Position numbers and translations under genes: made by a program. A stretch of DNA of 64,000 nucleotides, taken from positions 1 through 64,000 of the forward strand of contig NZ_SDKM01000023.1 of NCBI RefSeq assembly GCF_004519545.1, in the 5' to 3' direction. Source of the DNA: Nocardioides guangzhouensis (GTDB lineage Bacteria > Actinomycetota > Actinomycetes > Propionibacteriales > Nocardioidaceae). Positions 1-64,000 of the stretch are shown in pieces. The notes under the pieces were generated by a model that ran no database searches, was not told where the DNA came from, and saw only the letters and a program-made list of their open reading frames with translations. How positions within the stretch are numbered: the stretch's first letter is position 1; every line of letters begins with the position of its first letter.

Positions 1-156
1 CTGCACAGCGACCTCCTTGGTCCGGGCCGGCGGCCCACAGGACGACCATGACCTGCCGCCGGGCTGCGCAGATGAGGACTTGATGAGAATCGGGCTTCCG
101 TCGTCAGGTCTCGTCGTCCTGGACAACAGCAACGGTTCCCGGTCGGCGAACGCGTG
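1..156. other. left edge, no gene seen
   Basis: I find no supportable coding signal, RNA or repeat in these bases. Open frames here have no family resemblance and overlap one another. The stretch follows the stop of the kinase-like remnant on the minus strand. Confidence 0.4.
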
Positions 157-330
157 TCAATCAACCTGTCGAGCAACCTGTCGAGCGATGCGCGCTGGTC
201 GGTCACCGTCGACGATCTGCCGGGTGATCGCGAGGCCCAGGCCGTGCCCGCCGCCGAGGTCGCCCGCGGAGCCGTTGTCCGGCTCGTGGCCAGCTCGTCG
301 TCGGTGCCGCTGGGGCGGTGGGCGAGTCCA
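157..330 (-). pseudogene. histidine-kinase ATPase-domain remnant
   Basis: Read on the minus strand in one frame, this stretch gives a G2-box-like segment of a HATPase_c domain (DNGSAGDLGGGHGLGLAITR, then QIVDG), followed by arginine-rich residues and a stop at 157. The GHGLGLAI core is characteristic of the ATP lid of sensor histidine kinases. Nothing upstream in this frame looks like the rest of a kinase. The downstream part lacks the usual glycine-rich strand and terminal phenylalanine-leucine-proline segment. It is therefore best read as a decayed fragment; chance resemblance in GC-rich DNA is not excluded. Confidence 0.35.
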
Positions 331-584
331 GTCGCTCTCTGCTTCCGGCGAGGGATGACTCCCTCCGGTGAAACTCGGTCAGACCCACTCTTGCCTGCGA
401 CTCGGCCGCAACGGCGGTCTTCCACTTCTCAGGGTCCGCGTCGCGACCGGCGGCGCCAATGCGCTGGTTGGGCCATTGACGCAGCCCACCGTCGGGGGGA
501 TCGCCGATGCCGTCGCGAACGCGATGACGCACCATGGGGTAGCTCCCCTCCCACGAAGGGGACCGAACCCGAGAGGCAGTGCGT
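331..584. other. intergenic, no gene seen
   Basis: This leader lies between the kinase remnant and the methyltransferase gene. Long open frames on both strands are arginine- and proline-rich and look like GC-driven artefacts. Only the ribosome binding site GAGAGG at 571-576, before the ATG at 585, has a clear role. Confidence 0.4.
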
Positions 585-1328
585 ATGTCGAGGGTGCAGC
601 TGTACGACACCATCGGGGCCACCTACACCGTCACCCGGCGGACCGAGCCGCGCATCGCGTCGCGGATCTGGGCTGCGCTCGACGACGCCCGGACCGTCCT
701 GAACGTCGGGGCGGGCACCGGCTCCTACGAGCCTCCCGACCGCGACGTACTCGCGCTGGAACCGTCGGCACTCATGCGTTCCCGGCGCCCGGCGCACGCC
801 GCGCCGTGCGTGGCCGGATCTGCCGAGAACCTGCCGTTCGACGACCAGTCCTTCGACGCGGCGATGGCCGTGTGCACGGTCCACCACTGGCAGGACCCGA
901 TCGCCGGCCTGCGCGAGATGCGGCGCGTCGCTCGCCGCGTGGTGGTGTTCCTGTTCGACACCAGAGACCCCGGCCAGTTCTGGCTGACCCGCGACTACCT
1001 CCCCGAGTTCGCCGGCCTGAGGAGCTGCAGGATCCTGGCGTCGCTGACCGAGCTGGCCGGTGCCATCGACGCCCGGACCGAGCCGGTGCCCGTCCCGTGG
1101 GACTGCGCGGACGGCTTCTTCGAGGCCTACTGGCGCCGGCCCGAGGCGCACCTGGACGAGCACGTCCGTCGCGGAGTGTCGGTCTGGACGGAAGTCGGGC
1201 CGGACGTCGAGCGGAGAGTCGTGCACAGCCTCCGCGACGACCTCGCCTCAGGACGGTGGGCCGACCGCAACCGCGACCTCGTGGGGCTCGACGCAGCCGA
1301 GCTCGGCGCTCGCCTCCTGATCGCCTGA
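585..1328 (+). CDS. class I SAM-dependent methyltransferase
   Basis: A soluble methyltransferase of the Methyltransf_11 type, about 247 residues. Motif I is visible near residue 40 (VLNVGAGTGSYE). An acidic strand end follows (LALEPS), then the post-motif segment SAENLPFDDQSFDAA and motif IV-like VCTVHHWQ. These residues form the S-adenosylmethionine pocket. I chose the ATG at 585 because GAGAGG lies 8 nt upstream; a GTG at 579 is also in frame. The substrate cannot be deduced. The gene stands alone between a remnant and a small hypothetical gene. Confidence 0.8.
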   Translation: MSRVQLYDTIGATYTVTRRTEPRIASRIWAALDDARTVLNVGAGTGSYEPPDRDVLALEPSALMRSRRPAHAAPCVAGSAENLPFDDQSFDAAMAVCTVHHWQDPIAGLREMRRVARRVVVFLFDTRDPGQFWLTRDYLPEFAGLRSCRILASLTELAGAIDARTEPVPVPWDCADGFFEAYWRRPEAHLDEHVRRGVSVWTEVGPDVERRVVHSLRDDLASGRWADRNRDLVGLDAAELGARLLIA

Positions 1329-1525
1329 CCCCGCCACGGCCCCGGACCACTCCGCGGCCTCGAAGATCGCCATGCGCGGGCGTGCGGTCGCCATGGCGGC
1401 CCCCCGAAACGGTCGTCGTCTGGCCGTGAACCGGACCGGCCGCTCAGGCGTACGCCGGCTGCGACGGTGGAGGTGTGCGCTCCAACGTCGTCGCCGTCGT
1501 CGCGGAGCAGTCGTAGGGTTGCTGC

Positions 1526-1864
1526 ATGCCCGAACCGCAGGACCACCCCATCGCCTACACCGCGCTCCAGCCGGGCACGCCGGTGCAGACGAGTGGGGGG
1601 CACCAGTTCGCCACGGTGCAGGCCGTGCTGGTCGACGAGAAGGTCTCGGTGTTCGACGGCATCGTCGTCCTGACGGCGGAAGGTACGCGGTTCGTCGACG
1701 CCGATCAGATCGGCACGATCTACCGCACCTACGTCCGCACGACCCTCTCCGTGGAGCAGGTGGCCGACCTTCCCCAGCCCGACGGGTCGAACCTGATCGA
1801 CGTCAAGCCGCCGAGGTCGATGGGCCACCGGTTGGGTCGCATGTTCGGTCGAGGCAAGCGTTAG
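1526..1864 (+). CDS. small conserved-type hypothetical protein
   Basis: 112 residues, not assigned to a family with certainty. The sequence has beta-rich segments (FATVQAVLVDEKVSVFDGIV, then a TYVRTTLSVEQVADL stretch) that recall PRC-barrel or DUF2171-like small domains. The C-terminus is basic (GHRLGRMFGRGKR). There is no signal peptide or membrane segment. The gene sits alone and convergent with the SpoIIE phosphatase gene on the other strand. Codon use and hydrophobic spacing look like real coding DNA. Confidence 0.6.
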   Translation: MPEPQDHPIAYTALQPGTPVQTSGGHQFATVQAVLVDEKVSVFDGIVVLTAEGTRFVDADQIGTIYRTYVRTTLSVEQVADLPQPDGSNLIDVKPPRSMGHRLGRMFGRGKR

Positions 1865-1920
1865 CACCTGCGCGCCCGCAACCGGCGGCGGTGCCAGGGC
1901 CTGGCAGTCCTCGCCGGCGT

Positions 1921-3768
1921 TCATCCGATCTCGCCGGACCGACTCGGGAGGCAGGGCTGAGACTGGATGAGCAGGAGTGCCAGGTCATCAGTGAGCTCGT
2001 CGCCGTGGAAGGCGCGGACCGCAGCGACCAGGTGGCCGGCCTGGTCGTCGAGGGGTTCCCCGGAATGTTCGAGCAGCACCGAGGAGACGCGATCGACGCC
2101 GAACATCTCGCCGGCGTGCCGTGCCTCGACCAGGCCGTCGGTGAACATGCACAGGGTCTGGCCCGGTGCGAGCAGGATGGCGCTGTCGTAGAGGTCCACC
2201 GAGTCGAGGAGCCCCAGCGCGGAGCCGAGGCGACCCACCGGCTCGACGGTGCCCCCGCGGTCGAGGACCAGCGGCTGGTGGTGCCCGGCCAGGGACAGGG
2301 TCACGGCCAGACCTTCCGTCGTCGGTCGGCCGTATCCGTAGACCAGGGTGCAGTGGCGCTCGTCCTCGGTTGCCACCAGCAGGCGGCTGTTGACCTCGCG
2401 CAGGGTGTCGCTCGGGGAGCGAGCGGGATCGGCCAGAGCACGCAGGGTGTACCGCGCGGCTGCGCTGACGGCCGCCGCCTCGGCTCCCTTGCCGCTCACG
2501 TCTCCGAGCACGAATCCCCACGTTCTGCTGTTCAGTGCGAAGACGTCGAAGAAGTCGCCCCCGACCTCGGTGCCGTCTCCGGCGGGTTCGTATCGACTGG
2601 CCAGCCGGCAGCCGGGCAGGTCGGGCAGGTTGCTGGGGACCATGCTGGCCTGCAGGGCCGCGGCCACCCGGGACTGCTCGTCGAGAAGTCGCTGCAGCTC
2701 CTGCCGGTCCTTGACTCGCTGGGTGATCTCGCGCAGGACCACCAGGTCGCCGGCCGGTCTGCCGGACGGGTCGGTGAGCGGCTGGTGGAGCACGTCGAAC
2801 GTGCGGGAGTCTCCGTCTGCGGAGAGGGTGAGCTCGGCACGTGCCCCGAGGATCATCGCCTGGTCCGGCAGGTCGGGCAGCAGGTCGACGAGCGGCCGTC
2901 CGATCACCGCGCCGCGCGCAGAGCGCATGACTGCGGTACCGGCCGGATTCACGTCGACGACCCGTCCGAACGCGTCGAGCACGAACACCGGGTCTGCCAT
3001 GTGGTCGACGACCGCGCTGCGGGCCATGGGACTCAGGTTGACCAGGCGCTCGCGAAACAGGCCCCACACGAGCACCGCGCCGGTGACGATGAAGGCGAAA
3101 GGGGTCAGGTCGAGATGCGCGAACCAGCCGACCCCGAAGTTGTGGAGGAGGTTGGCTGCCCAGGGCAGCAGGGCCGCCACCACCAGGACGGCGGCCATCC
3201 TCCGGTAGTTGCGTGCCAGCCTGGCCATACGTGTGAGGAACAACGCCGTGGCACCGAGCAGCACGAGATTGTTGTAGACGAGGTTGACCCAGAAGACCGG
3301 TCCCACGGCGATGATGGGCAGGTCCTCTCCAGCGCTCGAGGACGGGTAGTGGCGCACCAGATCGTGGGTGGCCGGGACCGCGAGCACGGTGAGAACGAGG
3401 GCGGGTTCCACGGCCAGGAGGCCCAGGAGGCGGTTGGTCACGAGGTCACCGCGACCGATGTACTGCAGCACGAAGGTCAACCACACCGGCGCAACCAGGC
3501 ACACACCGACGTACTTGAGGTCACCCCAGTGGCTCTTGGTCGCGATCTCCTCGGTGGACAGCTCCGCGGCGTACGCGAGCCCCCACCAGGCGACTGCGAT
3601 CAGGAGCATGGCGAGGCTCCACCCCGTGGACGTCCGCCGCCGCCGCGCGACGTACCCGGCCAGCACGGCCAGGATCAGTCCTGCCGCGGCCATCAGCAGC
3701 GCGAACAGCGTCAACACGCCCGAGCGTCCCTCCTGCGACGTCGTCGATCCTCCAACGAGCGTCGACAC
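1921..3768 (-). CDS. 7TM-PAS-SpoIIE protein phosphatase
   Basis: A 615-residue membrane-bound PP2C-type serine phosphatase. About seven hydrophobic segments fill residues 18-225, as in the 7TM histidine-kinase N-terminal domain. A PAS domain follows (about 250-350; HMADPVFVLDAFGRVVDVNP), then a short coiled linker (ITQRVKDRQELQRLLDEQ) and the SpoIIE/PPM domain. The PPM metal-binding motifs are present: EVGGDFFD, GDVSGKG, SLAGHHQP, FTDGLVEAR and LTDDLALLL. Such enzymes dephosphorylate anti-sigma-factor antagonists in partner-switching stress pathways. The RsbW-like ATPase gene at 8281 is a plausible partner type, though it is not adjacent. Start is GTG. Confidence 0.92.
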   Translation of the reverse strand: MSTLVGGSTTSQEGRSGVLTLFALLMAAAGLILAVLAGYVARRRRTSTGWSLAMLLIAVAWWGLAYAAELSTEEIATKSHWGDLKYVGVCLVAPVWLTFVLQYIGRGDLVTNRLLGLLAVEPALVLTVLAVPATHDLVRHYPSSSAGEDLPIIAVGPVFWVNLVYNNLVLLGATALFLTRMARLARNYRRMAAVLVVAALLPWAANLLHNFGVGWFAHLDLTPFAFIVTGAVLVWGLFRERLVNLSPMARSAVVDHMADPVFVLDAFGRVVDVNPAGTAVMRSARGAVIGRPLVDLLPDLPDQAMILGARAELTLSADGDSRTFDVLHQPLTDPSGRPAGDLVVLREITQRVKDRQELQRLLDEQSRVAAALQASMVPSNLPDLPGCRLASRYEPAGDGTEVGGDFFDVFALNSRTWGFVLGDVSGKGAEAAAVSAAARYTLRALADPARSPSDTLREVNSRLLVATEDERHCTLVYGYGRPTTEGLAVTLSLAGHHQPLVLDRGGTVEPVGRLGSALGLLDSVDLYDSAILLAPGQTLCMFTDGLVEARHAGEMFGVDRVSSVLLEHSGEPLDDQAGHLVAAVRAFHGDELTDDLALLLIQSQPCLPSRSGEIG

Positions 3769-3882
3769 CCATCACGCTAGCCGCGCGAGCACACCCGGTC
3801 CGGTGTTTTCGCCGGATTGTGACGGGGGCGACGCCGCCTGCTCGGTGGCTCGTGATGCTCCGTGCGGCTTCTCGGCGATCAC

Positions 3883-4319
3883 CTAGTGACGGCGCTCCTT
3901 GCCCCTCAGGTCGCGTCCGCCAGGTATCGCCGTGGTCGGCCGAGATGACCAGCCGGAGGTCTCGGGCCACGTCGCTGTCGTCGAACTGCTCTTCGGCGCA
4001 GGAAGCCTGTCGGCGCGATCTTCAGGGCGCGGTACCGCCCGACGGGTAGCCGCCAGCTCTTGGTCCTCCCAGAGGAGTCGATCCAGACGGCGGCGCCCTC
4101 GCCGAACCCCGCGTCGACGTACCACGTCGCGAGGACGTCGCCCGAGGGAAGGACCGCGTAGGACTCGAGGGCGGCCGCGGGGGAGTGCAGAACCGCCTCG
4201 GCGCCGCTCTCCTCCAACCCTCGGATCGACGTCGGCGTGGACGACGCGGCCGACGGGTCGGGGTCCGCGCCGTCGTTTCCGGTGCAGGCGGCCAGGACGA
4301 GCACGACGCTGGTTGCCAC
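3883..4319 (-). pseudogene. frameshifted lipoprotein with Asp-box
   Basis: The N-terminal part reads as a short secreted lipoprotein: hydrophobic SVVLVLAAC (lipobox cysteine), then a Pro/Ser/Thr linker, then folded-looking sequence up to KSWRLPVGRYRALKIAPTG. After about position 4020 the plausible frame changes. A different frame gives FDDSDVARDLRLVISADHGD followed by TW, an Asp-box (SxDxGxTW) of beta-propeller proteins. A third frame supplies the stop at 3883. The in-frame GTG at 4319 would leave an unusually short signal peptide, so the N-terminus may be damaged too. It lies just downstream of a second lipoprotein gene on the same strand. Sequencing error is a possible alternative to true decay. 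Confidence 0.45.
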
Positions 4320-4438
4320 GGTCCTCCATGCGGACTTCCAGGCTGCGGGTTCGACCCGTCCTGGGCCTGCTCCGCTCGCCTGCCGACGTGGCGGAGTCAG
4401 CTGACAGTGGTGTATCCCGACCGAGCACCGCGCCCACC

Positions 4439-5386
4439 TCAGTTGATCCGCGGGACGGGGAGGGAGCATCCGGGCGCGCCGCCCTCCCGTAGCGGCGAGA
4501 CGAAGACCGTCGGCCGGATGTCGAAGAGCTCCCCGCCGCGCAGGAGGTGCACCTTGTAGCCCGCCCCGATGCCCACGAAGGTGCGGATCCGCCGGCCGGG
4601 CGGGGCGTAGACCTCGTCGGCGCTCGACCCACCCCAGGTGTACTGGTCCGCCACCCGTCCCCAGTGGCGGTCGGGTCCGTAGGGGTCGCGGTACCGGGTG
4701 GGGACACCGTCGGCCCACAGCGACCCGCCGAGGCTGACGTCCAGCAGGTCGTCGGTGTTGTTGTCCACGGTGATCTGGACCCACCAGTCCCGGCCTGCCG
4801 CGGTGGGCTCCCACCACACGGCGTACCCCGCGCTGACCTTGCCGCGGTAGCGACGGCACGCTTCGAGCGAACGGCGCAGCCACCCGTCGCGTCTCGAGCT
4901 CGTGGGGCCGCTGGCCCACGCCTCGTAGCGGTCCACGAGCTGTGCGTACTCCGCCTGGCTCAGTGGGGTGCGAGTCATCCGTAGCCCGGCCCGGAGGAAC
5001 TGTCGCGCGGGCTGGGGGATCGTTCCGCAGCCGCCGCGGAGGTTCTCGCGCACCGTCCGGAGGTGGTACGCCAGCGATCGCGTGGCTCCGGGTGCCTCGC
5101 CGGACAGGGAGGCAGTGACCCGGTCTGCGGTCTGCCTCATCCGCCACTCCAGGTTCTCGAGCGCCCGATCCTGACGTTCCCGGCACCGCCGGTCCTGGGG
5201 CGTGGGTTCCGACGGGCTCGTGTCGGGGACGGTGCTGGTCGCACGCGGGGATGTGATCGAGGCGGTTGGCGTGACGGTCTTCTCAGCGGCCTTGTCAGCC
5301 GTCCGGTCCGCGTCGCTGCAGGCCGCGGTGAGAAGCAGGGCCGCGACGATGGCCCCTCCTGCCCTGTGGCGTACTCCGTGATTCAC
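4439..5386 (-). CDS. secreted lipoprotein, function unknown
   Basis: 315 residues with a type II signal peptide. The basic start (MNHGVRHR) is followed by AIVAALLLTAAC, where the cysteine at about residue 23 is the lipid attachment site. A Thr/Pro/Ser-rich linker (about 35-65) leads to a folded region with a conserved-looking helical segment and a C-terminal beta-rich part rich in Tyr and Trp (VWWEPTAAGRDWWVQITVDN, then NTDDLLDV). That part resembles an FxLYD or immunoglobulin-like secreted domain. It is anchored outside the membrane; no enzymatic motif is visible. A frameshifted lipoprotein gene lies directly downstream. Confidence 0.75.
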   Translation of the reverse strand: MNHGVRHRAGGAIVAALLLTAACSDADRTADKAAEKTVTPTASITSPRATSTVPDTSPSEPTPQDRRCRERQDRALENLEWRMRQTADRVTASLSGEAPGATRSLAYHLRTVRENLRGGCGTIPQPARQFLRAGLRMTRTPLSQAEYAQLVDRYEAWASGPTSSRRDGWLRRSLEACRRYRGKVSAGYAVWWEPTAAGRDWWVQITVDNNTDDLLDVSLGGSLWADGVPTRYRDPYGPDRHWGRVADQYTWGGSSADEVYAPPGRRIRTFVGIGAGYKVHLLRGGELFDIRPTVFVSPLREGGAPGCSLPVPRIN

Positions 5387-5682
5387 AGTCGCCCCCTCGA
5401 GATCGGGCGTTCAACGTCAGCGTGGCAGCCGCACGCGCGCCCTGCCATGCCCCGTTCGGGCCTGTGGCCTCACCGGGCGTCCGGCGGTCGATACCGAACG
5501 GGTGACCGGGCCCGCCATGGAGGGGCGCCAGCGCGGCGGGCGGCGGCGCGGAGGGTGCGGCGTGGGCGCGCGCCACGACGGTGTTGAGCAGGTGGGATCG
5601 AGCGCCGATGGGAATGCCGCCGGCAGTCGTGTGGGTACGGTCCGGTGAAGACGCTCTGCGCGCATCAAGGGAGAGCAACGAG
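5387..5682. other. intergenic between divergent genes
   Basis: About 296 bases separate the divergently transcribed lipoprotein and DHFR-like genes, so promoters of both should lie here. I see no clear -10/-35 pair, operator or coding signal. The ribosome binding site GGGAGAG just before 5683 is the only defined element. Confidence 0.4.
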
Positions 5683-6252
5683 ATGAGATCACTTCGATAC
5701 TCGATCAACGTCACACTCGACGGCTGCTGCCATCACGAGGCAGGGCTCCCCCCGGACGAGCAGTCGATGCGCTACTGGACCGCTGAGCTGGAACGAGCCG
5801 ATGCCCTGCTGTTCGGTCGGGTCACCGACGAGATGATGGAGTCGGCGTGGCGGCAGCCGGCCACGGGCACGTGGCCCGACTGGATGGGTGAGTGGGATAT
5901 CCCGTTCGCCGAGACCATCGACCGGGCGAAGAAGTACGTCGTGTCGAGCACGCTGAGCGGGGTCGATTGGAATGCCGAGCTGGTGCGGGGCGACGTGGGA
6001 CAAGCGGTTCAGCGGCTCAAGCAGGAGCCTGGCGAGGGCCTGTTCGTGGGTGGCGTGACGCTCCCCCTGGCGTTGGCAGATCTGGGACTGATCGACGAGT
6101 ACGTGTTCCTCGTGCAGCCGGTCCTTGCCGGACACGGGCCGACGTTGCTCGCCGGTCTGCGCGAGCGCATCCAGCTCGAGCTCGTGGATCGCCGTGAGTT
6201 CCGGTCGGGGGCGATCGCGCTGCGATACCGGCCCGCGCGAGCAACGGCTTGA
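5683..6252 (+). CDS. DHFR-family (RibD C-terminal) reductase
   Basis: 189 residues with the fold of the RibD C-terminal/dihydrofolate reductase-like family (YyaP/YwjB group). The start MRSLRYSINVTLDGCCHHEA matches the family's first strand. Then come ELERADALLFGRVTDEMM, the nucleotide-binding glycine segment GEGLFVGGVTLPLALADLGL, and DEYVFLVQPVLAGHGPTLLAG. Members use NADPH, but few have known substrates. The ATG at 5683 is preceded by GGGAGAGCAACGAG. Its stop lies 36 bases from the end of a LuxR remnant on the other strand. Confidence 0.85.
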   Translation: MRSLRYSINVTLDGCCHHEAGLPPDEQSMRYWTAELERADALLFGRVTDEMMESAWRQPATGTWPDWMGEWDIPFAETIDRAKKYVVSSTLSGVDWNAELVRGDVGQAVQRLKQEPGEGLFVGGVTLPLALADLGLIDEYVFLVQPVLAGHGPTLLAGLRERIQLELVDRREFRSGAIALRYRPARATA

Positions 6253-6288
6253 CGTGGTACGTCCTGGCACGTGGGCCGTCGACGCCTC

Positions 6289-6658
6289 TCACGCGTCGTC
6301 GAACCAACCGTCCGCGTTCAACCGGCTCCCCAGCTCGATCCGAGGGCACGTAGTGCCGGAAGAACAGGTCAGCCGCCAGCTCCCGTCGCGACCGCACGCC
6401 GGTCTTGTCGAACACCGACTTCAGGTGGTCCTGCACGGTGTACGGCGAGAGGTAGAGCTGTCTGGCTATCTGCGCGGTGGAGAACCCGAGCAGCACGAGC
6501 TCCACCACCTGCCGCTCGCGTTCGGACAGCGAGTACGCATCCAGCGCCAGCGCAGTCAGGTCATGCGGGGCGGCGGGCTCGATGGACACCGCGACCCGAT
6601 CCCCAAGCGCCCACCCGGTGAGGTTCACCCAGGTTCCGGAGTCTCCTGACCCGTGGTT
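6289..6658 (-). pseudogene. LuxR-type regulator, 3' fragment
   Basis: Only the C-terminal part of a large LuxR-family regulator remains. It starts abruptly inside the protein (SGTWVNLTGWALGDRVAVSI) and contains a full LuxR helix-turn-helix (LSERERQVVELVLLGFSTAQ, then IARQLYLSPYTVQDHLKSVF). After FRHYVP the original frame is lost. Removing one C of the CCC run near 6350 restores RIELGSRLNADGWFDDA and a stop at 6289, which looks like the genuine family C-terminus. The 5' end abuts an IS110 piece at about 6659, so both truncation and frameshift mark it as dead. Confidence 0.7.
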
Positions 6659-6738
6659 GGCACCGCCATCGGGGTGACCTCGTCGAGTCGGAGCAGTCGA
6701 GCCAGGTGCACCGCGTCCCGCGCGTCGGTCTTGACCCG
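6659..6738 (-). mobile_element. IS110-family transposase fragment
   Basis: Minus-strand translation gives RVKTDARDAVHLARLLRLDE followed by VTPMAV. This matches the conserved KTDxRDAxHLARLLR segment of the IS110 transposase DEDD domain. Only about 26 codons survive, joined to the LuxR remnant on one side and to a dispersed repeat on the other. Confidence 0.6.
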
Positions 6739-6739
6739 T

Positions 6740-6831
6740 TGGGCCGCGCTGGGGTCGCACGTGGAGCCAGATCAAACGAAGAACGACCCCTGACCGTGGC
6801 AGACGTTGAACGGTGTCTTCGCTGGTCAGGC
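6740..6831. repeat. dispersed repeat, copy A (truncated)
   Basis: These 92 bases match copies B (22.5 kb) and C (26.4 kb) with few differences, from GGGCCGCGCT through the hairpin loop GACGTTGAACGGTGTCTTCG. The match ends abruptly at GGTCAG (6829). In B and C the second hairpin arm continues as GGTCAGGGGCCGTTTCTTC. The cut exactly inside the hairpin suggests recombination with the neighbouring Rep-like fragment. Confidence 0.75.
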
Positions 6832-7039
6832 CTGGCCTTCTCCGCGCATGGGCGGCACAGCGAGTCGCGGGTCGACCCGCACGGAATCGCCACCTGCTGC
6901 GTCTCACCGGTCTCCCGGTCCCGACCACGCGCAGCACAGGCCGAACGCAGACGCCATTCTTCTCCGCGTACTCGGCTGCAAAGCCCGGCGACAGCACTGG
7001 GTGTGAAGGCCGGTCGAAAGAGGCTTCCCGAGGTGCCAT
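6832..7039 (-). pseudogene. probable Rep-initiator N-terminal fragment
   Basis: On the minus strand an ATG at 7039 opens MAPREASFDRPSHPVLSPGF, then AAEYAEKNGVCVRPVLRVV. After a frame change it continues as RDRETGETQQVAIPCGSTRD and SLCRPCAEKA before ending at the repeat. The paired cysteine motif CGSTRDSLCRPCAEKAR resembles the N-terminal zinc-like region of replication initiators of actinobacterial integrative elements and plasmids. Family assignment is from memory of that motif only. It is truncated by the repeat and frameshifted, so non-functional. Confidence 0.4.
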
Positions 7040-7381
7040 GAAGCAACCGTGCCACGTATCGCAGACGGCCGAGATCAGAGGAAGGGAAGGCCCTTTCAGT
7101 GCACCTGGACGCAGGTGAGTGCAAGGCGGTGCAGGGGCGTTGCCGTCAGTGACGGATGCGCGTTCGAAGTCGTTGCCGAAACGTTATCGATGCTCGGCTG
7201 GGCTCCCGGGCGCTCAGCGCTGCGGGCAACCTATTCCTTCTCAGCCCGATCAGCGCTCCTGCCAGGCACACCTGACCGCTCGAACTCCCCGGCACCCAGC
7301 AGTCGTACTCCGAGCAGTGGCCGGTTTCGGGAATCACGGTGCCCAGGGCTTGGGGATGGAGCCACCGTCCCCCGACCGTGG
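7040..7381. other. no gene seen
   Basis: 342 bases downstream of the Rep-like fragment's start. Several open frames overlap on both strands but none shows a domain, motif or convincing composition. It is probably further debris of the mobile element remains at 6.3-7.0 kb. Confidence 0.35.
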
Positions 7382-7660
7382 TCACAGGCGACGCAGGTTG
7401 CTCCCGCAAAGAGCTCGCAGCAGCTGGATCTCAAGTCTCATCTTGGGTGGCAGCGGCCACCCGTGCCGATCAAGGGCGCTCGCGTATGCCTCCAGTGCGT
7501 TCAGCGATGCCTTGCGGGCCTTGAGCAAGTAGTCGGCCCTGCCCGGCACGAGGCGTTGCGCCTCGTGTTGTGCCGCGCGCGTGCGCCGAACCTCCGCGAG
7601 GAGGGCCGGGAACTCGTCCTGACCGCGCAACTCGATGTTCTCCGGCACCGGATCGCCCAC
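7382..7660 (-). CDS. small helical hypothetical protein
   Basis: 92 residues starting at GTG, with GGGGAGAGG 8 nt upstream. The sequence is mostly helical with regular hydrophobic spacing (FPALLAEVRRTRAAQHEAQR; KASLNALEAYASALDRHGWP; KMRLEIQLLRALCGSNLRRL). There is no signal peptide or membrane segment. I do not recognise the family, but the composition is clearly protein-like and unlike the surrounding debris. It stands alone. Confidence 0.55.
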   Translation of the reverse strand: MGDPVPENIELRGQDEFPALLAEVRRTRAAQHEAQRLVPGRADYLLKARKASLNALEAYASALDRHGWPLPPKMRLEIQLLRALCGSNLRRL

Positions 7661-8280
7661 AGCGACCGCCTCTCCCCACCGGTGAGGTCAGCCCAGGCTG
7701 GGAGCGGCGTCGGCACGTGGTGAATAGCTGCACCCTACTCCGCCCAGCTTGATTCCGGGCTGGATCCGGATCGGGGTGGGGCAGGGATCGAAGGCGTTGG
7801 GCGGTCCCCGTTTCCCTGCAGGACCTGGGCCTGAGCGCCCCTCACGTAACGGCAGCACCGTCAGAACCCGACGCCACCAGCACCCAGCACTTCCGTGGAG
7901 CGATCGGCTACGTCCGGCCCTCTGTGCGGCCCTCGTGTTGCTGGATTCGCCTCTAAGAGATCAAGGCGCCGGCTCCGCCGGCTCACGGCCTGCGGGCGGC
8001 GCTGGCGCGCCGTCCTCGGCATGACAGCACCTCCGGCGCGATCTCGTAGACCCGGGCACGAGGGCCGCGGGAAGTGCGACCAGCGGTCATGGCAGGCGTA
8101 GTCTCTTCCCAGGCCGAGAGTTCCTCGTGACCCGCCGCCCAAGGCGAATCCGTTCCCGGTTGAAGTCACAACGAGCGTAGGACCGGCCATGGCCTGCTCA
8201 TCACCGTGCTCGTCGGGGGCGACGGAAGGTTCCATCGCGCGATGGCGCTGCGCGAGACCGCGAGGACGAAATAGGTCCTG
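7661..8280. other. long intergenic, no gene seen
   Basis: 620 bases without a supportable gene. Open frames on either strand are rich in Arg, Gly and Pro and show no motif. A short imperfect inverted repeat, GGCGCCGGCTCCGCCGGC, lies near 7962. The region must include the promoter of the downstream ATPase gene, but I cannot place it. Confidence 0.4.
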
Positions 8281-8694
8281 ATGGATAAGGGCTGGTCACA
8301 TAGGGGCGAGTTCGTCGCCGCGCTGAGCAGTGTCGCCGGGGCCCGCGCCTTCGTCGGCACGCACCTGATCACCCACGAGCTCGCGAACCTGCTCGACGAC
8401 GTACAGCTCGTCGTCAGCGAGCTCACCACCAACGCGCTGCTCCACGCAGACTCACGTTTCACCGTGACCCTCGAGGGCAGCACCGGGCTGGTCCGTCTCC
8501 GGGTGTTCGATCGGACAACTGCCAGGCCGGTCCCCGGAATCGCCCGGGCCACCGACACCGGCGGCCGTGGGCTGGCCATCGTCGCGGCCGTCTCGAGGTC
8601 GTGGGGCGTGCTGTACGACGACGAGGGCGGGAAATCGATCTGGGCTGAGTTCTCGACACGAGGGCAGGGCCGGGCGCACGTCGGCCCGGGCTGA
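8281..8694 (+). CDS. RsbW-like anti-sigma ATPase
   Basis: 137 residues, the usual length of the single-domain HATPase_c_2 proteins of actinobacteria. The N box is visible as VVSELTTNALLHADSRFTVT, then VRLRVFDRTTARPVP and the G box DTGGRGLAIVAAVSRSWGVL. These kinases phosphorylate anti-sigma antagonists or bind sigma factors. The SpoIIE phosphatase at 1921-3768 is the reverse enzyme type, but pairing is only inference. It is convergent with an ANTAR gene. Confidence 0.87.
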   Translation: MDKGWSHRGEFVAALSSVAGARAFVGTHLITHELANLLDDVQLVVSELTTNALLHADSRFTVTLEGSTGLVRLRVFDRTTARPVPGIARATDTGGRGLAIVAAVSRSWGVLYDDEGGKSIWAEFSTRGQGRAHVGPG

Positions 8695-8788
8695 GGTAGC
8701 TGGGACTGATGCGGCTCTGCGGGCAGGGACCCGGCGAGTCGGCGGCGCGGGGGGACACCGCCGCCTCGGGTCCGGGCTGCGGCGACGG

Positions 8789-9073
8789 TCAGGTGGGTGG
8801 GCCGGTCGATCCGTTGGTCGTTTGGTAGATGAGTGCCCTGGCCACGTCACGCAGCGGGACGTTGGTGTCCTGGGAGAACCTGCGCAACACCTGGAATGCT
8901 TCGTCGGCATCGCACTGTCGCTCGGCCATGATCATGCCCTTGGCCTGTTCGATGACCGCCCGTGAGGACAGGGCCGTCCGCAGTTGTGAGACTTCGAGCC
9001 GCAGCGCATGGGTGTCCGGCTCGGTCCCGTTGACCGGGGTGCCGTTCGACGGCGATCCAGGCGTCGGTGTCAT
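8789..9073 (-). CDS. ANTAR-domain RNA-binding antiterminator
   Basis: 94 residues. A short Pro/Thr-rich lead is followed by a coiled segment (HALRLEVSQLRTALSSR) and a complete ANTAR domain: RAVIEQAKGMIMAERQCDAD, EAFQVLRRFSQDTNVPLRDV, then ARALI. ANTAR proteins bind paired hairpins in nascent RNA and prevent termination. The protein lacks a receiver or GAF domain, so signal input must come from elsewhere. The start is ATG with AGGAGGTGGG upstream. Confidence 0.92.
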   Translation of the reverse strand: MTPTPGSPSNGTPVNGTEPDTHALRLEVSQLRTALSSRAVIEQAKGMIMAERQCDADEAFQVLRRFSQDTNVPLRDVARALIYQTTNGSTGPPT

Positions 9074-9729
9074 GCTGCCCACCTCCTGAGATTCAAGAAT
9101 CCTTGGACGCTCAAACCACAGCCGCCAACCCTCGTGCCGTGACGGTGAGCGGGCCGGCAGAGGCAAGGTACAACCGGATCCGGCTACCCGACAAGGAGTT
9201 GTCCAGTCCGTTCCAGGCGTGGGGCGACCAGGCGCTCGGGTACACACTGGGTACACACGCCAACGAGTAACGGCGGCTGACGCTGCACAACCTCGAAAGG
9301 CAAAGGTGCAGGTCAGCCGCCGTTTTGGGGACCAACGAGCGGGCCGGATGGCCCCGCTCACTAGATGTCGTAGTTCTGACCGTGGACCATGTGTGACCTG
9401 CGAAGACGTCGAGTCTTCAAGGCTGTGGGCCGCACGAGGGCCGCACGTAGGTTGCTCCGTTCCGGCCCGCTCGACGCACAGGGAGGACGAGGTCGACCAC
9501 CTTCGATCCCTTGGCCTCTGAGGATCTTGACGGCGCGCCACGTTGTGGCGAGGGGACTGTTCCTCGACAGGCCGATCAGGTGGACTTCGCTCGCCACTCG
9601 GTGGGTCAAGGGGGGTGACCGTCATCTCGTCCTGGGCATTCGCGCAGCCAACCCGGCGCATGGATGCGACCCGTGCCAAATGCGCGTAGTGTGGAATCCC
9701 TCCCTCGGATCCGGTGAACGGCGGCCTCC
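9074..9729. other. intergenic with repeat tail and terminator
   Basis: 656 bases without an intact gene. They hold a strong hairpin at 9269-9325. At 9363-9378 there is the tail AGATGTCGTAGTTCTG, also found at the ends of repeats B (22.68 kb) and C (26.61 kb, with a G change). On the minus strand this tail reads as a peptide end GQNYDI plus stop, in line with the 3' end of a vanished gene. CGAGGGCCGCACG and GTGGGCCGCACG motifs nearby also echo the repeats. Confidence 0.5.
9269..9325 (+). terminator. rho-independent terminator-like hairpin
   Basis: Arms AACGGCGGCTGAC and GTCAGCCGCCGTT pair perfectly. An inner GTGCAC/GTGCA extension follows, the loop is about 15 nt, and TTTT follows the right arm on the plus strand. 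No gene directly upstream on this strand is visible, so it may terminate a lost gene. Confidence 0.7.
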
Positions 9730-10602
9730 ATGAACGGTCTGAGCCTCGGGATCCCCGGGGTCGGGGTTGTCACGCCAGGAACCCACTTCTGCGCGCTCTA
9801 CTCGGGTCCGGCCGAGCGTGACCGGTTGTTGTACCCCTTCCTCGAGGAGGGGTTGCGCCAGGGCGACAAGTGCCTGTGCCTGATCGACGATGTCGAGCCG
9901 GCGGTGGTCCGGGACCGGGCCGTGGGACAGCCCGGCCCGGAGTACTCGCGACGGTCGGCGCAGCTCGACGTCGAACGAGCATCGGACGCCTACCTTCCCT
10001 CGGGGGAGTTCTGCGTCGACGACATGATGAGGTTCCTGGCAGAGAGCGTGGACGCGGCGACCGACGACGACTTCGACCTACTGCGGGCCGCCGGTGAGAT
10101 GTCGTGGGTGCTGCCCGGGCCACCCGGCTGGGACGACCTGTTCCGCTATGAGTCGGCCCTCAACCAGGTCGTCGAGCAGATGCCTGCGATCCTCGTCTGT
10201 CTCTACGACCTGCAGAAGTTCGGCGCCGACATGCTTGTCGAGGTCCTGTACACCCACCCCAAGGTCCTGCTGGACCGCACGGTGATCGACAACCCCCACT
10301 ACCTGCCCCCGAAGGAGTACCCCGCCGCCAGCATCGAGGCAGCGAACCGATATCCCATGGTCAGGGTAGGTTCGGCCGGCGAGGTGGGCACGGACCAAGC
10401 GTGGGCGTCACTCACCGACGGCGAGCTCCGCGTCGTTGCGGGTGTGGCTGAGGGGATGTCCAACCGCAGCATCGGCGAGGAGCTCTACCTCTCCCGCCAT
10501 ACCGTGGACGCCCATCTCAAGCACGTCTACCTCAAGCTTGACATCCACTCGCGGGTCCAGCTGACCGTGCTGGCCCTGCAGCACGGCTTCCCCACCAACT
10601 AG
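9730..10602 (+). CDS. MEDS-domain LuxR-type regulator
   Basis: 290 residues. Residues about 18-185 form a MEDS (methanogen/methylotroph DcmR) sensory domain: GTHFCALYSGPAERDRLLYP, FLEEGLRQGDKCLCLIDDVE, then FDLLRAAGEMSWVLPGPPGW and VCLYDLQKFGADMLVEVLYT. A LuxR helix-turn-helix closes the protein (LTDGELRVVAGVAEGMSNRS, IGEELYLSRHTVDAHLKHVY). The domain pairing is widespread in actinobacteria, but its ligand is not established. It sits 111 bases upstream of, and co-directional with, the dnaK operon, so it may regulate it. I see no defined operator. Confidence 0.9.
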   Translation: MNGLSLGIPGVGVVTPGTHFCALYSGPAERDRLLYPFLEEGLRQGDKCLCLIDDVEPAVVRDRAVGQPGPEYSRRSAQLDVERASDAYLPSGEFCVDDMMRFLAESVDAATDDDFDLLRAAGEMSWVLPGPPGWDDLFRYESALNQVVEQMPAILVCLYDLQKFGADMLVEVLYTHPKVLLDRTVIDNPHYLPPKEYPAASIEAANRYPMVRVGSAGEVGTDQAWASLTDGELRVVAGVAEGMSNRSIGEELYLSRHTVDAHLKHVYLKLDIHSRVQLTVLALQHGFPTN

Positions 10603-10713
10603 CCCGAGGCCGGTCCGGCCCGATGGTGAAGAAGCACCCGTTCACGGGATGCAGGTGGCCCGGGCCCGGGCGAAGCATGGCCATGACACACGCTTCCGGC
10701 GAATGGAGTGGTC

Positions 10714-12606
10714 ATGGGCAGGGCAGTCGGCATCGACCTGGGAACGACGAACTCGGTGATCGCGGCGAACGAAGGTGGGCAGCCGCAAGTCATCCCCAAC
10801 GTGGAGGGCAACCGGACGACCCCGTCCGTGGTCGCCTTCCTGGAGAACGGCGAGCGACTCGTCGGCCAGATGGCCCGGCGACAGGCGATCCTGAACCCGA
10901 AGGGGACGATCTACTCCGCGAAGCGTTTCATCGGCCACAAGTACGACGAGGTCAGCAGCGAGATGAACACCGTCTCCTTCGACGTGGTCGCCGGTCCCGA
11001 GGGCGCGGCGCGCTTCCAGGTCAACGGCAAGCTCTACGCACCCGAGGAGATCTCGGCGCAGGTACTCCGCAAGCTGGTCGACGACGCCGGGAAGTTCCTC
11101 GGCGAGCGGGTCACCGAGGCGGTCATCACCGTCCCGGCGCACTTCAACGACGCGCAGCGTCAGGCCACGAAGGACGCCGGCAAGATCGCCGGGCTCGAGG
11201 TCCTCCGGATCATCAACGAGCCGACGGCTGCCGCCCTCGCGTACGGGATGGACAAGCTCGAGAACGAGACCGTGCTGGTCTTCGACCTCGGTGGCGGCAC
11301 GTTCGACGTCAGCATCCTCACGGTCGGGGACGGCGTGGTCGAGGTTCGATCCACGGCCGGGGACACGCATCTCGGCGGCGACGACTTCGATCGACGCATC
11401 GTCGACTACCTGGCCGACGAGTTCAAGAAGTCCAACGGCATCGATCTTCGCGAGGACTCCCAGGCTCTCCAGCGCCTGTTCGAGGCTGCCGAGAAGGCCA
11501 AGGTGGAGCTGTCGGCGGTCACCCAGACCGCCGTCAACCTCCCCTTCGTCACCGCTGACGCCTCCGGGCCCAAGCACCTCAACGTCAACCTGATGAGGTC
11601 CACCTTCGAGCAGCTCACGGCCGACCTCGTCGACCGCTGTCTCGGCCCGGTCAAGCAGGCCATGGAGGACGCCAAGGTCACCGCCGACGACATCGACGAG
11701 GTCATCCTCGTGGGTGGCTCCACGCGGATCCCGGCCGTGCAGGCACTGGTACGCCGCCTGACCGGTGGCAAGGAACCCAACATGACCGTCAACCCGGACG
11801 AGGTCGTGGCCATCGGCGCGGCCGTCCAGGCGGCGATCATCAAGGGCGATGTCAAGGACGTGCTGCTGCTCGACGTCACGCCCCTGTCGCTGGGTCTGGA
11901 GACGATGGGTGGGGTGATGACCAAGGTCATCGAGCGCAACACCACCATCCCGGCCCGACGGACCGAGATCTTCAGCACCGCGGAGGACAACCAGTCCGCC
12001 GTCGACGTCGTCGTGCTCCAGGGCGAGCGGGAGAGAGCGGCCGACAACCGCGTGCTGGCCAGGTTCCGGCTGGAGAACATCCGCCCCGCGCCGCGCGGGG
12101 TGCCGCAGATCGAGGTGACCTTCGACATCGACGCCAACGGCATCCTGCACGTGTCGGCGCGCGACAAGGACACGGGCGCCGAGCAGCAGGTGACCATCAG
12201 CGAGACCTCCACGCTCAGCCAGGAGGAGGTGGAGCGGATGATCAAGGACGCCGAGACCCACCGTGGTGAGGACGCCGCCCTGCGCGAGCGGGTCGATGCC
12301 CGCAACGAGCTCGACTCCGTGGCCTACCAGGTGCGCAAGGCCCTCGACGAGGCCGGCGAGTCGGTGGCCCAGCACGACCGGGCTCGTGCCGAGATGTTGG
12401 TCGAGGAAGCCAGGCAGGCCGTCGAGGGTGACGAACCCGTGGACCGCCTCCGCGCCCTGACCGGCGAGCTCCACCAGATGAGCCAGGTGCTCAGTGCCGC
12501 AGCCCGGGGTGGCGGTGGGCCGTCGACCGGGTCGGCGAGCGCCCCCGACGAGATGTCGGACAGGGATGACGACGACGTCATCGACGCCGAGTTCACCTCC
12601 CACTGA
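10714..12606 (+). CDS. dnaK: molecular chaperone Hsp70
   Basis: 630 residues, normal for DnaK. The ATPase signature begins [20 protein letters not shown]. Further Hsp70 signatures are [20 protein letters not shown] and [17 protein letters not shown]. The substrate-binding domain starts near [20 protein letters not shown], and the helical lid and acidic tail end in [12 protein letters not shown] at 10714 is chosen over the in-frame GTG at 10708. It opens a nine-gene run of overlapping or near-touching genes. I found no HAIR or CIRCE element upstream, so the usual HspR/HrcA control is not evident. Confidence 0.97.
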
Positions 12607-13160
12607 TGGCCATGTCCGACCACGAGGCACCGACGTCCGAGGCTCCCACGAACAGGACCGGAGGCGACGAGGTGCCGGCGAATGATGCCCCGAAGCAGGG
12701 CGACGAGGCACCCGAGCGCGTCGACCAGTCGCGCCAGGTCGCCGAGCTGGAGGACGCGTGGCGGCGTACGGCTGCCGAGCTGGACAACTTCCGCAAGCGT
12801 TGCGCGCGCGACGTGGTCCGCGGCCGCGAGCAGGAACGGGCGGCCGTGGCCACCAGCTGGCTGCCCGTCCTAGACAACCTGGAGCGAGCCCTCGAGCACG
12901 CGTCGTCCGATCCCGACTCCGTGGTCGAGGGCGTCCGAGCCGTGCTCGCGCAGGCGGTCGGCGTCCTGGCCGACCTCGGCTACCCGCGTCGCGACGACGA
13001 CGGAAGGGCCTTCGACCCCGCCGTGCACGAGGCGGTCAGCACCGTGTCCGGTGAGGGGCTGACGCCCGGCACCGTGGCGCAGGTCGTGCGCCCCGGCTAC
13101 GGGCCTGATGACAAGCTCCTGCGTCCGGCCGCGGTCGTGGTGGCCACCAGGGCATCCTGA
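12606..13160 (+). CDS. grpE: nucleotide exchange factor GrpE
   Basis: 184 residues; TGATG joins it to dnaK. The N-terminus is acidic and disordered. The coiled region holds QVAELEDAWRRTAAELDNFR with KRCARD, and LPVLDNLERALEH is the GrpE signature. A beta-wing C-terminal domain follows (HEAVSTVSGEGLTPGTVAQV, then RPGYGPDDKLLRPAAVVV). It drives ADP release from DnaK. Confidence 0.95.
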   Translation: MAMSDHEAPTSEAPTNRTGGDEVPANDAPKQGDEAPERVDQSRQVAELEDAWRRTAAELDNFRKRCARDVVRGREQERAAVATSWLPVLDNLERALEHASSDPDSVVEGVRAVLAQAVGVLADLGYPRRDDDGRAFDPAVHEAVSTVSGEGLTPGTVAQVVRPGYGPDDKLLRPAAVVVATRAS

Positions 13161-14137
13161 TGGCCAAAGACTTCTACGAGGTCCTCGGGGTCTCCCGCGA
13201 TGCCGACCCGGCCGACATCCAACGCGCCTATCGCAGGCTGGCGCGCCAGAACCACCCGGACGTCAACAAGCACTCCGAGGCGGAGGAGCGGTTCAAGGAC
13301 ATCGCCGAGGCCTACGACGTGCTCTCGGATCCCGAGCTGCGTCGCCGCTACGATGCCTTCGGCGAGGACTTCCGGCGCGTCCCTCCCGACACGGATCCGG
13401 CCGCCTGGCGCCAAGCCCGAACCTACGCCGACGCCGGGGCAGGCGCGCGTGGCCGCTGGTCGTCGGGGGCCGGCCCGTCGGGCGGTTTCGGAGCCGGCGA
13501 CTTCGGTGACGAGATCGACATCGAGGACCTGCTCGGCGGGATCTTCGGCGGCCGGGGGCGCGGCGGTCGGGGCCGGGACGGTTGGGGACCGGGACCGGTC
13601 CCGGGCTCCGACCACGAAGCCGAGGTGGAGGTCTCGGTCGAGGAGGCGTACCACGGCACCGAGCGCAGCTTCACGATCAGCGGTCCCGACGGCCCCCGCA
13701 CGCTCGACGTCACCATCCCGGCGGGAGTGGTCGACGGGCAGCGGATCCGGCTGCGCGGTCAGGGCGGCCCTGGCAGTGGCTCGGCGGCGGCCGGAGACCT
13801 GTACCTGGTGGTCCGGATCGCCGACCACCCGCGCTACCGGGTCGAGGGTCGCGACCTGCACGCACTCCTGCCGATCACTCCCTGGGAGGCCGCCCTGGGC
13901 GCTTCGGTGTCCGTCGACACTCCCGGAGGGACCGCCACGGTGAAGGTTCCGGCAGGCTCGTCCAGCCACCGCCGCTTGCGGCTCAAGGGCCGCGGTCTTC
14001 CCCACAGACGAGGCGAGCCGGGGAACTTCTACGCCGAGCTGCAGGTCCGCGTGCCCGGGACCCTCACCGACGAGGAGCAGCGGCTCTTCGAGGAGCTCGC
14101 GAAGGTGTCCGGCTTCGACGCGAGGAGCAGACGATGA
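13160..14137 (+). CDS. DnaJ/CbpA-type Hsp40 without zinc finger
   Basis: 325 residues. The J domain holds HPDVNKH (the HPD tripeptide that stimulates DnaK). A Gly/Phe-rich linker ([20 protein letters not shown]) leads directly into the two C-terminal substrate domains. The four CxxCxGxG zinc repeats of classical DnaJ are absent, so this is a type II (CbpA-like) co-chaperone. The next gene encodes a CbpM-like modulator, which fits. TGATG links it to grpE, and ATGA overlaps the next gene. Confidence 0.93.
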
Positions 14138-14444
14138 CAGCGGGCACACACTTCGCCCTCGCTCGGCCCTACAGGCTCAGCCTGGACAGCTATGCACAGG
14201 TCACCGGCGTACATCCCGAGCTCGTGCGCCGCCTGGTTGCCCTCGGACTGCTGGACGTCACCCGCGACGCGCAGGGCCGCTTGTGGTTCAACCCTTCCCA
14301 GGTGAAGGAGATGGCCAGGATCCAGCGGCTGCGGATGAGCCTGAACCTCAATTACTGCGCCATCGGGCTGGTCGTCGAGCTGCTCGACAGGATCGCAGAG
14401 CTGGAGAAGGCACAACGGCGTACGTCACGACGAGGAGGCGCTCC

Positions 14445-14454
<10 letters not shown>
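14134..14454 (+). CDS. CbpM/MerR-like chaperone modulator
   Basis: 106 residues beginning [20 protein letters not shown]. It resembles the MerR-type winged helix of CbpM/HspR proteins: [20 protein letters not shown], then [19 protein letters not shown] and a C-terminal helix [20 protein letters not shown]. CbpM binds the J domain of CbpA and inhibits it. HspR, which represses dnaK, has a related fold, so repression of this operon is an alternative role. The lack of an inverted HAIR repeat upstream of dnaK favours the CbpM reading. It overlaps both neighbours. Confidence 0.8.
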
Positions 14455-17077
<2,623 letters not shown>

Positions 17078-17081
<4 letters not shown>

Positions 17082-17530
17082 CCGCGACCACCCAGAGGTC
17101 GACGAAGGTCGAGTGCATCAACTGCGGGGCCAGGAACCGCGTTCCGGCGGTTGCCGAGGGCACGCCACGCTGCGGGAAGTGCAGTACTCCGCTGCGTTGG
17201 GTGGTGGACGCGAACGACGACGAGTTCCACGCCGTCGTGGACGAGTCGAGCTTGCCCGTGCTGGTCGACGTGTGGGCTCCGTGGTGCGGCCCCTGCCGGA
17301 TGGTCAGCCCAGCCCTGGAGAGGCTGGCCGGGGAGCTGGCCGGCAACCTCAAGCTGGTCAAGGTCAACGCCGACGACAACCCAGAGGTGAGCCGGAGGTT
17401 CGAGGTCCGGTCGATCCCGACGCTGGTCCTCCTCGACCACGGCACGGTCGTCGACAAACAGATCGGCGCCCTTCCGGAGCACCAGCTGCGCTCGTGGCTC
17501 GAGTCCAAGCTGCCGACGGGGGCGTCATGA
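17078..17530 (+). CDS. thioredoxin with N-terminal zinc ribbon
   Basis: 150 residues, of the thioredoxin 2 (TrxC) type. The N-terminal pair [10 protein letters not shown] and CGKCSTP forms a zinc-binding ribbon. The thioredoxin fold carries the active site [15 protein letters not shown] and cis-proline [10 protein letters not shown]. It overlaps clpB by ATGA and is followed by a zinc-finger gene with the same overlap, so it is translated as part of the chaperone operon. A zinc-ribbon thioredoxin beside ClpB suggests repair under oxidative stress. Confidence 0.95.
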
Positions 17531-17805
17531 CTGCCAACCCGACGCGCGTCGGGGCCGACCCGCACCTCGGAATCATCCGGTCCGTGCCGCCACCCGCCCG
17601 GCGCGCGTGCGCGGAGTGCATGCGGCTCGGTACCCCGTGGGTGCACCTGCGCCAGTGCCTGACCTGTGGCCAGGTCGGCTGCTGCGACTCGTCACCGATG
17701 CGACACGCGCGCGCTCACGCTGCCACGACGGGTCACGTGGTCGTGCGTTCGATCGAGCCGGGGGAGAACTGGAGATGGTGCTATGTCGACGAGCAGTTCG
17801 TCTGA
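17527..17805 (+). CDS. UBP-type zinc finger protein
   Basis: 92 residues made of a single UBP zinc finger: RRACAECMRLGTPWVHLRQC, LTCGQVGCCDSSPMRHARAH, then AATTGHVVVRSIEPGENWRW. Cysteine and histidine spacing fits zf-UBP. Bacterial versions are common next to thioredoxin-reductase-like flavoproteins; their role is undefined. It overlaps the thioredoxin gene by 4 nt and the next gene by 23 nt. Confidence 0.88.
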   Translation: MTANPTRVGADPHLGIIRSVPPPARRACAECMRLGTPWVHLRQCLTCGQVGCCDSSPMRHARAHAATTGHVVVRSIEPGENWRWCYVDEQFV

Positions 17806-19450
17806 GCTCGAGCTCGAGAGCCTTCGCGAGACCCCCGACACGACCGGCGCCTATCCCCGCCTCACGGACGAGCAGATCATGCTGCTCTCGCAGTACGGCG
17901 AGCGGAAGACGCTGACCAAGGGCACCATGCTGTTCTGTGCGGGGGACCGCGACTGCGCCCTGTTCGTCGTCCTGGACGGCAGGGTCCGGGTCGTCCAGGA
18001 GGAGGGCCCCGGGGGAGCGGCGCGAGTGCTCGCCGTCCACGGGCGGGGTCGCTTCGTGGGTGATCTGTCGATCCTGACCGGCCAGGCCGTCTACGTCACC
18101 GCCGTCGCCCAGACCGACGTGGAGGTCCTCGAGGTTCTCTACGACCGGCTCAAGGAGGCGGTGACCCAGGATCAGGCGCTGGGAGACTTGATCCTGCGCG
18201 CCTTCATCCTCCGACGCAACATCCACGCCGACCTCGGCGCCGGCCTCCGGATCATCGGCTCCCGCTACTCGGCCGACAGCCGACGGCTGAGGGACTTCGC
18301 GAGCCGCAATCGCATCCCGTGCCGCTGGGAGGACGTGGAGGAGGATCCCGAGGCAGAGGTCACCCTGCGGGCGTTCGACATCCCACCCGACCAGACCCCC
18401 GTCGTGATATGGAAGGGGCAGACGGTCCTGCGAAACCCCAGCACCACCGAGCTCGCCGACCTCATCGGGCTACGAGCGGCGCCGAGCCGGGCGGCGTACG
18501 ACCTCGTCGTGGTCGGCGCAGGCCCGGGCGGACTGGCCGCGGCGGTCTACGCCGCATCCGAGGGACTCTCGACGGTCGTCCTGGACGCGCTCGCCACCGG
18601 CGGGCAGGCGGCCACCTCGTCCCAGATAGAGAACTACCTGGGCTTCCCGGCCGGTATCACCGGGGCCGAGCTGGCCGACCGCGCCGTGGTGCAGGCCCGA
18701 AAGTTCGGCGCCGTCTTCAGCATCCCCGGCGAGGCGACCTCTCTCACACAGGCCGACGGCTATCACGTGGTGGGGCTGGCGGAGGGGGACTCCCTCGTCG
18801 CACACGCCGTGCTCGTGGCCACGGGTGTGCGCTACCGACGGCTCGACATCCCGGGGATGGACCGCCTCGAGGGCAGCAGCGTCTACTACGCCGCCACGGA
18901 GTTCGAGGCCCGGTTGTGCCGACAGGACCCCGTCACCGTCGTGGGCGGCGGCAACTCTGCGGGCCAGGCGGCCTGCTTCCTGGCCCGTCGTTCGCCGATG
19001 GTCAACCTGGTCATCCGACACGACGACCTGGCGAGGGACATGTCACGCTACCTGGCCGACCGCGTCGAGCAGTCGCCACGCATCAAGATCTGGCGCCACA
19101 GCGAGGTGTGCGAGCTCATCGGGGAGGAAGCACTCCAAGAGGTGCTGGTGCACCACCTCCAGTCGGACGAGGAGCACCGCGTCGCGACGACAGCCCTGTT
19201 CGTGATGATCGGTGCGGCCCCCCACACCAGCTGGCTCCAGGGAGAGATCCCGCTGGACGCGAAGGGGTTCATCCTCACCGGGCCCGCGGCCGACGGCTCC
19301 GACGGCGTGTTCGAGACCCGCCGCCAGGGCGTGTTCGCCGTGGGCGACGTACGCAGTGGCTCGGTCAAGCGCGTCGCCTCCGCCGTCGGCGAGGGCTCGG
19401 TCGCGATTCGCCACGTCCACCAGTTCCTGGAAGCCGAGGGACGTCGGTGA
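17783..19450 (+). CDS. cNMP-binding TrxR-like flavoprotein
   Basis: 555 residues, three modules. A cyclic-nucleotide-binding domain (about 25-145; LDGRVRVVQEEGPGGAARVL, GRGRFVGDLSILTGQAVYVT) is followed by a thioredoxin-fold segment (about 170-235; RRLRDFASRNRIPCRWEDVE, then TPVVIWKGQTVLRNPST). The rest is a thioredoxin-reductase-like FAD/NAD(P)H domain with VVGAGPGGLAAAVYAASEGL, VVGGGNSAGQAACFLA and FAVGDVRSGSVKR. The TrxR redox CATC is replaced: the segment reads SSVYYAATEFEARLC. It may therefore pass electrons by another route or act as an NADPH sensor. It ends the overlapping part of the stress operon. Confidence 0.92.
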   Translation: MSTSSSSELELESLRETPDTTGAYPRLTDEQIMLLSQYGERKTLTKGTMLFCAGDRDCALFVVLDGRVRVVQEEGPGGAARVLAVHGRGRFVGDLSILTGQAVYVTAVAQTDVEVLEVLYDRLKEAVTQDQALGDLILRAFILRRNIHADLGAGLRIIGSRYSADSRRLRDFASRNRIPCRWEDVEEDPEAEVTLRAFDIPPDQTPVVIWKGQTVLRNPSTTELADLIGLRAAPSRAAYDLVVVGAGPGGLAAAVYAASEGLSTVVLDALATGGQAATSSQIENYLGFPAGITGAELADRAVVQARKFGAVFSIPGEATSLTQADGYHVVGLAEGDSLVAHAVLVATGVRYRRLDIPGMDRLEGSSVYYAATEFEARLCRQDPVTVVGGGNSAGQAACFLARRSPMVNLVIRHDDLARDMSRYLADRVEQSPRIKIWRHSEVCELIGEEALQEVLVHHLQSDEEHRVATTALFVMIGAAPHTSWLQGEIPLDAKGFILTGPAADGSDGVFETRRQGVFAVGDVRSGSVKRVASAVGEGSVAIRHVHQFLEAEGRR

Positions 19451-19493
19451 GGGGTCGGCGCCCGCCACGAAGCCACGAAACCAGGAGGACTAC

Positions 19494-20117
19494 ATGACCA
19501 CCTACAAGGTCGGCTACTTCGTCGGAAGCCTGTCGTCGACGTCGATCAACCGCATCCTGTCCAAGGCCCTCATCCGGGTGGCCCCGGACGACCTGGAGTT
19601 CAGCGAGATTCCCATTGGCAACCTGCCGCTGTACAGCCCGGACTTCGACGACGACTACCCGCCTGAAGCCCGAGCGCTCAAGGAGTCGATCGCTGCCGTC
19701 GACGCCATACTCTTCGTCACCCCCGAGTACAACCGTTCCATCCCCGGAGCGTTGAAGAACGCGATCGACTGGGCGTCCCGACCCTGGGGACGAAACTCCT
19801 TCGACCACATCCCCGCCGCAGTGATCGGAGCCTCCATCGGCCAGATCGGCACCGCCATGGGTCAACAAAGCCTGCGCGGTGTGCTCAGCTTCTGCAACGC
19901 TCGCCAGATGACCTCACCCGAGGCCTACATCCAGTACTCCCCAGATGTCTTCCAGGACGACGGCGAGGTCACCAACGACTCCACCAGAGAGTTCCTCCGC
20001 GCCTTCATGGCCGAGTTCCGCATCTACATCGGCATGGTCCTGACCGTCCTGCCGCGCCGACAAGAGACGGGCGACGACGCGCAAGGCGAGCCCAATGGCA
20101 AGGATGACGGCAGCTAG
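19494..20117 (+). CDS. NADPH-dependent FMN reductase
   Basis: 207 residues of the flavodoxin-like FMN_red family (ArsH/YieF/chromate reductase type). The phosphate-binding loop is VGSLSSTSINRILSKALIRV. The family motif is FVTPEYNRSIPGALKNAIDW, and the third flavin loop is AAVIGASIGQIGTAMGQQSL. It would reduce quinones or flavins with NADPH. AGGAGGA lies 7 nt before the ATG. It follows the TrxR-like gene by 43 bases on the same strand and is the likely last gene of the operon. Confidence 0.9.
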   Translation: MTTYKVGYFVGSLSSTSINRILSKALIRVAPDDLEFSEIPIGNLPLYSPDFDDDYPPEARALKESIAAVDAILFVTPEYNRSIPGALKNAIDWASRPWGRNSFDHIPAAVIGASIGQIGTAMGQQSLRGVLSFCNARQMTSPEAYIQYSPDVFQDDGEVTNDSTREFLRAFMAEFRIYIGMVLTVLPRRQETGDDAQGEPNGKDDGS

Positions 20118-20140
20118 GAACGATGACCGACGGATCGAGC

Positions 20141-21244
20141 TCACTCCCGGGAACCAGGTGCGGTCCCCGGTCGCCCCTTCCGCACGTCCTGACGCGATTC
20201 CTGTCGGTACGTGTAGGCGGCGGCCCGGACCACGTCGTCGCTCTCCAGACCCGCCCCGAGAGCGCCGCCCAGTGTTGCGAGAGAGCTGGTGAGCCACGCC
20301 AGCTTCAGGTAGTCGCCAATTCGCACGGCATGCCCGATCCCCTCCTCGAGCAGCTGTCCAGGCACCAGGACCGGTGAGGTCACGAGTGCGAGCAGGAGCA
20401 GTGCGACGTAGAGGAAGAGCACACCCAGGACGACCGTTGCCGCGGTAGCCAGGTTGAAGAGGGTTACCTGCTTGCGACCGACCGGATGCGACGTGTGCTC
20501 CCACAGACCGGCGCCCGCGATCAACGCGACCGTGATCCCGGCGAGAGACCCCATCGCGATCGCCGAGAGTCGGATCCAGCCGAGCGAGGCGCTCAGCTGC
20601 CAGATGTCGGGGGTGACGAGGGCCAACACCGCCGTTGCCAGAGCGGCCGTCAGCGCTCTCGAGAGTCCGATCGCAAGTCGCCACGGCTGGTTGGCCCGGA
20701 TCATCCCGATCAGTAGTCGCAGGTTCCCACTGAGGACTCTCGCGGTGAACATCACGCTGCCGTCCCTGCCCGGCTGCTGGCTCCTTCCGAGCTCGCTGGC
20801 GCGGCGCCCGAGACCAGCGGCACGGCCCGAGAGGGCGTGGTCCGCCGTGTCCCCCAGCAAGGTGCGCACGAGCCCGACGACCGTGTCACGGGTGCGTCTA
20901 CGCAGTCCGATGGCGCCGAGCGCCGGTAGACACACGACAGCCACGCCGTGCAGAGGACTCGCGTGAGCCACCACCGGTCGCCGGTGAGCCTTCAGCGGCA
21001 AATCGGTGAGACAGACGACCAGATCCCATTCTTCCGTCAAGAGCCGGTCCCGTGCCGCGGCGACGATGGCTGCGTCGTCGGAAGGTGGATACACGAGGGC
21101 GTCAACCACGGTGGATACTCGCCACTGGACGGTGGGTAAGTGGTAACTCAGCTCGGCGTGCAGGTCGTCGGCGAGCATCGATGCAATCTCGGTGGCCGAC
21201 CCCGGAGCCGAGACGATTCCGATCGTCACCTCATTCGTGCTCAT
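20141..21244 (-). CDS. membrane protein, paralogue 1 of a tandem pair
   Basis: 367 residues. The N-terminal ~175 residues are soluble and alpha/beta (VTIGIVSAPGSATEIASMLA, EEWDLVVCLTDLPLKAHRRP, VVCLPALGAIGLRRRTRDTV). About four membrane helices follow, between residues 185 and 335 (LTAALATAVLALVTPDIWQL; AIAMGSLAGITVALIAGAGL; TVVLGVLFLYVALLLLALVT). A basic tail ends it. The neighbouring gene encodes a clear paralogue sharing EWDLVV and the ALGAGLESDDVVRAAAY-type helix. I do not recognise a function. It is convergent with the stress operon, ending 24 bases from the FMN reductase. Confidence 0.78.
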   Translation of the reverse strand: MSTNEVTIGIVSAPGSATEIASMLADDLHAELSYHLPTVQWRVSTVVDALVYPPSDDAAIVAAARDRLLTEEWDLVVCLTDLPLKAHRRPVVAHASPLHGVAVVCLPALGAIGLRRRTRDTVVGLVRTLLGDTADHALSGRAAGLGRRASELGRSQQPGRDGSVMFTARVLSGNLRLLIGMIRANQPWRLAIGLSRALTAALATAVLALVTPDIWQLSASLGWIRLSAIAMGSLAGITVALIAGAGLWEHTSHPVGRKQVTLFNLATAATVVLGVLFLYVALLLLALVTSPVLVPGQLLEEGIGHAVRIGDYLKLAWLTSSLATLGGALGAGLESDDVVRAAAYTYRQESRQDVRKGRPGTAPGSRE

Positions 21245-21357
21245 GGGGAAGCGGCCGGGCTGCGCCGATGGTGTCGACCTTCGTGCGTCATGGTGCGAGT
21301 GTCGGATCAACGCGCTGCGTGAAGCAAGAGACGGCTCCCTTCTCGCGATCGCTACGC

Positions 21358-22391
21358 TCACCGACGGTCTGACCGACCCCGGTCCGAGTTTCGTTGCCGC
21401 GCGAGACGGTGGCGACGCTCCTCCTCGCTCTTTGAGTACGCGGCCGCGCGGATCGCCTCGTCCGATTCCAGGCCGCTGCCGAGGCCCCCGCCGACGGTCG
21501 CCGCCGACGCCACGAACCAGGCGAGCACGAAAAGATCGCCATAGCCGAGGGAGGTCTGGAGGTAGCCGCCCATCACGGCGGGGTCGAGGACGAACAACGC
21601 CCAGACCAGGTTCACGACGTAGAGCGCCAGGTAGCAGATGAGCACACCAGCGGTGAGAGTCACCAAGGTCGAGATGTTGTAGAGGCGCGATCTCTCCCGA
21701 GCCTCGGGGGAGCTGTCGTAGGGGTGGTCCCACAGGTCGCCGTCGATGACGAGCCAGGCGACGACGACACGACGGAGGCGATCGTCGCGACCAGAAGGCG
21801 CCACGAGGACAAGGACCCTGCCAGTAGCCAGACCGTGGAGTTGATGGTGGCGATGGCTCCGGTTGCCAGTGCCGCGACGAGTGCGGACTTGAGTCCGGGC
21901 ACGAGGAGCCATGGTCGGTTGGCGAGGACCATCCCCGCAAGCAGTCGCCAGCGGCCTCCGAGGCGGGGGAGTGGGACTCGGTGCTCGTCCTCGGAGGCAG
22001 GGTCGGCCATGCCGCCGACGAGCGTGCGCACTGCGCGGCGAGTGCGTGCGTGCATCCGCAGTCCGCCGAGCGCAGGCAGTGACAGCACGGCTGTCCGCTG
22101 TTGGGGGTCAGCTTCGATGAGGAGATACCGACCGTCGTCGTCGCGAATGGGAAGCTCGGTAAGCCCGACCACGAGGTCCCACTCATGGTGGTGAGCCTGG
22201 TCGCCCAGACGCGCCAACGCGGCGTCGACATCCTCGGAACCGGTGGTGAACGGCTCGCTGACTACCTGGATGTCCCAGGCGCCGTGATGCTCGCCCTTCG
22301 GTGGGTCGAGGTCCTTGATCCGGTGCGCCATCTGGGTGGGCGAGGCCGGGTCAGCCACGAGACCGACATGTAGGGGCTTCATGGTGCACAT
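21358..22391 (-). pseudogene. membrane protein paralogue 2, frameshifted
   Basis: This gene has the same architecture as its downstream neighbour. The soluble N-part (MKPLHVGLVADPASPTQMAH; EWDLVVGLTELPIRDDDGRY; LSLPALGGLRMHARTRRAVR) and first helix are in one frame up to LVATIASVV near 21780. The rest (VVAWLVIDGDLWDHPYDSSP; LTAGVLICYLALYVVNLVWA; GGGLGSGLESDEAIRAAAYS) is in another. One missing base in the GTCGTGTCGTCGTCGCC run explains the shift. Downstream coding is well kept, so the lesion is recent or a sequencing error. It starts 113 bases from the repeat B region. Confidence 0.75.
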
Positions 22392-22508
22392 GTACCCACG
22401 GCGCTCGCGCAGACGCGTGAGCCCACGACCTGAGGTCTGCTCGTCTGGCGGTAGCTGCTCAAGCCAAGTGTTTCGCGGGCAGTGCCGACGGACCAGGTAC
22501 GACTCAGA

Positions 22509-22702
22509 TGTGCCACATCTGATTTTCCAAGCCGCCGTCTGGGCCGCGCTGGGGCCGCACGTGGAGTCAGACCAAACGAAGAACGACCCCTGACCGTGGA
22601 AGACGTTGAACGGTGTCTTCGCTGGTCAGGGGCCGTTTCTTCACCCTCTGCGCGGCTTGGGCCGCAGGTACATCTATGCGAACTCAGATGTCGTAGTTCT
22701 GG
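22509..22702. repeat. dispersed repeat, copy B with terminator hairpin
   Basis: About 194 bases, closely matching copy C at 26434-26621 from CATCTGATTTTC to AACTCAGATGTCGTAGTT. At 22582-22638 it holds a nested hairpin. The outer arms AACGACCCCTGACC and GGTCAGGGGCCGTT have one mismatch; the inner arms are GAAGAC/GTCTTC; TTTCTTC follows. On the minus strand the left end reads as a peptide end GQNYDI plus stop. This may be the 3' end of a lost gene plus its terminator, copied around the genome. Confidence 0.8.
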
Positions 22703-23089
22703 CCGCACATGGGCCTGAACTGGACAAACACATGACGTGAGGCGCCTCGGGCCGCATCGGGGCCGCGGACCGCCGCTGGCGCGCCACCCCTGTCGAGGGG
22801 GTAACCGGGGAGCCGTGAACTCATCGCGTCTGCGGATGTCGCCGTACTCGATGACGCGGTGGACGTAGGTCGGGATCACCCACGGTGCACCTCGTGCACC
22901 GCCTGCCGGGCCAAGAAGCGGCGCCAAGGAGCGAGCTCGGCAGGGGGCAGGATCAGCCTCGTGAATGCTCCGTTGTGGCTTTGCCGACTACGTGGAAACG
23001 CAGGTCAGCCCCGGGTTTCCACTCGGCTGGCCTGCGTTTCCAGGGCGTCTCGTCCCCGTGTGCGACGTGGAGCTCAGACGCCGGTCGCG
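22703..23089. other. no gene seen apart from a hairpin
   Basis: 387 bases between repeat B and the DUF1059 gene. There is no convincing coding sequence. A strong hairpin at 22993-23042 is listed separately. Confidence 0.4.
22993..23042 (-). terminator. long hairpin downstream of DUF1059 gene
   Basis: The arms TGGAAACGCAGG and CCTGCGTTTCCA pair perfectly. They are extended by CAGCC/GGCTG after a one-base mismatch, around a loop of about 14 nt. It lies 48 bases past the stop of the minus-strand DUF1059 gene, so it probably terminates that transcript. No T run is present. Confidence 0.6.
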
Positions 23090-23311
23090 CTACCTGTCGT
23101 AGGCCGACGGCGACGATCCAGCGTTGACGCCAGCCGTTGCCACTTCCTTCCACCAGGCCGCGCCCGCGATCATCTCCCTGATCTGGCTGTCAGTGAGTTG
23201 TGGGTGGGCCTGGGTGGTGTGCGCCTTGATGTCGCGGAACAGCTCGTCGTCATCAGCGCCGGTGAACTCGATCCTGTCGTGAGACGGATCTACGCAGTGG
23301 AATCCTCGCAT
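23090..23311 (-). CDS. DUF1059 family small protein
   Basis: 73 residues starting MRGFHCVDPSHDRIEFTGAD. The middle part DDELFRDIKAHTTQAHPQLT with DSQIREMIAG matches the compact DUF1059 layout (His-x-x-x-x-x-His between helices; early cysteine). Function of the family is unknown. GGAGGAGCC precedes the ATG. It is transcribed divergently from the large LuxR-family regulator, with which it shares a short promoter region. Confidence 0.75.
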   Translation of the reverse strand: MRGFHCVDPSHDRIEFTGADDDELFRDIKAHTTQAHPQLTDSQIREMIAGAAWWKEVATAGVNAGSSPSAYDR

Positions 23312-23438
23312 GGCTCCTCCTTCAGATCTACGCCCGATCGATGCGGCTACCGCATCCATGGCTATCAAGATAGGAAGCCGTCGGGGCGTCATCATGAGGG
23401 AACTCCCTCGGATCGGACCTGCCTGTAAAATCAGGGGA

Positions 23439-26231
23439 GTGACCGGGTTCTTCGGGCGCACACATGAGCTCGAGCTGGTCCGCGCTGCGGTTGCCTGGGC
23501 TCCCGGCGTACGGCGTCTGACCGCAGTCCTCGTGGACGGTGAACCTGGCGTCGGCAAGACCAGGCTGGTCGACGAGGCCTTGAGAAACATCCGGGTCGAT
23601 CGGGTTGCGGTGTCTGCGTATGAGCCGGAGATGCGCCTGCCCTTCTCCCTCGGCCACGACCTGACTCGCGCACTGGCGCGCTCCTCGCCCGCGGCCGGGC
23701 AGATCCTGGACCCGATCCTCGCGCCGGAGCCCGGCGGCCCGCCCCCCGACTGGACCTCCGTCTTCGAAGCGGCCCACCGCGCGGCCGGTGTCCACGACTC
23801 GCTCGTCATCGCGATCGATGACTTCCAGTGGTCGGACGAGCGATCCACGGCGCTGATGCACTACCTGGTGCGCGGGGCCGAGGCCGACGGCGATCCACTG
23901 GCGCTCGTCGTCGCTGGTCGACGTTCCCTCGCCCTCGGCGCGCTGGCCTCGTCCCTGGACCGTCTGCTCGGCGACAGGCTGACGCGGGTGAAGCTCGGAC
24001 CACTCGACCAGCGCTCGACGATCGCACTGGCGCGCGCCGTGAACCCAGCCCTGGATCCTCGCGACGCCGCGGCGGTGGCCGACCGGTCCGGCGGTTCCCC
24101 CTTCTGGACCGGGCTGCTGGCCGCAGCCCGGAACGACGAAGCCGAGGTCGCGCCCATCGTCGCCGACCGTCTCTCGGCGGCGGGCACCGACGCAGCGGTG
24201 CTCCTGGAGACGATCACCGTGCTGGGACGGCAGGCGGCCCGCGAGGATCTCATCGCGATCCGAGGATGGCCGGAGGATCGGCTCACGGCTGCCGCGGCCG
24301 AGCTGATGGCAGCCGGACTGCTGCTCGAGGAGGGGGGCGCGTTCCGCATCGTCCACGACCTCGTCAGAGCAGCCGTCGACACCCAGCTCCCGGACGAACG
24401 ACGACGCGAGATCCAGTCACGGGTTGCGACACGGCTGGAGAACATCGCCGGCGACAACGTCACGCTGTTGCTGAGGGCTTCGGAAGCCAGGAACCGAGCA
24501 GGGCTCGACCACCTGGCGCTGACCCTCCGGATCCTGCGGTCGCCGATGCGTCGACTGGTCGGCATCGTGGGGCTGCGGTCGATCGTGTCCCTCATCGACT
24601 CGGTGCCGGCTGGCGCGTCACAGGAGCTCGAGCTGCAAGCCGAGCTCGCGTCGCTAGCCGCTGAACTGGGTCAGCACGGGCTTGCGATGGAACGATGGGC
24701 GCGCATCGCGGACCGACAGGTTACGCCGAGTGATCGAGCGCGCGCCTGGCTGGGTGCCTCGGAGTCGGCGCAGCAGCTCGAGCGGACCGAGGACGCGCGC
24801 ACTCACCTCGAGCGCGCGCGCCGCGCGGGCAGCGACGATCCGATACTTCACCTCGAGCTCCAGGCCACGGACGCGGCGATCACACGCTGGCGCGAGAACC
24901 GCCCGCAGGAAGCAGGGCAGCTCACGATCGCCGCTCTCGAGAGCGCGCGTGCCCTGGCCGCTGCGATCCGTTCGGAGGAGACGCTCGAGCCACGCCTCCA
25001 AAGCGCCTACGAACGCACCCTCGTGCTCGCCTGCGTGGACGCCATGCAGGCGAACGATCCGGAGGCCATCCTTCCCCTGACAGATGAGATGGCACGGATT
25101 TCCGCCGGAGCCGGCATCGAGGCATGGCTGCAGGCGAGCCTTCGGCGGGGCTCGGCCCTCACACTTCTGGCCCGCTTCGCCGAAGCCGAGGATCAGCTCG
25201 GACCGGCGTGGCTGGAGGCGCGCCGAGCGTCCCTTCCGGGGATCGCTCTGGACATCGGGGCATGGCTCGCACACACGAGGTACGACGCCGGCCGCCTCAT
25301 CGAGGCTCAGGAGGTGGCCGACGAATGTGAGGCCCTCGCGGAGCGCATCGGCGAATTCTCTCGTCCGGCCCTGGGCGCGCGGATGTGGCGACTTGTCAGC
25401 ACGATCTCCGCCGGCGACCACCAAGCCGGCCTCGCCGGCCTTCGGGCAATGTGCGAGGACGAACGGGATCCGCATCACCGCATCCCCCTTCACCTTGCCA
25501 TCGCTCGTTGGCGGTCACGGCTCGACGGGGCCGCGAGCGCCGACGAGGTGCACGAGCGGATCGCCCGCGGCCGGCACGACATGGAGGACGCTCGGTGCGC
25601 CCGCTGCAGCCTCGACTTCATCAGAGCTGCCACTGAGTCGCTGGCCCGCGTCGGATACGTCGACGAGGCTGTGCGATGGTTCGAGGAGGCGGATCTGTCG
25701 CCGCCGCGCGGGGACCTTCAGGAGTGGGACCATCTGCGGGCCCGATCGGCCCTTGCCGCAGCGGGGCGAGGGGATCGCGCCTTGCTTCAGGACGCCATCG
25801 ACGAAGCGGACAAGCTGGGGATGGGCATCGAATCGATCTGGGCGCGCACGTCTCTCGCGCTCGTGAAAGCGGGCGAGGGTGACACGTCAGGAGCGGAGAT
25901 GATCCTGCGGGACGCGGCTGCGATCGCCGAGGCGAGCGGGGCCACAACGGAGCGCGGGCATGTCGACCAGCTCCTGCGCCAGCTCGGCATCCGCACTTGG
26001 CGACGCGGAGCGCGGGCGAAGACCACCGGTGATCTCTCCGTCCTGAGCGATCGTGAGCGCGAGGTCGCGAACCTCATCGCGGGCGGTGCCAGCAACCCGG
26101 ATGTCGCCAGCGCCCTGTTCCTGTCACGCAAGACGGTGGAGCGCCATGTCTCGAGCATCCTGTCGAAGCTCGAGGTCAAGAATCGTGCGCAGCTTGCGGC
26201 CAAGGTGGCAGCCGGCGACGGAGCCAGCTAG
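23439..26231 (+). CDS. large AAA-type LuxR regulator (LAL family)
   Basis: About 930 residues. Walker A is [20 protein letters not shown] and Walker B-like SLVIAIDDFQWSDERSTALM. A helical TPR-like middle section (about 420-840) follows, then a C-terminal LuxR helix-turn-helix (LSDREREVANLIAGGASNPD, VASALFLSRKTVERHVSSIL, SKLEVKNRAQL). LAL regulators are ATP-dependent activators of catabolic or secondary-metabolite genes. Start is uncertain: GTG at 23439 (VTGFFGRTHELELV) fits family N-termini, and an ATG at 23394 is also in frame. The gene and its divergent DUF1059 partner lie between direct copies B and C of the repeat. Confidence 0.88.
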   Translation: MTGFFGRTHELELVRAAVAWAPGVRRLTAVLVDGEPGVGKTRLVDEALRNIRVDRVAVSAYEPEMRLPFSLGHDLTRALARSSPAAGQILDPILAPEPGGPPPDWTSVFEAAHRAAGVHDSLVIAIDDFQWSDERSTALMHYLVRGAEADGDPLALVVAGRRSLALGALASSLDRLLGDRLTRVKLGPLDQRSTIALARAVNPALDPRDAAAVADRSGGSPFWTGLLAAARNDEAEVAPIVADRLSAAGTDAAVLLETITVLGRQAAREDLIAIRGWPEDRLTAAAAELMAAGLLLEEGGAFRIVHDLVRAAVDTQLPDERRREIQSRVATRLENIAGDNVTLLLRASEARNRAGLDHLALTLRILRSPMRRLVGIVGLRSIVSLIDSVPAGASQELELQAELASLAAELGQHGLAMERWARIADRQVTPSDRARAWLGASESAQQLERTEDARTHLERARRAGSDDPILHLELQATDAAITRWRENRPQEAGQLTIAALESARALAAAIRSEETLEPRLQSAYERTLVLACVDAMQANDPEAILPLTDEMARISAGAGIEAWLQASLRRGSALTLLARFAEAEDQLGPAWLEARRASLPGIALDIGAWLAHTRYDAGRLIEAQEVADECEALAERIGEFSRPALGARMWRLVSTISAGDHQAGLAGLRAMCEDERDPHHRIPLHLAIARWRSRLDGAASADEVHERIARGRHDMEDARCARCSLDFIRAATESLARVGYVDEAVRWFEEADLSPPRGDLQEWDHLRARSALAAAGRGDRALLQDAIDEADKLGMGIESIWARTSLALVKAGEGDTSGAEMILRDAAAIAEASGATTERGHVDQLLRQLGIRTWRRGARAKTTGDLSVLSDREREVANLIAGGASNPDVASALFLSRKTVERHVSSILSKLEVKNRAQLAAKVAAGDGAS

Positions 26232-26433
26232 GTGCCTTCGTTGACCCACACGATGAGAGGAGCCGCTTCGTCTCCTGGACGCCCAGGAGCATTTGGCGCG
26301 ATGGCCTCCCGAGCTCGATCGTTTCCTTGACGTCAGTGCCGGAGGCACGACGCGGGAACGAGCCCGAGCTCCAGGGCCTGACGCACATCGGCGAGCGGTC
26401 GCCCATCGCAATAGGCGTGAGTTGATCTCTAGT
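26232..26433. other. intergenic, no gene seen
   Basis: 202 bases after the regulator's stop. Frames on both strands lack recognisable motifs and there is no clear terminator. Confidence 0.4.
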
Positions 26434-26621
26434 GCTGCATCTGATTTTCGGCTGGCTGGCCGGGGCCGCGCTCGAGCCGCACGTGGAGTCAGATCACACG
26501 AAGAACGACCCCTGACCGTGGACGACGTTGAACGGTGTCTTCGCTGGTCAGGGGCCGTTTCTTCACTCTCTGCGCGGCTTGGGCCGCAGGTACATCTATG
26601 CGAACTCAGATGTCGTAGTTG
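26434..26621. repeat. dispersed repeat, copy C with terminator hairpin
   Basis: This is a direct copy of repeat B in the same orientation, with roughly ten scattered differences. The hairpin at 26504-26560 keeps outer arms AACGACCCCTGACC and GGTCAGGGGCCGTT. The left arm's inner GAAGAC is changed to GACGAC. The tail AACTCAGATGTCGTAGTT is intact but the following bases diverge. B and C flank the DUF1059-LAL segment at a distance of 3.9 kb. Confidence 0.8.
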
Positions 26622-27195
26622 TGACTGACTGACCCATGCTGACCTGCGCAAACGTCGTTGATTTTCAACCATTTGTACCACGCTTGTAACGAACGCATCC
26701 CCGGCCGCTGCGGGACGAGCCGTGGGAGGTCAAGCTCAGCGGTTGTCGTGCTTGTTCGAGTGCGGGGGGTGAAGTAGCTGCTCGACTCGATCCGACCGCT
26801 GATGGCAGCAGATGTTGGTTGGTCGACCGGGCGCGTCCAGGCGGAGTCGCACCCCTGCCGCTGTTCGCGCCGAGATCAGCGGATGTCTCGGGAGCGCCCT
26901 TCCCCTGAAAGCGTATGAGAGCGGGGGATCAATCGCCGCGAGACTTGTTCGGAAGCCGGGCACGGTCCTAGATCCACCTAGATTGTGCCTGTTTTCTAGG
27001 TCGGCCTAGGGCCAGGCGTTGCGCCTTGTCGAAGTCGCGCTGGCCCACGGTTCGAGGAGATGCGTGTCGGGCTGCTGCGCGGCCATGACCAAGAGCAGGG
27101 TGCGGGTCGCCGCCGGGAGGGCCGCTATCTGCCGCCTGAAGTGGGCCCCAGTCTCCGGTCGACCGCCAGCGGGCTTGGGAGCGGCGCGACGCCTT
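26622..27195. other. no intact gene; symmetric CTAGG site
   Basis: There is no supportable gene here. The region contains the paired CCTAG/CTAGG site at 26967-27010 and debris before the secreted-protein fragment at 27196. Open frames on the minus strand are arginine-rich and unconvincing. Confidence 0.35.
26967..27010. promoter_or_regulatory. symmetric CCTAG/CTAGG double site
   Basis: Two CCTAG boxes spaced 10 bp apart (26967, 26977) face two CTAGG boxes also 10 bp apart (26996, 27006). This makes a dyad with one-helical-turn spacing. The arrangement suggests binding of a dimer or tetramer on one DNA face, as an operator or a recombination/origin site. No adjacent intact gene explains it. 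Confidence 0.4.
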
Positions 27196-27354
27196 CTCGC
27201 GCTGCGGCGGGAGGTGCAGGCGTACTCGGACGCGTTCCTGGCGGGGGATGTGCCCGCGTCGTGGGCGATGCTGTCGAACCGTTGCCGCGACCGTATGCCG
27301 ATGGCTGACTGGGAGCCAATTCTGCGCTGGGCGCGGGGGTCGGCTCGTGTATAA
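27196..27354 (+). pseudogene. fragment of secreted-protein domain
   Basis: The plus frame gives LLALRREVQAYSDAFLAGDV, then PASWAMLSNRCRDRMPMADW and a stop. It resembles the NTF2-like or 'YSDAFLAGD...LSxRCR' domain found at the C-terminus of small actinobacterial lipoproteins. The natural domain is longer, and no signal peptide can be linked upstream, so it looks like a truncated remnant. Confidence 0.35.
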
Positions 27355-27887
27355 GTGTAGACCTCTACAGTAGCGAGGGCTTTCGAGTGGGGCGTATGCC
27401 TGACACGCCTCGACCGCGCCCTACGAAGGGGCGAGGACGTGGTGTCGTGTCGCCTCGGATATTGTCTTCGCCTTCCACGTTTCGATGAAGTGCGGTGTTT
27501 CGCGCTCCGAAGCGAAGCGCCCGGAGCGCCTTCTCGGCGGTGGGTGGCCCGCGTCCGATGGGGGCCGGGCCGCCCAGTTCGAGCACATCCTGCGGGTTTC
27601 GGGCCCCAAGGCCCCGCGTCGTACCGGCGTTGCGGCAAGGGCTTACGTTTCGCGGCCGAGCGGGCGCGGCGGGTCGCCGAGGACATTCCCGTGAACCATT
27701 GCGCCACGTTATGGCCGGTCATCCAGCTCACGCTGGACACCGGTACCAAAGCGCTCGTGGTGGCCGCGCGCTCGCCTGGCTCGGCAGGTGACGCCGCGCC
27801 AGGATGTGGCGCCGGCGGTCGCGAGGCCACCCGGTGAGCATCGGCGGCCTCGCGGCCGGTTCCAGTCGTGACGGAACGATTCCCTGG
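27355..27887. other. no gene seen
   Basis: 533 bases without a supportable gene. Near 27358 lies a 6-2-6 inverted repeat TGTAGACCTCTACA, of unknown meaning. Plus-strand frames around 27640-27760 have moderately protein-like composition but no motif or start. Confidence 0.35.
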
Positions 27888-28133
27888 TTACCAGTTCGCG
27901 GGCGGGTCGCTGGCCGGGAAGGATCCGTGGCCCCAGACCTCTGGGAGGTCCAAGGCCGATGGTTCCCCGGTCTTCTCATCTGTCGTCTCGCGGGTGGGCT
28001 CCGGGGGCGGCTCTGGGGTCGGCCTGGGTTGAGAGACCCCCGCCGGCCGCGTCGCGGCCTCCGGGCGCGGACCCGGGCGCGGCTCAGGGTGGTGGGGCCG
28101 GCGGGTCAGGACTGCTGTGCGTCGAAGAGCCAT
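27888..28133 (-). CDS. small Pro-rich protein ending in SFPASDPP motif
   Basis: 81 residues; the first two thirds are Arg/Pro-rich and low complexity. The C-terminus LDLPEVWGHGSFPASDPPAN plus W carries the SFPASDPP motif seen at the end of many small bacterial proteins of unknown role, often near stress genes. It overlaps the 3' end of dps by 28 nt on the same strand, suggesting coupled translation. Coding status rests mainly on the terminal motif. Confidence 0.5.
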   Translation of the reverse strand: MALRRTAVLTRRPHHPEPRPGPRPEAATRPAGVSQPRPTPEPPPEPTRETTDEKTGEPSALDLPEVWGHGSFPASDPPANW

Positions 28134-28570
28134 CGCTGCTTCTCCAAGTCGTGGGCCACGGTGATGAGGAGGTCCTGACTGACCGGGTCCAGCTGCTCGA
28201 GGTGCTGCACACGCATGCTCACGCGCTTCGCCACGACGTCGAGCGCTCGCACCATGATCTTCACGACCCCTTGGTCGGTCAGCGCGCCTGCTGGTATCAC
28301 GAGCAGTGGACTCTCCCTGGCGACCGTGTCCGATCGGCCGTCGGGCGCGTAGCCGAGGGCCGCGGCCCGTTCGGCCACCTCGTCTGCGGCGGTCCTGAGC
28401 CCGGTCGCGAGCTTGTCCAGCTGTGCGTGCAGCGGCAGGAACCGGGGGCCGGTCACGTTCCAGTGCGCCTGCTTGGCCTGCATTGCCAGGTCGGTGAGCT
28501 CGACCAGCGTGTCTTGCAGGTCAGCTTCGACTCGGTGGATGTCGGGGCGAGTGTCGAGTCGAGTTGTCAT
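28106..28570 (-). CDS. dps: Dps-family ferritin-like protein
   Basis: 154 residues with the Dps four-helix pattern. The ferroxidase segment is MQAKQAHWNVTGPRFLPLHA (His and Trp of the dimer-interface iron site), then QLDKLATGLRTAADEVAERA with acidic ligands and AALGYAPDGRSDTVA. It would bind iron and shield DNA during oxidative stress. GGAAGGAAGACCC precedes the ATG at 28570. It starts a minus-strand pair with the SFPASDPP protein. Confidence 0.92.
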   Translation of the reverse strand: MTTRLDTRPDIHRVEADLQDTLVELTDLAMQAKQAHWNVTGPRFLPLHAQLDKLATGLRTAADEVAERAAALGYAPDGRSDTVARESPLLVIPAGALTDQGVVKIMVRALDVVAKRVSMRVQHLEQLDPVSQDLLITVAHDLEKQRWLFDAQQS

Positions 28571-28706
28571 GGGTCTTCCTTCCGTTGTGGTGTCTCGTCG
28601 ATGGCGCGGTCGCCGGATGCGGGGGAGATCGGCCTCGAAGCCGAGGGCCGTTGTGACGCGACCACGCTGCTCGCGATTGCGCGCGCTCACGACCGGGGGA
28701 CTCCGG

Positions 28707-28976
28707 TCAGGGCCGAGGCCCTGGTGGCGGTTCGTGCGGGGTCGAGGTGCTGAGTGCGGTGGGGGTCGTTGAGTCCTCGCCACTGGCCTCGTCCCTGGCC
28801 TCGTCCCTGGCCTCGTCGGTTCGGGCGGGGTGGGGGACGGGCTCGGGCTCGGCGCCGTCGGTCTTCTCGTCGCGGCCGGGGAAGAGGTCGGCGGCCTTCA
28901 TAGTGCCGACGACCAGCACGACGATGACCATGAGGCCGGTCGCGAGGAACCAGATCATGTAGCCGAGGTCGGACAT
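28707..28976 (-). CDS. small single-pass membrane protein (family member 1)
   Basis: 89 residues: MSDLGYMIWFLATGLMVIVV runs into LVVGTMKAADLFPGRDEKTD, giving one membrane helix near the N-terminus and an acidic, Glu/Asp/Arg cytoplasmic or outer tail. The tail contains an EARDEARDEAS repeat encoded by an 11-12 bp tandem repeat. The same core (GTxKAADLxP) occurs in the gene at 36948-37400. Both share an almost identical leader ending GCGAAAGGAG, so they form a family under common control. Function unknown. Confidence 0.7.
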   Translation of the reverse strand: MSDLGYMIWFLATGLMVIVVLVVGTMKAADLFPGRDEKTDGAEPEPVPHPARTDEARDEARDEASGEDSTTPTALSTSTPHEPPPGPRP

Positions 28977-28983
28977 CTTGCAG

Positions 28984-29025
28984 CTCCTTTCGCTGTTACT
29001 TAGGAAACGAGTTACGTAGCGTTTT
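28984..29025 (-). promoter_or_regulatory. shared promoter/operator, site 2
   Basis: On the minus strand this reads AACGCTACGTAACTCGTTTC, then CTAAGTAACAGCGAAAGGAG before the small membrane-protein gene. It matches site 1 (37411-37452) in ACGCTACG, the CGTTT/TGTTT block, TAAC and the terminal GCGAAAGGAG. Site 1 adjoins a TetR gene. Confidence 0.55.
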
Positions 29026-29083
29026 TGATCCCATTTCTGCCCGGATGCGGGGAGACCTGTCTCACTATCCCGAAATGGAACAG

Positions 29084-29116
29084 ATACGCTACGCGACCCG
29101 TTGCTAAGTGAAAGGA
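29084..29116 (+). promoter_or_regulatory. shared promoter/operator, site 3
   Basis: ATACGCTACG followed by CGACCCGTTGCTAAGTGAAA and GGA repeats the pattern of sites 1 and 2 but on the plus strand, about 60 bases from site 2 and divergent from it. The plus strand here has no convincing gene, so its target may be lost or too small to recognise. Confidence 0.45.
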
Positions 29117-29199
29117 CAACGAAACCGACGGCACGGCGGCCCCCTGTCCCCACCGAAGCCGACCGTCGAGCTCCTTGCGCAGCTCGGAGAGGCGGTCCG

Positions 29200-29562
29200 T
29201 CAGGGGCGTGGCGCAGCCCATCGCGAGTGCTCCTTGCCAACGCGGCCGGAATGCGGCAGGCGCACTGGTCGTGGGGCCCGAGACTGTGCGCCGGCAGCCG
29301 TCGCGTACGCACACACCGCGACTGCGGCCAACGAGGCGATGGCCCAGGCGACCGCCACCCGGGTGACTGCGCTGGCGTTCTCGAGCGAGGCGCCCACGAC
29401 CGCCGCGATCGGGAGGAGGGTGGCGCACAGCGCGGCCGTTGCGCGGTAGGCACATCGGGTTCGGCGTTCGTGACGCGCCCGAGCGCTGTCGTTGCGCGTG
29501 GGCGGCCGATTGTCGGGGCGAACGGGAGAGAGAAGGTGTGGCGGTGCCGTGCGCATGGTCAA
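29200..29562 (-). CDS. possible two-helix membrane protein
   Basis: 120 residues with two hydrophobic stretches (CAYRATAALCATLLPIAAVV and VAVAWAIASLAAVAVCAYAT). The C-terminal end is basic. A neighbouring frame downstream (LTDRLSELRKELDGRLRWG) also looks protein-like and could be the true C-terminus after a frameshift. There is no clear ribosome binding site. It may be a decayed membrane-protein gene rather than an intact one. Confidence 0.35.
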   Translation of the reverse strand: MTMRTAPPHLLSPVRPDNRPPTRNDSARARHERRTRCAYRATAALCATLLPIAAVVGASLENASAVTRVAVAWAIASLAAVAVCAYATAAGAQSRAPRPVRLPHSGRVGKEHSRWAAPRP

Positions 29563-29616
29563 GCCCTTTCGTCGGGTGGATGCGGTCGACTGAGGTCCCG
29601 TCGTGCGGGTCCCGGT

Positions 29617-30885
29617 TCACCGCAGAGGGTCGAACGGCACGAGTTCGGCGGGGGTGGTGCCAGTCGCGATGCGCTGCGCGAGCAGCTTCCCGGTGAGCGG
29701 GCCAAGCGCGACTCCCCACATGCCGTGACCGCCCGCGACAAACACGCCCGGTGCGTTCGTCGCGCCGATCAGGGGAAGCCCGTCGGCGGTGCAGGGGCGG
29801 GAGCCGACCCATTCGTCGTGGCGGCGGTCGAGGTCGACGCCGGTGAACAACGGGCGGGCGGCCTCCACGATCGCGGTGATGCGGCGGCGGTCGAGGGCCG
29901 CGTCTGGCGCCCGGAACTCCATCATGCCGGCGACTCGGAGCCGCGCGCCGGCAGTTGTTGTGAGCGGGGTGCAGGCCACCCGCTGGGCCGGGAAGTACAC
30001 CGGACCGGCAGGAACCCGGTCGCAAGCGACGCTGAAGGAGTAGCCGCGGCCGGCCTGCACCGGTTGGCGGACACCGACGTTGCGGGCCAGGCTGGACAGC
30101 CAGGCGCCGTTGGCGAGCACCACGGCGTCGAAACGGCCGAGGGTCTCCCAGGCGCCGGTCGTCACGTTGTGGGCGGCGACGCGTACTCCGTCACGATGGT
30201 GCTCGACGTCGGCGATGTTGGCGCCTTCGACGATATGCCCGCCGCGCTCGCGTACCGCGGTGGCGAGAGCGCTTAGGAACACCGGTGGGTTGAGGTAGCG
30301 CTGGTCGTGCAGCCGCACCGCGGAACCGATTGCGGGGGACAGGGTCGGTTCTGCGGCGCGGGCCTCGTAGCCGGTGAGGACGTCGTACTTGACGTCCAAG
30401 CCGGCGGCCTGGATCTGCTCGAGCTCCTCGAGCAGCGCCGCCCGCTCCTGCGGTGTCCGGAAGCACGCCAGGAACGGGTCGGCTGGGTGGGTGTGCTCGT
30501 CGACGTGTGCGTCGGTGAGCTCGTCGAACGCGTCGAGCGCGAGCCGGTTCAGCGGCGCGTACGCCCGCATCCCGAGCCCCCAGTGGCGGGCGGTGCTGTG
30601 GCGGGCGAACCCGGTGAGGAACCGCAGCAACCGGGGCTCGGGGCGCAGGGGGACGTAGACCGGCGAGGAGGGGCTGAGCACCGCCTTCACCCCGTAGCGG
30701 AGCACCGCGGGTTCGGGCAGCGGGGCGGTCAGGGCGGGGGTGAGCCAGCCGGCGTTGCCCCAGGAGGACCCGGCCGCGACGTGGCGGCGGTCGTAGACGG
30801 TGACACTGAAGCCTTCTCGTTGCAGGAACCAGGCGGTGGAGAGCCCGACCATGCCGGCTCCGATGACGGCGACGCGCTGAGACAT
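29617..30885 (-). CDS. D-amino acid dehydrogenase-like FAD enzyme
   Basis: 422 residues of the DadA/DAO family. The FAD dinucleotide motif is VAVIGAGMVGLSTAWFLQRE. Family segments follow: GSSWGNAGWLTPALTAPLPE, then the YLNPPVFLSALATAVRERGG strand-helix, and the C-terminal RPCTADGLPLIGATNAPGVF with GHGMWGVALGPLTGK. DadA oxidises D-amino acids to oxo acids and passes electrons to quinones. It acts at the inner face of the membrane. The DksA-type gene lies 33 bases upstream on the same strand, so they may be cotranscribed. Confidence 0.85.
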   Translation of the reverse strand: MSQRVAVIGAGMVGLSTAWFLQREGFSVTVYDRRHVAAGSSWGNAGWLTPALTAPLPEPAVLRYGVKAVLSPSSPVYVPLRPEPRLLRFLTGFARHSTARHWGLGMRAYAPLNRLALDAFDELTDAHVDEHTHPADPFLACFRTPQERAALLEELEQIQAAGLDVKYDVLTGYEARAAEPTLSPAIGSAVRLHDQRYLNPPVFLSALATAVRERGGHIVEGANIADVEHHRDGVRVAAHNVTTGAWETLGRFDAVVLANGAWLSSLARNVGVRQPVQAGRGYSFSVACDRVPAGPVYFPAQRVACTPLTTTAGARLRVAGMMEFRAPDAALDRRRITAIVEAARPLFTGVDLDRRHDEWVGSRPCTADGLPLIGATNAPGVFVAGGHGMWGVALGPLTGKLLAQRIATGTTPAELVPFDPLR

Positions 30886-30917
30886 GAGTTCGACCTTCGG
30901 GTGAGTGCTGGGGCGGG

Positions 30918-31349
30918 TCAGTGGGCGGCGCAGCGGGCGCACATCGCCGCCCAGGGCCGCAGCTCGAGCCGCGGGAGCGGGATCTCGGTGTCGCAGCGGG
31001 TGCAGATGCCGTAGCGCCCGGCCGCCACCCGATCGCGGGCGGCGCGGACCTCGTGCAGGATCCGCTCGACGGTGGCCCGGTAGGTGGCGGCGACCTGGTC
31101 GAGATGGCTCGTCGAGGGCAGCGTGTCGAGCTGGCGCTGCCTGACGGCCTCGAGCTGGCTGAGGTACGCGTCGACTTCGACCGGGTCGGTGAACGGGACC
31201 CCGGCCGGGTCGGGTAGCTCGATGAGGGTCGCGGAGGATCCCGCGGCAGGGGAACGGTCTCGGGTCGTTCCGGCCGATCGGTTGTGGCTGGCGCCTGCAG
31301 ACGAGGTGTGGTGCTTCTGGGGTGCGACGGGGTGGGTGTGTGCGGTCAT
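30918..31349 (-). CDS. DksA/TraR zinc-finger protein
   Basis: 143 residues. A low-complexity N-terminus is followed by a helical region (VEVDAYLSQLEAVRQRQLDT; ATYRATVERILHEVRAARDR) and the C4 zinc finger ICTRCDTEIPLPRLELRPWA with CARCAAH. Four cysteines in CxxC...CxxC fit zf-dskA_traR. These proteins modulate RNA polymerase; the acidic tip residues of true DksA cannot be confirmed. It lies just upstream of the dadA-like gene. Confidence 0.85.
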   Translation of the reverse strand: MTAHTHPVAPQKHHTSSAGASHNRSAGTTRDRSPAAGSSATLIELPDPAGVPFTDPVEVDAYLSQLEAVRQRQLDTLPSTSHLDQVAATYRATVERILHEVRAARDRVAAGRYGICTRCDTEIPLPRLELRPWAAMCARCAAH

Positions 31350-31799
31350 GCTCAGTCCTTTGTGCGCATCGCGACGCTCAGCGACCCTTCGGGGGTCGAG
31401 TCGGGGCGTACGCGAAGGAGAGGCGACGCCACACGGGCGTCACCGGGGGATGCGAGGTCAGGACTGGGTCGGCGGGGCCCGGTCGACGCTGCGACGCAGG
31501 ACGTCGAGCCCCTTGATGCCGCGGGCCTCTTCGCTGAGGCGAAGGGCAAGCAGGGCCGCGCCGGACGGCACGTGTGAGGGCACGTGGCAGGACTCGGCCG
31601 GAGCCGAGTGCAGTGCTGCCAGCGGGACCGTCATGCCCGGACCATAGCCCACGGCCCGGCGGGTCCCAAGGATGTCGTCCCGTGAGCCAGCGGGATGCCG
31701 GTGTCGCGGCCTCGGTCTCAGGGCGGGGATCGGTCGCCGCGCGCGAACGATCGCGTAGCCCTGCTCGTCGACGGACGAGGGGCAGGGCCTCACCGACTG
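31350..31799. other. no intact gene seen
   Basis: The region contains a minus-strand peptide ending in ALRLSEEARGIKGLDVLRRS that has some protein character but no start or family. The rest is uninformative. Confidence 0.3.
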
Positions 31800-32034
31800 T
31801 CGCGGTAGGTGGCGAGTCTCGTTGGACCCGGCGGCGGTCGAAGGCGAGCGTGGCGAATGCGAGTGCTGCAACGAGGAGGCCGAAGTCGCGCAGAGCGACG
31901 TCGTAGGAGTCGCCCATCGTGACGGGTTTCGCGATGATGCCCGCCCGACCAGCCGGCAACCAGTGGGGCGCCGTAGCGGGCGCGAGAGCGACAGCGGTGC
32001 GCGGGCCACGATCTCGATCACGCACCAGGCGCAT
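31800..32034 (-). pseudogene. membrane-protein remnant
   Basis: The minus frame gives PHWLPAGRAGIIAKPVTMGD, then SYDVALRDFGLLVAALAFAT plus LAFDRRRV. The 'PVTMGDSYDVALRD + helix' pattern resembles the C-terminal half of a small integral membrane protein. The N-terminal helices are not present in this or nearby frames, and the downstream sequence becomes arginine-rich. I treat it as a remnant. Confidence 0.3.
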
Positions 32035-32103
32035 GGTGATTCGGGCGGAGCGTCGAGACGGCCGCCGTAGGGCACCTTCTCGGGTCGCCGGCCAGCTTCC
32101 TCC

Positions 32104-32961
32104 TCAGCGCGGTGACGCCGCCGGTCGGGAGTGTTCGGTGCGGTGCTCTGCTCGCCCTCCAACCATCGGCACTCCTTCTCCGGGCGCTTGCGACTCGTCG
32201 AGGAACTTGCGGAGCGCGGTCCACATCGCGGGCGGGTTGGAATACATCGGCCAGTGGCCGCTGTGCTCGACCTCGACCACCGTCACGCTGCGTCGCCGCC
32301 GCTCGGGCAGGTAGTACACATGCGCGTTCTGCTCCCCGTACATGAAAATCCTGGGCATCGGCAGGCCGACGAAGCGGTGGAGGAGGCATCCGTTGTCGGA
32401 CAGGTCTACCAACGACTCGAACACCGGACGTACGGCGTGGGGGTCGACGGTGGTCAGCACTCGAGAGCTGTACAGGGCACTGGAGAACTCATCTGCTGCC
32501 AGGGTGCGGGCGGCAAAGTCGGTCAGGAAGGTCACGGGGTCGTCCGAGTGGTGGGTGACGATCTCGCGGCTGAGGAAGCAGTCCTCTGCTGTCAGGTTGC
32601 CTTCGATGTCGTTGAAGCTGAGCACGCGGTCCGGGATGCGGCCGGAGAGCAGCAACGCGGTGAGACCACCCATCGAGTGACCCACGACGTGAAAGCGGTC
32701 GATAGCGAGCTGCTCGAGGACGGCGACGGCGACGTCGACCAAGAACGGGACGGAGACAAGGTCGAGACGACTGCTGGTGGGGGCGCCGAAGCCGGGCGCG
32801 TCACGGGCGAGAAAGCCGCGGCCGGCCAGACCGGGGAGCCTGGTGAAGTCGGCGTACTCCTCCTTCGTGGAGCCGAAGCCGTGGAGGAAGACCACCGGCT
32901 CCGGGCCCGGCACCATCTGGGCGGCGATGCGAAGGTCGGCGTCGCCCTCACGCAGGCTCAA
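32104..32961 (-). CDS. alpha/beta hydrolase
   Basis: 285 residues, start TTG. The oxyanion-hole motif is VVFLHGFGSTKEEYADFTRL. The nucleophile elbow is DRFHVVGHSMGGLTALLLSG (Ser of GHSMG), and the catalytic His lies in VTVVEVEHSGHWPMYSNPPA. A cap domain fills about residues 130-200. Family members include esterases and haloalkane or epoxide-type hydrolases; the substrate is not deducible. It is soluble, with no signal peptide. Confidence 0.85.
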   Translation of the reverse strand: MSLREGDADLRIAAQMVPGPEPVVFLHGFGSTKEEYADFTRLPGLAGRGFLARDAPGFGAPTSSRLDLVSVPFLVDVAVAVLEQLAIDRFHVVGHSMGGLTALLLSGRIPDRVLSFNDIEGNLTAEDCFLSREIVTHHSDDPVTFLTDFAARTLAADEFSSALYSSRVLTTVDPHAVRPVFESLVDLSDNGCLLHRFVGLPMPRIFMYGEQNAHVYYLPERRRRSVTVVEVEHSGHWPMYSNPPAMWTALRKFLDESQAPGEGVPMVGGRAEHRTEHSRPAASPR

Positions 32962-33009
32962 GGTCTGTTCGGACCACGAGGGTGGTCGTCAGTGTCTGCT
33001 GTCGCCGTG

Positions 33010-33735
33010 TCACAGCCACTGGCGGCCTCCCTGAAGTGAGGTGTAACGGTTGCGGGCTTCGGTGGGGCACGATTGGTCGACCGTCCGGTGCTGGGCGAGG
33101 CACTCGAGGACGCGCACGACGATGGCGGGCGGGTCGACTCTGAAGTATTGACGCAGGGCTGTGCGGGTGTCGGAGGGCCCGAAGCCGTCGGTACCCAGGG
33201 ACGACCAGTCTGCGTGAACGAAGGGGGCGATCTGGTCCGGCACCGCTCGCATCCAGTCCGACACCGCCACGACCGGACCGTTGTCCGGGTCCAGCCGGGT
33301 TGCGACGTGCGCGGTCCTTTGCGGTTCGTCGGGGTGGCGGTGGTTCCAGGCGTCGACGGCGAGCGCTTCCCGGCGGAGCTCGGTCCACGAGGTCACCGAC
33401 CAGACGTCGGCATGCACGCCCCAGTGGGCCTCCAGCATGCTGTGTGCCTTCAGCGCACACTGGACGGCGATACCTGAGGCCAGGATCTGCGCTCGAGGCT
33501 CCGGCCCCGGCTGGGCTTCGGACTAGCGGTGCATCCCGGCCAAGATTCCCGCGACGTCGGCGGTCGGGGGTTCTGGGGGCTGCAGGACCGGCTCGTTGTA
33601 AGGGGTGAGGTAGTAGAAGACTTCGGGGTCCTCGCCGGGTTCGCGGTTGCTGTACATCCTTCTCAGACCGTCCCGGACGGGCGCGTGACCGTGGGCGCCA
33701 TCTGCCGGGGACCGGCAAGAAGGTGCATCCCATCC
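33010..33735 (-). pseudogene. aceE: aceE (pyruvate dehydrogenase E1), 3' remnant
   Basis: Minus-strand reading gives the C-terminal ~240 residues of homodimeric pyruvate dehydrogenase E1: YSNREPGEDPEVFYYLTPYN, EPVLQPPEPPTADVAGILAG, then a TAG stop at 33525-33523. It continues in the same frame as RAQILASGIAVQCALKAHSM, WGVHADVWSVTSWTELRREA and VVAVSDWMRAVPDQIAPFVH up to the normal end region. Everything upstream of about 33735 (more than 600 residues) is missing. Truncation plus an in-frame nonsense codon mark it as dead; a complete aceE is presumably elsewhere in the genome. Confidence 0.85.
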
Positions 33736-33946
33736 TACGCGAGCAGCGGTGCTGGCTTGGGGTCGTGACGCTGGTGCCCGTACGGCATCCGTCGGTCGCC
33801 CTCGCGTCGGCAGGCGCCTTGGACAGTCACCGGCGATTGCCGACTCTCGGCAACAAAGAACATCGAACTCGACCGAACTGTGACGGCGACTCGGACGCGA
33901 CCTTCGAGAGACCGTTGGATCAGAGCAACCATCTTCGGCTCAGGCC

Positions 33947-35335
33947 ATGCATCCCCGCACGACGGTCGGGGGTCGGACAGAGGCGGCAGCGACGGCCTTC
34001 ACCTCGTCCCGCGACTGGCAGCAGGTACGCGAGTCCTGGACCGGGGATGCCGATCCAAGGGAAGGGGCGAGTTCGGTGACCACGACCCGACCGCGAGATG
34101 CCGGCGGCGTGTCCGGCGGCCCTAGAACCGTCGAGCCACGGTGGGGCTGGCCCGCCCCGTGGCCTCTCGCGCCCCCTCCTCCGCCACGCTCCGGGGACCC
34201 CCGCCTCGCTGCGCCCCGGGGCACGCCCGCCGGGCTCGGGCTCGGCGGGTTGTCGCGGCTGTATCGCGAGTCCGCGCAAAGTCCCTGGCGCGACGCCCTG
34301 GTGCGCGAGGACCTGGAGGACGGGTCGTTGGCCCGCCACGTGGCCGCAGGGGTTCGGGGCCTGTGCGCGAGCCCCGCCGTCTTCGCGCGTAGGCTCGGGA
34401 GCTCCGCGCGGTACCGCGAGCAGCTGTCCTGGTTGACCTCGACCGGCTGCAGTGCCGCCCAGGTCTACCGCGAGGTGGCAGCCGCCGACGTTCAGGCAGC
34501 GTGCGCGGTGCTGGGCCCGACATTCGAGGGCTCGCCGGAACCCGACGGACTCGTATCCCTCGACGTGGCTCCGCCTTTCGTGGCCAGCACGCGGACCGCC
34601 GTCGCCGCAGCGCATCGTCTGCACCACCGGATCGACCGGCCAAACTTCATCGTCGGGATCCGGGCGACTGCGCAAGGCGTGCCGGCGATTCAGGCGCTGG
34701 TCACCGCGGGCCGAAGCGTCAACGCCACGTCGATCTGCTCTCTGCGGCGCTACCGAACAGTCCTCGAGGCGTACGTCGCCGGGATGGAGGCATTCGTCGC
34801 TCGTGGCGGCAACCCGGCGAACGTCTACGGCGTGGCCACGTTCGCCGTGGCACTCGTGGACACATCGGTGGACAGCCGGCTCGCCGTTTCGACGGACAGT
34901 CGCGCAGCGGGGCTGCTCGGCGCCGCTGGTGTCGCTCAAGCGACCCTCGCTCACCGACTGTTCACCGACTGCTTCTCCACCTCCCGGTGGCGGCGCCTCG
35001 CCGACCTCGGCGCACGACCTCAGCGCCTGGCCTTCTCAACCGCCGGGACCGACGTCACCTCGCCGCAAGTGCGCAGGTATGTCCGGGAGCTGGTCCTGCC
35101 CAACACCGTGCATGCACTGTCGAAGGCCGGAATTGCGGCCCTCGACGGGAACCCAGCCCCGGTCAGCACCCTACCCGCGAAGACGCAGCGCGCCGACGCC
35201 GTCCTGGCGGATCTCGCCCACCTGGGAATCGACCTGGACGTCATCGGCTTGGCGCTCGAGGACAAAGCCGCCGCACAGGTACAAGGCTCGTTCGCCCGCG
35301 CGCTGGCTCGGATCGGGAGCAGCGAGCCCCGATGA
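33947..35335 (+). CDS. transaldolase homologue lacking catalytic lysine
   Basis: 462 residues including a Pro/Gly-rich N-terminus (about 1-90); the start could also be the GTG at 34077. The rest aligns by pattern with actinobacterial transaldolase: GVRGLCASPAVFARRLGSSA (normally TSNPTIF), DVQAACAVLGPTFEGSPEPD, RSVNATSICSLRRYRTVLEA, AYVAGMEAFVARGG. The Schiff-base lysine motif (IKIPAT in relatives) reads FIVGIRATAQGVPAIQ here, so Lys is Gly. The phosphate-binding Arg region (SRVDT) reads ALVDT. The fold is probably kept without aldol transfer. It overlaps the next membrane-protein gene by 4 nt. Confidence 0.78.
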   Translation: MHPRTTVGGRTEAAATAFTSSRDWQQVRESWTGDADPREGASSVTTTRPRDAGGVSGGPRTVEPRWGWPAPWPLAPPPPPRSGDPRLAAPRGTPAGLGLGGLSRLYRESAQSPWRDALVREDLEDGSLARHVAAGVRGLCASPAVFARRLGSSARYREQLSWLTSTGCSAAQVYREVAAADVQAACAVLGPTFEGSPEPDGLVSLDVAPPFVASTRTAVAAAHRLHHRIDRPNFIVGIRATAQGVPAIQALVTAGRSVNATSICSLRRYRTVLEAYVAGMEAFVARGGNPANVYGVATFAVALVDTSVDSRLAVSTDSRAAGLLGAAGVAQATLAHRLFTDCFSTSRWRRLADLGARPQRLAFSTAGTDVTSPQVRRYVRELVLPNTVHALSKAGIAALDGNPAPVSTLPAKTQRADAVLADLAHLGIDLDVIGLALEDKAAAQVQGSFARALARIGSSEPR

Positions 35336-36042
35336 TGACGGCGTACCGAGCCCTATGGTGGGTCTGCTCCGCCGCACTCGTCCTGATCGGAGCCGGCGCT
35401 GCGCTGACCCTCGCCCCGGCGGCCTTCGTGTTCCTGTTCCTGGCGTTCGCCACCGTCGGCGGCGTGGTGCGGCTCTGCCTGATCCCTGACCCAGACGCAC
35501 GTTCGCTTCGCGAGCAGGCACGCCTCATCGGCAGTGGTGCGCTGATCGCAGGTGCAACGGCCTGCGCGTTCGTCGGGTACGCAGCGCTGCTGGGAACCGG
35601 AGTGTTCCTGCTCGCCCTCCCCGTCCTGGGAACCTCGCCCTACGTCGTGGCCATCTGCGGCCGATGGCTGAGAGCGTGGCCCCCACCGCCGTCTGCCCCA
35701 ATGGGCCCGGTGATGCGCTCCCTCGCCTACGCCAGTCCGGAGTACCTGGGACCGCCGCCCCTGAGGGAGTTCGGCGACCTCACCGTCGAGGAACTGTGCC
35801 ACGCCTGGCGGACCAGCTACATCGAGCTGCAGCGGCAGACGAGACCAGCCCGCGTCCTTGCCCTCGTCATGCAACGGCAGCGGTATCTCGACGAACTCGA
35901 GCAACGCAACGCGCGCGGTTTCACGCAGTGGCTGGCCTCGGGCGCGCGACCGCCCGGCAACCCGCTGCCCTACATCGCGGGCGAACGCCTGGGCCATCCG
36001 ACGATCGACTGGGACGAGCTCACCCGTGGCCAGGACTGCTGA
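35332..36042 (+). CDS. membrane protein coupled to transaldolase-like gene
   Basis: 236 residues. Three to four membrane helices occupy about 1-125 (YRALWWVCSAALVLIGAGAA; AAFVFLFLAFATVGGVVRLC; GSGALIAGATACAFVGYAAL; LGTGVFLLALPVLGTSPYVV). A soluble C-terminal half follows, with LTVEELCHAWRTSYIELQRQ and RQRYLDELEQRNARGFTQWL; this segment recalls small helical domains found at the end of other actinobacterial membrane proteins. ATGA overlap ties it to the transaldolase homologue. Function unknown. Confidence 0.75.
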   Translation: MMTAYRALWWVCSAALVLIGAGAALTLAPAAFVFLFLAFATVGGVVRLCLIPDPDARSLREQARLIGSGALIAGATACAFVGYAALLGTGVFLLALPVLGTSPYVVAICGRWLRAWPPPPSAPMGPVMRSLAYASPEYLGPPPLREFGDLTVEELCHAWRTSYIELQRQTRPARVLALVMQRQRYLDELEQRNARGFTQWLASGARPPGNPLPYIAGERLGHPTIDWDELTRGQDC

Positions 36043-36065
36043 CCACGAGCATGCTGCTGCCGCAC

Positions 36066-36491
36066 CTAGCCGAGGGTGAGCCACAGGCCGGCGATGCCGG
36101 GCAGGATGCCCAGGAGCAGCCACGGCGAAAGCAGCTTGCGGCCGCGGATCACGAGAGCGGCGGCCACCGCCATGACACCGAAGGCAGCGGCGATCACATT
36201 CAGCCCGATCTGGGAGTCGAGCCGGTCCTCGGGAACGAACATGGCCGCCAGGACCAGCCCGACGGACATGTGCAGGATCGTGGTGACCGCAAGGCTGGAG
36301 GCCACCCAGCGCTGCACCCGGGTCAGGCTCCGTTCCGCCGCGACAGCGCTGTCCACGAGACGCGGCGCGGCCGGGTCGATCAGGTGCTTGCGCCGCTTGG
36401 GCCGCGACCCGGGTTCCGGCTGCGACGCGTAAGCGGGCAGGCCCGGGGCTGCGTTGGGTGTGGGGCGGGCTTCGTCGGAGGAGGTGTTCAT
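36066..36491 (-). CDS. three-helix membrane protein
   Basis: 141 residues. A Pro-rich N-terminal tail is followed by a basic segment (RPKRRKH) and three membrane helices (VASSLAVTTILHMSVGLVLA; QIGLNVIAAAFGVMAVAAAL; PWLLLGILPGIAGLWLTLG). No family is recognised. It is convergent with the preceding membrane-protein gene and starts 13 bases from the end of another small membrane-protein gene on its own strand. Confidence 0.73.
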   Translation of the reverse strand: MNTSSDEARPTPNAAPGLPAYASQPEPGSRPKRRKHLIDPAAPRLVDSAVAAERSLTRVQRWVASSLAVTTILHMSVGLVLAAMFVPEDRLDSQIGLNVIAAAFGVMAVAAALVIRGRKLLSPWLLLGILPGIAGLWLTLG

Positions 36492-36503
36492 CAGGACTCC
36501 ATT

Positions 36504-36851
36504 TCAGGCCAATGCAGTCATCGGGGGCGGGACCGCGGGTCGGCGCGCAGCGCACCGGACCACTTGCGTGTAAGGACTCGCTGGCTGCACCGGAACGCGA
36601 GCTGACCGAGGGTCACGCCGCACGGTCGGTCCTGGCGCGCCCGCGGCAGGCACCACGCGAGGGCTCCGGGCGTGGACTGCCTCACGCGGTCGGCGCTTTC
36701 GCTGCCCAATCGGCAGGCGGCGGAGGACGCGTGGACGGGCGCCGAGGCTCGTGCGCATCATCGCGCCGACGCTCAGCACCGTGGCAGTCATGACGCTTGC
36801 CGCCAGGGCTCCGAGAGCGAGCAGCCCGGACATGCCGTCAACGTCGGTCAT
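36504..36851 (-). CDS. small single-pass membrane protein (member 4)
   Basis: 115 residues: MTDVDGMSGLLALGALAASV runs into MTATVLSVGAMMRTSL, giving one N-terminal helix, then an Arg/Pro-rich tail. The layout resembles the other small TM proteins in this block, though the GTxKAADL core is absent. It overlaps the upstream gene by ATGA. The tail is low complexity, so its exact end is less sure than the helix. Confidence 0.55.
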   Translation of the reverse strand: MTDVDGMSGLLALGALAASVMTATVLSVGAMMRTSLGARPRVLRRLPIGQRKRRPREAVHARSPRVVPAAGAPGPTVRRDPRSARVPVQPASPYTQVVRCAARRPAVPPPMTALA

Positions 36852-37147
36852 CGGGACACGCCTCCTTCGGGCTGGGGCGCGTGGTCGTGGGTCGGGCCCG
36901 GCGGACTCTCAGTTGCCGCGCCCGGGGGAGGCGTTCCCTGCCTGGGCTCACCCAGGGGCTGCGGCGGCGCACCCCAAGCAGCCGGCCAGGTGGCCCGCGC
37001 GATGCGCCGCCAACTTGGGGCAACGCCTCGGGCCGCGCGGCCGTCGCCTGGGCTTGGGCCCAAGGCCTCGCGGATCCCGACGACCAGGACGCCGGCGGTG
37101 AGGGCGGTGGTCACCAGGAGCAGGATCAGGGCTTGCAGATCGGACAT
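36848..37147 (-). CDS. small single-pass membrane protein (member 3)
   Basis: 99 residues: MSDLQALILLLVTTALTAGV, then LVVGIREALGPSPGDGRAAR. One membrane helix is followed by a Pro/Gly-rich tail. The MSDL start plus helix plus 'VVG' echoes member 1 at 28707-28976 (MSDLGYMIWFLATG...VVGTMKAADL). Ribosome binding site GGAGGAG is upstream. It overlaps member 4 by 4 nt. Confidence 0.63.
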   Translation of the reverse strand: MSDLQALILLLVTTALTAGVLVVGIREALGPSPGDGRAARGVAPSWRRIARATWPAAWGAPPQPLGEPRQGTPPPGAATESPPGPTHDHAPQPEGGVSR

Positions 37148-37400
37148 GATGGGGAACTCCTCCCAGCTCAAGCAGCGTGCTGTCGGTGTCGGTGACGGTG
37201 GTCCTCGGGACGCTCGTCGGGGGCCGCGGGCCGCTCGTCGCGGGCCGCTCGTCGCGGCTGGTGGGCGCCGGCGCCGCGGCGGACTTGCGTGTGCGGCTGG
37301 GCAGCAGGTCGGCGGCCTTGAGGGTGCCGAAGGCCAGGACCGTCACGGTCATGACAGCCGTGGCGATCAGCCAGATGATCTGGTAGTCGAACTCGGTCAT
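36948..37400 (-). CDS. small single-pass membrane protein (member 2)
   Basis: MTEFDYQIIWLIATAVMTVT followed by VLAFGTLKAADLLPSRTRKS is a clear relative of member 1 (GTMKAADLFPGR). The open frame is 150 residues, but its last 200 nt overlap all of the start of member 3. After TDSTLLELGGVPHHV the sequence turns Arg/Pro-rich. A frameshift near 37150 that removed the original stop is likely; the natural protein would be about 80-90 residues. Leader and ribosome binding site are shared with member 1. Confidence 0.6.
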   Translation of the reverse strand: MTEFDYQIIWLIATAVMTVTVLAFGTLKAADLLPSRTRKSAAAPAPTSRDERPATSGPRPPTSVPRTTVTDTDSTLLELGGVPHHVRSASPDPAPGDHRPHRRRPGRRDPRGLGPKPRRRPRGPRRCPKLAAHRAGHLAGCLGCAAAAPG

Positions 37401-37410
37401 CGGGAAATGA

Positions 37411-37452
37411 ACTCCTTTCGCCATCAGTTACAAAACAAGCGGCGTAGCGTAT
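37411..37452 (-). promoter_or_regulatory. shared promoter/operator, site 1
   Basis: On the minus strand: ATACGCTACGCCGCTTGTTT, then TGTAACTGATGGCGAAAGGAG minus its first base. It is divergent from the TetR gene starting at 37480 and precedes member 2 of the small membrane-protein family. The ACGCTACG block, the GTTT block and the GCGAAAGGAG end are repeated at 28984-29025. This is a good candidate operator for the adjacent TetR protein. Confidence 0.55.
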
Positions 37453-37479
37453 TCTATTCCTGAGACTCGAGGAGGCACC

Positions 37480-38133
37480 GTGCCGAAGACCAGGCAGGCG
37501 AAGCAGGAGACCGAACTCCCCGGGCCGGGGGAGACCGGGCAGGGCGAGAAGCCGCGGCCCGGGCGACCGCGTCAGGCCGACCTCGACCAGCGTCTCGAGA
37601 GCGCGGTGCTCGCGCTCCTGCACGACGGCGGGCCTTCCGTCGTGACCGTGGAGGCCGTGGCCAACAAGGCCGGGGTCGCCAAGACCTCCATCTACCGCAG
37701 GTACGCCAACCGTCGGGAGCTGCTCACCGCCGCGCTGCACAACGCGATCGGAGCCCCGCAGCTCCCGGCGGAGGGGACGGTCCGGGACAAGGTCCGGTTC
37801 TCGCTGCGGCAGGCGTGGCGGCAGATGGCCGACGTCCTCGGGCCCGGCGGGCTGGCGGCCATCGTCGGTGACTCCGACCCGGAGTTCACCGAGTTGTTCC
37901 GCGCCGCGCTGCGTCCCTACGACGAGATGCTGGTGGCCCGGATCCGTGAGGACGTGGCCGCGGGGCTGCTGCGCCCGGACGTGGACCCGGACGGACTGGT
38001 GAGCCTGCTGCTGGGCGCCTACCTGGGCGAGCTGGTCCGCCACGGCCGCGTCGATGACGACTGGCTGGATCGGAGCCTGGAGATGATCTGGGCCGCGCTA
38101 GTACCACCCCGCACCCGGCGGCGAACCTCCTAG
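37480..38133 (+). CDS. TetR-family repressor
   Basis: 217 residues. A Lys/Glu/Pro-rich lead is followed by the TetR DNA-binding domain (LESAVLALLHDGGPSVVTVE, AVANKAGVAKTSIYRRYANR, RELLTAAL) and a helical ligand/dimer domain. The C-terminal helix region (RIREDVAAGLLRPDVDPDGL, VSLLLGAYLGELVRHGRVDD) matches the TetR_C_16-like group. GTG start with GAGGAGG upstream. It is divergent from the small membrane-protein genes, which it probably represses through sites 1 and 2. Confidence 0.9.
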   Translation: MPKTRQAKQETELPGPGETGQGEKPRPGRPRQADLDQRLESAVLALLHDGGPSVVTVEAVANKAGVAKTSIYRRYANRRELLTAALHNAIGAPQLPAEGTVRDKVRFSLRQAWRQMADVLGPGGLAAIVGDSDPEFTELFRAALRPYDEMLVARIREDVAAGLLRPDVDPDGLVSLLLGAYLGELVRHGRVDDDWLDRSLEMIWAALVPPRTRRRTS

Positions 38134-38179
38134 CCCGGCGCCGTCCGGGGCCGGACTAGAACCCCGGGGTCGGCCGGGT

Positions 38180-38803
38180 GTGGAACCCGCCGCGGTGGTC
38201 ACCGGGACCGGAGTGGCCCGCACCCGGACCACGCCCCATCGCCCCGCCTTCCATGCTCGGGTCGGCCCCGCGGGCTGGATCGCGGTTGCGCTGTGCGGGC
38301 TGGGCCTCGCACTACTGACCGGGGGTGGCGGCAGTTCCTTCTCACTCGGAGCCCTGGTGACCCTGTGCGGTGCAGCGTGCTTTGCCGGCCACATCGCCGG
38401 GCTCAGCGAGTGGGCGACATCGGCGAACGCCTACGGATTGACTGCCTGGTCGGTGGGGGTGGCAGCGACCGTCTCTGGTGCCGTGTCGGTGCTGACCGGT
38501 CAAGTGGGTGTCCCCGTCACCGCTTCGGCCTGGCAGGCGCTTCTGTACGTTGCGCTCGCGGCCACGTGCCTGGGATTCGCCGTCTAGGCCTAGGCCCAAA
38601 GCGCTCTCTCCGCTACCACCGCGGCGGTCGTGATGACGATGGAGCCGGTGTTCGCCGCTGTGATCGCCGTCGTCCTTGGCGGCGAGCAACTCTCGGTGGC
38701 TGCCTGGCTCGGCGGGTTCCTCGTTGTTTCGTCCATGTTCGTCGCCGAACTCGGGCCCCGCGAATGCTGCGATGCGGTCGCTCCGCGAATCGAATGCTGC
38801 TGA
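38180..38803 (+). pseudogene. EamA/DMT transporter remnant, two nonsense codons
   Basis: The plus frame encodes the C-terminal half of an EamA-family drug/metabolite exporter: AGWIAVALCGLGLALLTGGG, LVTLCGAACFAGHIAGLSEW, WQALLYVALAATCLGFAV. Then come TAG, GCC, TAG at 38585-38593, and the frame resumes as AQSALSATTAAVVMTMEPVF, AAVIAVVLGGEQLSVAAWLG, GFLVVSSMFVAELGP to the stop at 38803. The lost residues would be Gln-Ala-Trp (CAG and TGG each mutated to TAG). The N-terminal five helices are also missing. Confidence 0.87.
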
Positions 38804-39230
38804 TGGGCCCAACCGGAATGACCGAGCAGACGACGGCCGTCCGTTCACCCCCGGCCGGCCACTCCCGGGTCGCAACCTATTGGCCACATATGTCGCTAGG
38901 AACTCCAAGACGGGCCGAGCCGACGCCGTAGCATGGGGAGGACAAGTCGTCGTCGACGGCGGCGATCAGCCCAGCAGCGTTGCTGGTGGATTCGTCGAAA
39001 CTCCTCCGAGGAGTGGGGACCTTCCGCCGCAATGACAAGGCATGGGGTTCGAATCACTCGATCGCCAGCTCGATCGCCAGGGCGTCGTGTCGCGGATATT
39101 CCCCAAGTATTGGGTCAGAACGCCGCTTGCGACGCCCAACCCGAGCAAACCTTGGAGCTACCGATTCGACGTTCGTGCAGGTCAGAGCGGCAATGAGTAC
39201 ACGTCCACAAACACCATGAGCGCAACGTAG
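38804..39230. other. no gene seen
   Basis: 427 bases between the transporter remnant and the tRNA end. Open frames have no family resemblance. GATCGCCAGCTCGATCGCCAG near 39060 minus its last base is a short tandem repeat of 11 bp. The 5' part of a tRNA was looked for here and not found. Confidence 0.35.
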
Positions 39231-39272
39231 GAGATCAAGGGGTCGCAGGTTCAAATCCTGCCCCAGCTACCA
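39231..39272 (+). other. tRNA 3' end, probable attachment-site remnant
   Basis: A perfect T-arm (GCAGG TTCAAAT CCTGC, 39245-39261) is followed by an acceptor 3' strand CCCAGCT, discriminator A and CCA. The matching 5' acceptor AGCTGGG, D-arm and anticodon arm are absent upstream. A tRNA 3' half standing alone is what integrases leave at the far end of an inserted element. The minus strand spells the GAGFEPATP peptide that is a known artefact of antisense T-arms. Confidence 0.65.
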
Positions 39273-39277
39273 ATGTG

Positions 39278-39318
39278 CGATGTCCCGCGACACCGTTGAC
39301 AGGTGTCTCGGGACATCG
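39278..39318. repeat. IS481-end-like inverted repeat
   Basis: Arms CGATGTCCCGCGACAC and GTGTCTCGGGACATCG pair with one mismatch around a 9-nt loop. A third partial copy GGACATCGTT follows. The TGTCTCGGGACATC sequence resembles terminal inverted repeats of actinobacterial IS481 elements, and an IS481 transposase tail starts 18 bases further on. Confidence 0.55.
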
Positions 39319-39335
39319 TTGGACATCGTTGCTTT

Positions 39336-39530
39336 TCAGGCCGGTTTGGGGCCGGGGCCTGGGGGGCGGTCGAGGGGCTGGTAGTCCTTGGCCGGGTCCA
39401 GGGTGAGGTCGCGGAGGAGCTGGCTGGTTTCGGCGTCGATGGCCCACTCCTTCTGGGTCTGGTGGAACCTCTCCACCTTTTCCGCAGGTCTGCGGGTGTC
39501 GGGGCCGGGAGTGGTCCAGCTTGACGCCGA
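39336..39530 (-). mobile_element. IS481-family transposase remnant
   Basis: The minus frame gives AEKVERFHQTQKEWAIDAET, then SQLLRDLTLDPAKDYQPLDR and PPGPGPKPA with a stop at 39336. KVERFHQTxKxW is the end of the DDE integrase core. The LRDLTLDPxKDYQPL tail is the C-terminal end of long IS481-type transposases. In intact relatives about 70-80 residues separate them, so an internal deletion has fused the two. The N-terminal part is missing. Confidence 0.72.
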
Positions 39531-39717
39531 GCAGGTCGAGCTCGAGTGCGACGCGGCCGCCCCGGCGGGCTTGCCGGTGAAGTCCAGAACCACGCGCCGA
39601 ATGCCCAGCCCGGCGAGGCAGCTAGCCCGGCGAGCGCGATCATGTCAGAAGCGAATGCTCGACCAGCGAGGTCAGGCACTGGCTCCGGGCTCGGTTCGAG
39701 GAGACCTTCGTGACGGC
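39531..39717. other. short debris between IS481 remnant and rocD
   Basis: No supportable gene. The sequence has fragments in several frames that may belong to the IS481 element, but none is convincing. Confidence 0.3.
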
Positions 39718-40971
39718 TCAGCCGGCGCAGATGGTCTGGAAGGCGGTGACGAGGAGGTCGATGTCGTCCTCGGAGGCGACCAGAGGCGGGGCCAGACGGA
39801 CGGTCTGGCCGTGCGCATCCTTGGCGAGGATGCCGTGGTCGAGAAGCTGCTCGCAGACGTGCCGGCCGGTGCTCAGCTCAGGGCTGACGTCGACGCCCGC
39901 CCACAGCCCACGGGCCCTCACCGCGTCGACGCCCTGGCCGACGAGCGATCCGAGGCCGGCGGCCAGCCGGTCACCGAGGGTTTCGGCGCGCTCCTGGAAC
40001 TCACCCGTGTGCAGTATCGCGATCACTTCGCGGCCGATCGCAGCGGCCAGAGGGTTGCCGCCGAAGGTCGAGCCATGGGAGCCGGGGGTGATCACTTCGA
40101 GCACGTCGCTGTCCGCCGTGATCGCCGAGACCGGGTAGAGGCCGCCGCCGAGAGCCTTGCCCAGGACGTAGACGTCGGGCACGACGTCCTCGTGGTCGCA
40201 GGCGAAGGTCCGCCCGGTCCGGGCGAGGCCGGACTGGATCTCGTCGGCCATCATCAGGACGTCGACGGAGTTGCACAGCGTGCGTACCTGCTGGAGGTAG
40301 CCGTCCGGCGGGATGATCACGCCGGCTTCGCCCTGGATGGGTTCGAGCAGCACGGCGACCGTGGTCTCGTCGATGGCGGCCTCGAGGGCGGCGAGGTCGC
40401 CGTACGGAACGACTCGGAAGCCCGGGGTGTATGGCGCGTAGTGGGCGGTTGCGGTTGGGTCGGTGGAAAACGACACGATGGTTGTGGTCCGGCCGTGGAA
40501 GTTGCCCTCCATCGCCACGATCGTCGCCTGGTTCTCCGCGACGCCCTTGACGAGGTAGCCCCACTTGCGAGCCAGCTTGATCGCGGTCTCGACGGCCTCG
40601 GCGCCCGAGTTCATCGGCAGGACCATCTCCTTGCCGGTCAGCCGTGCGAGGTCCCGGGCGAACGGGCCGAGCTGGTCGTCATAGAAGGCCCGCGAGGTCA
40701 GCGTGAGCCGACCCAGTTGCTCCTGCGCCCGCGCGACGAGGCGCGGGTGCGCGTGGCCGAAGTTCAGTGCGCTGTAGCCGGCCAGGCAGTCGAGGTAGCG
40801 ACGCCCCTCGACGTCGGTCACCCAGGCGCCCTCTCCGGCGGACAGCACCACGCGGAGCGGGTGGTAGTTGTGGGCGGCGTACGCCTCGTTGAGCTCGATG
40901 TGTGCCTCGGTGTCGCTGAGCGGCAGGCTGCTCGTCTCCGGGGTGCCGGTGCTGCTCGTCATGCTCGGCAT
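39718..40971 (-). CDS. rocD: ornithine--oxo-acid aminotransferase
   Basis: 417 residues of class III PLP aminotransferases, ornithine type. The start region IELNEAYAAHNYHPLRVVLS is the OAT signature, followed by PMNSGAEAVETAIKLARKWG and the acidic PLP contact VLMMADEIQSGLARTG. The Schiff-base lysine lies in YVLGKALGGGLYPVSAITA, and GSHGSTFGGNPLAAAIGREV is the other-subunit phosphate loop. It converts ornithine and 2-oxoglutarate to glutamate semialdehyde and glutamate. The upstream hypothetical gene overlaps its start by 13 nt. It is enclosed by IS481 and IS256 remnants. Confidence 0.95.
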   Translation of the reverse strand: MPSMTSSTGTPETSSLPLSDTEAHIELNEAYAAHNYHPLRVVLSAGEGAWVTDVEGRRYLDCLAGYSALNFGHAHPRLVARAQEQLGRLTLTSRAFYDDQLGPFARDLARLTGKEMVLPMNSGAEAVETAIKLARKWGYLVKGVAENQATIVAMEGNFHGRTTTIVSFSTDPTATAHYAPYTPGFRVVPYGDLAALEAAIDETTVAVLLEPIQGEAGVIIPPDGYLQQVRTLCNSVDVLMMADEIQSGLARTGRTFACDHEDVVPDVYVLGKALGGGLYPVSAITADSDVLEVITPGSHGSTFGGNPLAAAIGREVIAILHTGEFQERAETLGDRLAAGLGSLVGQGVDAVRARGLWAGVDVSPELSTGRHVCEQLLDHGILAKDAHGQTVRLAPPLVASEDDIDLLVTAFQTICAG

Positions 40972-41423
40972 CGTCTCTCACCCCGATCGCCGCGATCCCC
41001 ACTTTGTCCGACAATCTCAAGCCGCATATCCAGCGCAACCACCTCCCCGACGCAGCCGCCATGCTTGCTCGGGCGGCTGGCCGCCATGACGACGTCGGTG
41101 GCGAGGCTAAAGATCCGCTGCACACGGTCGGGGTCCTCCCAGCGGTGGCTCTCGACGAACGTCATCCAGCGATCGGGACGAATCGTGGATGTCTCGGAGT
41201 ATTCGAGCTCCGGCCACGTGACCGCCAGCTCCATGAGTTCCAGGAACGCATCTTGGTCATACTCGATCGCTACCAGCCTGTCGTGGTGCCGTTCTGTCGC
41301 GCCGTTGAAAGCACATGTAACGCGACACCCCGGGTGGCGGACCGCCACTAGGGTCGATCCGCGGCTCGGCGGCCCGGACGGTGCCTGGTCGCCTGGGCGG
41401 TAGTCGTTCTGCGGTTCACTCAT
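40959..41423 (-). CDS. hypothetical protein upstream of rocD
   Basis: 154 residues, not recognised. After a polar N-terminus it runs STLVAVRHPGCRVTCAFNGA, RLVAIEYDQDAFLELMELAV, WPELEYSETSTIRPDRWMTF, then a helical part (DRVQRIFSLATDVVMAASRP). The end is short and charged. It overlaps rocD, suggesting cotranslation. No signal peptide or helix for membrane insertion is visible. Possibly a regulator or a partner of ornithine metabolism, but that is only from context. Confidence 0.5.
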   Translation of the reverse strand: MSEPQNDYRPGDQAPSGPPSRGSTLVAVRHPGCRVTCAFNGATERHHDRLVAIEYDQDAFLELMELAVTWPELEYSETSTIRPDRWMTFVESHRWEDPDRVQRIFSLATDVVMAASRPSKHGGCVGEVVALDMRLEIVGQSGDRGDRGERRCRA

Positions 41424-41739
41424 AAGGCTTGCCACGTCCCCTTGGTGACTGACCGCCAAGGCGAGCGGAACCGTTTCTGGAGTCGAGGTCCGACGTCCAG
41501 ACGTCCGCCTCCCGGGCCAGGGACTGGAGCCCGGCGAGTGCCCGGCCGTGGCAGGTTTGCCGAGTGGCATGTTGGCCTCTCCTATCTCCGGCGCCGGCGA
41601 ACCTCCTTCGCCCGGCTCTGGTGCGACCGTAGGAAGATCCGACATGGGAAACCATGGCGGTTGACGGCAGGTCTGTTGGCCGTTGTGTTGCCGGTCGCAA
41701 GCAAAGTGGCGATGCTTCGACTCAAGACGGTGGTGGCGC
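41424..41739. other. no gene seen
   Basis: 316 bases between the IS256 remnant and the rocD pair. No convincing coding or regulatory signal is visible. It probably includes the outer end of the IS and the rocD-pair promoter. Confidence 0.35.
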
Positions 41740-42833
41740 AGGGGAGTCATGTCCATTGACCTGGTGTACGGCGAGTGATCCTGCGTCGTTGTGGTTAAAG
41801 CCGTGATGCCTCGCAGGGGCACTTCGGCTGGCACCTCCCTCGTCGTTGGTGGTGACGGCCTTCTGAGCGGACGGACCAGGACACCGGGGCCGAGGTAGCT
41901 TCGGCCTTCGGCCCATTTCGTCGTGTTGTTCGGTCAGGACGGCGCCCACGCGGCGGATGATGCAGGCTCGGTCGGGAAAGGTCTCGACCACGTCGGTGCG
42001 GCGTCGGGCCTCGTGGATGAGGCGCTCGTTGGGATTGTTGGGCCAGAATGGCGCCAGGCCTCCTTGGGGAACGTGGTGAACGCCAGGCTGTCGGCGGGTG
42101 CACCCTTCCGGGTGCACGGCAACCTTGGGCAGCTTTTCAGTCAGGCGTTCGACGACGCGGTCGAGCTGGGCGTGCCCCCGCGGGCTGGTCGTCGATCGAG
42201 TGCAATAGTGGCCTTACCCAGCCCCACGACTTCTTCGGGTCGCGGCCATCAGTTGTGCCGGCCCGACTTCCGCGGGTAGTTGACGTGGAGGTCGAGGATC
42301 TGCCGATGCCCCGTCGGTGTTGACACCGGTCGCGACAGGCCATGCGTCGTCCGACGCCGCGGCTACCCTCGCGGACATTGAGCACCAGCGCGTCGGCGGC
42401 TACGAATTGGAAAGGGCCCGCGTCGTCGGGGCGTCGGGGAACTCCTCCACATGGGCGTCGAGCTCCTTGGGCAAATCTCGCCGACCTGGGACTTGGACAG
42501 GCTGGTGATGCCCAGGCTCTGCACGGGCTTGTCCATCCTCCGGGTCGAGACGCGAGCGGGTAGCAGGTCGCCACCACGCTGGTGAGCGCCCGCTCGGCCC
42601 GCTTGCCGCGCTCCGGCGGCCACTCCGGGAAGGACGACCCTTGCCGCGGCTTGGGGATCGCGACGTCGACCCGTTCCGGCGCGGGTGTCAAAGTCGCGGT
42701 GACGGCATCCGTTACGCAGGCTTACCCACTCCGGGTGAAGCTTCTGAAGCATCTTGCACAACAGGTCAGGGCGGGCCCGGGCGAGCTGATCCCCGAGCAC
42801 CAGGGGCAGGTCGATACCGGACCGGACGGTCAT
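41740..42833 (-). mobile_element. IS256-family transposase, decayed
   Basis: Minus strand from ATG at 42833: MTVRSGIDLPLVLGDQLARA, RPDLLCKMLQ, then through several frames NGCRHRDFDTRAGTGRR, FPEWPPERGKRAERALTSVV, STRRMDKPVQSLGITSLSKS, FQFVAADALVLNVREGSRGV, NPNERLIHEARRRTDVVETF and LTEQHDE. These follow IS256 transposase order, including the VAADAL catalytic-Asp region and the C-terminal Glu region (RRTDVV). At least four frameshifts and an internal loss between about 42340 and 42120 inactivate it. The natural C-terminus appears to end near 41740-41800. Confidence 0.85.
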
Positions 42834-43041
42834 CGTTGTGTCCTTCTTCGAGTCGGCTGTGAGAGATCGCACCACGGATCACCCGCCGGCCGTCGCCTAC
42901 TTCAGCCGCGGCACGCACGCTTCACCGGGATCCGTACGCCAGTCTGTTCAGTCACTACAGGGCTGGATGCCTGGAGGGATGAGCGAGCGCCCGACGAGGA
43001 GGAGATGCCACCGGAGCAAATCGCCCTGGATCCTGGCCGGA
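42834..43041. other. intergenic, no gene seen
   Basis: About 208 bases between the IS256 remnant and the 3' end of the amidohydrolase gene. No coding, terminator or repeat signal stands out. This marks the left end of the 43-61 kb cluster. Confidence 0.4.
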
Positions 43042-43869
43042 TCAGCCGTAGAGGGTTGTGAAGTTGTCACGAAGGATCAAGTTTGCGAGCTCTCCGTCGC
43101 CGGCCGCCGCGCGAAGGCGAGCAAGTTCGCCGACGTGATCGCCCCACGGCTCATCGCTGGCGAATAGCAGTCGGTCATGGCCGATCCCGCGCCGTTCGAT
43201 CTCCTTCACCAGCCAACGCGGAGCGAATCCGACAGCCCAACTTGTGTCGGTGTAGACCTGTTTGCCCGCCTCGATCCAGTCGAAGAAGCGACTCCCGATC
43301 AGCTTGATGTGTGCACTCACACCGCCCCCCAGATGTACCAAGTGGATTTTGACGTCGTCGCCGTAGCGCTCGACCAGGGAACCGATCTCGTCGATGTCAG
43401 ATGCCCCACCGGACGACGTGTGCACGTGTACTACGAGGTCTGACGAGCGTGCGGCGTTGAAGATCTGGTCCAGCTGCGGCGCGCACTCGGGGTCATCGAC
43501 TCGTCCACCCAACAGGAAACTCGTCTTAAGGACCCTCACGCCCTTCTCGCCGGTGTGCGCCAGGGCGCTTGTATTCAGTTCGGCGTCCTGAGGTCGCGGC
43601 GACACCCACAAGCCACAACTGACTCTGTCATCTGCGGCGGCTGCCTCCAATGCGAGCTCATTGAACGAGAACGACACAGCCGCGTCAGGAACCCCGTAGT
43701 TGGGCATGACCATGGCTCGCTCGGTGCCTTCGACATCGAGGTCGGCGAGGAATTCCTTGACGGTGCCGCGAGCCGAACTGTCGGGGTGGACCGCCGGGCC
43801 GCCGTAGAACGGAAACGCCGGCAGGAGGCCGATGTGGCGGTGGGCGTCATTGACGAGTTTGGAAGCCAT
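43042..43869 (-). CDS. amidohydrolase-related (Amidohydro_2) protein
   Basis: 275 residues of the metal-dependent TIM-barrel amidohydrolase-2/PTE-like family. The N-terminal strand reads MASKLVNDAHRHIGLLPAFP (a single DAHRH in place of HxH). KGVRVLKTSFLLGG lies mid-barrel, and DLVVHVHTSSGGASDIDEIG and IHLVHLGGGVSAHIKLIG give further histidines. The terminal aspartate lies in RLLFASDEPWGDHVGEL. It should hydrolyse or decarboxylate a small polar substrate. The start is ATG at 43869; GGGAGG is only 1 nt away and a -10-like TAGTAT lies 11 nt upstream, so the leader is nearly absent. It sits at the left edge of the sulfonate/carbamoyl cluster. Confidence 0.82.
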   Translation of the reverse strand: MASKLVNDAHRHIGLLPAFPFYGGPAVHPDSSARGTVKEFLADLDVEGTERAMVMPNYGVPDAAVSFSFNELALEAAAADDRVSCGLWVSPRPQDAELNTSALAHTGEKGVRVLKTSFLLGGRVDDPECAPQLDQIFNAARSSDLVVHVHTSSGGASDIDEIGSLVERYGDDVKIHLVHLGGGVSAHIKLIGSRFFDWIEAGKQVYTDTSWAVGFAPRWLVKEIERRGIGHDRLLFASDEPWGDHVGELARLRAAAGDGELANLILRDNFTTLYG

Positions 43870-43905
43870 GCCTCCCAACTATACTACAAGATCATATCGG
43901 ATAGT
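43870..43905 (-). promoter_or_regulatory. promoter of amidohydrolase gene
   Basis: On the minus strand TCTTGTAGTATAGTTGGGAG precedes the ATG. TAGTAT is a good actinobacterial -10 (TANNNT) and gives a leader of only a few bases. The same TGTAGTATAG string occurs before the comA-like gene at 54081-54090. Confidence 0.5.
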
Positions 43906-44076
43906 AGAGACCGGAAGCAGGCGAGCGGGCGCCCGCGGTCTCCCGCGTGGCCCCCGGCGCTCGCTGCTCCGTCCGTCGACACCGAGTCTTAGGGCATCCA
44001 GAAGCGTCCAGCCGCCGGAAAGGTTCAGTCGCCGGCCAAGTGCGGGTTGACGACGCTCCGATGTGTCCAACTGCCG

Positions 44077-44691
44077 TCACGAGTCCCGCAGCGCCACCCA
44101 CAGCGCGCGCGCCGCGCGATCACCCTCATTGACCCAGTGATGGGGTTGATCGCCCATGAAATGGAGCGCGTCGCCGGTCCCGACCTCGTGCCGTGTCCCT
44201 GCGATTTCGAAGATCAACGAGCCCTCGAGCGTGAAGACCAGTTCTTCCCCGGCGTGGACAAGTGGCTTGTCGCCACTGTTCGCGCCGGGATCGACGGTGG
44301 CGAGCGCCGCTGCACTCCGGAAGGGGGCGTAGGGGCCGGACACGCCGGCGAGGGTCAGGCCAACATGTGGGGTGAACAAGGCTGGGCGGTCCGACGCCGG
44401 CGTGAATGCGACGGGCTCGGGCTGGCCCTCATCCTGTTCGACAAAGTACGTCACCGGGCGGTCGAGAGCCTTCGCGACCTTCAGCAGCGTGGTGATCGTC
44501 GGCACCATGTCGTTTCGCTCAATCTTGTGGATTGCCGCGGCAGACACCTCCGCCTTGACCGCCAGTTGCTGCAGCGAAAGCCGCTGTTCCTGGCGGAGCT
44601 TCTTCACCTTCGGGCCGATGGAGCTGACGATTTCGTCGACGTGCTCGTCGAGGCGGACCGAAGCCGCAGAGGTGCTCTTGGTCTTGGTCAT
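44077..44691 (-). CDS. XRE-cupin transcriptional regulator
   Basis: 204 residues. The HTH_3 domain (about 27-85) reads IGPKVKKLRQEQRLSLQQLA, VKAEVSAAAIHKIERNDMVP, then TITTLLKVAKALDR. A cupin_2 barrel follows (about 130-200; HAGEELVFTLEGSLIFEIAG, GTGDALHFMGDQPHHWVNEG). Regulators of this build sense small molecules and often control adjacent catabolic or polyamine genes. It is divergent from the flavoprotein gene at 44796, and likely controls the cluster from 43.0 to 61.4 kb. ATAGAGGA precedes the ATG. Confidence 0.92.
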   Translation of the reverse strand: MTKTKSTSAASVRLDEHVDEIVSSIGPKVKKLRQEQRLSLQQLAVKAEVSAAAIHKIERNDMVPTITTLLKVAKALDRPVTYFVEQDEGQPEPVAFTPASDRPALFTPHVGLTLAGVSGPYAPFRSAAALATVDPGANSGDKPLVHAGEELVFTLEGSLIFEIAGTRHEVGTGDALHFMGDQPHHWVNEGDRAARALWVALRDS

Positions 44692-44704
44692 GTCCTCTAT
44701 CCCC

Positions 44705-44732
44705 TTGACGCGTAGGCATCATGCAATATAGT
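44705..44732 (+). promoter_or_regulatory. strong sigma-70-like promoter
   Basis: TTGACG (44705-44710) and TATAGT (44727-44732) are separated by 16 bp and lie between the divergent XRE-cupin and flavoprotein genes. AAACGAAAGTCAAC follows. This is the best -35/-10 pair seen in the window and should drive the flavoprotein-DsrE-like genes. Confidence 0.7.
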
Positions 44733-44795
44733 AAACGAAAGTCAACCATGGTGAGCGGCAGTTGCTTGACGCCCACCTTCAGACGGAGGCCTGGA

Positions 44796-46133
44796 GTGAC
44801 GCGCAAGATCGTAGTCGTCGGTGGTGGAGCGGCCGGGATGGGCGCGGCGGGCGGCGCCAAGGCTGTCGATCCTCAGTGTGCGGTGACGGTTTACACCGGC
44901 TTCGACGATGTTGCCTACAGCCCGTGCGGTATCCCCTACGTGCACGGCAAGGAGATCGACAGCTTCGAGCGGCTTTTCCTCGCGTCCAAGCAGGCCTATG
45001 TCGATGCCGGGATCGACGTCCGATACAACGCCGACGTCACCAGGGTCGACGTGAATCGCAAGGTGGTCGAGGTTGCCGGTCAGGGCGAAGTTCCGTGGGA
45101 CACCCTTGTGCTGGCGACCGGGTTCAATTACGCCGACCCGGGTGTTCCCGGTGGAGATCTCGGGGGTCTCTATTACGTGAAGAACATCCGCGAGGCCATG
45201 GAATGGGACAAGGTCCTGGACACGGTCAGGTCGGCGGTGGTGGTCGAGGCTTCGCCACTCGGCGTGGAGATGGTGACTGCGCTCGCTCACCGCGGCATCG
45301 AGACCCACCTGGTAGACCCGAGTCCCTGGCCGATGTCGGAGATCGCCGATCCCGACATCATGGCGCCGGTCGAGGAGTCCTGGAGCGAACTCGGTGTCAC
45401 GACGCACTTCAACACTACGCTGAAGGCTTTCCGCGGCGACGGGCAGGTGCGGGCCGTGCAGACGTCCGACGGCGAGATCAACGCTGATCTTGCGGTGATC
45501 TGCACCCACAAGGAACCGAACAACGCGCTAGGCGTCGCTGCTGGCCTCAACATCGGCTCCACCGGCGGCTTCATCGTCGACGAGCGGATGGCGACCTCCG
45601 CCCCGGGGGTGTTCGCAGCCGGTGACTGCACTGAGATTCCGAACGGGCTGACCGGCGTGCCACTCCAGGGACTCACGGGCAGCCACGCCTACGCGCAGGG
45701 AAAGACAGCAGGTATCAACGCGGCAGGTGGCTCACGGGCCTACAGCGCCGTCTATGTGCCGTGGGGGACCGCGGCGGGTAAGTGGATCATCGGAGGCGCG
45801 TCCCTCGGTGAGACCACGGCAACGGCTCTGGGGATCCCGTACGTCGTGGGGAGCGCGGAGGGCATTTCGCGAGCTCGGTACTACCCGGGTGTCAAGCCAG
45901 TCAAGGTCAAACTGTTGGCCGAGCCGGGAAGTCTGCGACTCCTCGGGGCCCAGATGGTCGGCGGTGAGGGCATCAAGGAACGCGCTGACTTCCTCGCGGT
46001 GGCGATCAAGTTCGGACTGACCCTGCACGACCTGGCTCACATGGAGAACGTCTACTCGCCGGCAATCGGGGCGCTCAACGAGCCGATAGTCGTTGCCGCT
46101 CAAAGCGGCATCGACGGATTGCGGAAGGGCTGA
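44796..46133 (+). CDS. single-cysteine pyridine nucleotide-disulfide reductase
   Basis: 445 residues, the length of CoA-disulfide reductase and NADH oxidase relatives. FAD motif: TRKIVVVGGGAAGMGAAGGA. The sole redox Cys lies in DVAYSPCGIPYVHGKEIDSF, matching the SxxCGxPY active site of CoA-disulfide reductases rather than the CxxxxC of glutathione reductase. The NAD(P)H site is degenerate (SAVVVEASPLGVEMVTALAH), the FAD site is GVFAAGDCTEIPNGLTG, and a dimerisation domain starts near RYYPGVKPVKVKLLAEPG. GTG at 44796 has GGAGG upstream; ATG at 44748 is an alternative. It likely reduces a low-molecular-weight disulfide or persulfide. The next gene follows by 2 nt. Confidence 0.88.
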   Translation: MTRKIVVVGGGAAGMGAAGGAKAVDPQCAVTVYTGFDDVAYSPCGIPYVHGKEIDSFERLFLASKQAYVDAGIDVRYNADVTRVDVNRKVVEVAGQGEVPWDTLVLATGFNYADPGVPGGDLGGLYYVKNIREAMEWDKVLDTVRSAVVVEASPLGVEMVTALAHRGIETHLVDPSPWPMSEIADPDIMAPVEESWSELGVTTHFNTTLKAFRGDGQVRAVQTSDGEINADLAVICTHKEPNNALGVAAGLNIGSTGGFIVDERMATSAPGVFAAGDCTEIPNGLTGVPLQGLTGSHAYAQGKTAGINAAGGSRAYSAVYVPWGTAAGKWIIGGASLGETTATALGIPYVVGSAEGISRARYYPGVKPVKVKLLAEPGSLRLLGAQMVGGEGIKERADFLAVAIKFGLTLHDLAHMENVYSPAIGALNEPIVVAAQSGIDGLRKG

Positions 46134-46135
46134 CG

Positions 46136-46459
46136 ATGCCCCTTTCCCGTTGGCTACGGAGCAACGCAGAGCACTATCTGTTGATCGCGGCCCAAGGGCG
46201 GATCGCCCGCCAGTACGGAGCTCGAACGCCGCGGCCACCGCACGGACTTCGCGAGTTCGTTTGGCTCCGGGTGTTCGCACCCGTCTACCGGGTGCTGCCA
46301 TGGCCTCTGCGTCACAAGATCATGCTGGCGATGCCGGGAAGTCACCGTCGACAGTGGGCTCCACCGCCCCAGGCGCATGGCTCAGCCGTGCAGTCCCACT
46401 TGTCGAACACATCAATCCAACCAAAGAAGGAGTCTCGCAATGGCACAGATCGTGGGTGA
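46136..46459 (+). CDS. small basic hypothetical protein
   Basis: 107 residues, not recognised. MPLSRWLRSNAEHYLLIAAQ, then amphipathic VWLRVFAPVYRVLPWPLRHK and IMLAMPGSHRRQWAPP. Net charge is strongly positive. It might be a membrane-associated or protein-protein interaction factor. It starts 2 nt after the flavoprotein stop and overlaps the DsrE-like gene by 20 nt, so it is embedded in the operon. The last third is low complexity. Confidence 0.55.
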   Translation: MPLSRWLRSNAEHYLLIAAQGRIARQYGARTPRPPHGLREFVWLRVFAPVYRVLPWPLRHKIMLAMPGSHRRQWAPPPQAHGSAVQSHLSNTSIQPKKESRNGTDRG

Positions 46460-46925
46460 GCGCGTCAACAAGGGCGACGCAATCGTCGACTACGACGACA
46501 AGGTCTTCGAGGACATTCAGGCGGAGCCAGGAGAGAGCGCGTACATCCTGATGCACACGGTGCCCTTCGAGGGGTCGGTGGGTCTGGTGAACATGCTGAC
46601 AGCGACCCGGATTAACCGAAAGGGCTTCGACACCCACCTGGTGCTCTATGGCCCGGGCTCGTTGATGGCCTCGGCTGCGCGCGGCTACCCCAAGGTCGGC
46701 GACGAAGCCTTCCCCGGCGCCCTCGGCTACAACAAGCAGCTACAGACGTTCATGGACGAAGGCGGCCACGTCTACGCATGCAGGTTTTCAGCCGCAGCTC
46801 TCTACGGCATGCGAGAAATCGACATGATGGAGGGCGTGAAGCCGATCAACCCGCTCGACGTCCTGGATGCGGTGCTGACGGCTCGACGCAACAACGCCTT
46901 GATCATGCAGACCTGGACCGTGTGA
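46440..46925 (+). CDS. MSMEG_0572/Sll0783-family, DsrE-like protein
   Basis: 161 residues. The sequence pattern (ESAYILMHTVPFEGSVGLVN, DTHLVLYGPGSLMASAARGY, EGGHVYACRFSAAALYGMRE) matches the conserved 'nitrogen starvation response' proteins typified by cyanobacterial Sll0783 and mycobacterial MSMEG_0572. The fold resembles DsrE/DsrF sulfur-relay proteins with one conserved Cys (YACRFS). In known genomes it belongs to the Nit1C cluster. AAGGAG precedes the ATG. Its place after a disulfide reductase suggests a role in handling a sulfur or thiol intermediate; that is inference. Confidence 0.88.
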   Translation: MAQIVGERVNKGDAIVDYDDKVFEDIQAEPGESAYILMHTVPFEGSVGLVNMLTATRINRKGFDTHLVLYGPGSLMASAARGYPKVGDEAFPGALGYNKQLQTFMDEGGHVYACRFSAAALYGMREIDMMEGVKPINPLDVLDAVLTARRNNALIMQTWTV

Positions 46926-47049
46926 GGCGTGCATTATCTGGGGGCGCCGAAGGGAGTCGGCTTGCTTCGATGAAGACCGCACGTTGCTCGGAAGTCGCGG
47001 CCGCAGCCCGAACGGGCGGCGGCCGCGCGGTGCGTGGGTAGGCCGCTTC

Positions 47050-48222
47050 CTAGTCCGGCATCTGGGCATAGAGGAGGGCGTGCTCGTCGGCGGCGCGTTG
47101 CCAGCTGAAGGCTGGGACCAGATCACGACCGCCCCGGATCAACGTGTCACGTAGTGCATGGTCGGTGACGAGCCTGCGCATCCCCACTGCCAACGACTCA
47201 GGGTTGCCTGCCTGGGTCATGACGGCGGTTTGGTCCGGCGCCAGGTATTCGCGAAATACGGCAATGTTGCTGGAAACGACGGGAAGGTCGGCTGCCATCG
47301 CCTCGAGGACGGCCATACCCCAGCCCTCCTTGACTGACGGGAAGGAGAGCGCGTCGGCGCTGCGATACCAATCGTGAAGTTCGGCATCGCTGATCGAGCC
47401 GGCAAGGATGACGTCGCGGCCCAGCTGAAGGCCCAGGCCGGGCAGCGCCGCCAGCACTTCGTCGCGGTATCGGGTGTAGTCCTGGAAGGAGTGTCCACCG
47501 ACCACCACGAGGGCAGGGGCGGGATCGAGTTCGTGCGCGAGAATCGACATCGCCTGGACGAGGAAGATGCTTCCCTTGCGTGGTTCGATGCCACCCACCG
47601 ACAAGAACACGAAGCGCTCATCCACACCTGCATGCTGTCGCAACGCGGCGCGCTTTCCGGGATCAATCGGAGGGAAACGATTGGCATCGACGCCGTTGTG
47701 AATGACGACGGCATCGACGCCGTAGTCGGCCTTCAACCGGTCACGCCAGTCCTTGCTGACAACCACCAGCTGATCCGGTTCCTCGATGGCCTTGCGCTGA
47801 CAATCGACCAGGGCAGCTGTCGTGAAGTCATCGACATGGTGCACGGTCCGCACCACACGCACTTGGGCACCCGCGTCACGCACCCGAGCGGCGGCGCGCG
47901 CCGAGATGCAATCCTGCGTATGAAAGATGTCCACCTCGTCGGCGATCTTCGACAACCCAGCCTCCAGGTCGTCGATCGAGGCGAACACCCGTTCCTCCAA
48001 GGTGTCTGCCGGTGCTGACGTCGGAACCAGCGAATACGGCGCACGCACCGGCCGGAAGAAGTTCTGGCCAGGCTTCCCAAGCGCGACAATGCGTACGGGC
48101 ATCGCCCTGTCCACCATCGCTCCTGCTAGCGACAGCGTATGGACGACGCCGCCTCTGGCGCTGGTCGAATACGTGACCAGCGCCACTCGGGGCTTGTCGG
48201 CTCGGGCCGTGACGGTGTTCAC
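47050..48222 (-). CDS. GT4 glycosyltransferase, MSMEG_0565 type
   Basis: 390 residues of the GT-B fold, family 4. The N-terminal Rossmann half reads RVALVTYSTSARGGVVHTLS. The acceptor-side histidine region is IFHTQDCISARAAARVRDAG with TVHHVDDF. The C-terminal half holds VFLSVGGIEPRKGSIFLVQA and the donor EX7E-type segment FPSVKEGWGMAVLEAMAADL. It matches the glycosyltransferase of the Nit1C cluster (MSMEG_0565). GTG at 48222 overlaps the fdrA-like stop by 4 nt, so translation is coupled. Confidence 0.88.
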   Translation of the reverse strand: MNTVTARADKPRVALVTYSTSARGGVVHTLSLAGAMVDRAMPVRIVALGKPGQNFFRPVRAPYSLVPTSAPADTLEERVFASIDDLEAGLSKIADEVDIFHTQDCISARAAARVRDAGAQVRVVRTVHHVDDFTTAALVDCQRKAIEEPDQLVVVSKDWRDRLKADYGVDAVVIHNGVDANRFPPIDPGKRAALRQHAGVDERFVFLSVGGIEPRKGSIFLVQAMSILAHELDPAPALVVVGGHSFQDYTRYRDEVLAALPGLGLQLGRDVILAGSISDAELHDWYRSADALSFPSVKEGWGMAVLEAMAADLPVVSSNIAVFREYLAPDQTAVMTQAGNPESLAVGMRRLVTDHALRDTLIRGGRDLVPAFSWQRAADEHALLYAQMPD

Positions 48223-49757
48223 AGTCTGGTCCTCACCAGGCTCGGATCGCCGGTGGCGATCGCCGCGGCGACCAGGGACGCCCTCGCCGCGGTTTCCGTG
48301 ACGATGCAACCAGCCTGCACCAGGCGATCGCGCTGAGCCGTGTAGCTCTGCGGGTCCTGGTCGGTGCCCAAGACGTAAGCGACAACCTGCGGGCCACCGC
48401 CGGCCATAACAGACTCACACGCGGGCGCGAGAATCCCGGCGGGGTCGGCGTTGGCACCGTAGCCGAGGACTACATCGAGGATGATCACCGCGACGTGAGG
48501 GTCTGCTGCCTGCTCGAGGAGCAACTCAATCCGAGCCTCGGAGTCGATCATCGGGTGGGGACGTCCGCGGGTGTACTCCTCTTCACCCAGGTCCAGGCAC
48601 TGGTGAGACCGGTCCGGGGCCGGCAAGCCCCACTCCTTGTTGATCGCGATGTTGGAATGGATCTCACCCACCGTCCGGCCCAGGATGACCAGGGATTCGT
48701 AGCAAAGGGTCCCGCCGGAGAACAATCCCCTGATCAGCCAGCGCCCCGGCGCCAGCCTTGCCCGAACCTCGTCCACCGAGGCACCCAGCGTCGCGGTCGT
48801 GTCAGGCGCGGTCAGCCCCAGCAGGCCGAGCGTCGCGGTCACGCCGGCCTCGAGAGTGTCAGCAAGGACGACCCCTGCAGGCGCCGCGAAGTCAGGGTCC
48901 AACCCGATCAGTGCCGCGACCAGCGGCGTCTCGCCTGCCGTCGCGAGCACCGCGGCAGCCACATCGGGCGCCGGCGGCTTGGAAATGAAGAGGATGACAT
49001 CCGTCCCCGGGTCATCGCGCAGGGCCGAGATCGCCGAGCGTGCCATGCGTCCGTCGACCTCCGAGGACATGTCGCGACCGCCGACGCCGATGACGTGGCG
49101 GACGCCCACCCCCCACCGGTCCAGCAGGGCCATGGCCTCCTGAGCGCCGGTGCCCGCAGCGGCGACGACGCCGACGCGTCCAGGCATGACCGCGTTCGCG
49201 AATCCCAGGCCTACCCCGCCGAACATCGCGGTCCCGGCCCCCGGACCCATCACCAGCCGGCCACGGGAGAGCGCGTAGTCCTTGAGCGCCACCTCCTTGT
49301 CGAGCGGCACGTTGTCGCTGAACAGCAGGACGTGCAGGTCCGACGACAACGCCTGGTGTGCTGCCAGTGCGGCGTAGTCGCCGGGCACGGAGATCACCGC
49401 CACGTTGGACAGAGGTTGGGCAACCATCGCGTCGCGCAGCGAGCGCGGTGCGTCGGGTTGGCCGCCCCCGTCGTGGGGATGGCCGGAGGACATGACTGCG
49501 GCTTCGCCAGCGGCTAGAGCCTCGGCCGCGATCGAGTCCGTGGTAGCCCTGACGACGAGGAAGAAATCGTTGGAACCGGCGTGGGCCACTCGCCCCTGTT
49601 CGACTCCTTCGGCACGAAGTGCGTCAACATTCGCTGGAGTGGCCATCGCGGCACTGGCCCACTCAATGCCATCGATCTCCCGCATCGCCCGCATTCCACG
49701 AAGCTGCACGACCGAGTCGACGTAAGTGTCGGGGAAGAACTTAATGGCCATGGTCAT
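48219..49757 (-). CDS. fdrA: FdrA/AllF-type carbamoyltransferase subunit
   Basis: 512 residues of the FdrA family, which shares the succinyl-CoA synthetase fold. CoA-binding-like N-part: FLVVRATTDSIAAEALAAGE; then ALKDYALSRGRLVMGPGAGT, GVVAAAGTGAQEAMALLDRW, GVRHVIGVGGRDMSSEVDGR and GLFSGGTLCYESLVILGRTV. In enterobacteria FdrA (AllF) is one of three subunits of oxamate carbamoyltransferase, which phosphorolyses oxalurate to oxamate plus carbamoyl phosphate. It is flanked by carbamate kinase (ATGA overlap) and the glycosyltransferase (GTGA overlap). The AllG-like DUF1116 subunit is encoded 10 kb away at 59581. Confidence 0.9.
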   Translation of the reverse strand: MTMAIKFFPDTYVDSVVQLRGMRAMREIDGIEWASAAMATPANVDALRAEGVEQGRVAHAGSNDFFLVVRATTDSIAAEALAAGEAAVMSSGHPHDGGGQPDAPRSLRDAMVAQPLSNVAVISVPGDYAALAAHQALSSDLHVLLFSDNVPLDKEVALKDYALSRGRLVMGPGAGTAMFGGVGLGFANAVMPGRVGVVAAAGTGAQEAMALLDRWGVGVRHVIGVGGRDMSSEVDGRMARSAISALRDDPGTDVILFISKPPAPDVAAAVLATAGETPLVAALIGLDPDFAAPAGVVLADTLEAGVTATLGLLGLTAPDTTATLGASVDEVRARLAPGRWLIRGLFSGGTLCYESLVILGRTVGEIHSNIAINKEWGLPAPDRSHQCLDLGEEEYTRGRPHPMIDSEARIELLLEQAADPHVAVIILDVVLGYGANADPAGILAPACESVMAGGGPQVVAYVLGTDQDPQSYTAQRDRLVQAGCIVTETAARASLVAAAIATGDPSLVRTRL

Positions 49758-50728
49758 GCAATGGCTCCCTGTCGGCTGTCTTCATGGATGATTCGCGTCC
49801 CGACGGACTGGTCCGTCGGGTCGGCACTGCCAAGTGTGTCAACTACGAGTTGATGCGATGTGATCACCGCAACGCGCCCGCCGCGCCGGACGAACTGGAT
49901 GGCAGCGCGAACCTTGGGTCCCATGCTGCCGGCCGGGAACTGCCCAGCCGCCAGATGCCTTTCTGCCTCGGCGGAGTCGAGCCACGTCAATCGACGTTGG
50001 GTTCCCTTGCCGAAGTCGAGCTGGACGGCGTCCACCCCGGTGATGAGGACGAGCGCTTCCGCACCCAGCTGATGGGCGAGCTCGGCGGCGGCGTAGTCCT
50101 TGTCGATGACGGCGTCGACGCCGTCCCAACCGCCCTCTCGACGACCCACGGGGATCCCGCCGCCTCCGCCGGTGACCACGACATGACCGGCATCGAGCAG
50201 GCATCCAATCGCGTCGATCTCGACAAAGCTCTTCGGCTCGGGTGATGCGACAACACGGCGGAAACCGCGGCCGGAGTCCTCGATGATGTCCCAACCTTGG
50301 GTTTCAGCCAGTCTCCTTGCTGCAACCTCGGAGAAGAATGGCCCGATCGGCTTCGTCGGCCGGTCGAACGCAGGATCATCCAGATCCACAATCACGTGGC
50401 TCAGAAGGGCCGCAACACGGTGGCGTCGCCCGCACACGCCGTACAGCGCAATCGCAATCAGTGAGCCCAGTTGTCCCTCGGTCATGGCTCCCAGGCTGAA
50501 CAACGGCATCTCGGGAACTTGGCCGCGACCCATCTCCTGCTGGATCGCGAGATTGCCGACCTGCGGGCCGTTGCCATGTACGACGACCACGCGCCAACCG
50601 GCGTCAAGCATCGCGCAAATGGGCGTCGCCATGGCCGTGGCATTTGCGCGCTGATCGCCGTACGTCCCCTGCTGGCCCTCGCCGGCGAGAGCATTTCCGC
50701 CGAGCGCGACGACCGCGGTCCTGGCCAC
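49754..50728 (-). CDS. arcC: carbamate kinase
   Basis: 324 residues with the amino-acid-kinase fold and carbamate kinase hallmarks: TAVVALGGNALAGEGQQGTY, VVVVHGNGPQVGNLAIQQEM, AMTEGQLGSLIAIAL, PTKPIGPFFSEVAARRLAE, HVVVTGGGGGIPVGRREGGW, GVDAVIDKDYAAAELAHQLG, and GSMGPKVRAAIQFVRRGGRV. It transfers phosphate between carbamoyl phosphate and ADP, giving ATP, CO2 and ammonia. No arginine deiminase genes are near. Its partner is the FdrA/DUF1116 pair, as in allantoin-fermenting loci. It is the first gene of a three-gene minus-strand operon. Confidence 0.95.
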   Translation of the reverse strand: MARTAVVALGGNALAGEGQQGTYGDQRANATAMATPICAMLDAGWRVVVVHGNGPQVGNLAIQQEMGRGQVPEMPLFSLGAMTEGQLGSLIAIALYGVCGRRHRVAALLSHVIVDLDDPAFDRPTKPIGPFFSEVAARRLAETQGWDIIEDSGRGFRRVVASPEPKSFVEIDAIGCLLDAGHVVVTGGGGGIPVGRREGGWDGVDAVIDKDYAAAELAHQLGAEALVLITGVDAVQLDFGKGTQRRLTWLDSAEAERHLAAGQFPAGSMGPKVRAAIQFVRRGGRVAVITSHQLVVDTLGSADPTDQSVGTRIIHEDSRQGAIA

Positions 50729-50796
50729 AATCCCTCGATTCCATGGACAAAATCAGCTGACACGCACACGCTCGGAGAGGATGCATACGTGCGTGT

Positions 50797-50828
50797 AATA
50801 TACTAGGTGTTCATGAACAATAGTGAAC
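50797..50828. promoter_or_regulatory. promoter with palindromic operator
   Basis: TATACT (50799-50804) is a -10-like box. At 50809-50828, GTTCATGAACAATAGTGAAC contains a perfect 10-bp palindrome GTTCATGAAC and a third half-site TGAAC. It lies between the divergent carbamate kinase and the plus-strand operon that continues into the radical SAM gene. It is a reasonable binding site for the XRE-cupin regulator. Confidence 0.5.
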
Positions 50829-50870
50829 GTCGCAGGTAGGCACAAGGGAGTGTCTGTTGAGGTGAGGGAC

Positions 50871-51287
50871 ATGGATCAGCCCAGGGGCGAGATCCCTCTC
50901 GATGTAATGGCACGATTCACGGCTGCCGAGGCCCGCCTCTACCCCATGGTCATGATGGATCCCGTCGGCTACCAGCTCGCAACCGTACTCGTCGGGCTCG
51001 TCGCAAACGAGCTCCGTCGGAACTGCATGGACATCACAACAGTGCTGGAGCGACGCCGCGAGCTGATTGGCCGCTTGCCGGAGCTCGCCGCTGACGCAGG
51101 ACTCACGATGGGGGCGCTGCCTGCCGATGCCGTCGTCGATGCGGCGTCGGCGCTGCGATGCCGTGAGCTTGTGTGCGCCGACAAAGTGCGGCCGGGCGCG
51201 GCAGCCCTTGACATCGCAGCACCATCGACCTTAACTAAAGGTTACGAATCGTGTCGTGAAGTAAACAGGCCGGGAGAATGCAAATGA
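50871..51287 (+). CDS. hypothetical protein opening radical SAM operon
   Basis: 138 residues, family not recognised. It is mostly helical: IPLDVMARFTAAEARLYPMV, MMDPVGYQLATVLVGLVANE, RRNCMDITTVLERRRELIGR, LPADAVVDAASALRCRELVC. The stop region overlaps the radical SAM gene by 10 nt. ATG at 50871 follows GAGGTGAGG; GTG at 50850 is possible. It is too short to be AllH (DUF2877), which would otherwise be expected beside FdrA. It may be a cluster-specific partner subunit. Confidence 0.62.
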   Translation: MDQPRGEIPLDVMARFTAAEARLYPMVMMDPVGYQLATVLVGLVANELRRNCMDITTVLERRRELIGRLPELAADAGLTMGALPADAVVDAASALRCRELVCADKVRPGAAALDIAAPSTLTKGYESCREVNRPGECK

Positions 51288-52483
51288 ACGTGAGTCGTGG
51301 GTCCTCCGCTGTGGCGTCACCCGAATCGCCCCCGCCCCCGGCCCAGGTCCCGGGCCCGGCCGCAGCCGCCGCGGCGTTGTCGACACTTGTCGTGGATCTG
51401 CAGGCTCGTGGCCTCAGGGTCGAAGTCCCCCTAGAGCGACGAAGCGGCGGCGCTGGACCCTCAGACTCCGGCATGCTCTGGGTCGGTGGCTTCCCGATCA
51501 CAGTCCCGACCGATAACGCCGCTGCCGCCGACTCGCCGTATGTCCTGAAGGCGGAGGACGACGGCTATGCCATCTTCGAGGGCAGCCAGAGGCTGGCCAG
51601 CGCCTCGACCCAGCAACGCCCACGCTTCTACGACCTCCGCACGGACGACGGAATCCCCTATTGGAAGATTGGCCTGCTGCACCTGGATTCGTTTGCCAGC
51701 ACGGTGGTGCAGACGTGCTCCTATTGGGGCAACGACGATCAGTGCAAGTTCTGCGGCATCGGAGTCTCGCTGGATTCGGGTCGCACGATCGTCAAGAAGA
51801 GCCCAGAGCAGCTCGCCGAGGTGGCAATGGCTGCCAAAGAGCTCGACGGCGCCGTGGACGCAACGCTCACCACTGGAAGTTCCAACGGCGTGGATCGTGG
51901 CGCTCGCTACGTGGCGCGATGCGGACACGCCGTCCGGGAGGCCACCGGGCTGCCTGTCGAAGTCCAGTTCGAGCCACCACTGAACCTCGACGTCATCGAC
52001 GAGGTCGCCGACTTGGGGATCGACTCGGTGGGTATCCATGTCGAGTCGTTCGACCCGAAGGTACTCGCGCATGTCGCGCCCGCAAAGGCCCGAACCGGCA
52101 TCGAACATTACTTCCGCGCCTGGGAACGCGCCGTCGCCCGTTTCGGTGAGGGCCAGGTCTCCACCTATGTCATCTTGGGGATGGGTGAGGATCCGGAGAT
52201 CACCGTGGAGGGCTGCCGGCGGGCCATCGACATGGGTGTGTTCCCGTTCGTCGTCCCGATCCGACCCGTCGCCGGCAGCCTGATGGAAGACGTCGTACCA
52301 CCGGAGCGTGACTACACCGAGCGCATCTATCGCCGGGTGGCCAGCTACATGAGCGAGCGGGGGATGGACTCCAGCGTTCCCAAGGCTGGCTGTGCTCGAT
52401 GCCAGGCGTGTTCCGGACTGCAAAGTGTCCAAGCTGTCCTGCAAATCGGTCCGCGGCCTGGTCAGATTCCCCATGCAGTCTGA
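51278..52483 (+). CDS. radical SAM protein, MSMEG_0568 family
   Basis: 401 residues. The cluster-binding cysteines appear as QTCSYWGNDDQCKFCGIGVS, i.e. C-x8-C-x2-C, wider than the usual C-x3-C-x2-C. The TIM-barrel part holds DATLTTGSSNGVDRGARYVA and LGIDSVGIHVESFDPKVLAH, and the C-terminus ends with CARCQACSGLQ, which may bind a second iron-sulfur cluster or close the active site. It matches the MSMEG_0568 radical SAM enzyme of Nit1C clusters, whose reaction is not firmly known to me. It overlaps both neighbours and is co-transcribed with the GNAT gene. Confidence 0.9.
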   Translation: MQMNVSRGSSAVASPESPPPPAQVPGPAAAAAALSTLVVDLQARGLRVEVPLERRSGGAGPSDSGMLWVGGFPITVPTDNAAAADSPYVLKAEDDGYAIFEGSQRLASASTQQRPRFYDLRTDDGIPYWKIGLLHLDSFASTVVQTCSYWGNDDQCKFCGIGVSLDSGRTIVKKSPEQLAEVAMAAKELDGAVDATLTTGSSNGVDRGARYVARCGHAVREATGLPVEVQFEPPLNLDVIDEVADLGIDSVGIHVESFDPKVLAHVAPAKARTGIEHYFRAWERAVARFGEGQVSTYVILGMGEDPEITVEGCRRAIDMGVFPFVVPIRPVAGSLMEDVVPPERDYTERIYRRVASYMSERGMDSSVPKAGCARCQACSGLQSVQAVLQIGPRPGQIPHAV

Positions 52484-53039
52484 GTTGAGGCTCGCAGGAC
52501 TCGCCGTTCCGGCCCCCCGCCCGGCGAACTCCAGGATTGTGTGCCGGCGCGTTCGGTCGGCGAGCGAACGCGCCGATCACCTCGCCATTCGCCATCGGAT
52601 CTTCGTCGACGAACAGGGAGTGTTCAGCCAATCAGACCTGGATGCTCACGATCGTGAAGACTCCACGATCGCGCTCCTCGGCTACAGCGACGGGTCCGTC
52701 GCGGGAACCGTCCGGTTGTTCCTGCTCGACCCGGAGACCGGCCACTGGCAGGGCGACCGGCTCGCCGTGCTCGCGCCGTACCGCACCCTCGGCGTTGGTG
52801 GTCCCTTGGTCCGATGCGCGGTGGCCACCGCGGCCGCGCTCGGCGGACGAACCATGACAGCGCACATCCAGCCCGCAAACGTCACATTTTTTCGGCGCCT
52901 CGGCTGGACCACTGTGGGCACGACGGAGATCTACGCGGGGCTTGCTCACCAGCCCATGGGCATCGTCCTGCCAAGCCAGAGCAAGGGCATGGCAACCGTA
53001 CTGAGGCTCGAGGACGGGATCAATGCGCGAGGCCCGTGA
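52473..53039 (+). CDS. GNAT acetyltransferase, MSMEG_0567/Sll0786 type
   Basis: 188 residues. GNAT landmarks: LAIRHRIFVDEQGVFSQSDL, GSVAGTVRLFLLDPETGHWQ, GDRLAVLAPYRTLGVGGPLV (acetyl-CoA loop), MTAHIQPANVTFFRRLGWTT and HQPMGIVL. The pattern is that of the 'nitrogen starvation N-acetyltransferase' fused or adjacent to an AIR-synthase-like partner in Nit1C clusters. It overlaps the radical SAM stop by 11 nt. Its 3' end overlaps the convergent AIR-synthase-like gene by 20 nt. Confidence 0.9.
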   Translation: MQSELRLAGLAVPAPRPANSRIVCRRVRSASERADHLAIRHRIFVDEQGVFSQSDLDAHDREDSTIALLGYSDGSVAGTVRLFLLDPETGHWQGDRLAVLAPYRTLGVGGPLVRCAVATAAALGGRTMTAHIQPANVTFFRRLGWTTVGTTEIYAGLAHQPMGIVLPSQSKGMATVLRLEDGINARGP

Positions 53040-54015
53040 CCTCGCTTGCGACGAGGTCGATCACGGTGGCCCGGCGTCCTCCGGAGCGCAACTTCAACAG
53101 CCCGGACTCGTCGATCAGACCAACGACCGCCGCCTCGAGTCCGCGTGCATGAAAGGCCGAAAGGCAGTCGGCCTCGCGTCCTGGGGGCGAGCACAGCAAG
53201 AACGCATACGCCGGAAAACAGGTCAACCATGCCTGCATCGGTTGGCCGACTGGGCAGGGGAGCCTGTCGAGTTCCAATGTCACGCCGAGCTGGCTCCACT
53301 CGAGCAGCATGGCCAACGAGCCGACGAGTCCGGCAATGCTGACGTCTTTGGCAGCAACACACGCACCGGACGCAGCCACTGAGGCGAGGACGCGGACATC
53401 GTCGGCCATCCGGGTGCCACGTGCCTCAAGCGAGCTGAAGAACGGAAAGTCGGAGCGCATCGTTCCCGTCGTGCACGCGGCCACGATCAGCGACTGACCT
53501 GCGGCGGCGTTGGTCGTGGAAAGCACGGCTGCGGCGCGCCCTACGCCGAACGCCGAGATCGCAGGTGCACCGTCGTGCAACGTGAGGTGGCCGCCGACCA
53601 GCGCCACGTCATACAACCCGCACGCATCCCTCATTCCGCGCAGCGCCTCCCGGGCGAGCTCAGACGTGCCGACGATCGTGTCGACGATTGCCAGGGGAGT
53701 GGCGCCCATGGCGGCAAGGTCATTGACATTGGTCAGGACTGCTGCAACGCCAGCGCCGTACGGGTCTGACGCGACGAATGCCGGAAGCAACGCCTCACCG
53801 CACGCGATGACCTGGTCGGCGTCCGAAGCGCCCTGCTCCCGGCCGGGCCGGGCGGTCACCACGGCGCCATCATCGCCCGGACCATGAACCCAACTCCCGG
53901 CTCCCAGGACATCGCTGACGAGCTTGATCTCGTTCTTCGCCCCGAGGGCCGGATTGGATCGCAGGAAGTCGGCCAGCTCGCCGAGCTCAACCGCGTGATT
54001 CGAACCGTTATTCAT
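53020..54015 (-). CDS. AIR-synthase-like (Sll0787/ThiL-PurM superfamily)
   Basis: 331 residues of the PurM/ThiL/SelD ATP-binding fold. GPGDDGAVVTARPGREQ is the N-terminal ATP/Mg motif. VAAVLTNVNDLAAMGATPLA is the diagnostic AIRS segment, followed by LVGGHLTLHDGAPAISAFGV. The C-terminal half contains KDVSIAGLVGSLAMLLEWSQ. It is the Sll0787-type partner of the GNAT and radical SAM enzymes. It would phosphorylate or activate a carbonyl or amide with ATP. Transcribed opposite to them, it is divergent from the comA-like operon over only 80 bases. Confidence 0.88.
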   Translation of the reverse strand: MNNGSNHAVELGELADFLRSNPALGAKNEIKLVSDVLGAGSWVHGPGDDGAVVTARPGREQGASDADQVIACGEALLPAFVASDPYGAGVAAVLTNVNDLAAMGATPLAIVDTIVGTSELAREALRGMRDACGLYDVALVGGHLTLHDGAPAISAFGVGRAAAVLSTTNAAAGQSLIVAACTTGTMRSDFPFFSSLEARGTRMADDVRVLASVAASGACVAAKDVSIAGLVGSLAMLLEWSQLGVTLELDRLPCPVGQPMQAWLTCFPAYAFLLCSPPGREADCLSAFHARGLEAAVVGLIDESGLLKLRSGGRRATVIDLVASEVTGLAH

Positions 54016-54080
54016 GACGCCCCTCACAATTGATCGGGTGGCGAGGCTCTTAGCCGACCTGTCGGAAAGTGGACAACACA

Positions 54081-54098
54081 TGTAGTATAGGCAACGTG
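54081..54098 (+). promoter_or_regulatory. leaderless promoter of comA-like operon
   Basis: TGTAGTATAGGCAACGTG: the -10-like TAGTAT (54083-54088) ends 7 nt before the GTG at 54096, the spacing typical of leaderless actinobacterial mRNAs. The first ten bases recur before the amidohydrolase gene. The divergent AIR-synthase-like gene starts 80 bases away. Confidence 0.55.
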
Positions 54099-54869
54099 AC
54101 TCTTCCTACGTTCCTCAGCCTGCCAGAGCGCAGCACCAAGCCCAGGACGGTAGGTCTCACCCATGTGCTCGACAAGGGAATGACGCCGGAGTCGGCTCAG
54201 TCAGCGCTAGCCACCGCAGCGCGTTTCATAGACGTATGGAAGTTCGGCTGGGGCACGGCCTACATCGACACCGCATTGCCCGACAAACTGGCAATGCTGA
54301 AGGACTACGGGATTCACGCCTGCCTGGGTGGGACGCTACTCGAGATCTCCTGGGCTCAAGGCAAGGCACAGGACTGTCTGGACTGGGCAGCCGACGTCGG
54401 ATTCGACACCGTCGAGGTCTCCCGCGGCGTCGCGCCGATGACTCTTGGTGACAAACACGACCTGCTCCGCCGGGCCGCAGCGGCTTTTGTCGTCTTGTCG
54501 GAGGTGGGCAACAAGGACCCCGAAAAGGTTCTCACCCCGGAGCAGTGGACGGCCGAGGTGGCCAGCGACCTCACGGCCGGAGCCAACTGGGTCATCACGG
54601 AAGGTCGAGAAAGTGGGACCGTCGGGATCTATCGCGCTGACGGATCAATCCGTGAGGACGTCGTAGCCGCCGCGGTGCTTGGCGGTGGGATCGAGAGGGT
54701 TCTCTTCGAGGCGCCTCGAAAGGACCAACAGGCTTGGCTTATCCGCGAGTTTGGATGCGACGTCAACCTGGCCAACATCCCAGCAGACGAGGTGCCGGCG
54801 CTCGAGACGCTGCGTCTGGGACTTCGCGCCGACACGTGCGACCTCACGCGGCAGTGGCAGCCCGCGTGA
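54096..54869 (+). CDS. comA: ComA-type phosphosulfolactate synthase
   Basis: 257 residues (an in-frame GTG at 54069 would add 9). The family motif is RSTKPRTVGLTHVLDKGMTP. IDVWKFGWGTAYIDTALPDK, GIHACLGGTLLEISWAQGKA, GFDTVEVSRGVAPMTLGDKH and NWVITEGRESGTVGIYRADG follow the ComA TIM-barrel. ComA adds sulfite to phosphoenolpyruvate to give phosphosulfolactate, the first step to coenzyme M in methanogens. A homologue (XcbB1) opens the bacterial pathway in Xanthobacter. It starts a seven-gene operon with a 4-nt overlap to the next gene. Confidence 0.93.
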   Translation: MTLPTFLSLPERSTKPRTVGLTHVLDKGMTPESAQSALATAARFIDVWKFGWGTAYIDTALPDKLAMLKDYGIHACLGGTLLEISWAQGKAQDCLDWAADVGFDTVEVSRGVAPMTLGDKHDLLRRAAAAFVVLSEVGNKDPEKVLTPEQWTAEVASDLTAGANWVITEGRESGTVGIYRADGSIREDVVAAAVLGGGIERVLFEAPRKDQQAWLIREFGCDVNLANIPADEVPALETLRLGLRADTCDLTRQWQPA

Positions 54870-55768
54870 CCGGGCCGACGGAAAGCACCCGACGCAATGT
54901 CGTGCCGGGCGCTTATCGCGGAGTGGCAGTGGCCTCGGTCGACTGCGAACTCGACGAGGCTTCGCTGAGGGGGTACTTCATCGGCCTCGAGGCATATCGT
55001 CGCACCCGGTTCATCGTCGTCCGGAACGGCATTCGGACGGCCATCGTCGCGGCGCAAAAGGAATCCGAGGACCCGCTGTTCTCACCCATTACGGCGCTAC
55101 AGCTCCTGGTCGCGGCTGCCGACTGCGTCTACCTCGACGAACCCGAGGTCGACACCGCCATACCCACCGCGCTGGCACAGGCTGCGTCGACCCGGGCGCA
55201 GGGAAAGCGCGGTGTCGTCGTTCAGGGCAGATACAGCCATGTCAACTTCATCATCGACCCGGACCCACTTCGAATAACGGTTCGGGAGGTGGTGCCACCC
55301 TACCCAGCGAAACTCGTCGATCAGGCCCGGCGCGTAGTCGACTGCGCGGAGCACCTGCCACCCATCGAGCTGGTTCCTGACGTCGTGGAGCTCGGCCAGT
55401 TGGCGCGCTCCCGGATGACGGCGAGCTATCTCCTTCCGTGCCGTGGTGGTGGGGTATCCATCGAAGGTGCCTCCACCGACTACCTGGACGAACATCCCGA
55501 CCCCCGACCATGGACGCTGATCGGCTGTGAGAGGTCACAGCAGATCCACGAGTGGTTCTACGGGAACCGTGCCGAGCAGGTCGACATCTGCCCGCGGAAG
55601 CGAACCGGCGGCACCGGCGCACTCCTGGCCAAGTGCTGCCTGCTCGAGACACACATCGAGGCCGGCGACGGTCGAGTCGTCGTGCCGTGGGGGGCTTCCC
55701 TGGCCCAGATATCCGAGGCACTGACGACCGTGGCCGAACAGTGGGAGCCGACGTGGGCACCCGCCTGA
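54866..55768 (+). CDS. conserved hypothetical (DUF7714-like)
   Basis: 300 residues. I recall similar proteins filed under DUF7714, of unknown function. Segments: RGYFIGLEAYRRTRFIVVRN, AAQKESEDPLFSPITALQLL, GVVVQGRYSHVNFIIDPDPL, AKLVDQARRVVDCAEHLPPI, SYLLPCRGGGVSIEGASTDY, TLIGCERSQQIHEWFYGNRA, then VDICPRKR and LAKCCLLETHIE. Several Cys (PCRG, GCER, ICPR, KCC) could bind metal or carry a reactive thiol. There is no signal peptide. It is locked between comA and a lyase by overlaps of 4 and 16 nt, so it probably acts in the same pathway. Confidence 0.8.
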   Translation: MTGPTESTRRNVVPGAYRGVAVASVDCELDEASLRGYFIGLEAYRRTRFIVVRNGIRTAIVAAQKESEDPLFSPITALQLLVAAADCVYLDEPEVDTAIPTALAQAASTRAQGKRGVVVQGRYSHVNFIIDPDPLRITVREVVPPYPAKLVDQARRVVDCAEHLPPIELVPDVVELGQLARSRMTASYLLPCRGGGVSIEGASTDYLDEHPDPRPWTLIGCERSQQIHEWFYGNRAEQVDICPRKRTGGTGALLAKCCLLETHIEAGDGRVVVPWGASLAQISEALTTVAEQWEPTWAPA

Positions 55769-57114
55769 GCGACTCCGAGCAATATGCGCACCTGTGGGGG
55801 ACGCCCGAGCTGGCGCTGATATTCGAGGAACGCGCGCGATTGCAGACCTGGCTGGACATCCTCACCGCGCTGGCCGTTGCACAAGCGCGACTGGGTATCA
55901 TCCCGGCCGAGGCGGCGACACAGATCGCGCACCATGCCCGCGCACAGGGGCTCGACCTCGACTTCGTGGGCAGCGAGACCCGCCGGACATCGCACTCGAT
56001 GCTGGGGCTGATCAATGGGCTCCAGAAGGTACTTCCGGATGAGGCTCGTGAGTACGTCTACTACGGTGCCACGGTCCAGGACATCACCGACACCTGGTTT
56101 GCCCTCGTCATGCGCGATGTCGGGGCAGTGATGTGGAGAGACCTCCGCACGATCGAGGACACGCTGCTGGTGATGGCCGTCGAGCATCGTGACACGCTCA
56201 TGCCTGGGCGAACCCACGGTCAACCTGGCTCGCCGATCACCTTCGGCTTCAAGGTGGCTTCGTGGGCCGACGAGGTTCGACGCCATCTTCAACGACTGTC
56301 GGAGGGACGTTCGCGATGGCTCGTCGGCCAGCTCGGTGGAGCCGTGGGTACCCTCGGATTCTTCGCATCGCAAGGTGTAGACCTCCGTGCCGAGTTCTGC
56401 TTGGAGCTGGGATTGGCCGACCCGACGATTTCGTGGCTCAGTTCGCGGGATCGGATCGCCGAGTTCAGCGCCGTGCAGGCCATGGTCTGCGGCACCATGG
56501 CACGGATCGGCAACGAGGTCTACGAATTGCAGCGACCTGAGATCGGTGAACTGCGCGAGCCGACCACGACCGACACGGTCGGCAGCATCACGATGCCACA
56601 CAAGCGCAATCCAGAGGGCAGCGAGCACCTGGACACCTTGGCACGGCTGGTCCGTGCCCATACCCAGGTGCTGACCGAAGGCACGGTTGTCGGGCACGAA
56701 CGCGACGGGCGCGGATGGAAGGCCGAATGGGTCGCGCTCCCCGAGGCCTGTCTGCTGACGGGCGTAGCTCTCCGACTGGCCCTCCGGTTGCTGTCCGGCC
56801 TGGTCGTCAACGTGGAGACGATGCGGACCAACCTGAACAGATACGGCGACCAACTGGCGTCCGAGCAGATCCTCGCTGGGCTGACCCAGAAGCTTGGAAA
56901 GCACGCTGCTCAGAGGCTCATGCACGAGATCCTCGCGCCAGGAACACGCGACGTCCACGGGGTGCTCGACGCATTGGTCACCAAGGGTGTCGCCAGCGAG
57001 AAAGACCGGGAGGCTTGGACGACCTGGGAGGTGGGCGATGCCGGCAGAATGGTCGACGAAGTCGTCGCTCGCGCCCGGCTGGCGCGGTCGTTGGAGCCGG
57101 AGGCATGGACATGA
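55753..57114 (+). CDS. aspartase/fumarase-superfamily lyase 1 (PurB-like)
   Basis: 453 residues, of adenylosuccinate-lyase type. RTSHSMLGLINGLQKVLPDE with YYGATVQDITDTW forms conserved region 1, RTHGQPGSPITFGFKVASWA region 2, and TDTVGSITMPHKRNPEGSEH holds the mobile signature loop with catalytic Ser. An ADSL C-terminal domain ends it. True PurB is normally encoded in the purine locus. Here a role in the sulfonate pathway is more likely, matching XcbC1 or XcbD1 of the Xanthobacter coenzyme M operon. GTG at 55753 is one choice; GTG at 55741 is also in frame. It overlaps the PLP gene by 4 nt. Confidence 0.9.
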   Translation: MGTRLSDSEQYAHLWGTPELALIFEERARLQTWLDILTALAVAQARLGIIPAEAATQIAHHARAQGLDLDFVGSETRRTSHSMLGLINGLQKVLPDEAREYVYYGATVQDITDTWFALVMRDVGAVMWRDLRTIEDTLLVMAVEHRDTLMPGRTHGQPGSPITFGFKVASWADEVRRHLQRLSEGRSRWLVGQLGGAVGTLGFFASQGVDLRAEFCLELGLADPTISWLSSRDRIAEFSAVQAMVCGTMARIGNEVYELQRPEIGELREPTTTDTVGSITMPHKRNPEGSEHLDTLARLVRAHTQVLTEGTVVGHERDGRGWKAEWVALPEACLLTGVALRLALRLLSGLVVNVETMRTNLNRYGDQLASEQILAGLTQKLGKHAAQRLMHEILAPGTRDVHGVLDALVTKGVASEKDREAWTTWEVGDAGRMVDEVVARARLARSLEPEAWT

Positions 57115-58076
57115 CCCCGCCCCGGACCAGACTCGCAATCCTCCCGACTCCACTAGTGCGGGCGTCGCGTCTGGAGCGTGTCCTCGATGCAGCGCCGCTC
57201 TTCGTCAAGCGTGACGACCTCACCGGCTTCGGCATCGCCGGCAACAAGGCGCGTGCCCTGGAGTACCTAATCGGTGCAGCCCTCGCGGAACGGGCAGACA
57301 TTTTCGTCGCCGCCGGCAGCCCTTCGTCGAACTTCTGCGCAGCGGCGGCGATTGCTGCACGTGTCGTCGGGATGGATTGTGACCTGCTGTTCTCCGGGGA
57401 GCCGCCATCGGTTCCGTCGCCGAATGTCGCGCTCGCGAGGGCCGTAGGTGCTCGGTTGTTCTTCAACGTGGTCGAGACACGCGACCTACTCAACGACCGT
57501 GTCCTCGAGCACGCCAATGCGATTCGTGCCGCAGGTCGGCGCCCATACGCGGTTCCCCGCGGCGGGGCGACAGCCGTCGGCGGACTTGGCTACGCCCTTG
57601 CAGCGCGGGAGTTGGCCGAGCAGTGCAACTTGGCCGAGATCACTCCCCGTACCGTGGTGGTGGCCACCGGGTCCGGAGGCACACAGGCCGGGCTGGTCGC
57701 CGGACAGGTCGGGTTTGATCTGCCATGGCGGCTAGTCGGCGCCAGTGTGAGCCGGCCAGCGCAAGGCATGGCGCGCGAGGTCCTCCGTACATCGCGTGCG
57801 TGTGCAGCCGCAATGGGCCTCCACGAACCCTCCGCAGACGACGTCGATGTCCGTGACTGCCGGGGCGCAGGCTTTGGTATTGCCTCAGCTGAGGATCAGG
57901 TCAGTTCACGTATGGCGCTGGAACATGAGGGGCTGTTGCTCGATGACTATTACGGGGCGAAAGCCATGACCTTGTTCAGGGCGATGCTGGCCGCTGACGC
58001 CCCGACCCCTGCTGTTTTCTGGCACACGGGGGGAGTGGCTGCGTCGCTCACGGCTCTGATGGGAGGTGCATCGTGA
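57111..58076 (+). CDS. PLP enzyme of D-cysteine desulfhydrase/cysteate lyase type
   Basis: 321 residues of the fold-type II ACC deaminase/D-cysteine desulfhydrase family. The Schiff-base lysine lies in FVKRDDLTGFGIAGNKARAL. AAGSPSSNFCAAAAIAARVV is the conserved substrate loop (usually SNHxR), YAVPRGGATAVGGLGYALAA binds substrate, and VVVATGSGGTQAGLVAGQVG the PLP phosphate. L-cysteate sulfo-lyase (CuyA) belongs here, and a PLP enzyme (XcbE1) is part of bacterial coenzyme M synthesis. It lies between the two lyases with 4-nt overlaps on both sides. Substrate assignment is inference. Confidence 0.9.
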   Translation: MTPPRTRLAILPTPLVRASRLERVLDAAPLFVKRDDLTGFGIAGNKARALEYLIGAALAERADIFVAAGSPSSNFCAAAAIAARVVGMDCDLLFSGEPPSVPSPNVALARAVGARLFFNVVETRDLLNDRVLEHANAIRAAGRRPYAVPRGGATAVGGLGYALAARELAEQCNLAEITPRTVVVATGSGGTQAGLVAGQVGFDLPWRLVGASVSRPAQGMAREVLRTSRACAAAMGLHEPSADDVDVRDCRGAGFGIASAEDQVSSRMALEHEGLLLDDYYGAKAMTLFRAMLAADAPTPAVFWHTGGVAASLTALMGGAS

Positions 58077-59581
58077 CGCATCCGATGCGACGTAGCGGTC
58101 CACCACAGGCGGGACCCGCGCAAGAGCTGATCGACAGCGGATTCGCATTAGAGAATGCCGACGCCCTCTTTCTCCACGAGGGCCTGAACCTGGCTGACAT
58201 CGCACACGTGCTGGACCTGCTGCGACGTGAGATCGTCCCGGCAGCGGCGGCCCGCGACCTGTTACGGCTTCTGCTCGAGGTTCAGCAGATGGCGGTCGAA
58301 GATTTCCCGTACAACCCTGAGTTCGGTGAGCCTTACAACTCCCGCGAACGGTTCTTCGTTGAGCGACTTGGCAAGGTTGCCGGCTGGCTCCATGCCGGCC
58401 GGCCACGACGGGAGGCGGCCCGGATAGCCTTGCGGATCCACGTCCGAGATCAACTCCTCGAACTCGTCTACGACGTGGTGAAGTTCGCCCGCGACACCAC
58501 CGCGCTCGCCGGCCGACACCTCGACACACTGATGCCGGACCAGACCTACCTGCAGCAGGCACAACCTTCGACGTTCGGCCACTACGTGTTGTCGTTCGTT
58601 TACCCTGCCGTGCGCGACGCCTATCGACTGCTGGACGAGTTCGACGACATCAACCGCAGTCCCGCCGGGGCCGGCTGCGTCAATGGAACCCGACTGCTCG
58701 ACGACCGTACGTTCGTCGCGGCAGAACTGGGTTTTGACGACGTGATTGAGCACACGCGCGATGCGATGTGGCAGATCGACGGGCTCATTCACGTGCTGGC
58801 AAGTGCGGCCAGCTTGTTATCCACGCAGAGCAAGCTGGCCGAAGACCTCGAGATCTGGTCCAGTAGCGAGTTCGACTTCGTTGACCTCGCGGACGCCTTT
58901 ACCCGGTCGAGCATCCTGATGCCGCAGAAGCGCAACCCCTACTCCTTGTCGATCGTCCGTGGGGCATCCGGGGTGCTGATCGGGCGCTTGACCGGGTTCC
59001 TGGCGGTCGCCAAGAGCCCGTCCGCACGTAGCGACAACCTGATCTTCGCGTATGGCGAGGTGCCACGGGCCCTGGACCTCGCGATCCGAGTCACACGTCT
59101 GATGACCGGAGTTGTGGGCACCCTCGAGGTCAACGTCGAGCAGATGGCTGGCGGACTCGATGCCGGATATACCCAAGCCACTGACCTCAGCGAATTCATT
59201 GTCCAGGCCTGCGGCATCGACTACCGCAGCGCGTACGAGGTCGTCGGCAGGACTGTTCGTGAAGCCAGCAAACAGGGGATCCCGGGTCGACGCATCACCG
59301 GAGCCATGCTCGACGAGGCTGCGATTGTCGAGACCGGGCAGCCCTGGGGCCTGGCCGCGTTGGATCTGACTGCGGCGCTCGACCCGCGGGTGATCATCGA
59401 AAGCCGAAAGGGCACCGGTGGTGCCGCACCGAAGGCAGTCGAGTCGATGATCAGGCAATGTGAACACGAGGCTGACGGTCTCGAAGCCGCGGTGGAGCGC
59501 CGTCGGCAGGCCCTTGACCATGCTGAGCGACAGCTGATCGAGCGGGCGAAACTGACCGCCGGACACCTGGAGGAACACTGA
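58073..59581 (+). CDS. aspartase/fumarase-superfamily lyase 2 (ArgH-like)
   Basis: 502 residues, of argininosuccinate-lyase type. GRHLDTLMPDQTYLQQAQPS and TFGHYVLSFV form conserved region 2 (Thr/His replaced by TYLQQAQP as in ArgH). SRSPAGAGCVNG-like NRSPAGAGCVNGTRLLDDRT follows, and SSILMPQKRNPYSLSIVRGA is the signature loop. The C-terminal 60 residues form a charged helix. No other arginine genes are present, so a pathway-specific addition or elimination on a sulfonated acid is likely. Two such lyases beside ComA reproduce the known bacterial coenzyme M gene set. Confidence 0.9.
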   Translation: MTHPMRRSGPPQAGPAQELIDSGFALENADALFLHEGLNLADIAHVLDLLRREIVPAAAARDLLRLLLEVQQMAVEDFPYNPEFGEPYNSRERFFVERLGKVAGWLHAGRPRREAARIALRIHVRDQLLELVYDVVKFARDTTALAGRHLDTLMPDQTYLQQAQPSTFGHYVLSFVYPAVRDAYRLLDEFDDINRSPAGAGCVNGTRLLDDRTFVAAELGFDDVIEHTRDAMWQIDGLIHVLASAASLLSTQSKLAEDLEIWSSSEFDFVDLADAFTRSSILMPQKRNPYSLSIVRGASGVLIGRLTGFLAVAKSPSARSDNLIFAYGEVPRALDLAIRVTRLMTGVVGTLEVNVEQMAGGLDAGYTQATDLSEFIVQACGIDYRSAYEVVGRTVREASKQGIPGRRITGAMLDEAAIVETGQPWGLAALDLTAALDPRVIIESRKGTGGAAPKAVESMIRQCEHEADGLEAAVERRRQALDHAERQLIERAKLTAGHLEEH

Positions 59582-61005
59582 TGGCTGATTCATCGCGCTC
59601 AATTGCCCTGCCGGACGAGGTGGCCGTCGTCAACATAGGCCTTTCGATCTTTGCCGACGCAGTTCGGGATCAGGCTGCCTCGGTGGAACACGTGGATTGG
59701 CGGATACCGGCAGACGGGCAACTGGACCTGGTCGGTGACCTGGAGCAGTTGTTCGGGCCGCGTGCGTCCGATATCGACAGGGCCAATGCCGAAGCGGTAC
59801 GGCGATTGGACCAGAGTGTTCCGTTGCTGGTGGACGTCGCGCCAGCCGAGACCCTCGTCCCGGGTTTGTCGGGTCGGATGTTGCTGCACTGTGGGCCCGC
59901 CATCGAATGGACCGATGTCTGTGATCCGCTGCGTCGGTCGATGCGAGCCGCCACCGTTGCCGAGGGCTGGGCTGAGTCCATCGAGGGGGCCGACCGGATC
60001 CTTGCTGACGGCACGGTGCGGCTGCGGCCGGCCTACCGGCACGACACGGTGATGCCGATGGCAAGTGCGATCGGTCCATCGACGCCAGTGTTTGCGGTTG
60101 ACAACCGGGACGGCGGGACACGAGCTTTCGCTCCGATCAACCAGGGGCCGGGAGAGACCGCTTGGTTCGGGCGTGAGACGCCGGCAGCGATAGACCGGCT
60201 GGAGTTCCTGCGCGATGTCGCGGGGCCGATGCTGCGTGAGGTCCTCCACTCATCGGGACCGATCGACATCTTCGCCCTGGCCGCTCAAGGGGTCCAGATC
60301 GGCGACGACGTGCACATGCGTACGCAGGGCACCAGCAGCTTGCTGGTCCGCAACCTGCTCCCGCAGATCGCGAAACTACCGGACTTCGGACGTCTCGACC
60401 TGGCGCAGTACCTGTCCGGCAATCACCTGTTCTTCCTGAACCTTGCCATGGCAGCAGCGAAGTCTGCGGCGATGTGGGCCGAGCAGGTCGAGGGATCAAG
60501 CATCGTCACGATGATGTGCCGCAACGGAACCTCGTATGGGATTCGGCTGGCAGGCTCGAGCGAGGTGTTCCTCGGTGAAGCACCGCCCGTGGCAGAGGCG
60601 ATGTACTACCCCGACTACGGTCCGGAGACGAGCGCGCGCGACATCGGGGACAGCGCGATCCTGGAGTTGGTGGGATTGGGCGGTGCGGCTGCCGCGGGCT
60701 CGCCGGCGGTCGCCGGCTTCTTGCCCGAGGGGATGGCCGACGCTGTCGCGATGACAGAGCAAATGGGATCCATCTGCGTCGCTGAGAGCACCCGGTTCAA
60801 GCTGCCTACCCGGAACTACCGGGGAACGCCGGTCGGGGTCGACGTACGGCGGGTCGTCGAGATGGACGCGACGCCCAAGGTCACGACTGGCATCCTGCAC
60901 GCGAGTTCAGGCGTCGGCCAGATCGGTGCCGGCGTGGCCACGGCTCCAATCGAGTGTTTCCGCGCCGCTCTGCGTGCCCTGGCAGCCGGCGAATCGCGCG
61001 GGTGA
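59581..61005 (+). CDS. DUF1116 (AllG-type) carbamoyltransferase subunit
   Basis: 474 residues of the DUF1116/YlbE family, known as AllG in oxamate carbamoyltransferase. Conserved stretches: VNIGLSIFADAVRDQAASVE, NAEAVRRLDQSVPLLVDVAP, LHCGPAIEWTDVCDPLRRSM, GVQIGDDVHMRTQGTSSLLV, SGNHLFFLNLAMAAAKSAAM, SIVTMMCRNGTSYGIRLAGS, and GLGGAAAAGSPAVAGFL. TGATG joins it to the ArgH-like gene, tying carbamoyl chemistry directly to the coenzyme-M-like operon. Its likely partner FdrA is encoded at 48219 in the opposite direction. AllH is not found. Confidence 0.92.
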   Translation: MADSSRSIALPDEVAVVNIGLSIFADAVRDQAASVEHVDWRIPADGQLDLVGDLEQLFGPRASDIDRANAEAVRRLDQSVPLLVDVAPAETLVPGLSGRMLLHCGPAIEWTDVCDPLRRSMRAATVAEGWAESIEGADRILADGTVRLRPAYRHDTVMPMASAIGPSTPVFAVDNRDGGTRAFAPINQGPGETAWFGRETPAAIDRLEFLRDVAGPMLREVLHSSGPIDIFALAAQGVQIGDDVHMRTQGTSSLLVRNLLPQIAKLPDFGRLDLAQYLSGNHLFFLNLAMAAAKSAAMWAEQVEGSSIVTMMCRNGTSYGIRLAGSSEVFLGEAPPVAEAMYYPDYGPETSARDIGDSAILELVGLGGAAAAGSPAVAGFLPEGMADAVAMTEQMGSICVAESTRFKLPTRNYRGTPVGVDVRRVVEMDATPKVTTGILHASSGVGQIGAGVATAPIECFRAALRALAAGESRG

Positions 61006-61015
61006 GGCGCACGCA

Positions 61016-61402
61016 ATGGACCGCACCGTGCATACCCGCTGGACCGGAGGGATGCGCGCGGTCTCTGACGTCGGCGGCTTCGAGATCGTCGTCGACGAGC
61101 CTGCGACACACGGCGGCACCGACACCGGTCCGCAGCCGACCGACCTGCTGCTGGCATCCATCGCGTCCTGCATCGCCTTATCGATGGCGTTCGTCGCCAG
61201 GAAGCGTGGCATTGAGCTGCTCGGCCTCGACGTGAGTGTCGTCGGCACTTACGAGGGGCTCAAGTTCGACCGCATCTCAGTGAGCATCGATTCGGGCACC
61301 TCTCGTGATGTGCTCGAAAGTCTCGTGCCGGAGGCCGAACGAGTCTGCTACGTGTCAAACACGCTGCGACACCAGCCGGAAATTGTCGTTGACGTCGGCT
61401 GA
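61016..61402 (+). CDS. OsmC-family protein
   Basis: 128 residues of the OsmC/Ohr fold. The first strand pair is HTRWTGGMRAVSDVGGFEIV. GPQPTDLLLASIASCIALSM carries the first conserved Cys (ASC). The second is in EAERVCYVSNTLRHQPEIVV, near the C-terminus. Family members reduce peroxides or act as thiol carriers using this Cys pair. It is the last gene of the operon, 10 nt after the DUF1116 gene. A thiol-active protein fits a cluster handling low-molecular-weight thiols. Confidence 0.88.
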   Translation: MDRTVHTRWTGGMRAVSDVGGFEIVVDEPATHGGTDTGPQPTDLLLASIASCIALSMAFVARKRGIELLGLDVSVVGTYEGLKFDRISVSIDSGTSRDVLESLVPEAERVCYVSNTLRHQPEIVVDVG

Positions 61403-61615
61403 TCCCGTGGCCGCCTGATCCCACCGCCCCAGCTCTCGGGCGAGTGGGTACCGCAAGTCATGCGCTGCTGTGTGCCCGGGCCACCGCCCGGCCCGAGGAC
61501 TGGACGACGCCGTTCTCAAGCCCTGTGCGTCGGGCACAGCTCGGGAGTGGCCATGGGCTCTTGGGGTCGTTGCAGCGGCGATGGTGGCTGCTCGGTACAC
61601 CGCAAGGAGGGGCCA
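61403..61615. other. intergenic between convergent genes
   Basis: 213 bases between the end of the OsmC gene and the end of the AhpD-like gene. I see no strong terminator hairpin and no coding signal. It marks the right end of the cluster. Confidence 0.4.
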
Positions 61616-62071
61616 TTACGCCCTGTCTGGCAACTGCTGACGGAAACTCACGGTGACGCGGTTCCACACGTTGATCGTGGCCACGGCTAGCACAAGGCGA
61701 ACGATCTGCTTTTCGTGGAAGTGCATGGCGACGTCTTCCCAGACTCGATCGGAGACCCCCTCGTCGGAGATGCGGGTGAGCGCCTCTGTGAGCGCGAGCG
61801 CCGCCTGCTCTCTGCCGCTGAACATGTCTGGTACGTCGCGCCATGCGGGGAGGATGTCCAGCCGACGCTGATCCTCGCCATGGGTACGGGCATCACGGTT
61901 GTGCATGTCCAGGCAATAGGCGCATCCATTGATTTGCGATGCTCGCACCCGGACCAGTTCCAGCAGGCGTGGCTCGATGCCCCCGGTGCGGACGCAGCGC
62001 TCCAATCCCTTTACGGCTTCGAAGCCGGTCGGGTCGACGTCTTCAAACGAAAGCCTCTGCTTGCCGGACAT
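61616..62071 (-). CDS. AhpD-like (carboxymuconolactone decarboxylase family)
   Basis: 151 residues. The helical CMD/AhpD core includes LLELVRVRASQINGCAYCLD with MHNRDARTHGED, giving the CxxC-x3-H redox motif (CAYCLDMH) of alkylhydroperoxidases. FSGREQAALALTEALTRISD, then IVRLVLAVATINVWNRVTVS complete the family pattern. It would reduce peroxides with a dithiol partner. It is preceded by AAGGAGGACC upstream of its ATG and stands alone. Confidence 0.92.
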   Translation of the reverse strand: MSGKQRLSFEDVDPTGFEAVKGLERCVRTGGIEPRLLELVRVRASQINGCAYCLDMHNRDARTHGEDQRRLDILPAWRDVPDMFSGREQAALALTEALTRISDEGVSDRVWEDVAMHFHEKQIVRLVLAVATINVWNRVTVSFRQQLPDRA

Positions 62072-62645
62072 TGCAGGTCCTCCTTGGAGTTTTGCGTCGT
62101 CGCTGCCGGGAAGGTCTGTGACCGCTGCCGAACTATCAAATCGGTCTGCCTGGCGCGGTCGAAGTCGATGCCTCTAGCGTCCCTCGACCCGGGAGGTGAC
62201 TACAGCGTGCGACGCCGGTCGATCGGAGTTCTGGGCGTTGCCGGGGCCCGGCAGTTGTCGGAACGGCAATGGGCGGGATCGCTTCGAGCTGCGTTACACG
62301 GGGTGAGGGCCGGTAGCGCCGGCTCGGGTGAGCCCCATCCTTGCCTGAGCACGGCAGGCATGACGGCTTCATGTCATGCGACAGGAGCCCCCGCACCCGA
62401 CTGCCGGAACGTCAGATCTTTCATGCGTGATCGAGCAGGTAAGCACGGAGACAACGGGTCGGCGTCGCTGATCCCGGAGGTACCTGGCCGCATCGACACG
62501 CTTCCGCCGGACTCGGAGGCGCCGTCGCCGGCGACGAGTCCGTTGAGTTCAAACCCACCAAGCCCCGGCACGGCCCGAATGGTGGCTCGCGCGCCACCCC
62601 CCTCGTGCTCGTGCCCTGACAGGCCGCCAGGTCTTGACGTGACGC
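62072..62645. other. long intergenic, no gene seen
   Basis: 574 bases between the AhpD-like gene's start and the end of the GH15 gene. Frames on both strands are short and Arg/Pro-rich without motifs. The AhpD promoter must lie at the left end but is not obvious. Confidence 0.4.
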
Positions 62646-64000
62646 CTACGCGTCGCCGACATCTCGAAGGGCTAGGGCCGCGTGGACGAGCGCTGCGTGC
62701 GTCAGCGCCTGCGGGTAGTTGCCGAGGTGCTGATGCGTGCGGGGGTCCATTTCCTCGGCGTACAGCCCCAACGGGCTGGCCAGGGTGATGAGTTCGTTGA
62801 ACATCGCGTGGGCTTCGGCCGGTCGTCCAGTGCGAGCGAGCGCCTGGACGAGCCAGAAGGAACACGGCAGGAACGCGCCTTCGGCACCCAGAAGGCCGTC
62901 GTTTCCGGGTAGATATCTGTAGAGCAACGGTGTGCCGGCGTCGAGGTCGCGCGTGATGGCGTCGATGGTTCCTCGGATCCGTGGCGAGTCCGGAGGGTCG
63001 AAGTTCAGCTGGGGCACGATCAAGAGCGCGGCGTCGGTGTCGTCGGATCCATAACTGCGTGTGTAGGTGCCCCTCGCGCTGTTGAAGCCGCGCCGATTGA
63101 TCTCCTCACGCAGCTTTGCCCGTTCGGCATTCCACCAACGGGAGCGTGAGGCCGCGGTGCGGTGGTGTGCGGCAATCCGTAGTGCACGGTCCAGGGCAAG
63201 CCAGGCCATCATCTTGGAGTGCACGTGGTGGGCGGTGTCGGCGCGAATTTCCCAGATGCCGGCATCAGGCTCCCTCCAACGCCTCGCGACCGTGTCCGCG
63301 AATCCAGCCATGGTTCGCCACGTCTCGGAGTACAGGTGGTGTCCGGTGCGGGTGAGCAGCCAAGCGGCGTCCAGGATCCAGCCGTACCCGTCGAGTTGGT
63401 GTTGGTCGGCCGCGGCGTTTCCCACTCGAACTGGCGCAGTGTCGGCGTAGCCCGGCCAGTCCGCGAGCGTTCGCTCGGCTGCCGGGTGCTTGCCGTGCAG
63501 GGTGAGCAGCACGGGCAGTCGTGGTCGATCGAGGCGGGTGGCGCTGAGCAGCCAGGCCATGAAGGCCCGGGCCTCGTCTTGTTTGCCGACACCTAGGAAG
63601 GCGCCGATACCGATGCTGGCGTCGCGGGGCCAGGCGTAGCGGTAGTCCCAGTTGCGCACGCCGCCGAGGATCTCTGGCAAGGACGTCGTTGGGGCCGCAA
63701 CCGGGGCTCCGGACGGTGAGTAGGTCAGCAACCGGAGGGTGAGCAGGCTGCGGACGACGGCGTCGCGGCGGGGGAGTCTGGGGTCGATCCCACGGCACCA
63801 TGCCCGCCATTGCCGTTCGTCATCCAAGAGCGCGTCCCAGGCGGCGTCCGGGTCGACGTGCACGAGTGGTTCACGATCGGCGATCGTCATCACCGTGGTG
63901 AATGGGCGGCCGGGTGTCACGGTCACGGTGTGGGGCACGCCCGGGTCGATGGTCGCGGCGGGGGTTGTGCTCAACGCGATGGCCAGGGCCGACCAGGTGC
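62646..64000 (-). CDS. GH15 glucoamylase/trehalase-like, 5' end off window
   Basis: At least 451 residues; the frame stays open to the right edge, so the start lies beyond. The (alpha/alpha)6 catalytic domain of GH15 is visible: LLTYSPSGAPVAAPTTSLPE, GGVRNWDYRYAWPRDASIGI, then QHQLDGYGWILDAAWLLTRT, WREPDAGIWEIRADTAHHVH, LGAEGAFLPCSFWLVQALAR and YAEEMDPRTHQHLGNYPQAL. RNWDYRYAWPRDA is the substrate-binding signature. Catalytic glutamates are those of PDAGIWEIR and YAEEMD. Actinobacterial members are often trehalases. The N-terminal beta-sandwich domain is mostly outside. Confidence 0.92.
   Translation of the reverse strand, partial: TWSALAIALSTTPAATIDPGVPHTVTVTPGRPFTTVMTIADREPLVHVDPDAAWDALLDDERQWRAWCRGIDPRLPRRDAVVRSLLTLRLLTYSPSGAPVAAPTTSLPEILGGVRNWDYRYAWPRDASIGIGAFLGVGKQDEARAFMAWLLSATRLDRPRLPVLLTLHGKHPAAERTLADWPGYADTAPVRVGNAAADQHQLDGYGWILDAAWLLTRTGHHLYSETWRTMAGFADTVARRWREPDAGIWEIRADTAHHVHSKMMAWLALDRALRIAAHHRTAASRSRWWNAERAKLREEINRRGFNSARGTYTRSYGSDDTDAALLIVPQLNFDPPDSPRIRGTIDAITRDLDAGTPLLYRYLPGNDGLLGAEGAFLPCSFWLVQALARTGRPAEAHAMFNELITLASPLGLYAEEMDPRTHQHLGNYPQALTHAALVHAALALRDVGDA

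Follow-up and report, generated by a model that had tools for sequence, protein, structure and literature searches.

A putative pseudo-transaldolase encoded in overlap with a membrane-protein gene in Nocardioides guangzhouensis

Introduction

Transaldolases act through a Schiff base formed on a lysine of a barrel strand. The locus described here raises the question of what a member of this family can be when that lysine is replaced, the gene stays open and its stop codon overlaps the start of a membrane-protein gene. The window, i.e. the whole stretch of DNA analysed, covers positions 1-64000 (64,000 nucleotides) of contig C83 in the 5.27 Mb genome of N. guangzhouensis (G000). It contains the gene in question, talX, and two other Nocardioidaceae genomes, G055 and G068, carry talX orthologues with 53% and 45% identity to the window domain.

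A sequence-only reading of this DNA had left two explanations side by side, a pseudoenzyme or a new activity on the transaldolase fold. The residue losses and the constraint on the protein now favour the first and leave the second less favoured. With a probability of roughly 0.6, talX would encode a rare pseudoenzyme, a non-catalytic partner that serves as scaffold or regulator together with the adjacent membrane protein (mem) or with an active transaldolase. Searches of a set of open-licence papers turned up no description of an inactive transaldolase relative.

Extent and fold of talX

The 462-aa open reading frame at 33947-35335(+), reported earlier as intact, is indeed present and open, but position 33947 is an unlikely start. 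Homology to transaldolases begins only at ∼34250, and in-frame ATG, GTG or TTG codons occur at 33947, 34076, 34109 and 34250. Of these, GTG 34076 is the most probable start, because a purine-rich stretch lies upstream and the resulting leader resembles that of the G055 orthologue. The gene then spans 34076..35335(+) and encodes 419 aa, an assignment based on the Pfam TAL_FSA and NCBIfam transaldolase matches, the two orthologues and the comparison of leaders. TTG 34250 is an alternative, and nothing was found in 33947-34075 that supports a coding extension up to ATG 33947.

The Pro/Trp-rich N-terminal leader (34076..34249(+)) reads VTTTRPRD...RWGWPAPW, and its counterpart in G055 MTTTPRQQ...GWAWPTPW; their local alignment score of 58 is matched by 7 of 2000 shuffles. 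The G068 protein begins MATVPRQ, and its leader resembles that of G055 weakly (94 of 2000 shuffles score as high) and the window leader not at all (913 of 2000). The window leader has no Pfam match. Its GC content by codon position (0.81/0.83/0.81) has no clear coding character, so that the start at GTG 34076 is likely rather than proven. Outside the window, at C83:72155(-) (L034:8155), a lone talX-type leader (VTTTGRHQDG...WGWPTPWIKW) stands behind an AAGGAGG motif and diverges from an SPFH gene. No transaldolase sequence was found after it, and it is possibly the relic of a second talX.

The remaining 361 aa (34250..35332(+)), supported by sequence matches in the PDB and by the predicted model, form the transaldolase-fold domain. 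Membership by descent in the transaldolase/F6P-aldolase superfamily follows from the TAL_FSA match (PF00923; residues 116-453 of the open reading frame, 100.7 bits for a cut-off of 27, E 1.2e-28) and from the grouping of talX with accessory transaldolases in the tree. The best PDB sequence matches are the transaldolases of Corynebacterium glutamicum (3r5e, 1.8e-45) and Neisseria gonorrhoeae (NgTal; 3clm, 1.7e-37). An AlphaFold model built from four alignment rows reaches a pLDDT of 67.7 and a pTM of 0.69, with residues 1-55 below 50. Its best Foldseek matches are transaldolases (3clm, E 1.8e-15), and VIA Z values against 7oey, 7bbw, 3clm, 7bbx and 3r5e lie between 27.0 and 27.4, these five entries being two proteins, the first four all one N. 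gonorrhoeae protein. The predicted fold is thus the TAL barrel, and the earlier observation that the fold-defining segments remain holds for both the family match and the model.

The NCBIfam transaldolase models give a less uniform picture. The window protein misses both cut-offs (291.5 for 367; 188.3 for 233.75), as does that of G068 (302 and 167.2), and the G055 protein passes the first (370.5) and fails the second (227.4). Since one talX clears a subfamily cut-off, automatic annotation can label such genes transaldolase.

Loss of active-site residues

Residues of the domain are numbered from 34250. The active-site strand of talX reads NFIVGIRAT, where 3r5e has NVMIKIPAT, and the lysine position, as placed by sequence alignment, is occupied by Gly136 (codon 34655..34657(+)), which lies within predicted strand 133-138 of the model. 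Both orthologues have alanine there, and NgTal and the two other transaldolases of the host have lysine. Among the transaldolase genes read in the fetched loci (90 distinct genes, repeats collapsed), 87 have lysine at this position and the exceptions are the window talX and its two orthologues; transaldolases that were unread or fragmentary might also lack it. The replacement of the Schiff-base lysine, read earlier from the FIVGIRAT segment, is therefore a property of all three genes.

Two further basic residues are missing. The SR-V-D motif (SRVDV in 3r5e) reads ALVDT, as had been noted, with Leu202 (34853..34855(+)) in place of an arginine that we take, from E. coli TalB R181, to bind phosphate; G055 has proline and G068 alanine. 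The lysine of the conserved WASTxxKN motif, presumably the approximate equivalent of TalB R228, is replaced by Asp268 (35051..35053(+)), by aspartate in G055 and by histidine or aspartate, according to the alignment, in G068. Some of these TalB residue numbers recur as mutant names in PDB titles. The three positions read G/A/A, L/P/A and D/D/H in the window, G055 and G068, against K/R/K in 80 of 80 other alignment rows, a count that includes some genes seen in two loci.

The losses reach beyond these positions. In the 108 columns where one residue occupies at least 95% of the 80 rows, the window keeps 68, G055 85 and G068 76, three of the columns missed by G068 being gaps. Five lysine-bearing accessory enzymes keep 96/104, 98/107, 100/104, 100/103 and 97/106 of their nearly fixed columns. 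All three talX have lost 14 of the conserved columns, K136, R202 and K268 among them, and all three retain 55 of the 108.

A relocated lysine was considered and rejected. The aligned talX rows contain 3, 2 and 3 lysines, and no lysine column is common to them, on a neighbouring strand or elsewhere; in the window domain all three lysines fall in the last quarter, beyond the strand of the catalytic lysine. A yeast transaldolase mutated at Lys144 is described as catalytically inactive (PMC8151747). Since all three proteins lack the lysine and the two other basic residues, transaldolase chemistry (EC 2.2.1.2) is very unlikely, and we infer that talX lacks transaldolase activity.

Distribution and phylogeny

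Genes of this type are rare. In a search of 341 genomes of the family with the talX alignment, three genomes alone score as talX, namely G055 at 674.8 bits, the host at 656.9 and G068 at 497.9 (a match covering profile positions 77-362); the next score is 437.2. Homologues with the same loss and the same kind of membrane-protein neighbour, for which the sequence-only reading had suggested a search, are thus present in two other genomes of this set. In samples of 394 genomes of the class and 396 of the phylum, only the host scored as talX; the best other scores, 451 and 432 bits, belong to proteins with the lysine. No relative appeared among the 112 stretches matched in a search of genome contigs with the talX protein, nor among the stretches matched in viral contigs with the talX alignment (41) or the mem alignment (8).

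In an IQ-TREE phylogeny of 39 rows the three talX form one clade (100/99) with end branches of 1.49, 0.59 and 0.94, against a median of 0.27. The window branch is the longest, and with its odd composition its exact place in the tree is unsure. The clade lies inside a group of accessory transaldolases, island- or plasmid-borne, that comprises JS614-type genes and those of Rhodococcus plasmids and is parted from housekeeping transaldolases by a long branch (100/100). Next to it stand the accessory genes of G232 (92/79) and G262 (98/89), both of which bear the lysine. In the simplest reading, the lysine was lost once, before the split of the three talX. The accessory transaldolases of G262 (L131:7925-9031) and G232 (L132 near 7306-8394) keep the lysine, but positions that hardly vary elsewhere are changed in them (N158T; S201A), which may be a sign of early relaxation.

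Genomic setting

The host has two further TAL_FSA genes, both with the lysine, at C123:100364 and at C83:65031(-), the latter ∼1 kb past the window end. Accessory transaldolase genes recur in an island that contains varying subsets of SPFH/band 7, DUF488, PucR-type regulator, DoxX-like and GTP cyclohydrolase I genes, together with FAD oxidoreductase, GH15, GAPDH and pyruvate dehydrogenase E1 genes (names from Pfam or record annotation). The order in G068 is SPFH, DUF488, talX, mem, DoxX-like and the accessory transaldolase tal2. In the host, ∼29 kb separate talX and mem from tal2 (C83:64995-66098), and the two genes adjoin a C-terminal fragment of pyruvate dehydrogenase E1 (33043..33723(-); residues 675-903 of 919), which matches its full-length paralogue at C83:76306 by tblastn at 61% over 231 aligned positions and whose region includes a Pfam Transketolase_C_1 match in the open reading frame 33010-33438. 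The fragment is probably the scar of an island rearrangement. Read from its gene content, the talX/tal2 island may be a stress or redox island. An alignment of the three upstream regions with MAFFT gave no convincing common promoter.

Other parts of these replicons deserve mention. Hsp70, GrpE, DnaJ, Clp-type AAA and thioredoxin genes (Pfam) are clustered at 10708-17530 of the window. The JS614 plasmid carries a full transaldolase gene adjoining mem and, in addition, a 66-residue C-terminal transaldolase remnant (L043:17539-17736), followed directly by a small uncharacterised gene and GH15.

The mem gene (35332..36042(+)) overlaps talX in the motif ATGA, its ATG beginning at 35332 and the talX stop TGA lying at 35333-35335. 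The coupling noted in the window recurs in G055 and G068 with the same overlap (3/3). Hydrophobic helices are predicted in the N-terminal half of the protein, whose C-terminal tail ends IDWDELTRGQDC; no Pfam or NCBIfam match was found. The mem model has low confidence (pLDDT 57.8, pTM 0.31; helices 2-26, 29-50, 59-87, 89-100 and 103-115) and is too poor for a fold search.

Relatives of mem adjoin active transaldolase genes on the JS614 plasmid (mem at 200007-200660), on Rhodococcus plasmids and in G227 and G172. In G289, a genome flagged as belonging to the same genus as the host, a mem match lies at 199950-200651, close to the coordinates of mem on the JS614 plasmid. In 21 of 26 fetched mem-like loci, no transaldolase gene lies inside 1.5 kb, and none was found within the 16.7 kb read in Terrabacter. 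As mem occurs without a transaldolase gene and also beside active ones, mem alone is no pointer to a pseudoenzyme. Gene order differs as well, with talX before mem in the talX loci and mem before the transaldolase gene on the JS614 and Rhodococcus plasmids. A wider uncharacterised membrane-protein family (mem-like loci L047-L072) includes mem and occurs in 56 of 294 genomes of the family, with up to 5 copies in one genome (G046), and in 11 of 394 of the class.

Selection and alternative explanations

Loss of catalytic residues could also mark a new enzyme on the transaldolase fold, with a remodelled pocket, another substrate and a lysine-independent reaction. Pocket changes are indeed common to the three proteins (loss of the lysine, V159A, L161S and N288H), parts of the catalytic site persist, i.e. 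the WxDxL Asp and the NVT Thr in 3/3 and an acidic residue, Glu or Asp, in the place of the VSxE Glu, and 5 of the 14 commonly lost positions bear an identical new residue (A159, S161, G194, L260 and H288). However, this proportion (36%) is close to the background of 109 invariant columns among the 332 aligned codons of the window and G068 (33%), which indicates no extra constraint on a new pocket. Moreover, other catalytic positions vary (N41 is S/N/H and N158 is N/H/D), and the basic residues that would bind the phosphate of the substrate are missing. A new activity is therefore an unlikely explanation.

A second alternative is a decaying duplicate. In that case talX would be what is left of an accessory transaldolase gene in an island undergoing rearrangement, and its reading frame would be open by chance or because selection on it ceased only lately. 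The pyruvate dehydrogenase E1 fragment just upstream and the lone leader at C83:72155(-) fit such a history, and the remnant on the JS614 plasmid indicates that transaldolase copies do decay on such islands. In keeping with it are also the long window branch and pairwise NG86 dN/dS ratios of 0.41 (window-G055), 0.50 (window-G068) and 0.41 (G055-G068), rough values with dS near 1; the ratios are lower, at 0.28-0.38, in three pairwise comparisons of accessory genes that are active. In G068, talX lacks ∼27 internal residues and mem ∼46, both in frame (L038:10798-12443), which may reflect joint decay or a linked shortening of partners.

Against decay, the gene is open and overlaps mem in 3/3 genomes, and all three proteins retain 55 of the 108 positions that hardly vary among active enzymes. 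Differences between the window and G055 are most frequent at third codon positions (0.55, versus 0.35 and 0.27 at first and second), and amino-acid identity in the codon alignment is 0.52. Simulated neutral drift at a divergence of 1.0 brings identity down to 0.20 (0.14-0.26), and the frame stays open in 0.8% of single lineages; the simulation started from the window sequence, not the ancestor, had no insertions or deletions, and gave a third-position difference of 0.52 in the printed pair. Thus, an observed identity of 52% versus ∼20% under drift, together with three open genes, points to constraint on the protein through much of the time since the split. The deletions in G068 and the dN/dS above that of active relatives suggest that there may have been partial relaxation, or a recent release from selection in one lineage. 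Simple decay, which the sequence-only reading had held against itself should dN/dS prove high, is an unlikely description of talX, although the ratios are raised; codon statistics and simulation led to its rejection as the main reading, and as a rival it is improbable.

Finally, talX might still be an active transaldolase or aldolase that uses a lysine elsewhere or works by an unusual mechanism. Homology over the full barrel would agree with this, as would the NCBI subfamily model that would call the G055 copy a transaldolase (370.5 for 367). The idea is nevertheless highly improbable, with no lysine column common to the three, the window lysines all past the catalytic strand and both further basic residues lost.

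Proposed role and comparison with known systems

Collectively, as far as sequence can tell, talX has the two marks of a pseudoenzyme, loss of catalytic residues and continued selection on the protein. It would be an accessory-transaldolase paralogue in which the barrel persists but the lysine and two more conserved basic residues are gone. The scaffold or regulator reading fits a barrel under selection beside a membrane protein. The talX protein could dock on mem and form a membrane-anchored scaffold, or it could pair with an active transaldolase of the cell and tune its activity, as PDX1.2 does for its paralogues. G055 (250 contigs, 99% complete) has no detected accessory tal2, only talX and one housekeeping-type gene. 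Hence talX may act with mem or with the housekeeping transaldolase, and an obligate pairing of talX with tal2 is weakened. Counting against the pseudoenzyme reading are the number of orthologues, three only and two of these from metagenome-assembled genomes, the window branch as the longest of them and the raised dN/dS.

It is tempting to go further, although on doubtful ground, and to see in talX and mem a membrane-anchored module from a mobile stress or redox island, in which the dead barrel, tethered via its leader or its surface, would capture or regulate an active transaldolase and steer the pentose phosphate pathway under stress. A Lys-Cys redox switch is described in N. gonorrhoeae transaldolase (PMC8964421); this idea was dropped for talX, as nothing tested links the switch to it. 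If the pseudoenzyme reading is true, a dead transaldolase that is conserved together with a constant membrane partner would tie an enzyme of central carbon metabolism to the membrane, and one could use it to ask what the barrel is good for once catalysis is gone.

Three known systems bear comparison. With transaldolase itself (EC 2.2.1.2; PRK03343, TIGR00876; 3r5e, 3clm), talX shares full-length homology, the predicted barrel and about half of the nearly fixed positions. It differs by the absence of the Schiff-base lysine and two basic residues, by the extra leader and by the overlap with a membrane-protein gene. The accessory tal2 genes beside mem, on the Nocardioides JS614 plasmid pNOCA01 and on Rhodococcus plasmids, belong to the same tree group and have partly similar neighbours (slipin/SPFH, DUF488, mem and DoxX-like genes, with folE and FAD oxidoreductase on the Rhodococcus plasmids), but they keep K/R/K and follow mem, whereas talX has lost these residues and precedes mem.

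The third system is PDX1.2, the pseudoenzyme of plant vitamin B6 synthesis, known here from an excerpt of one paper (PMC6829848). Its family is unrelated, its complexes with PDX1.3 have been solved, whereas talX is known from its sequence, and the excerpt mentions no membrane partner of the kind that mem would be for talX. Like talX, PDX1.2 is a β/α-barrel paralogue without key active-site residues in a cell where catalytic paralogues remain; according to the same excerpt, it is induced by heat stress and acts as a positive regulator of these paralogues (PMC6829848).
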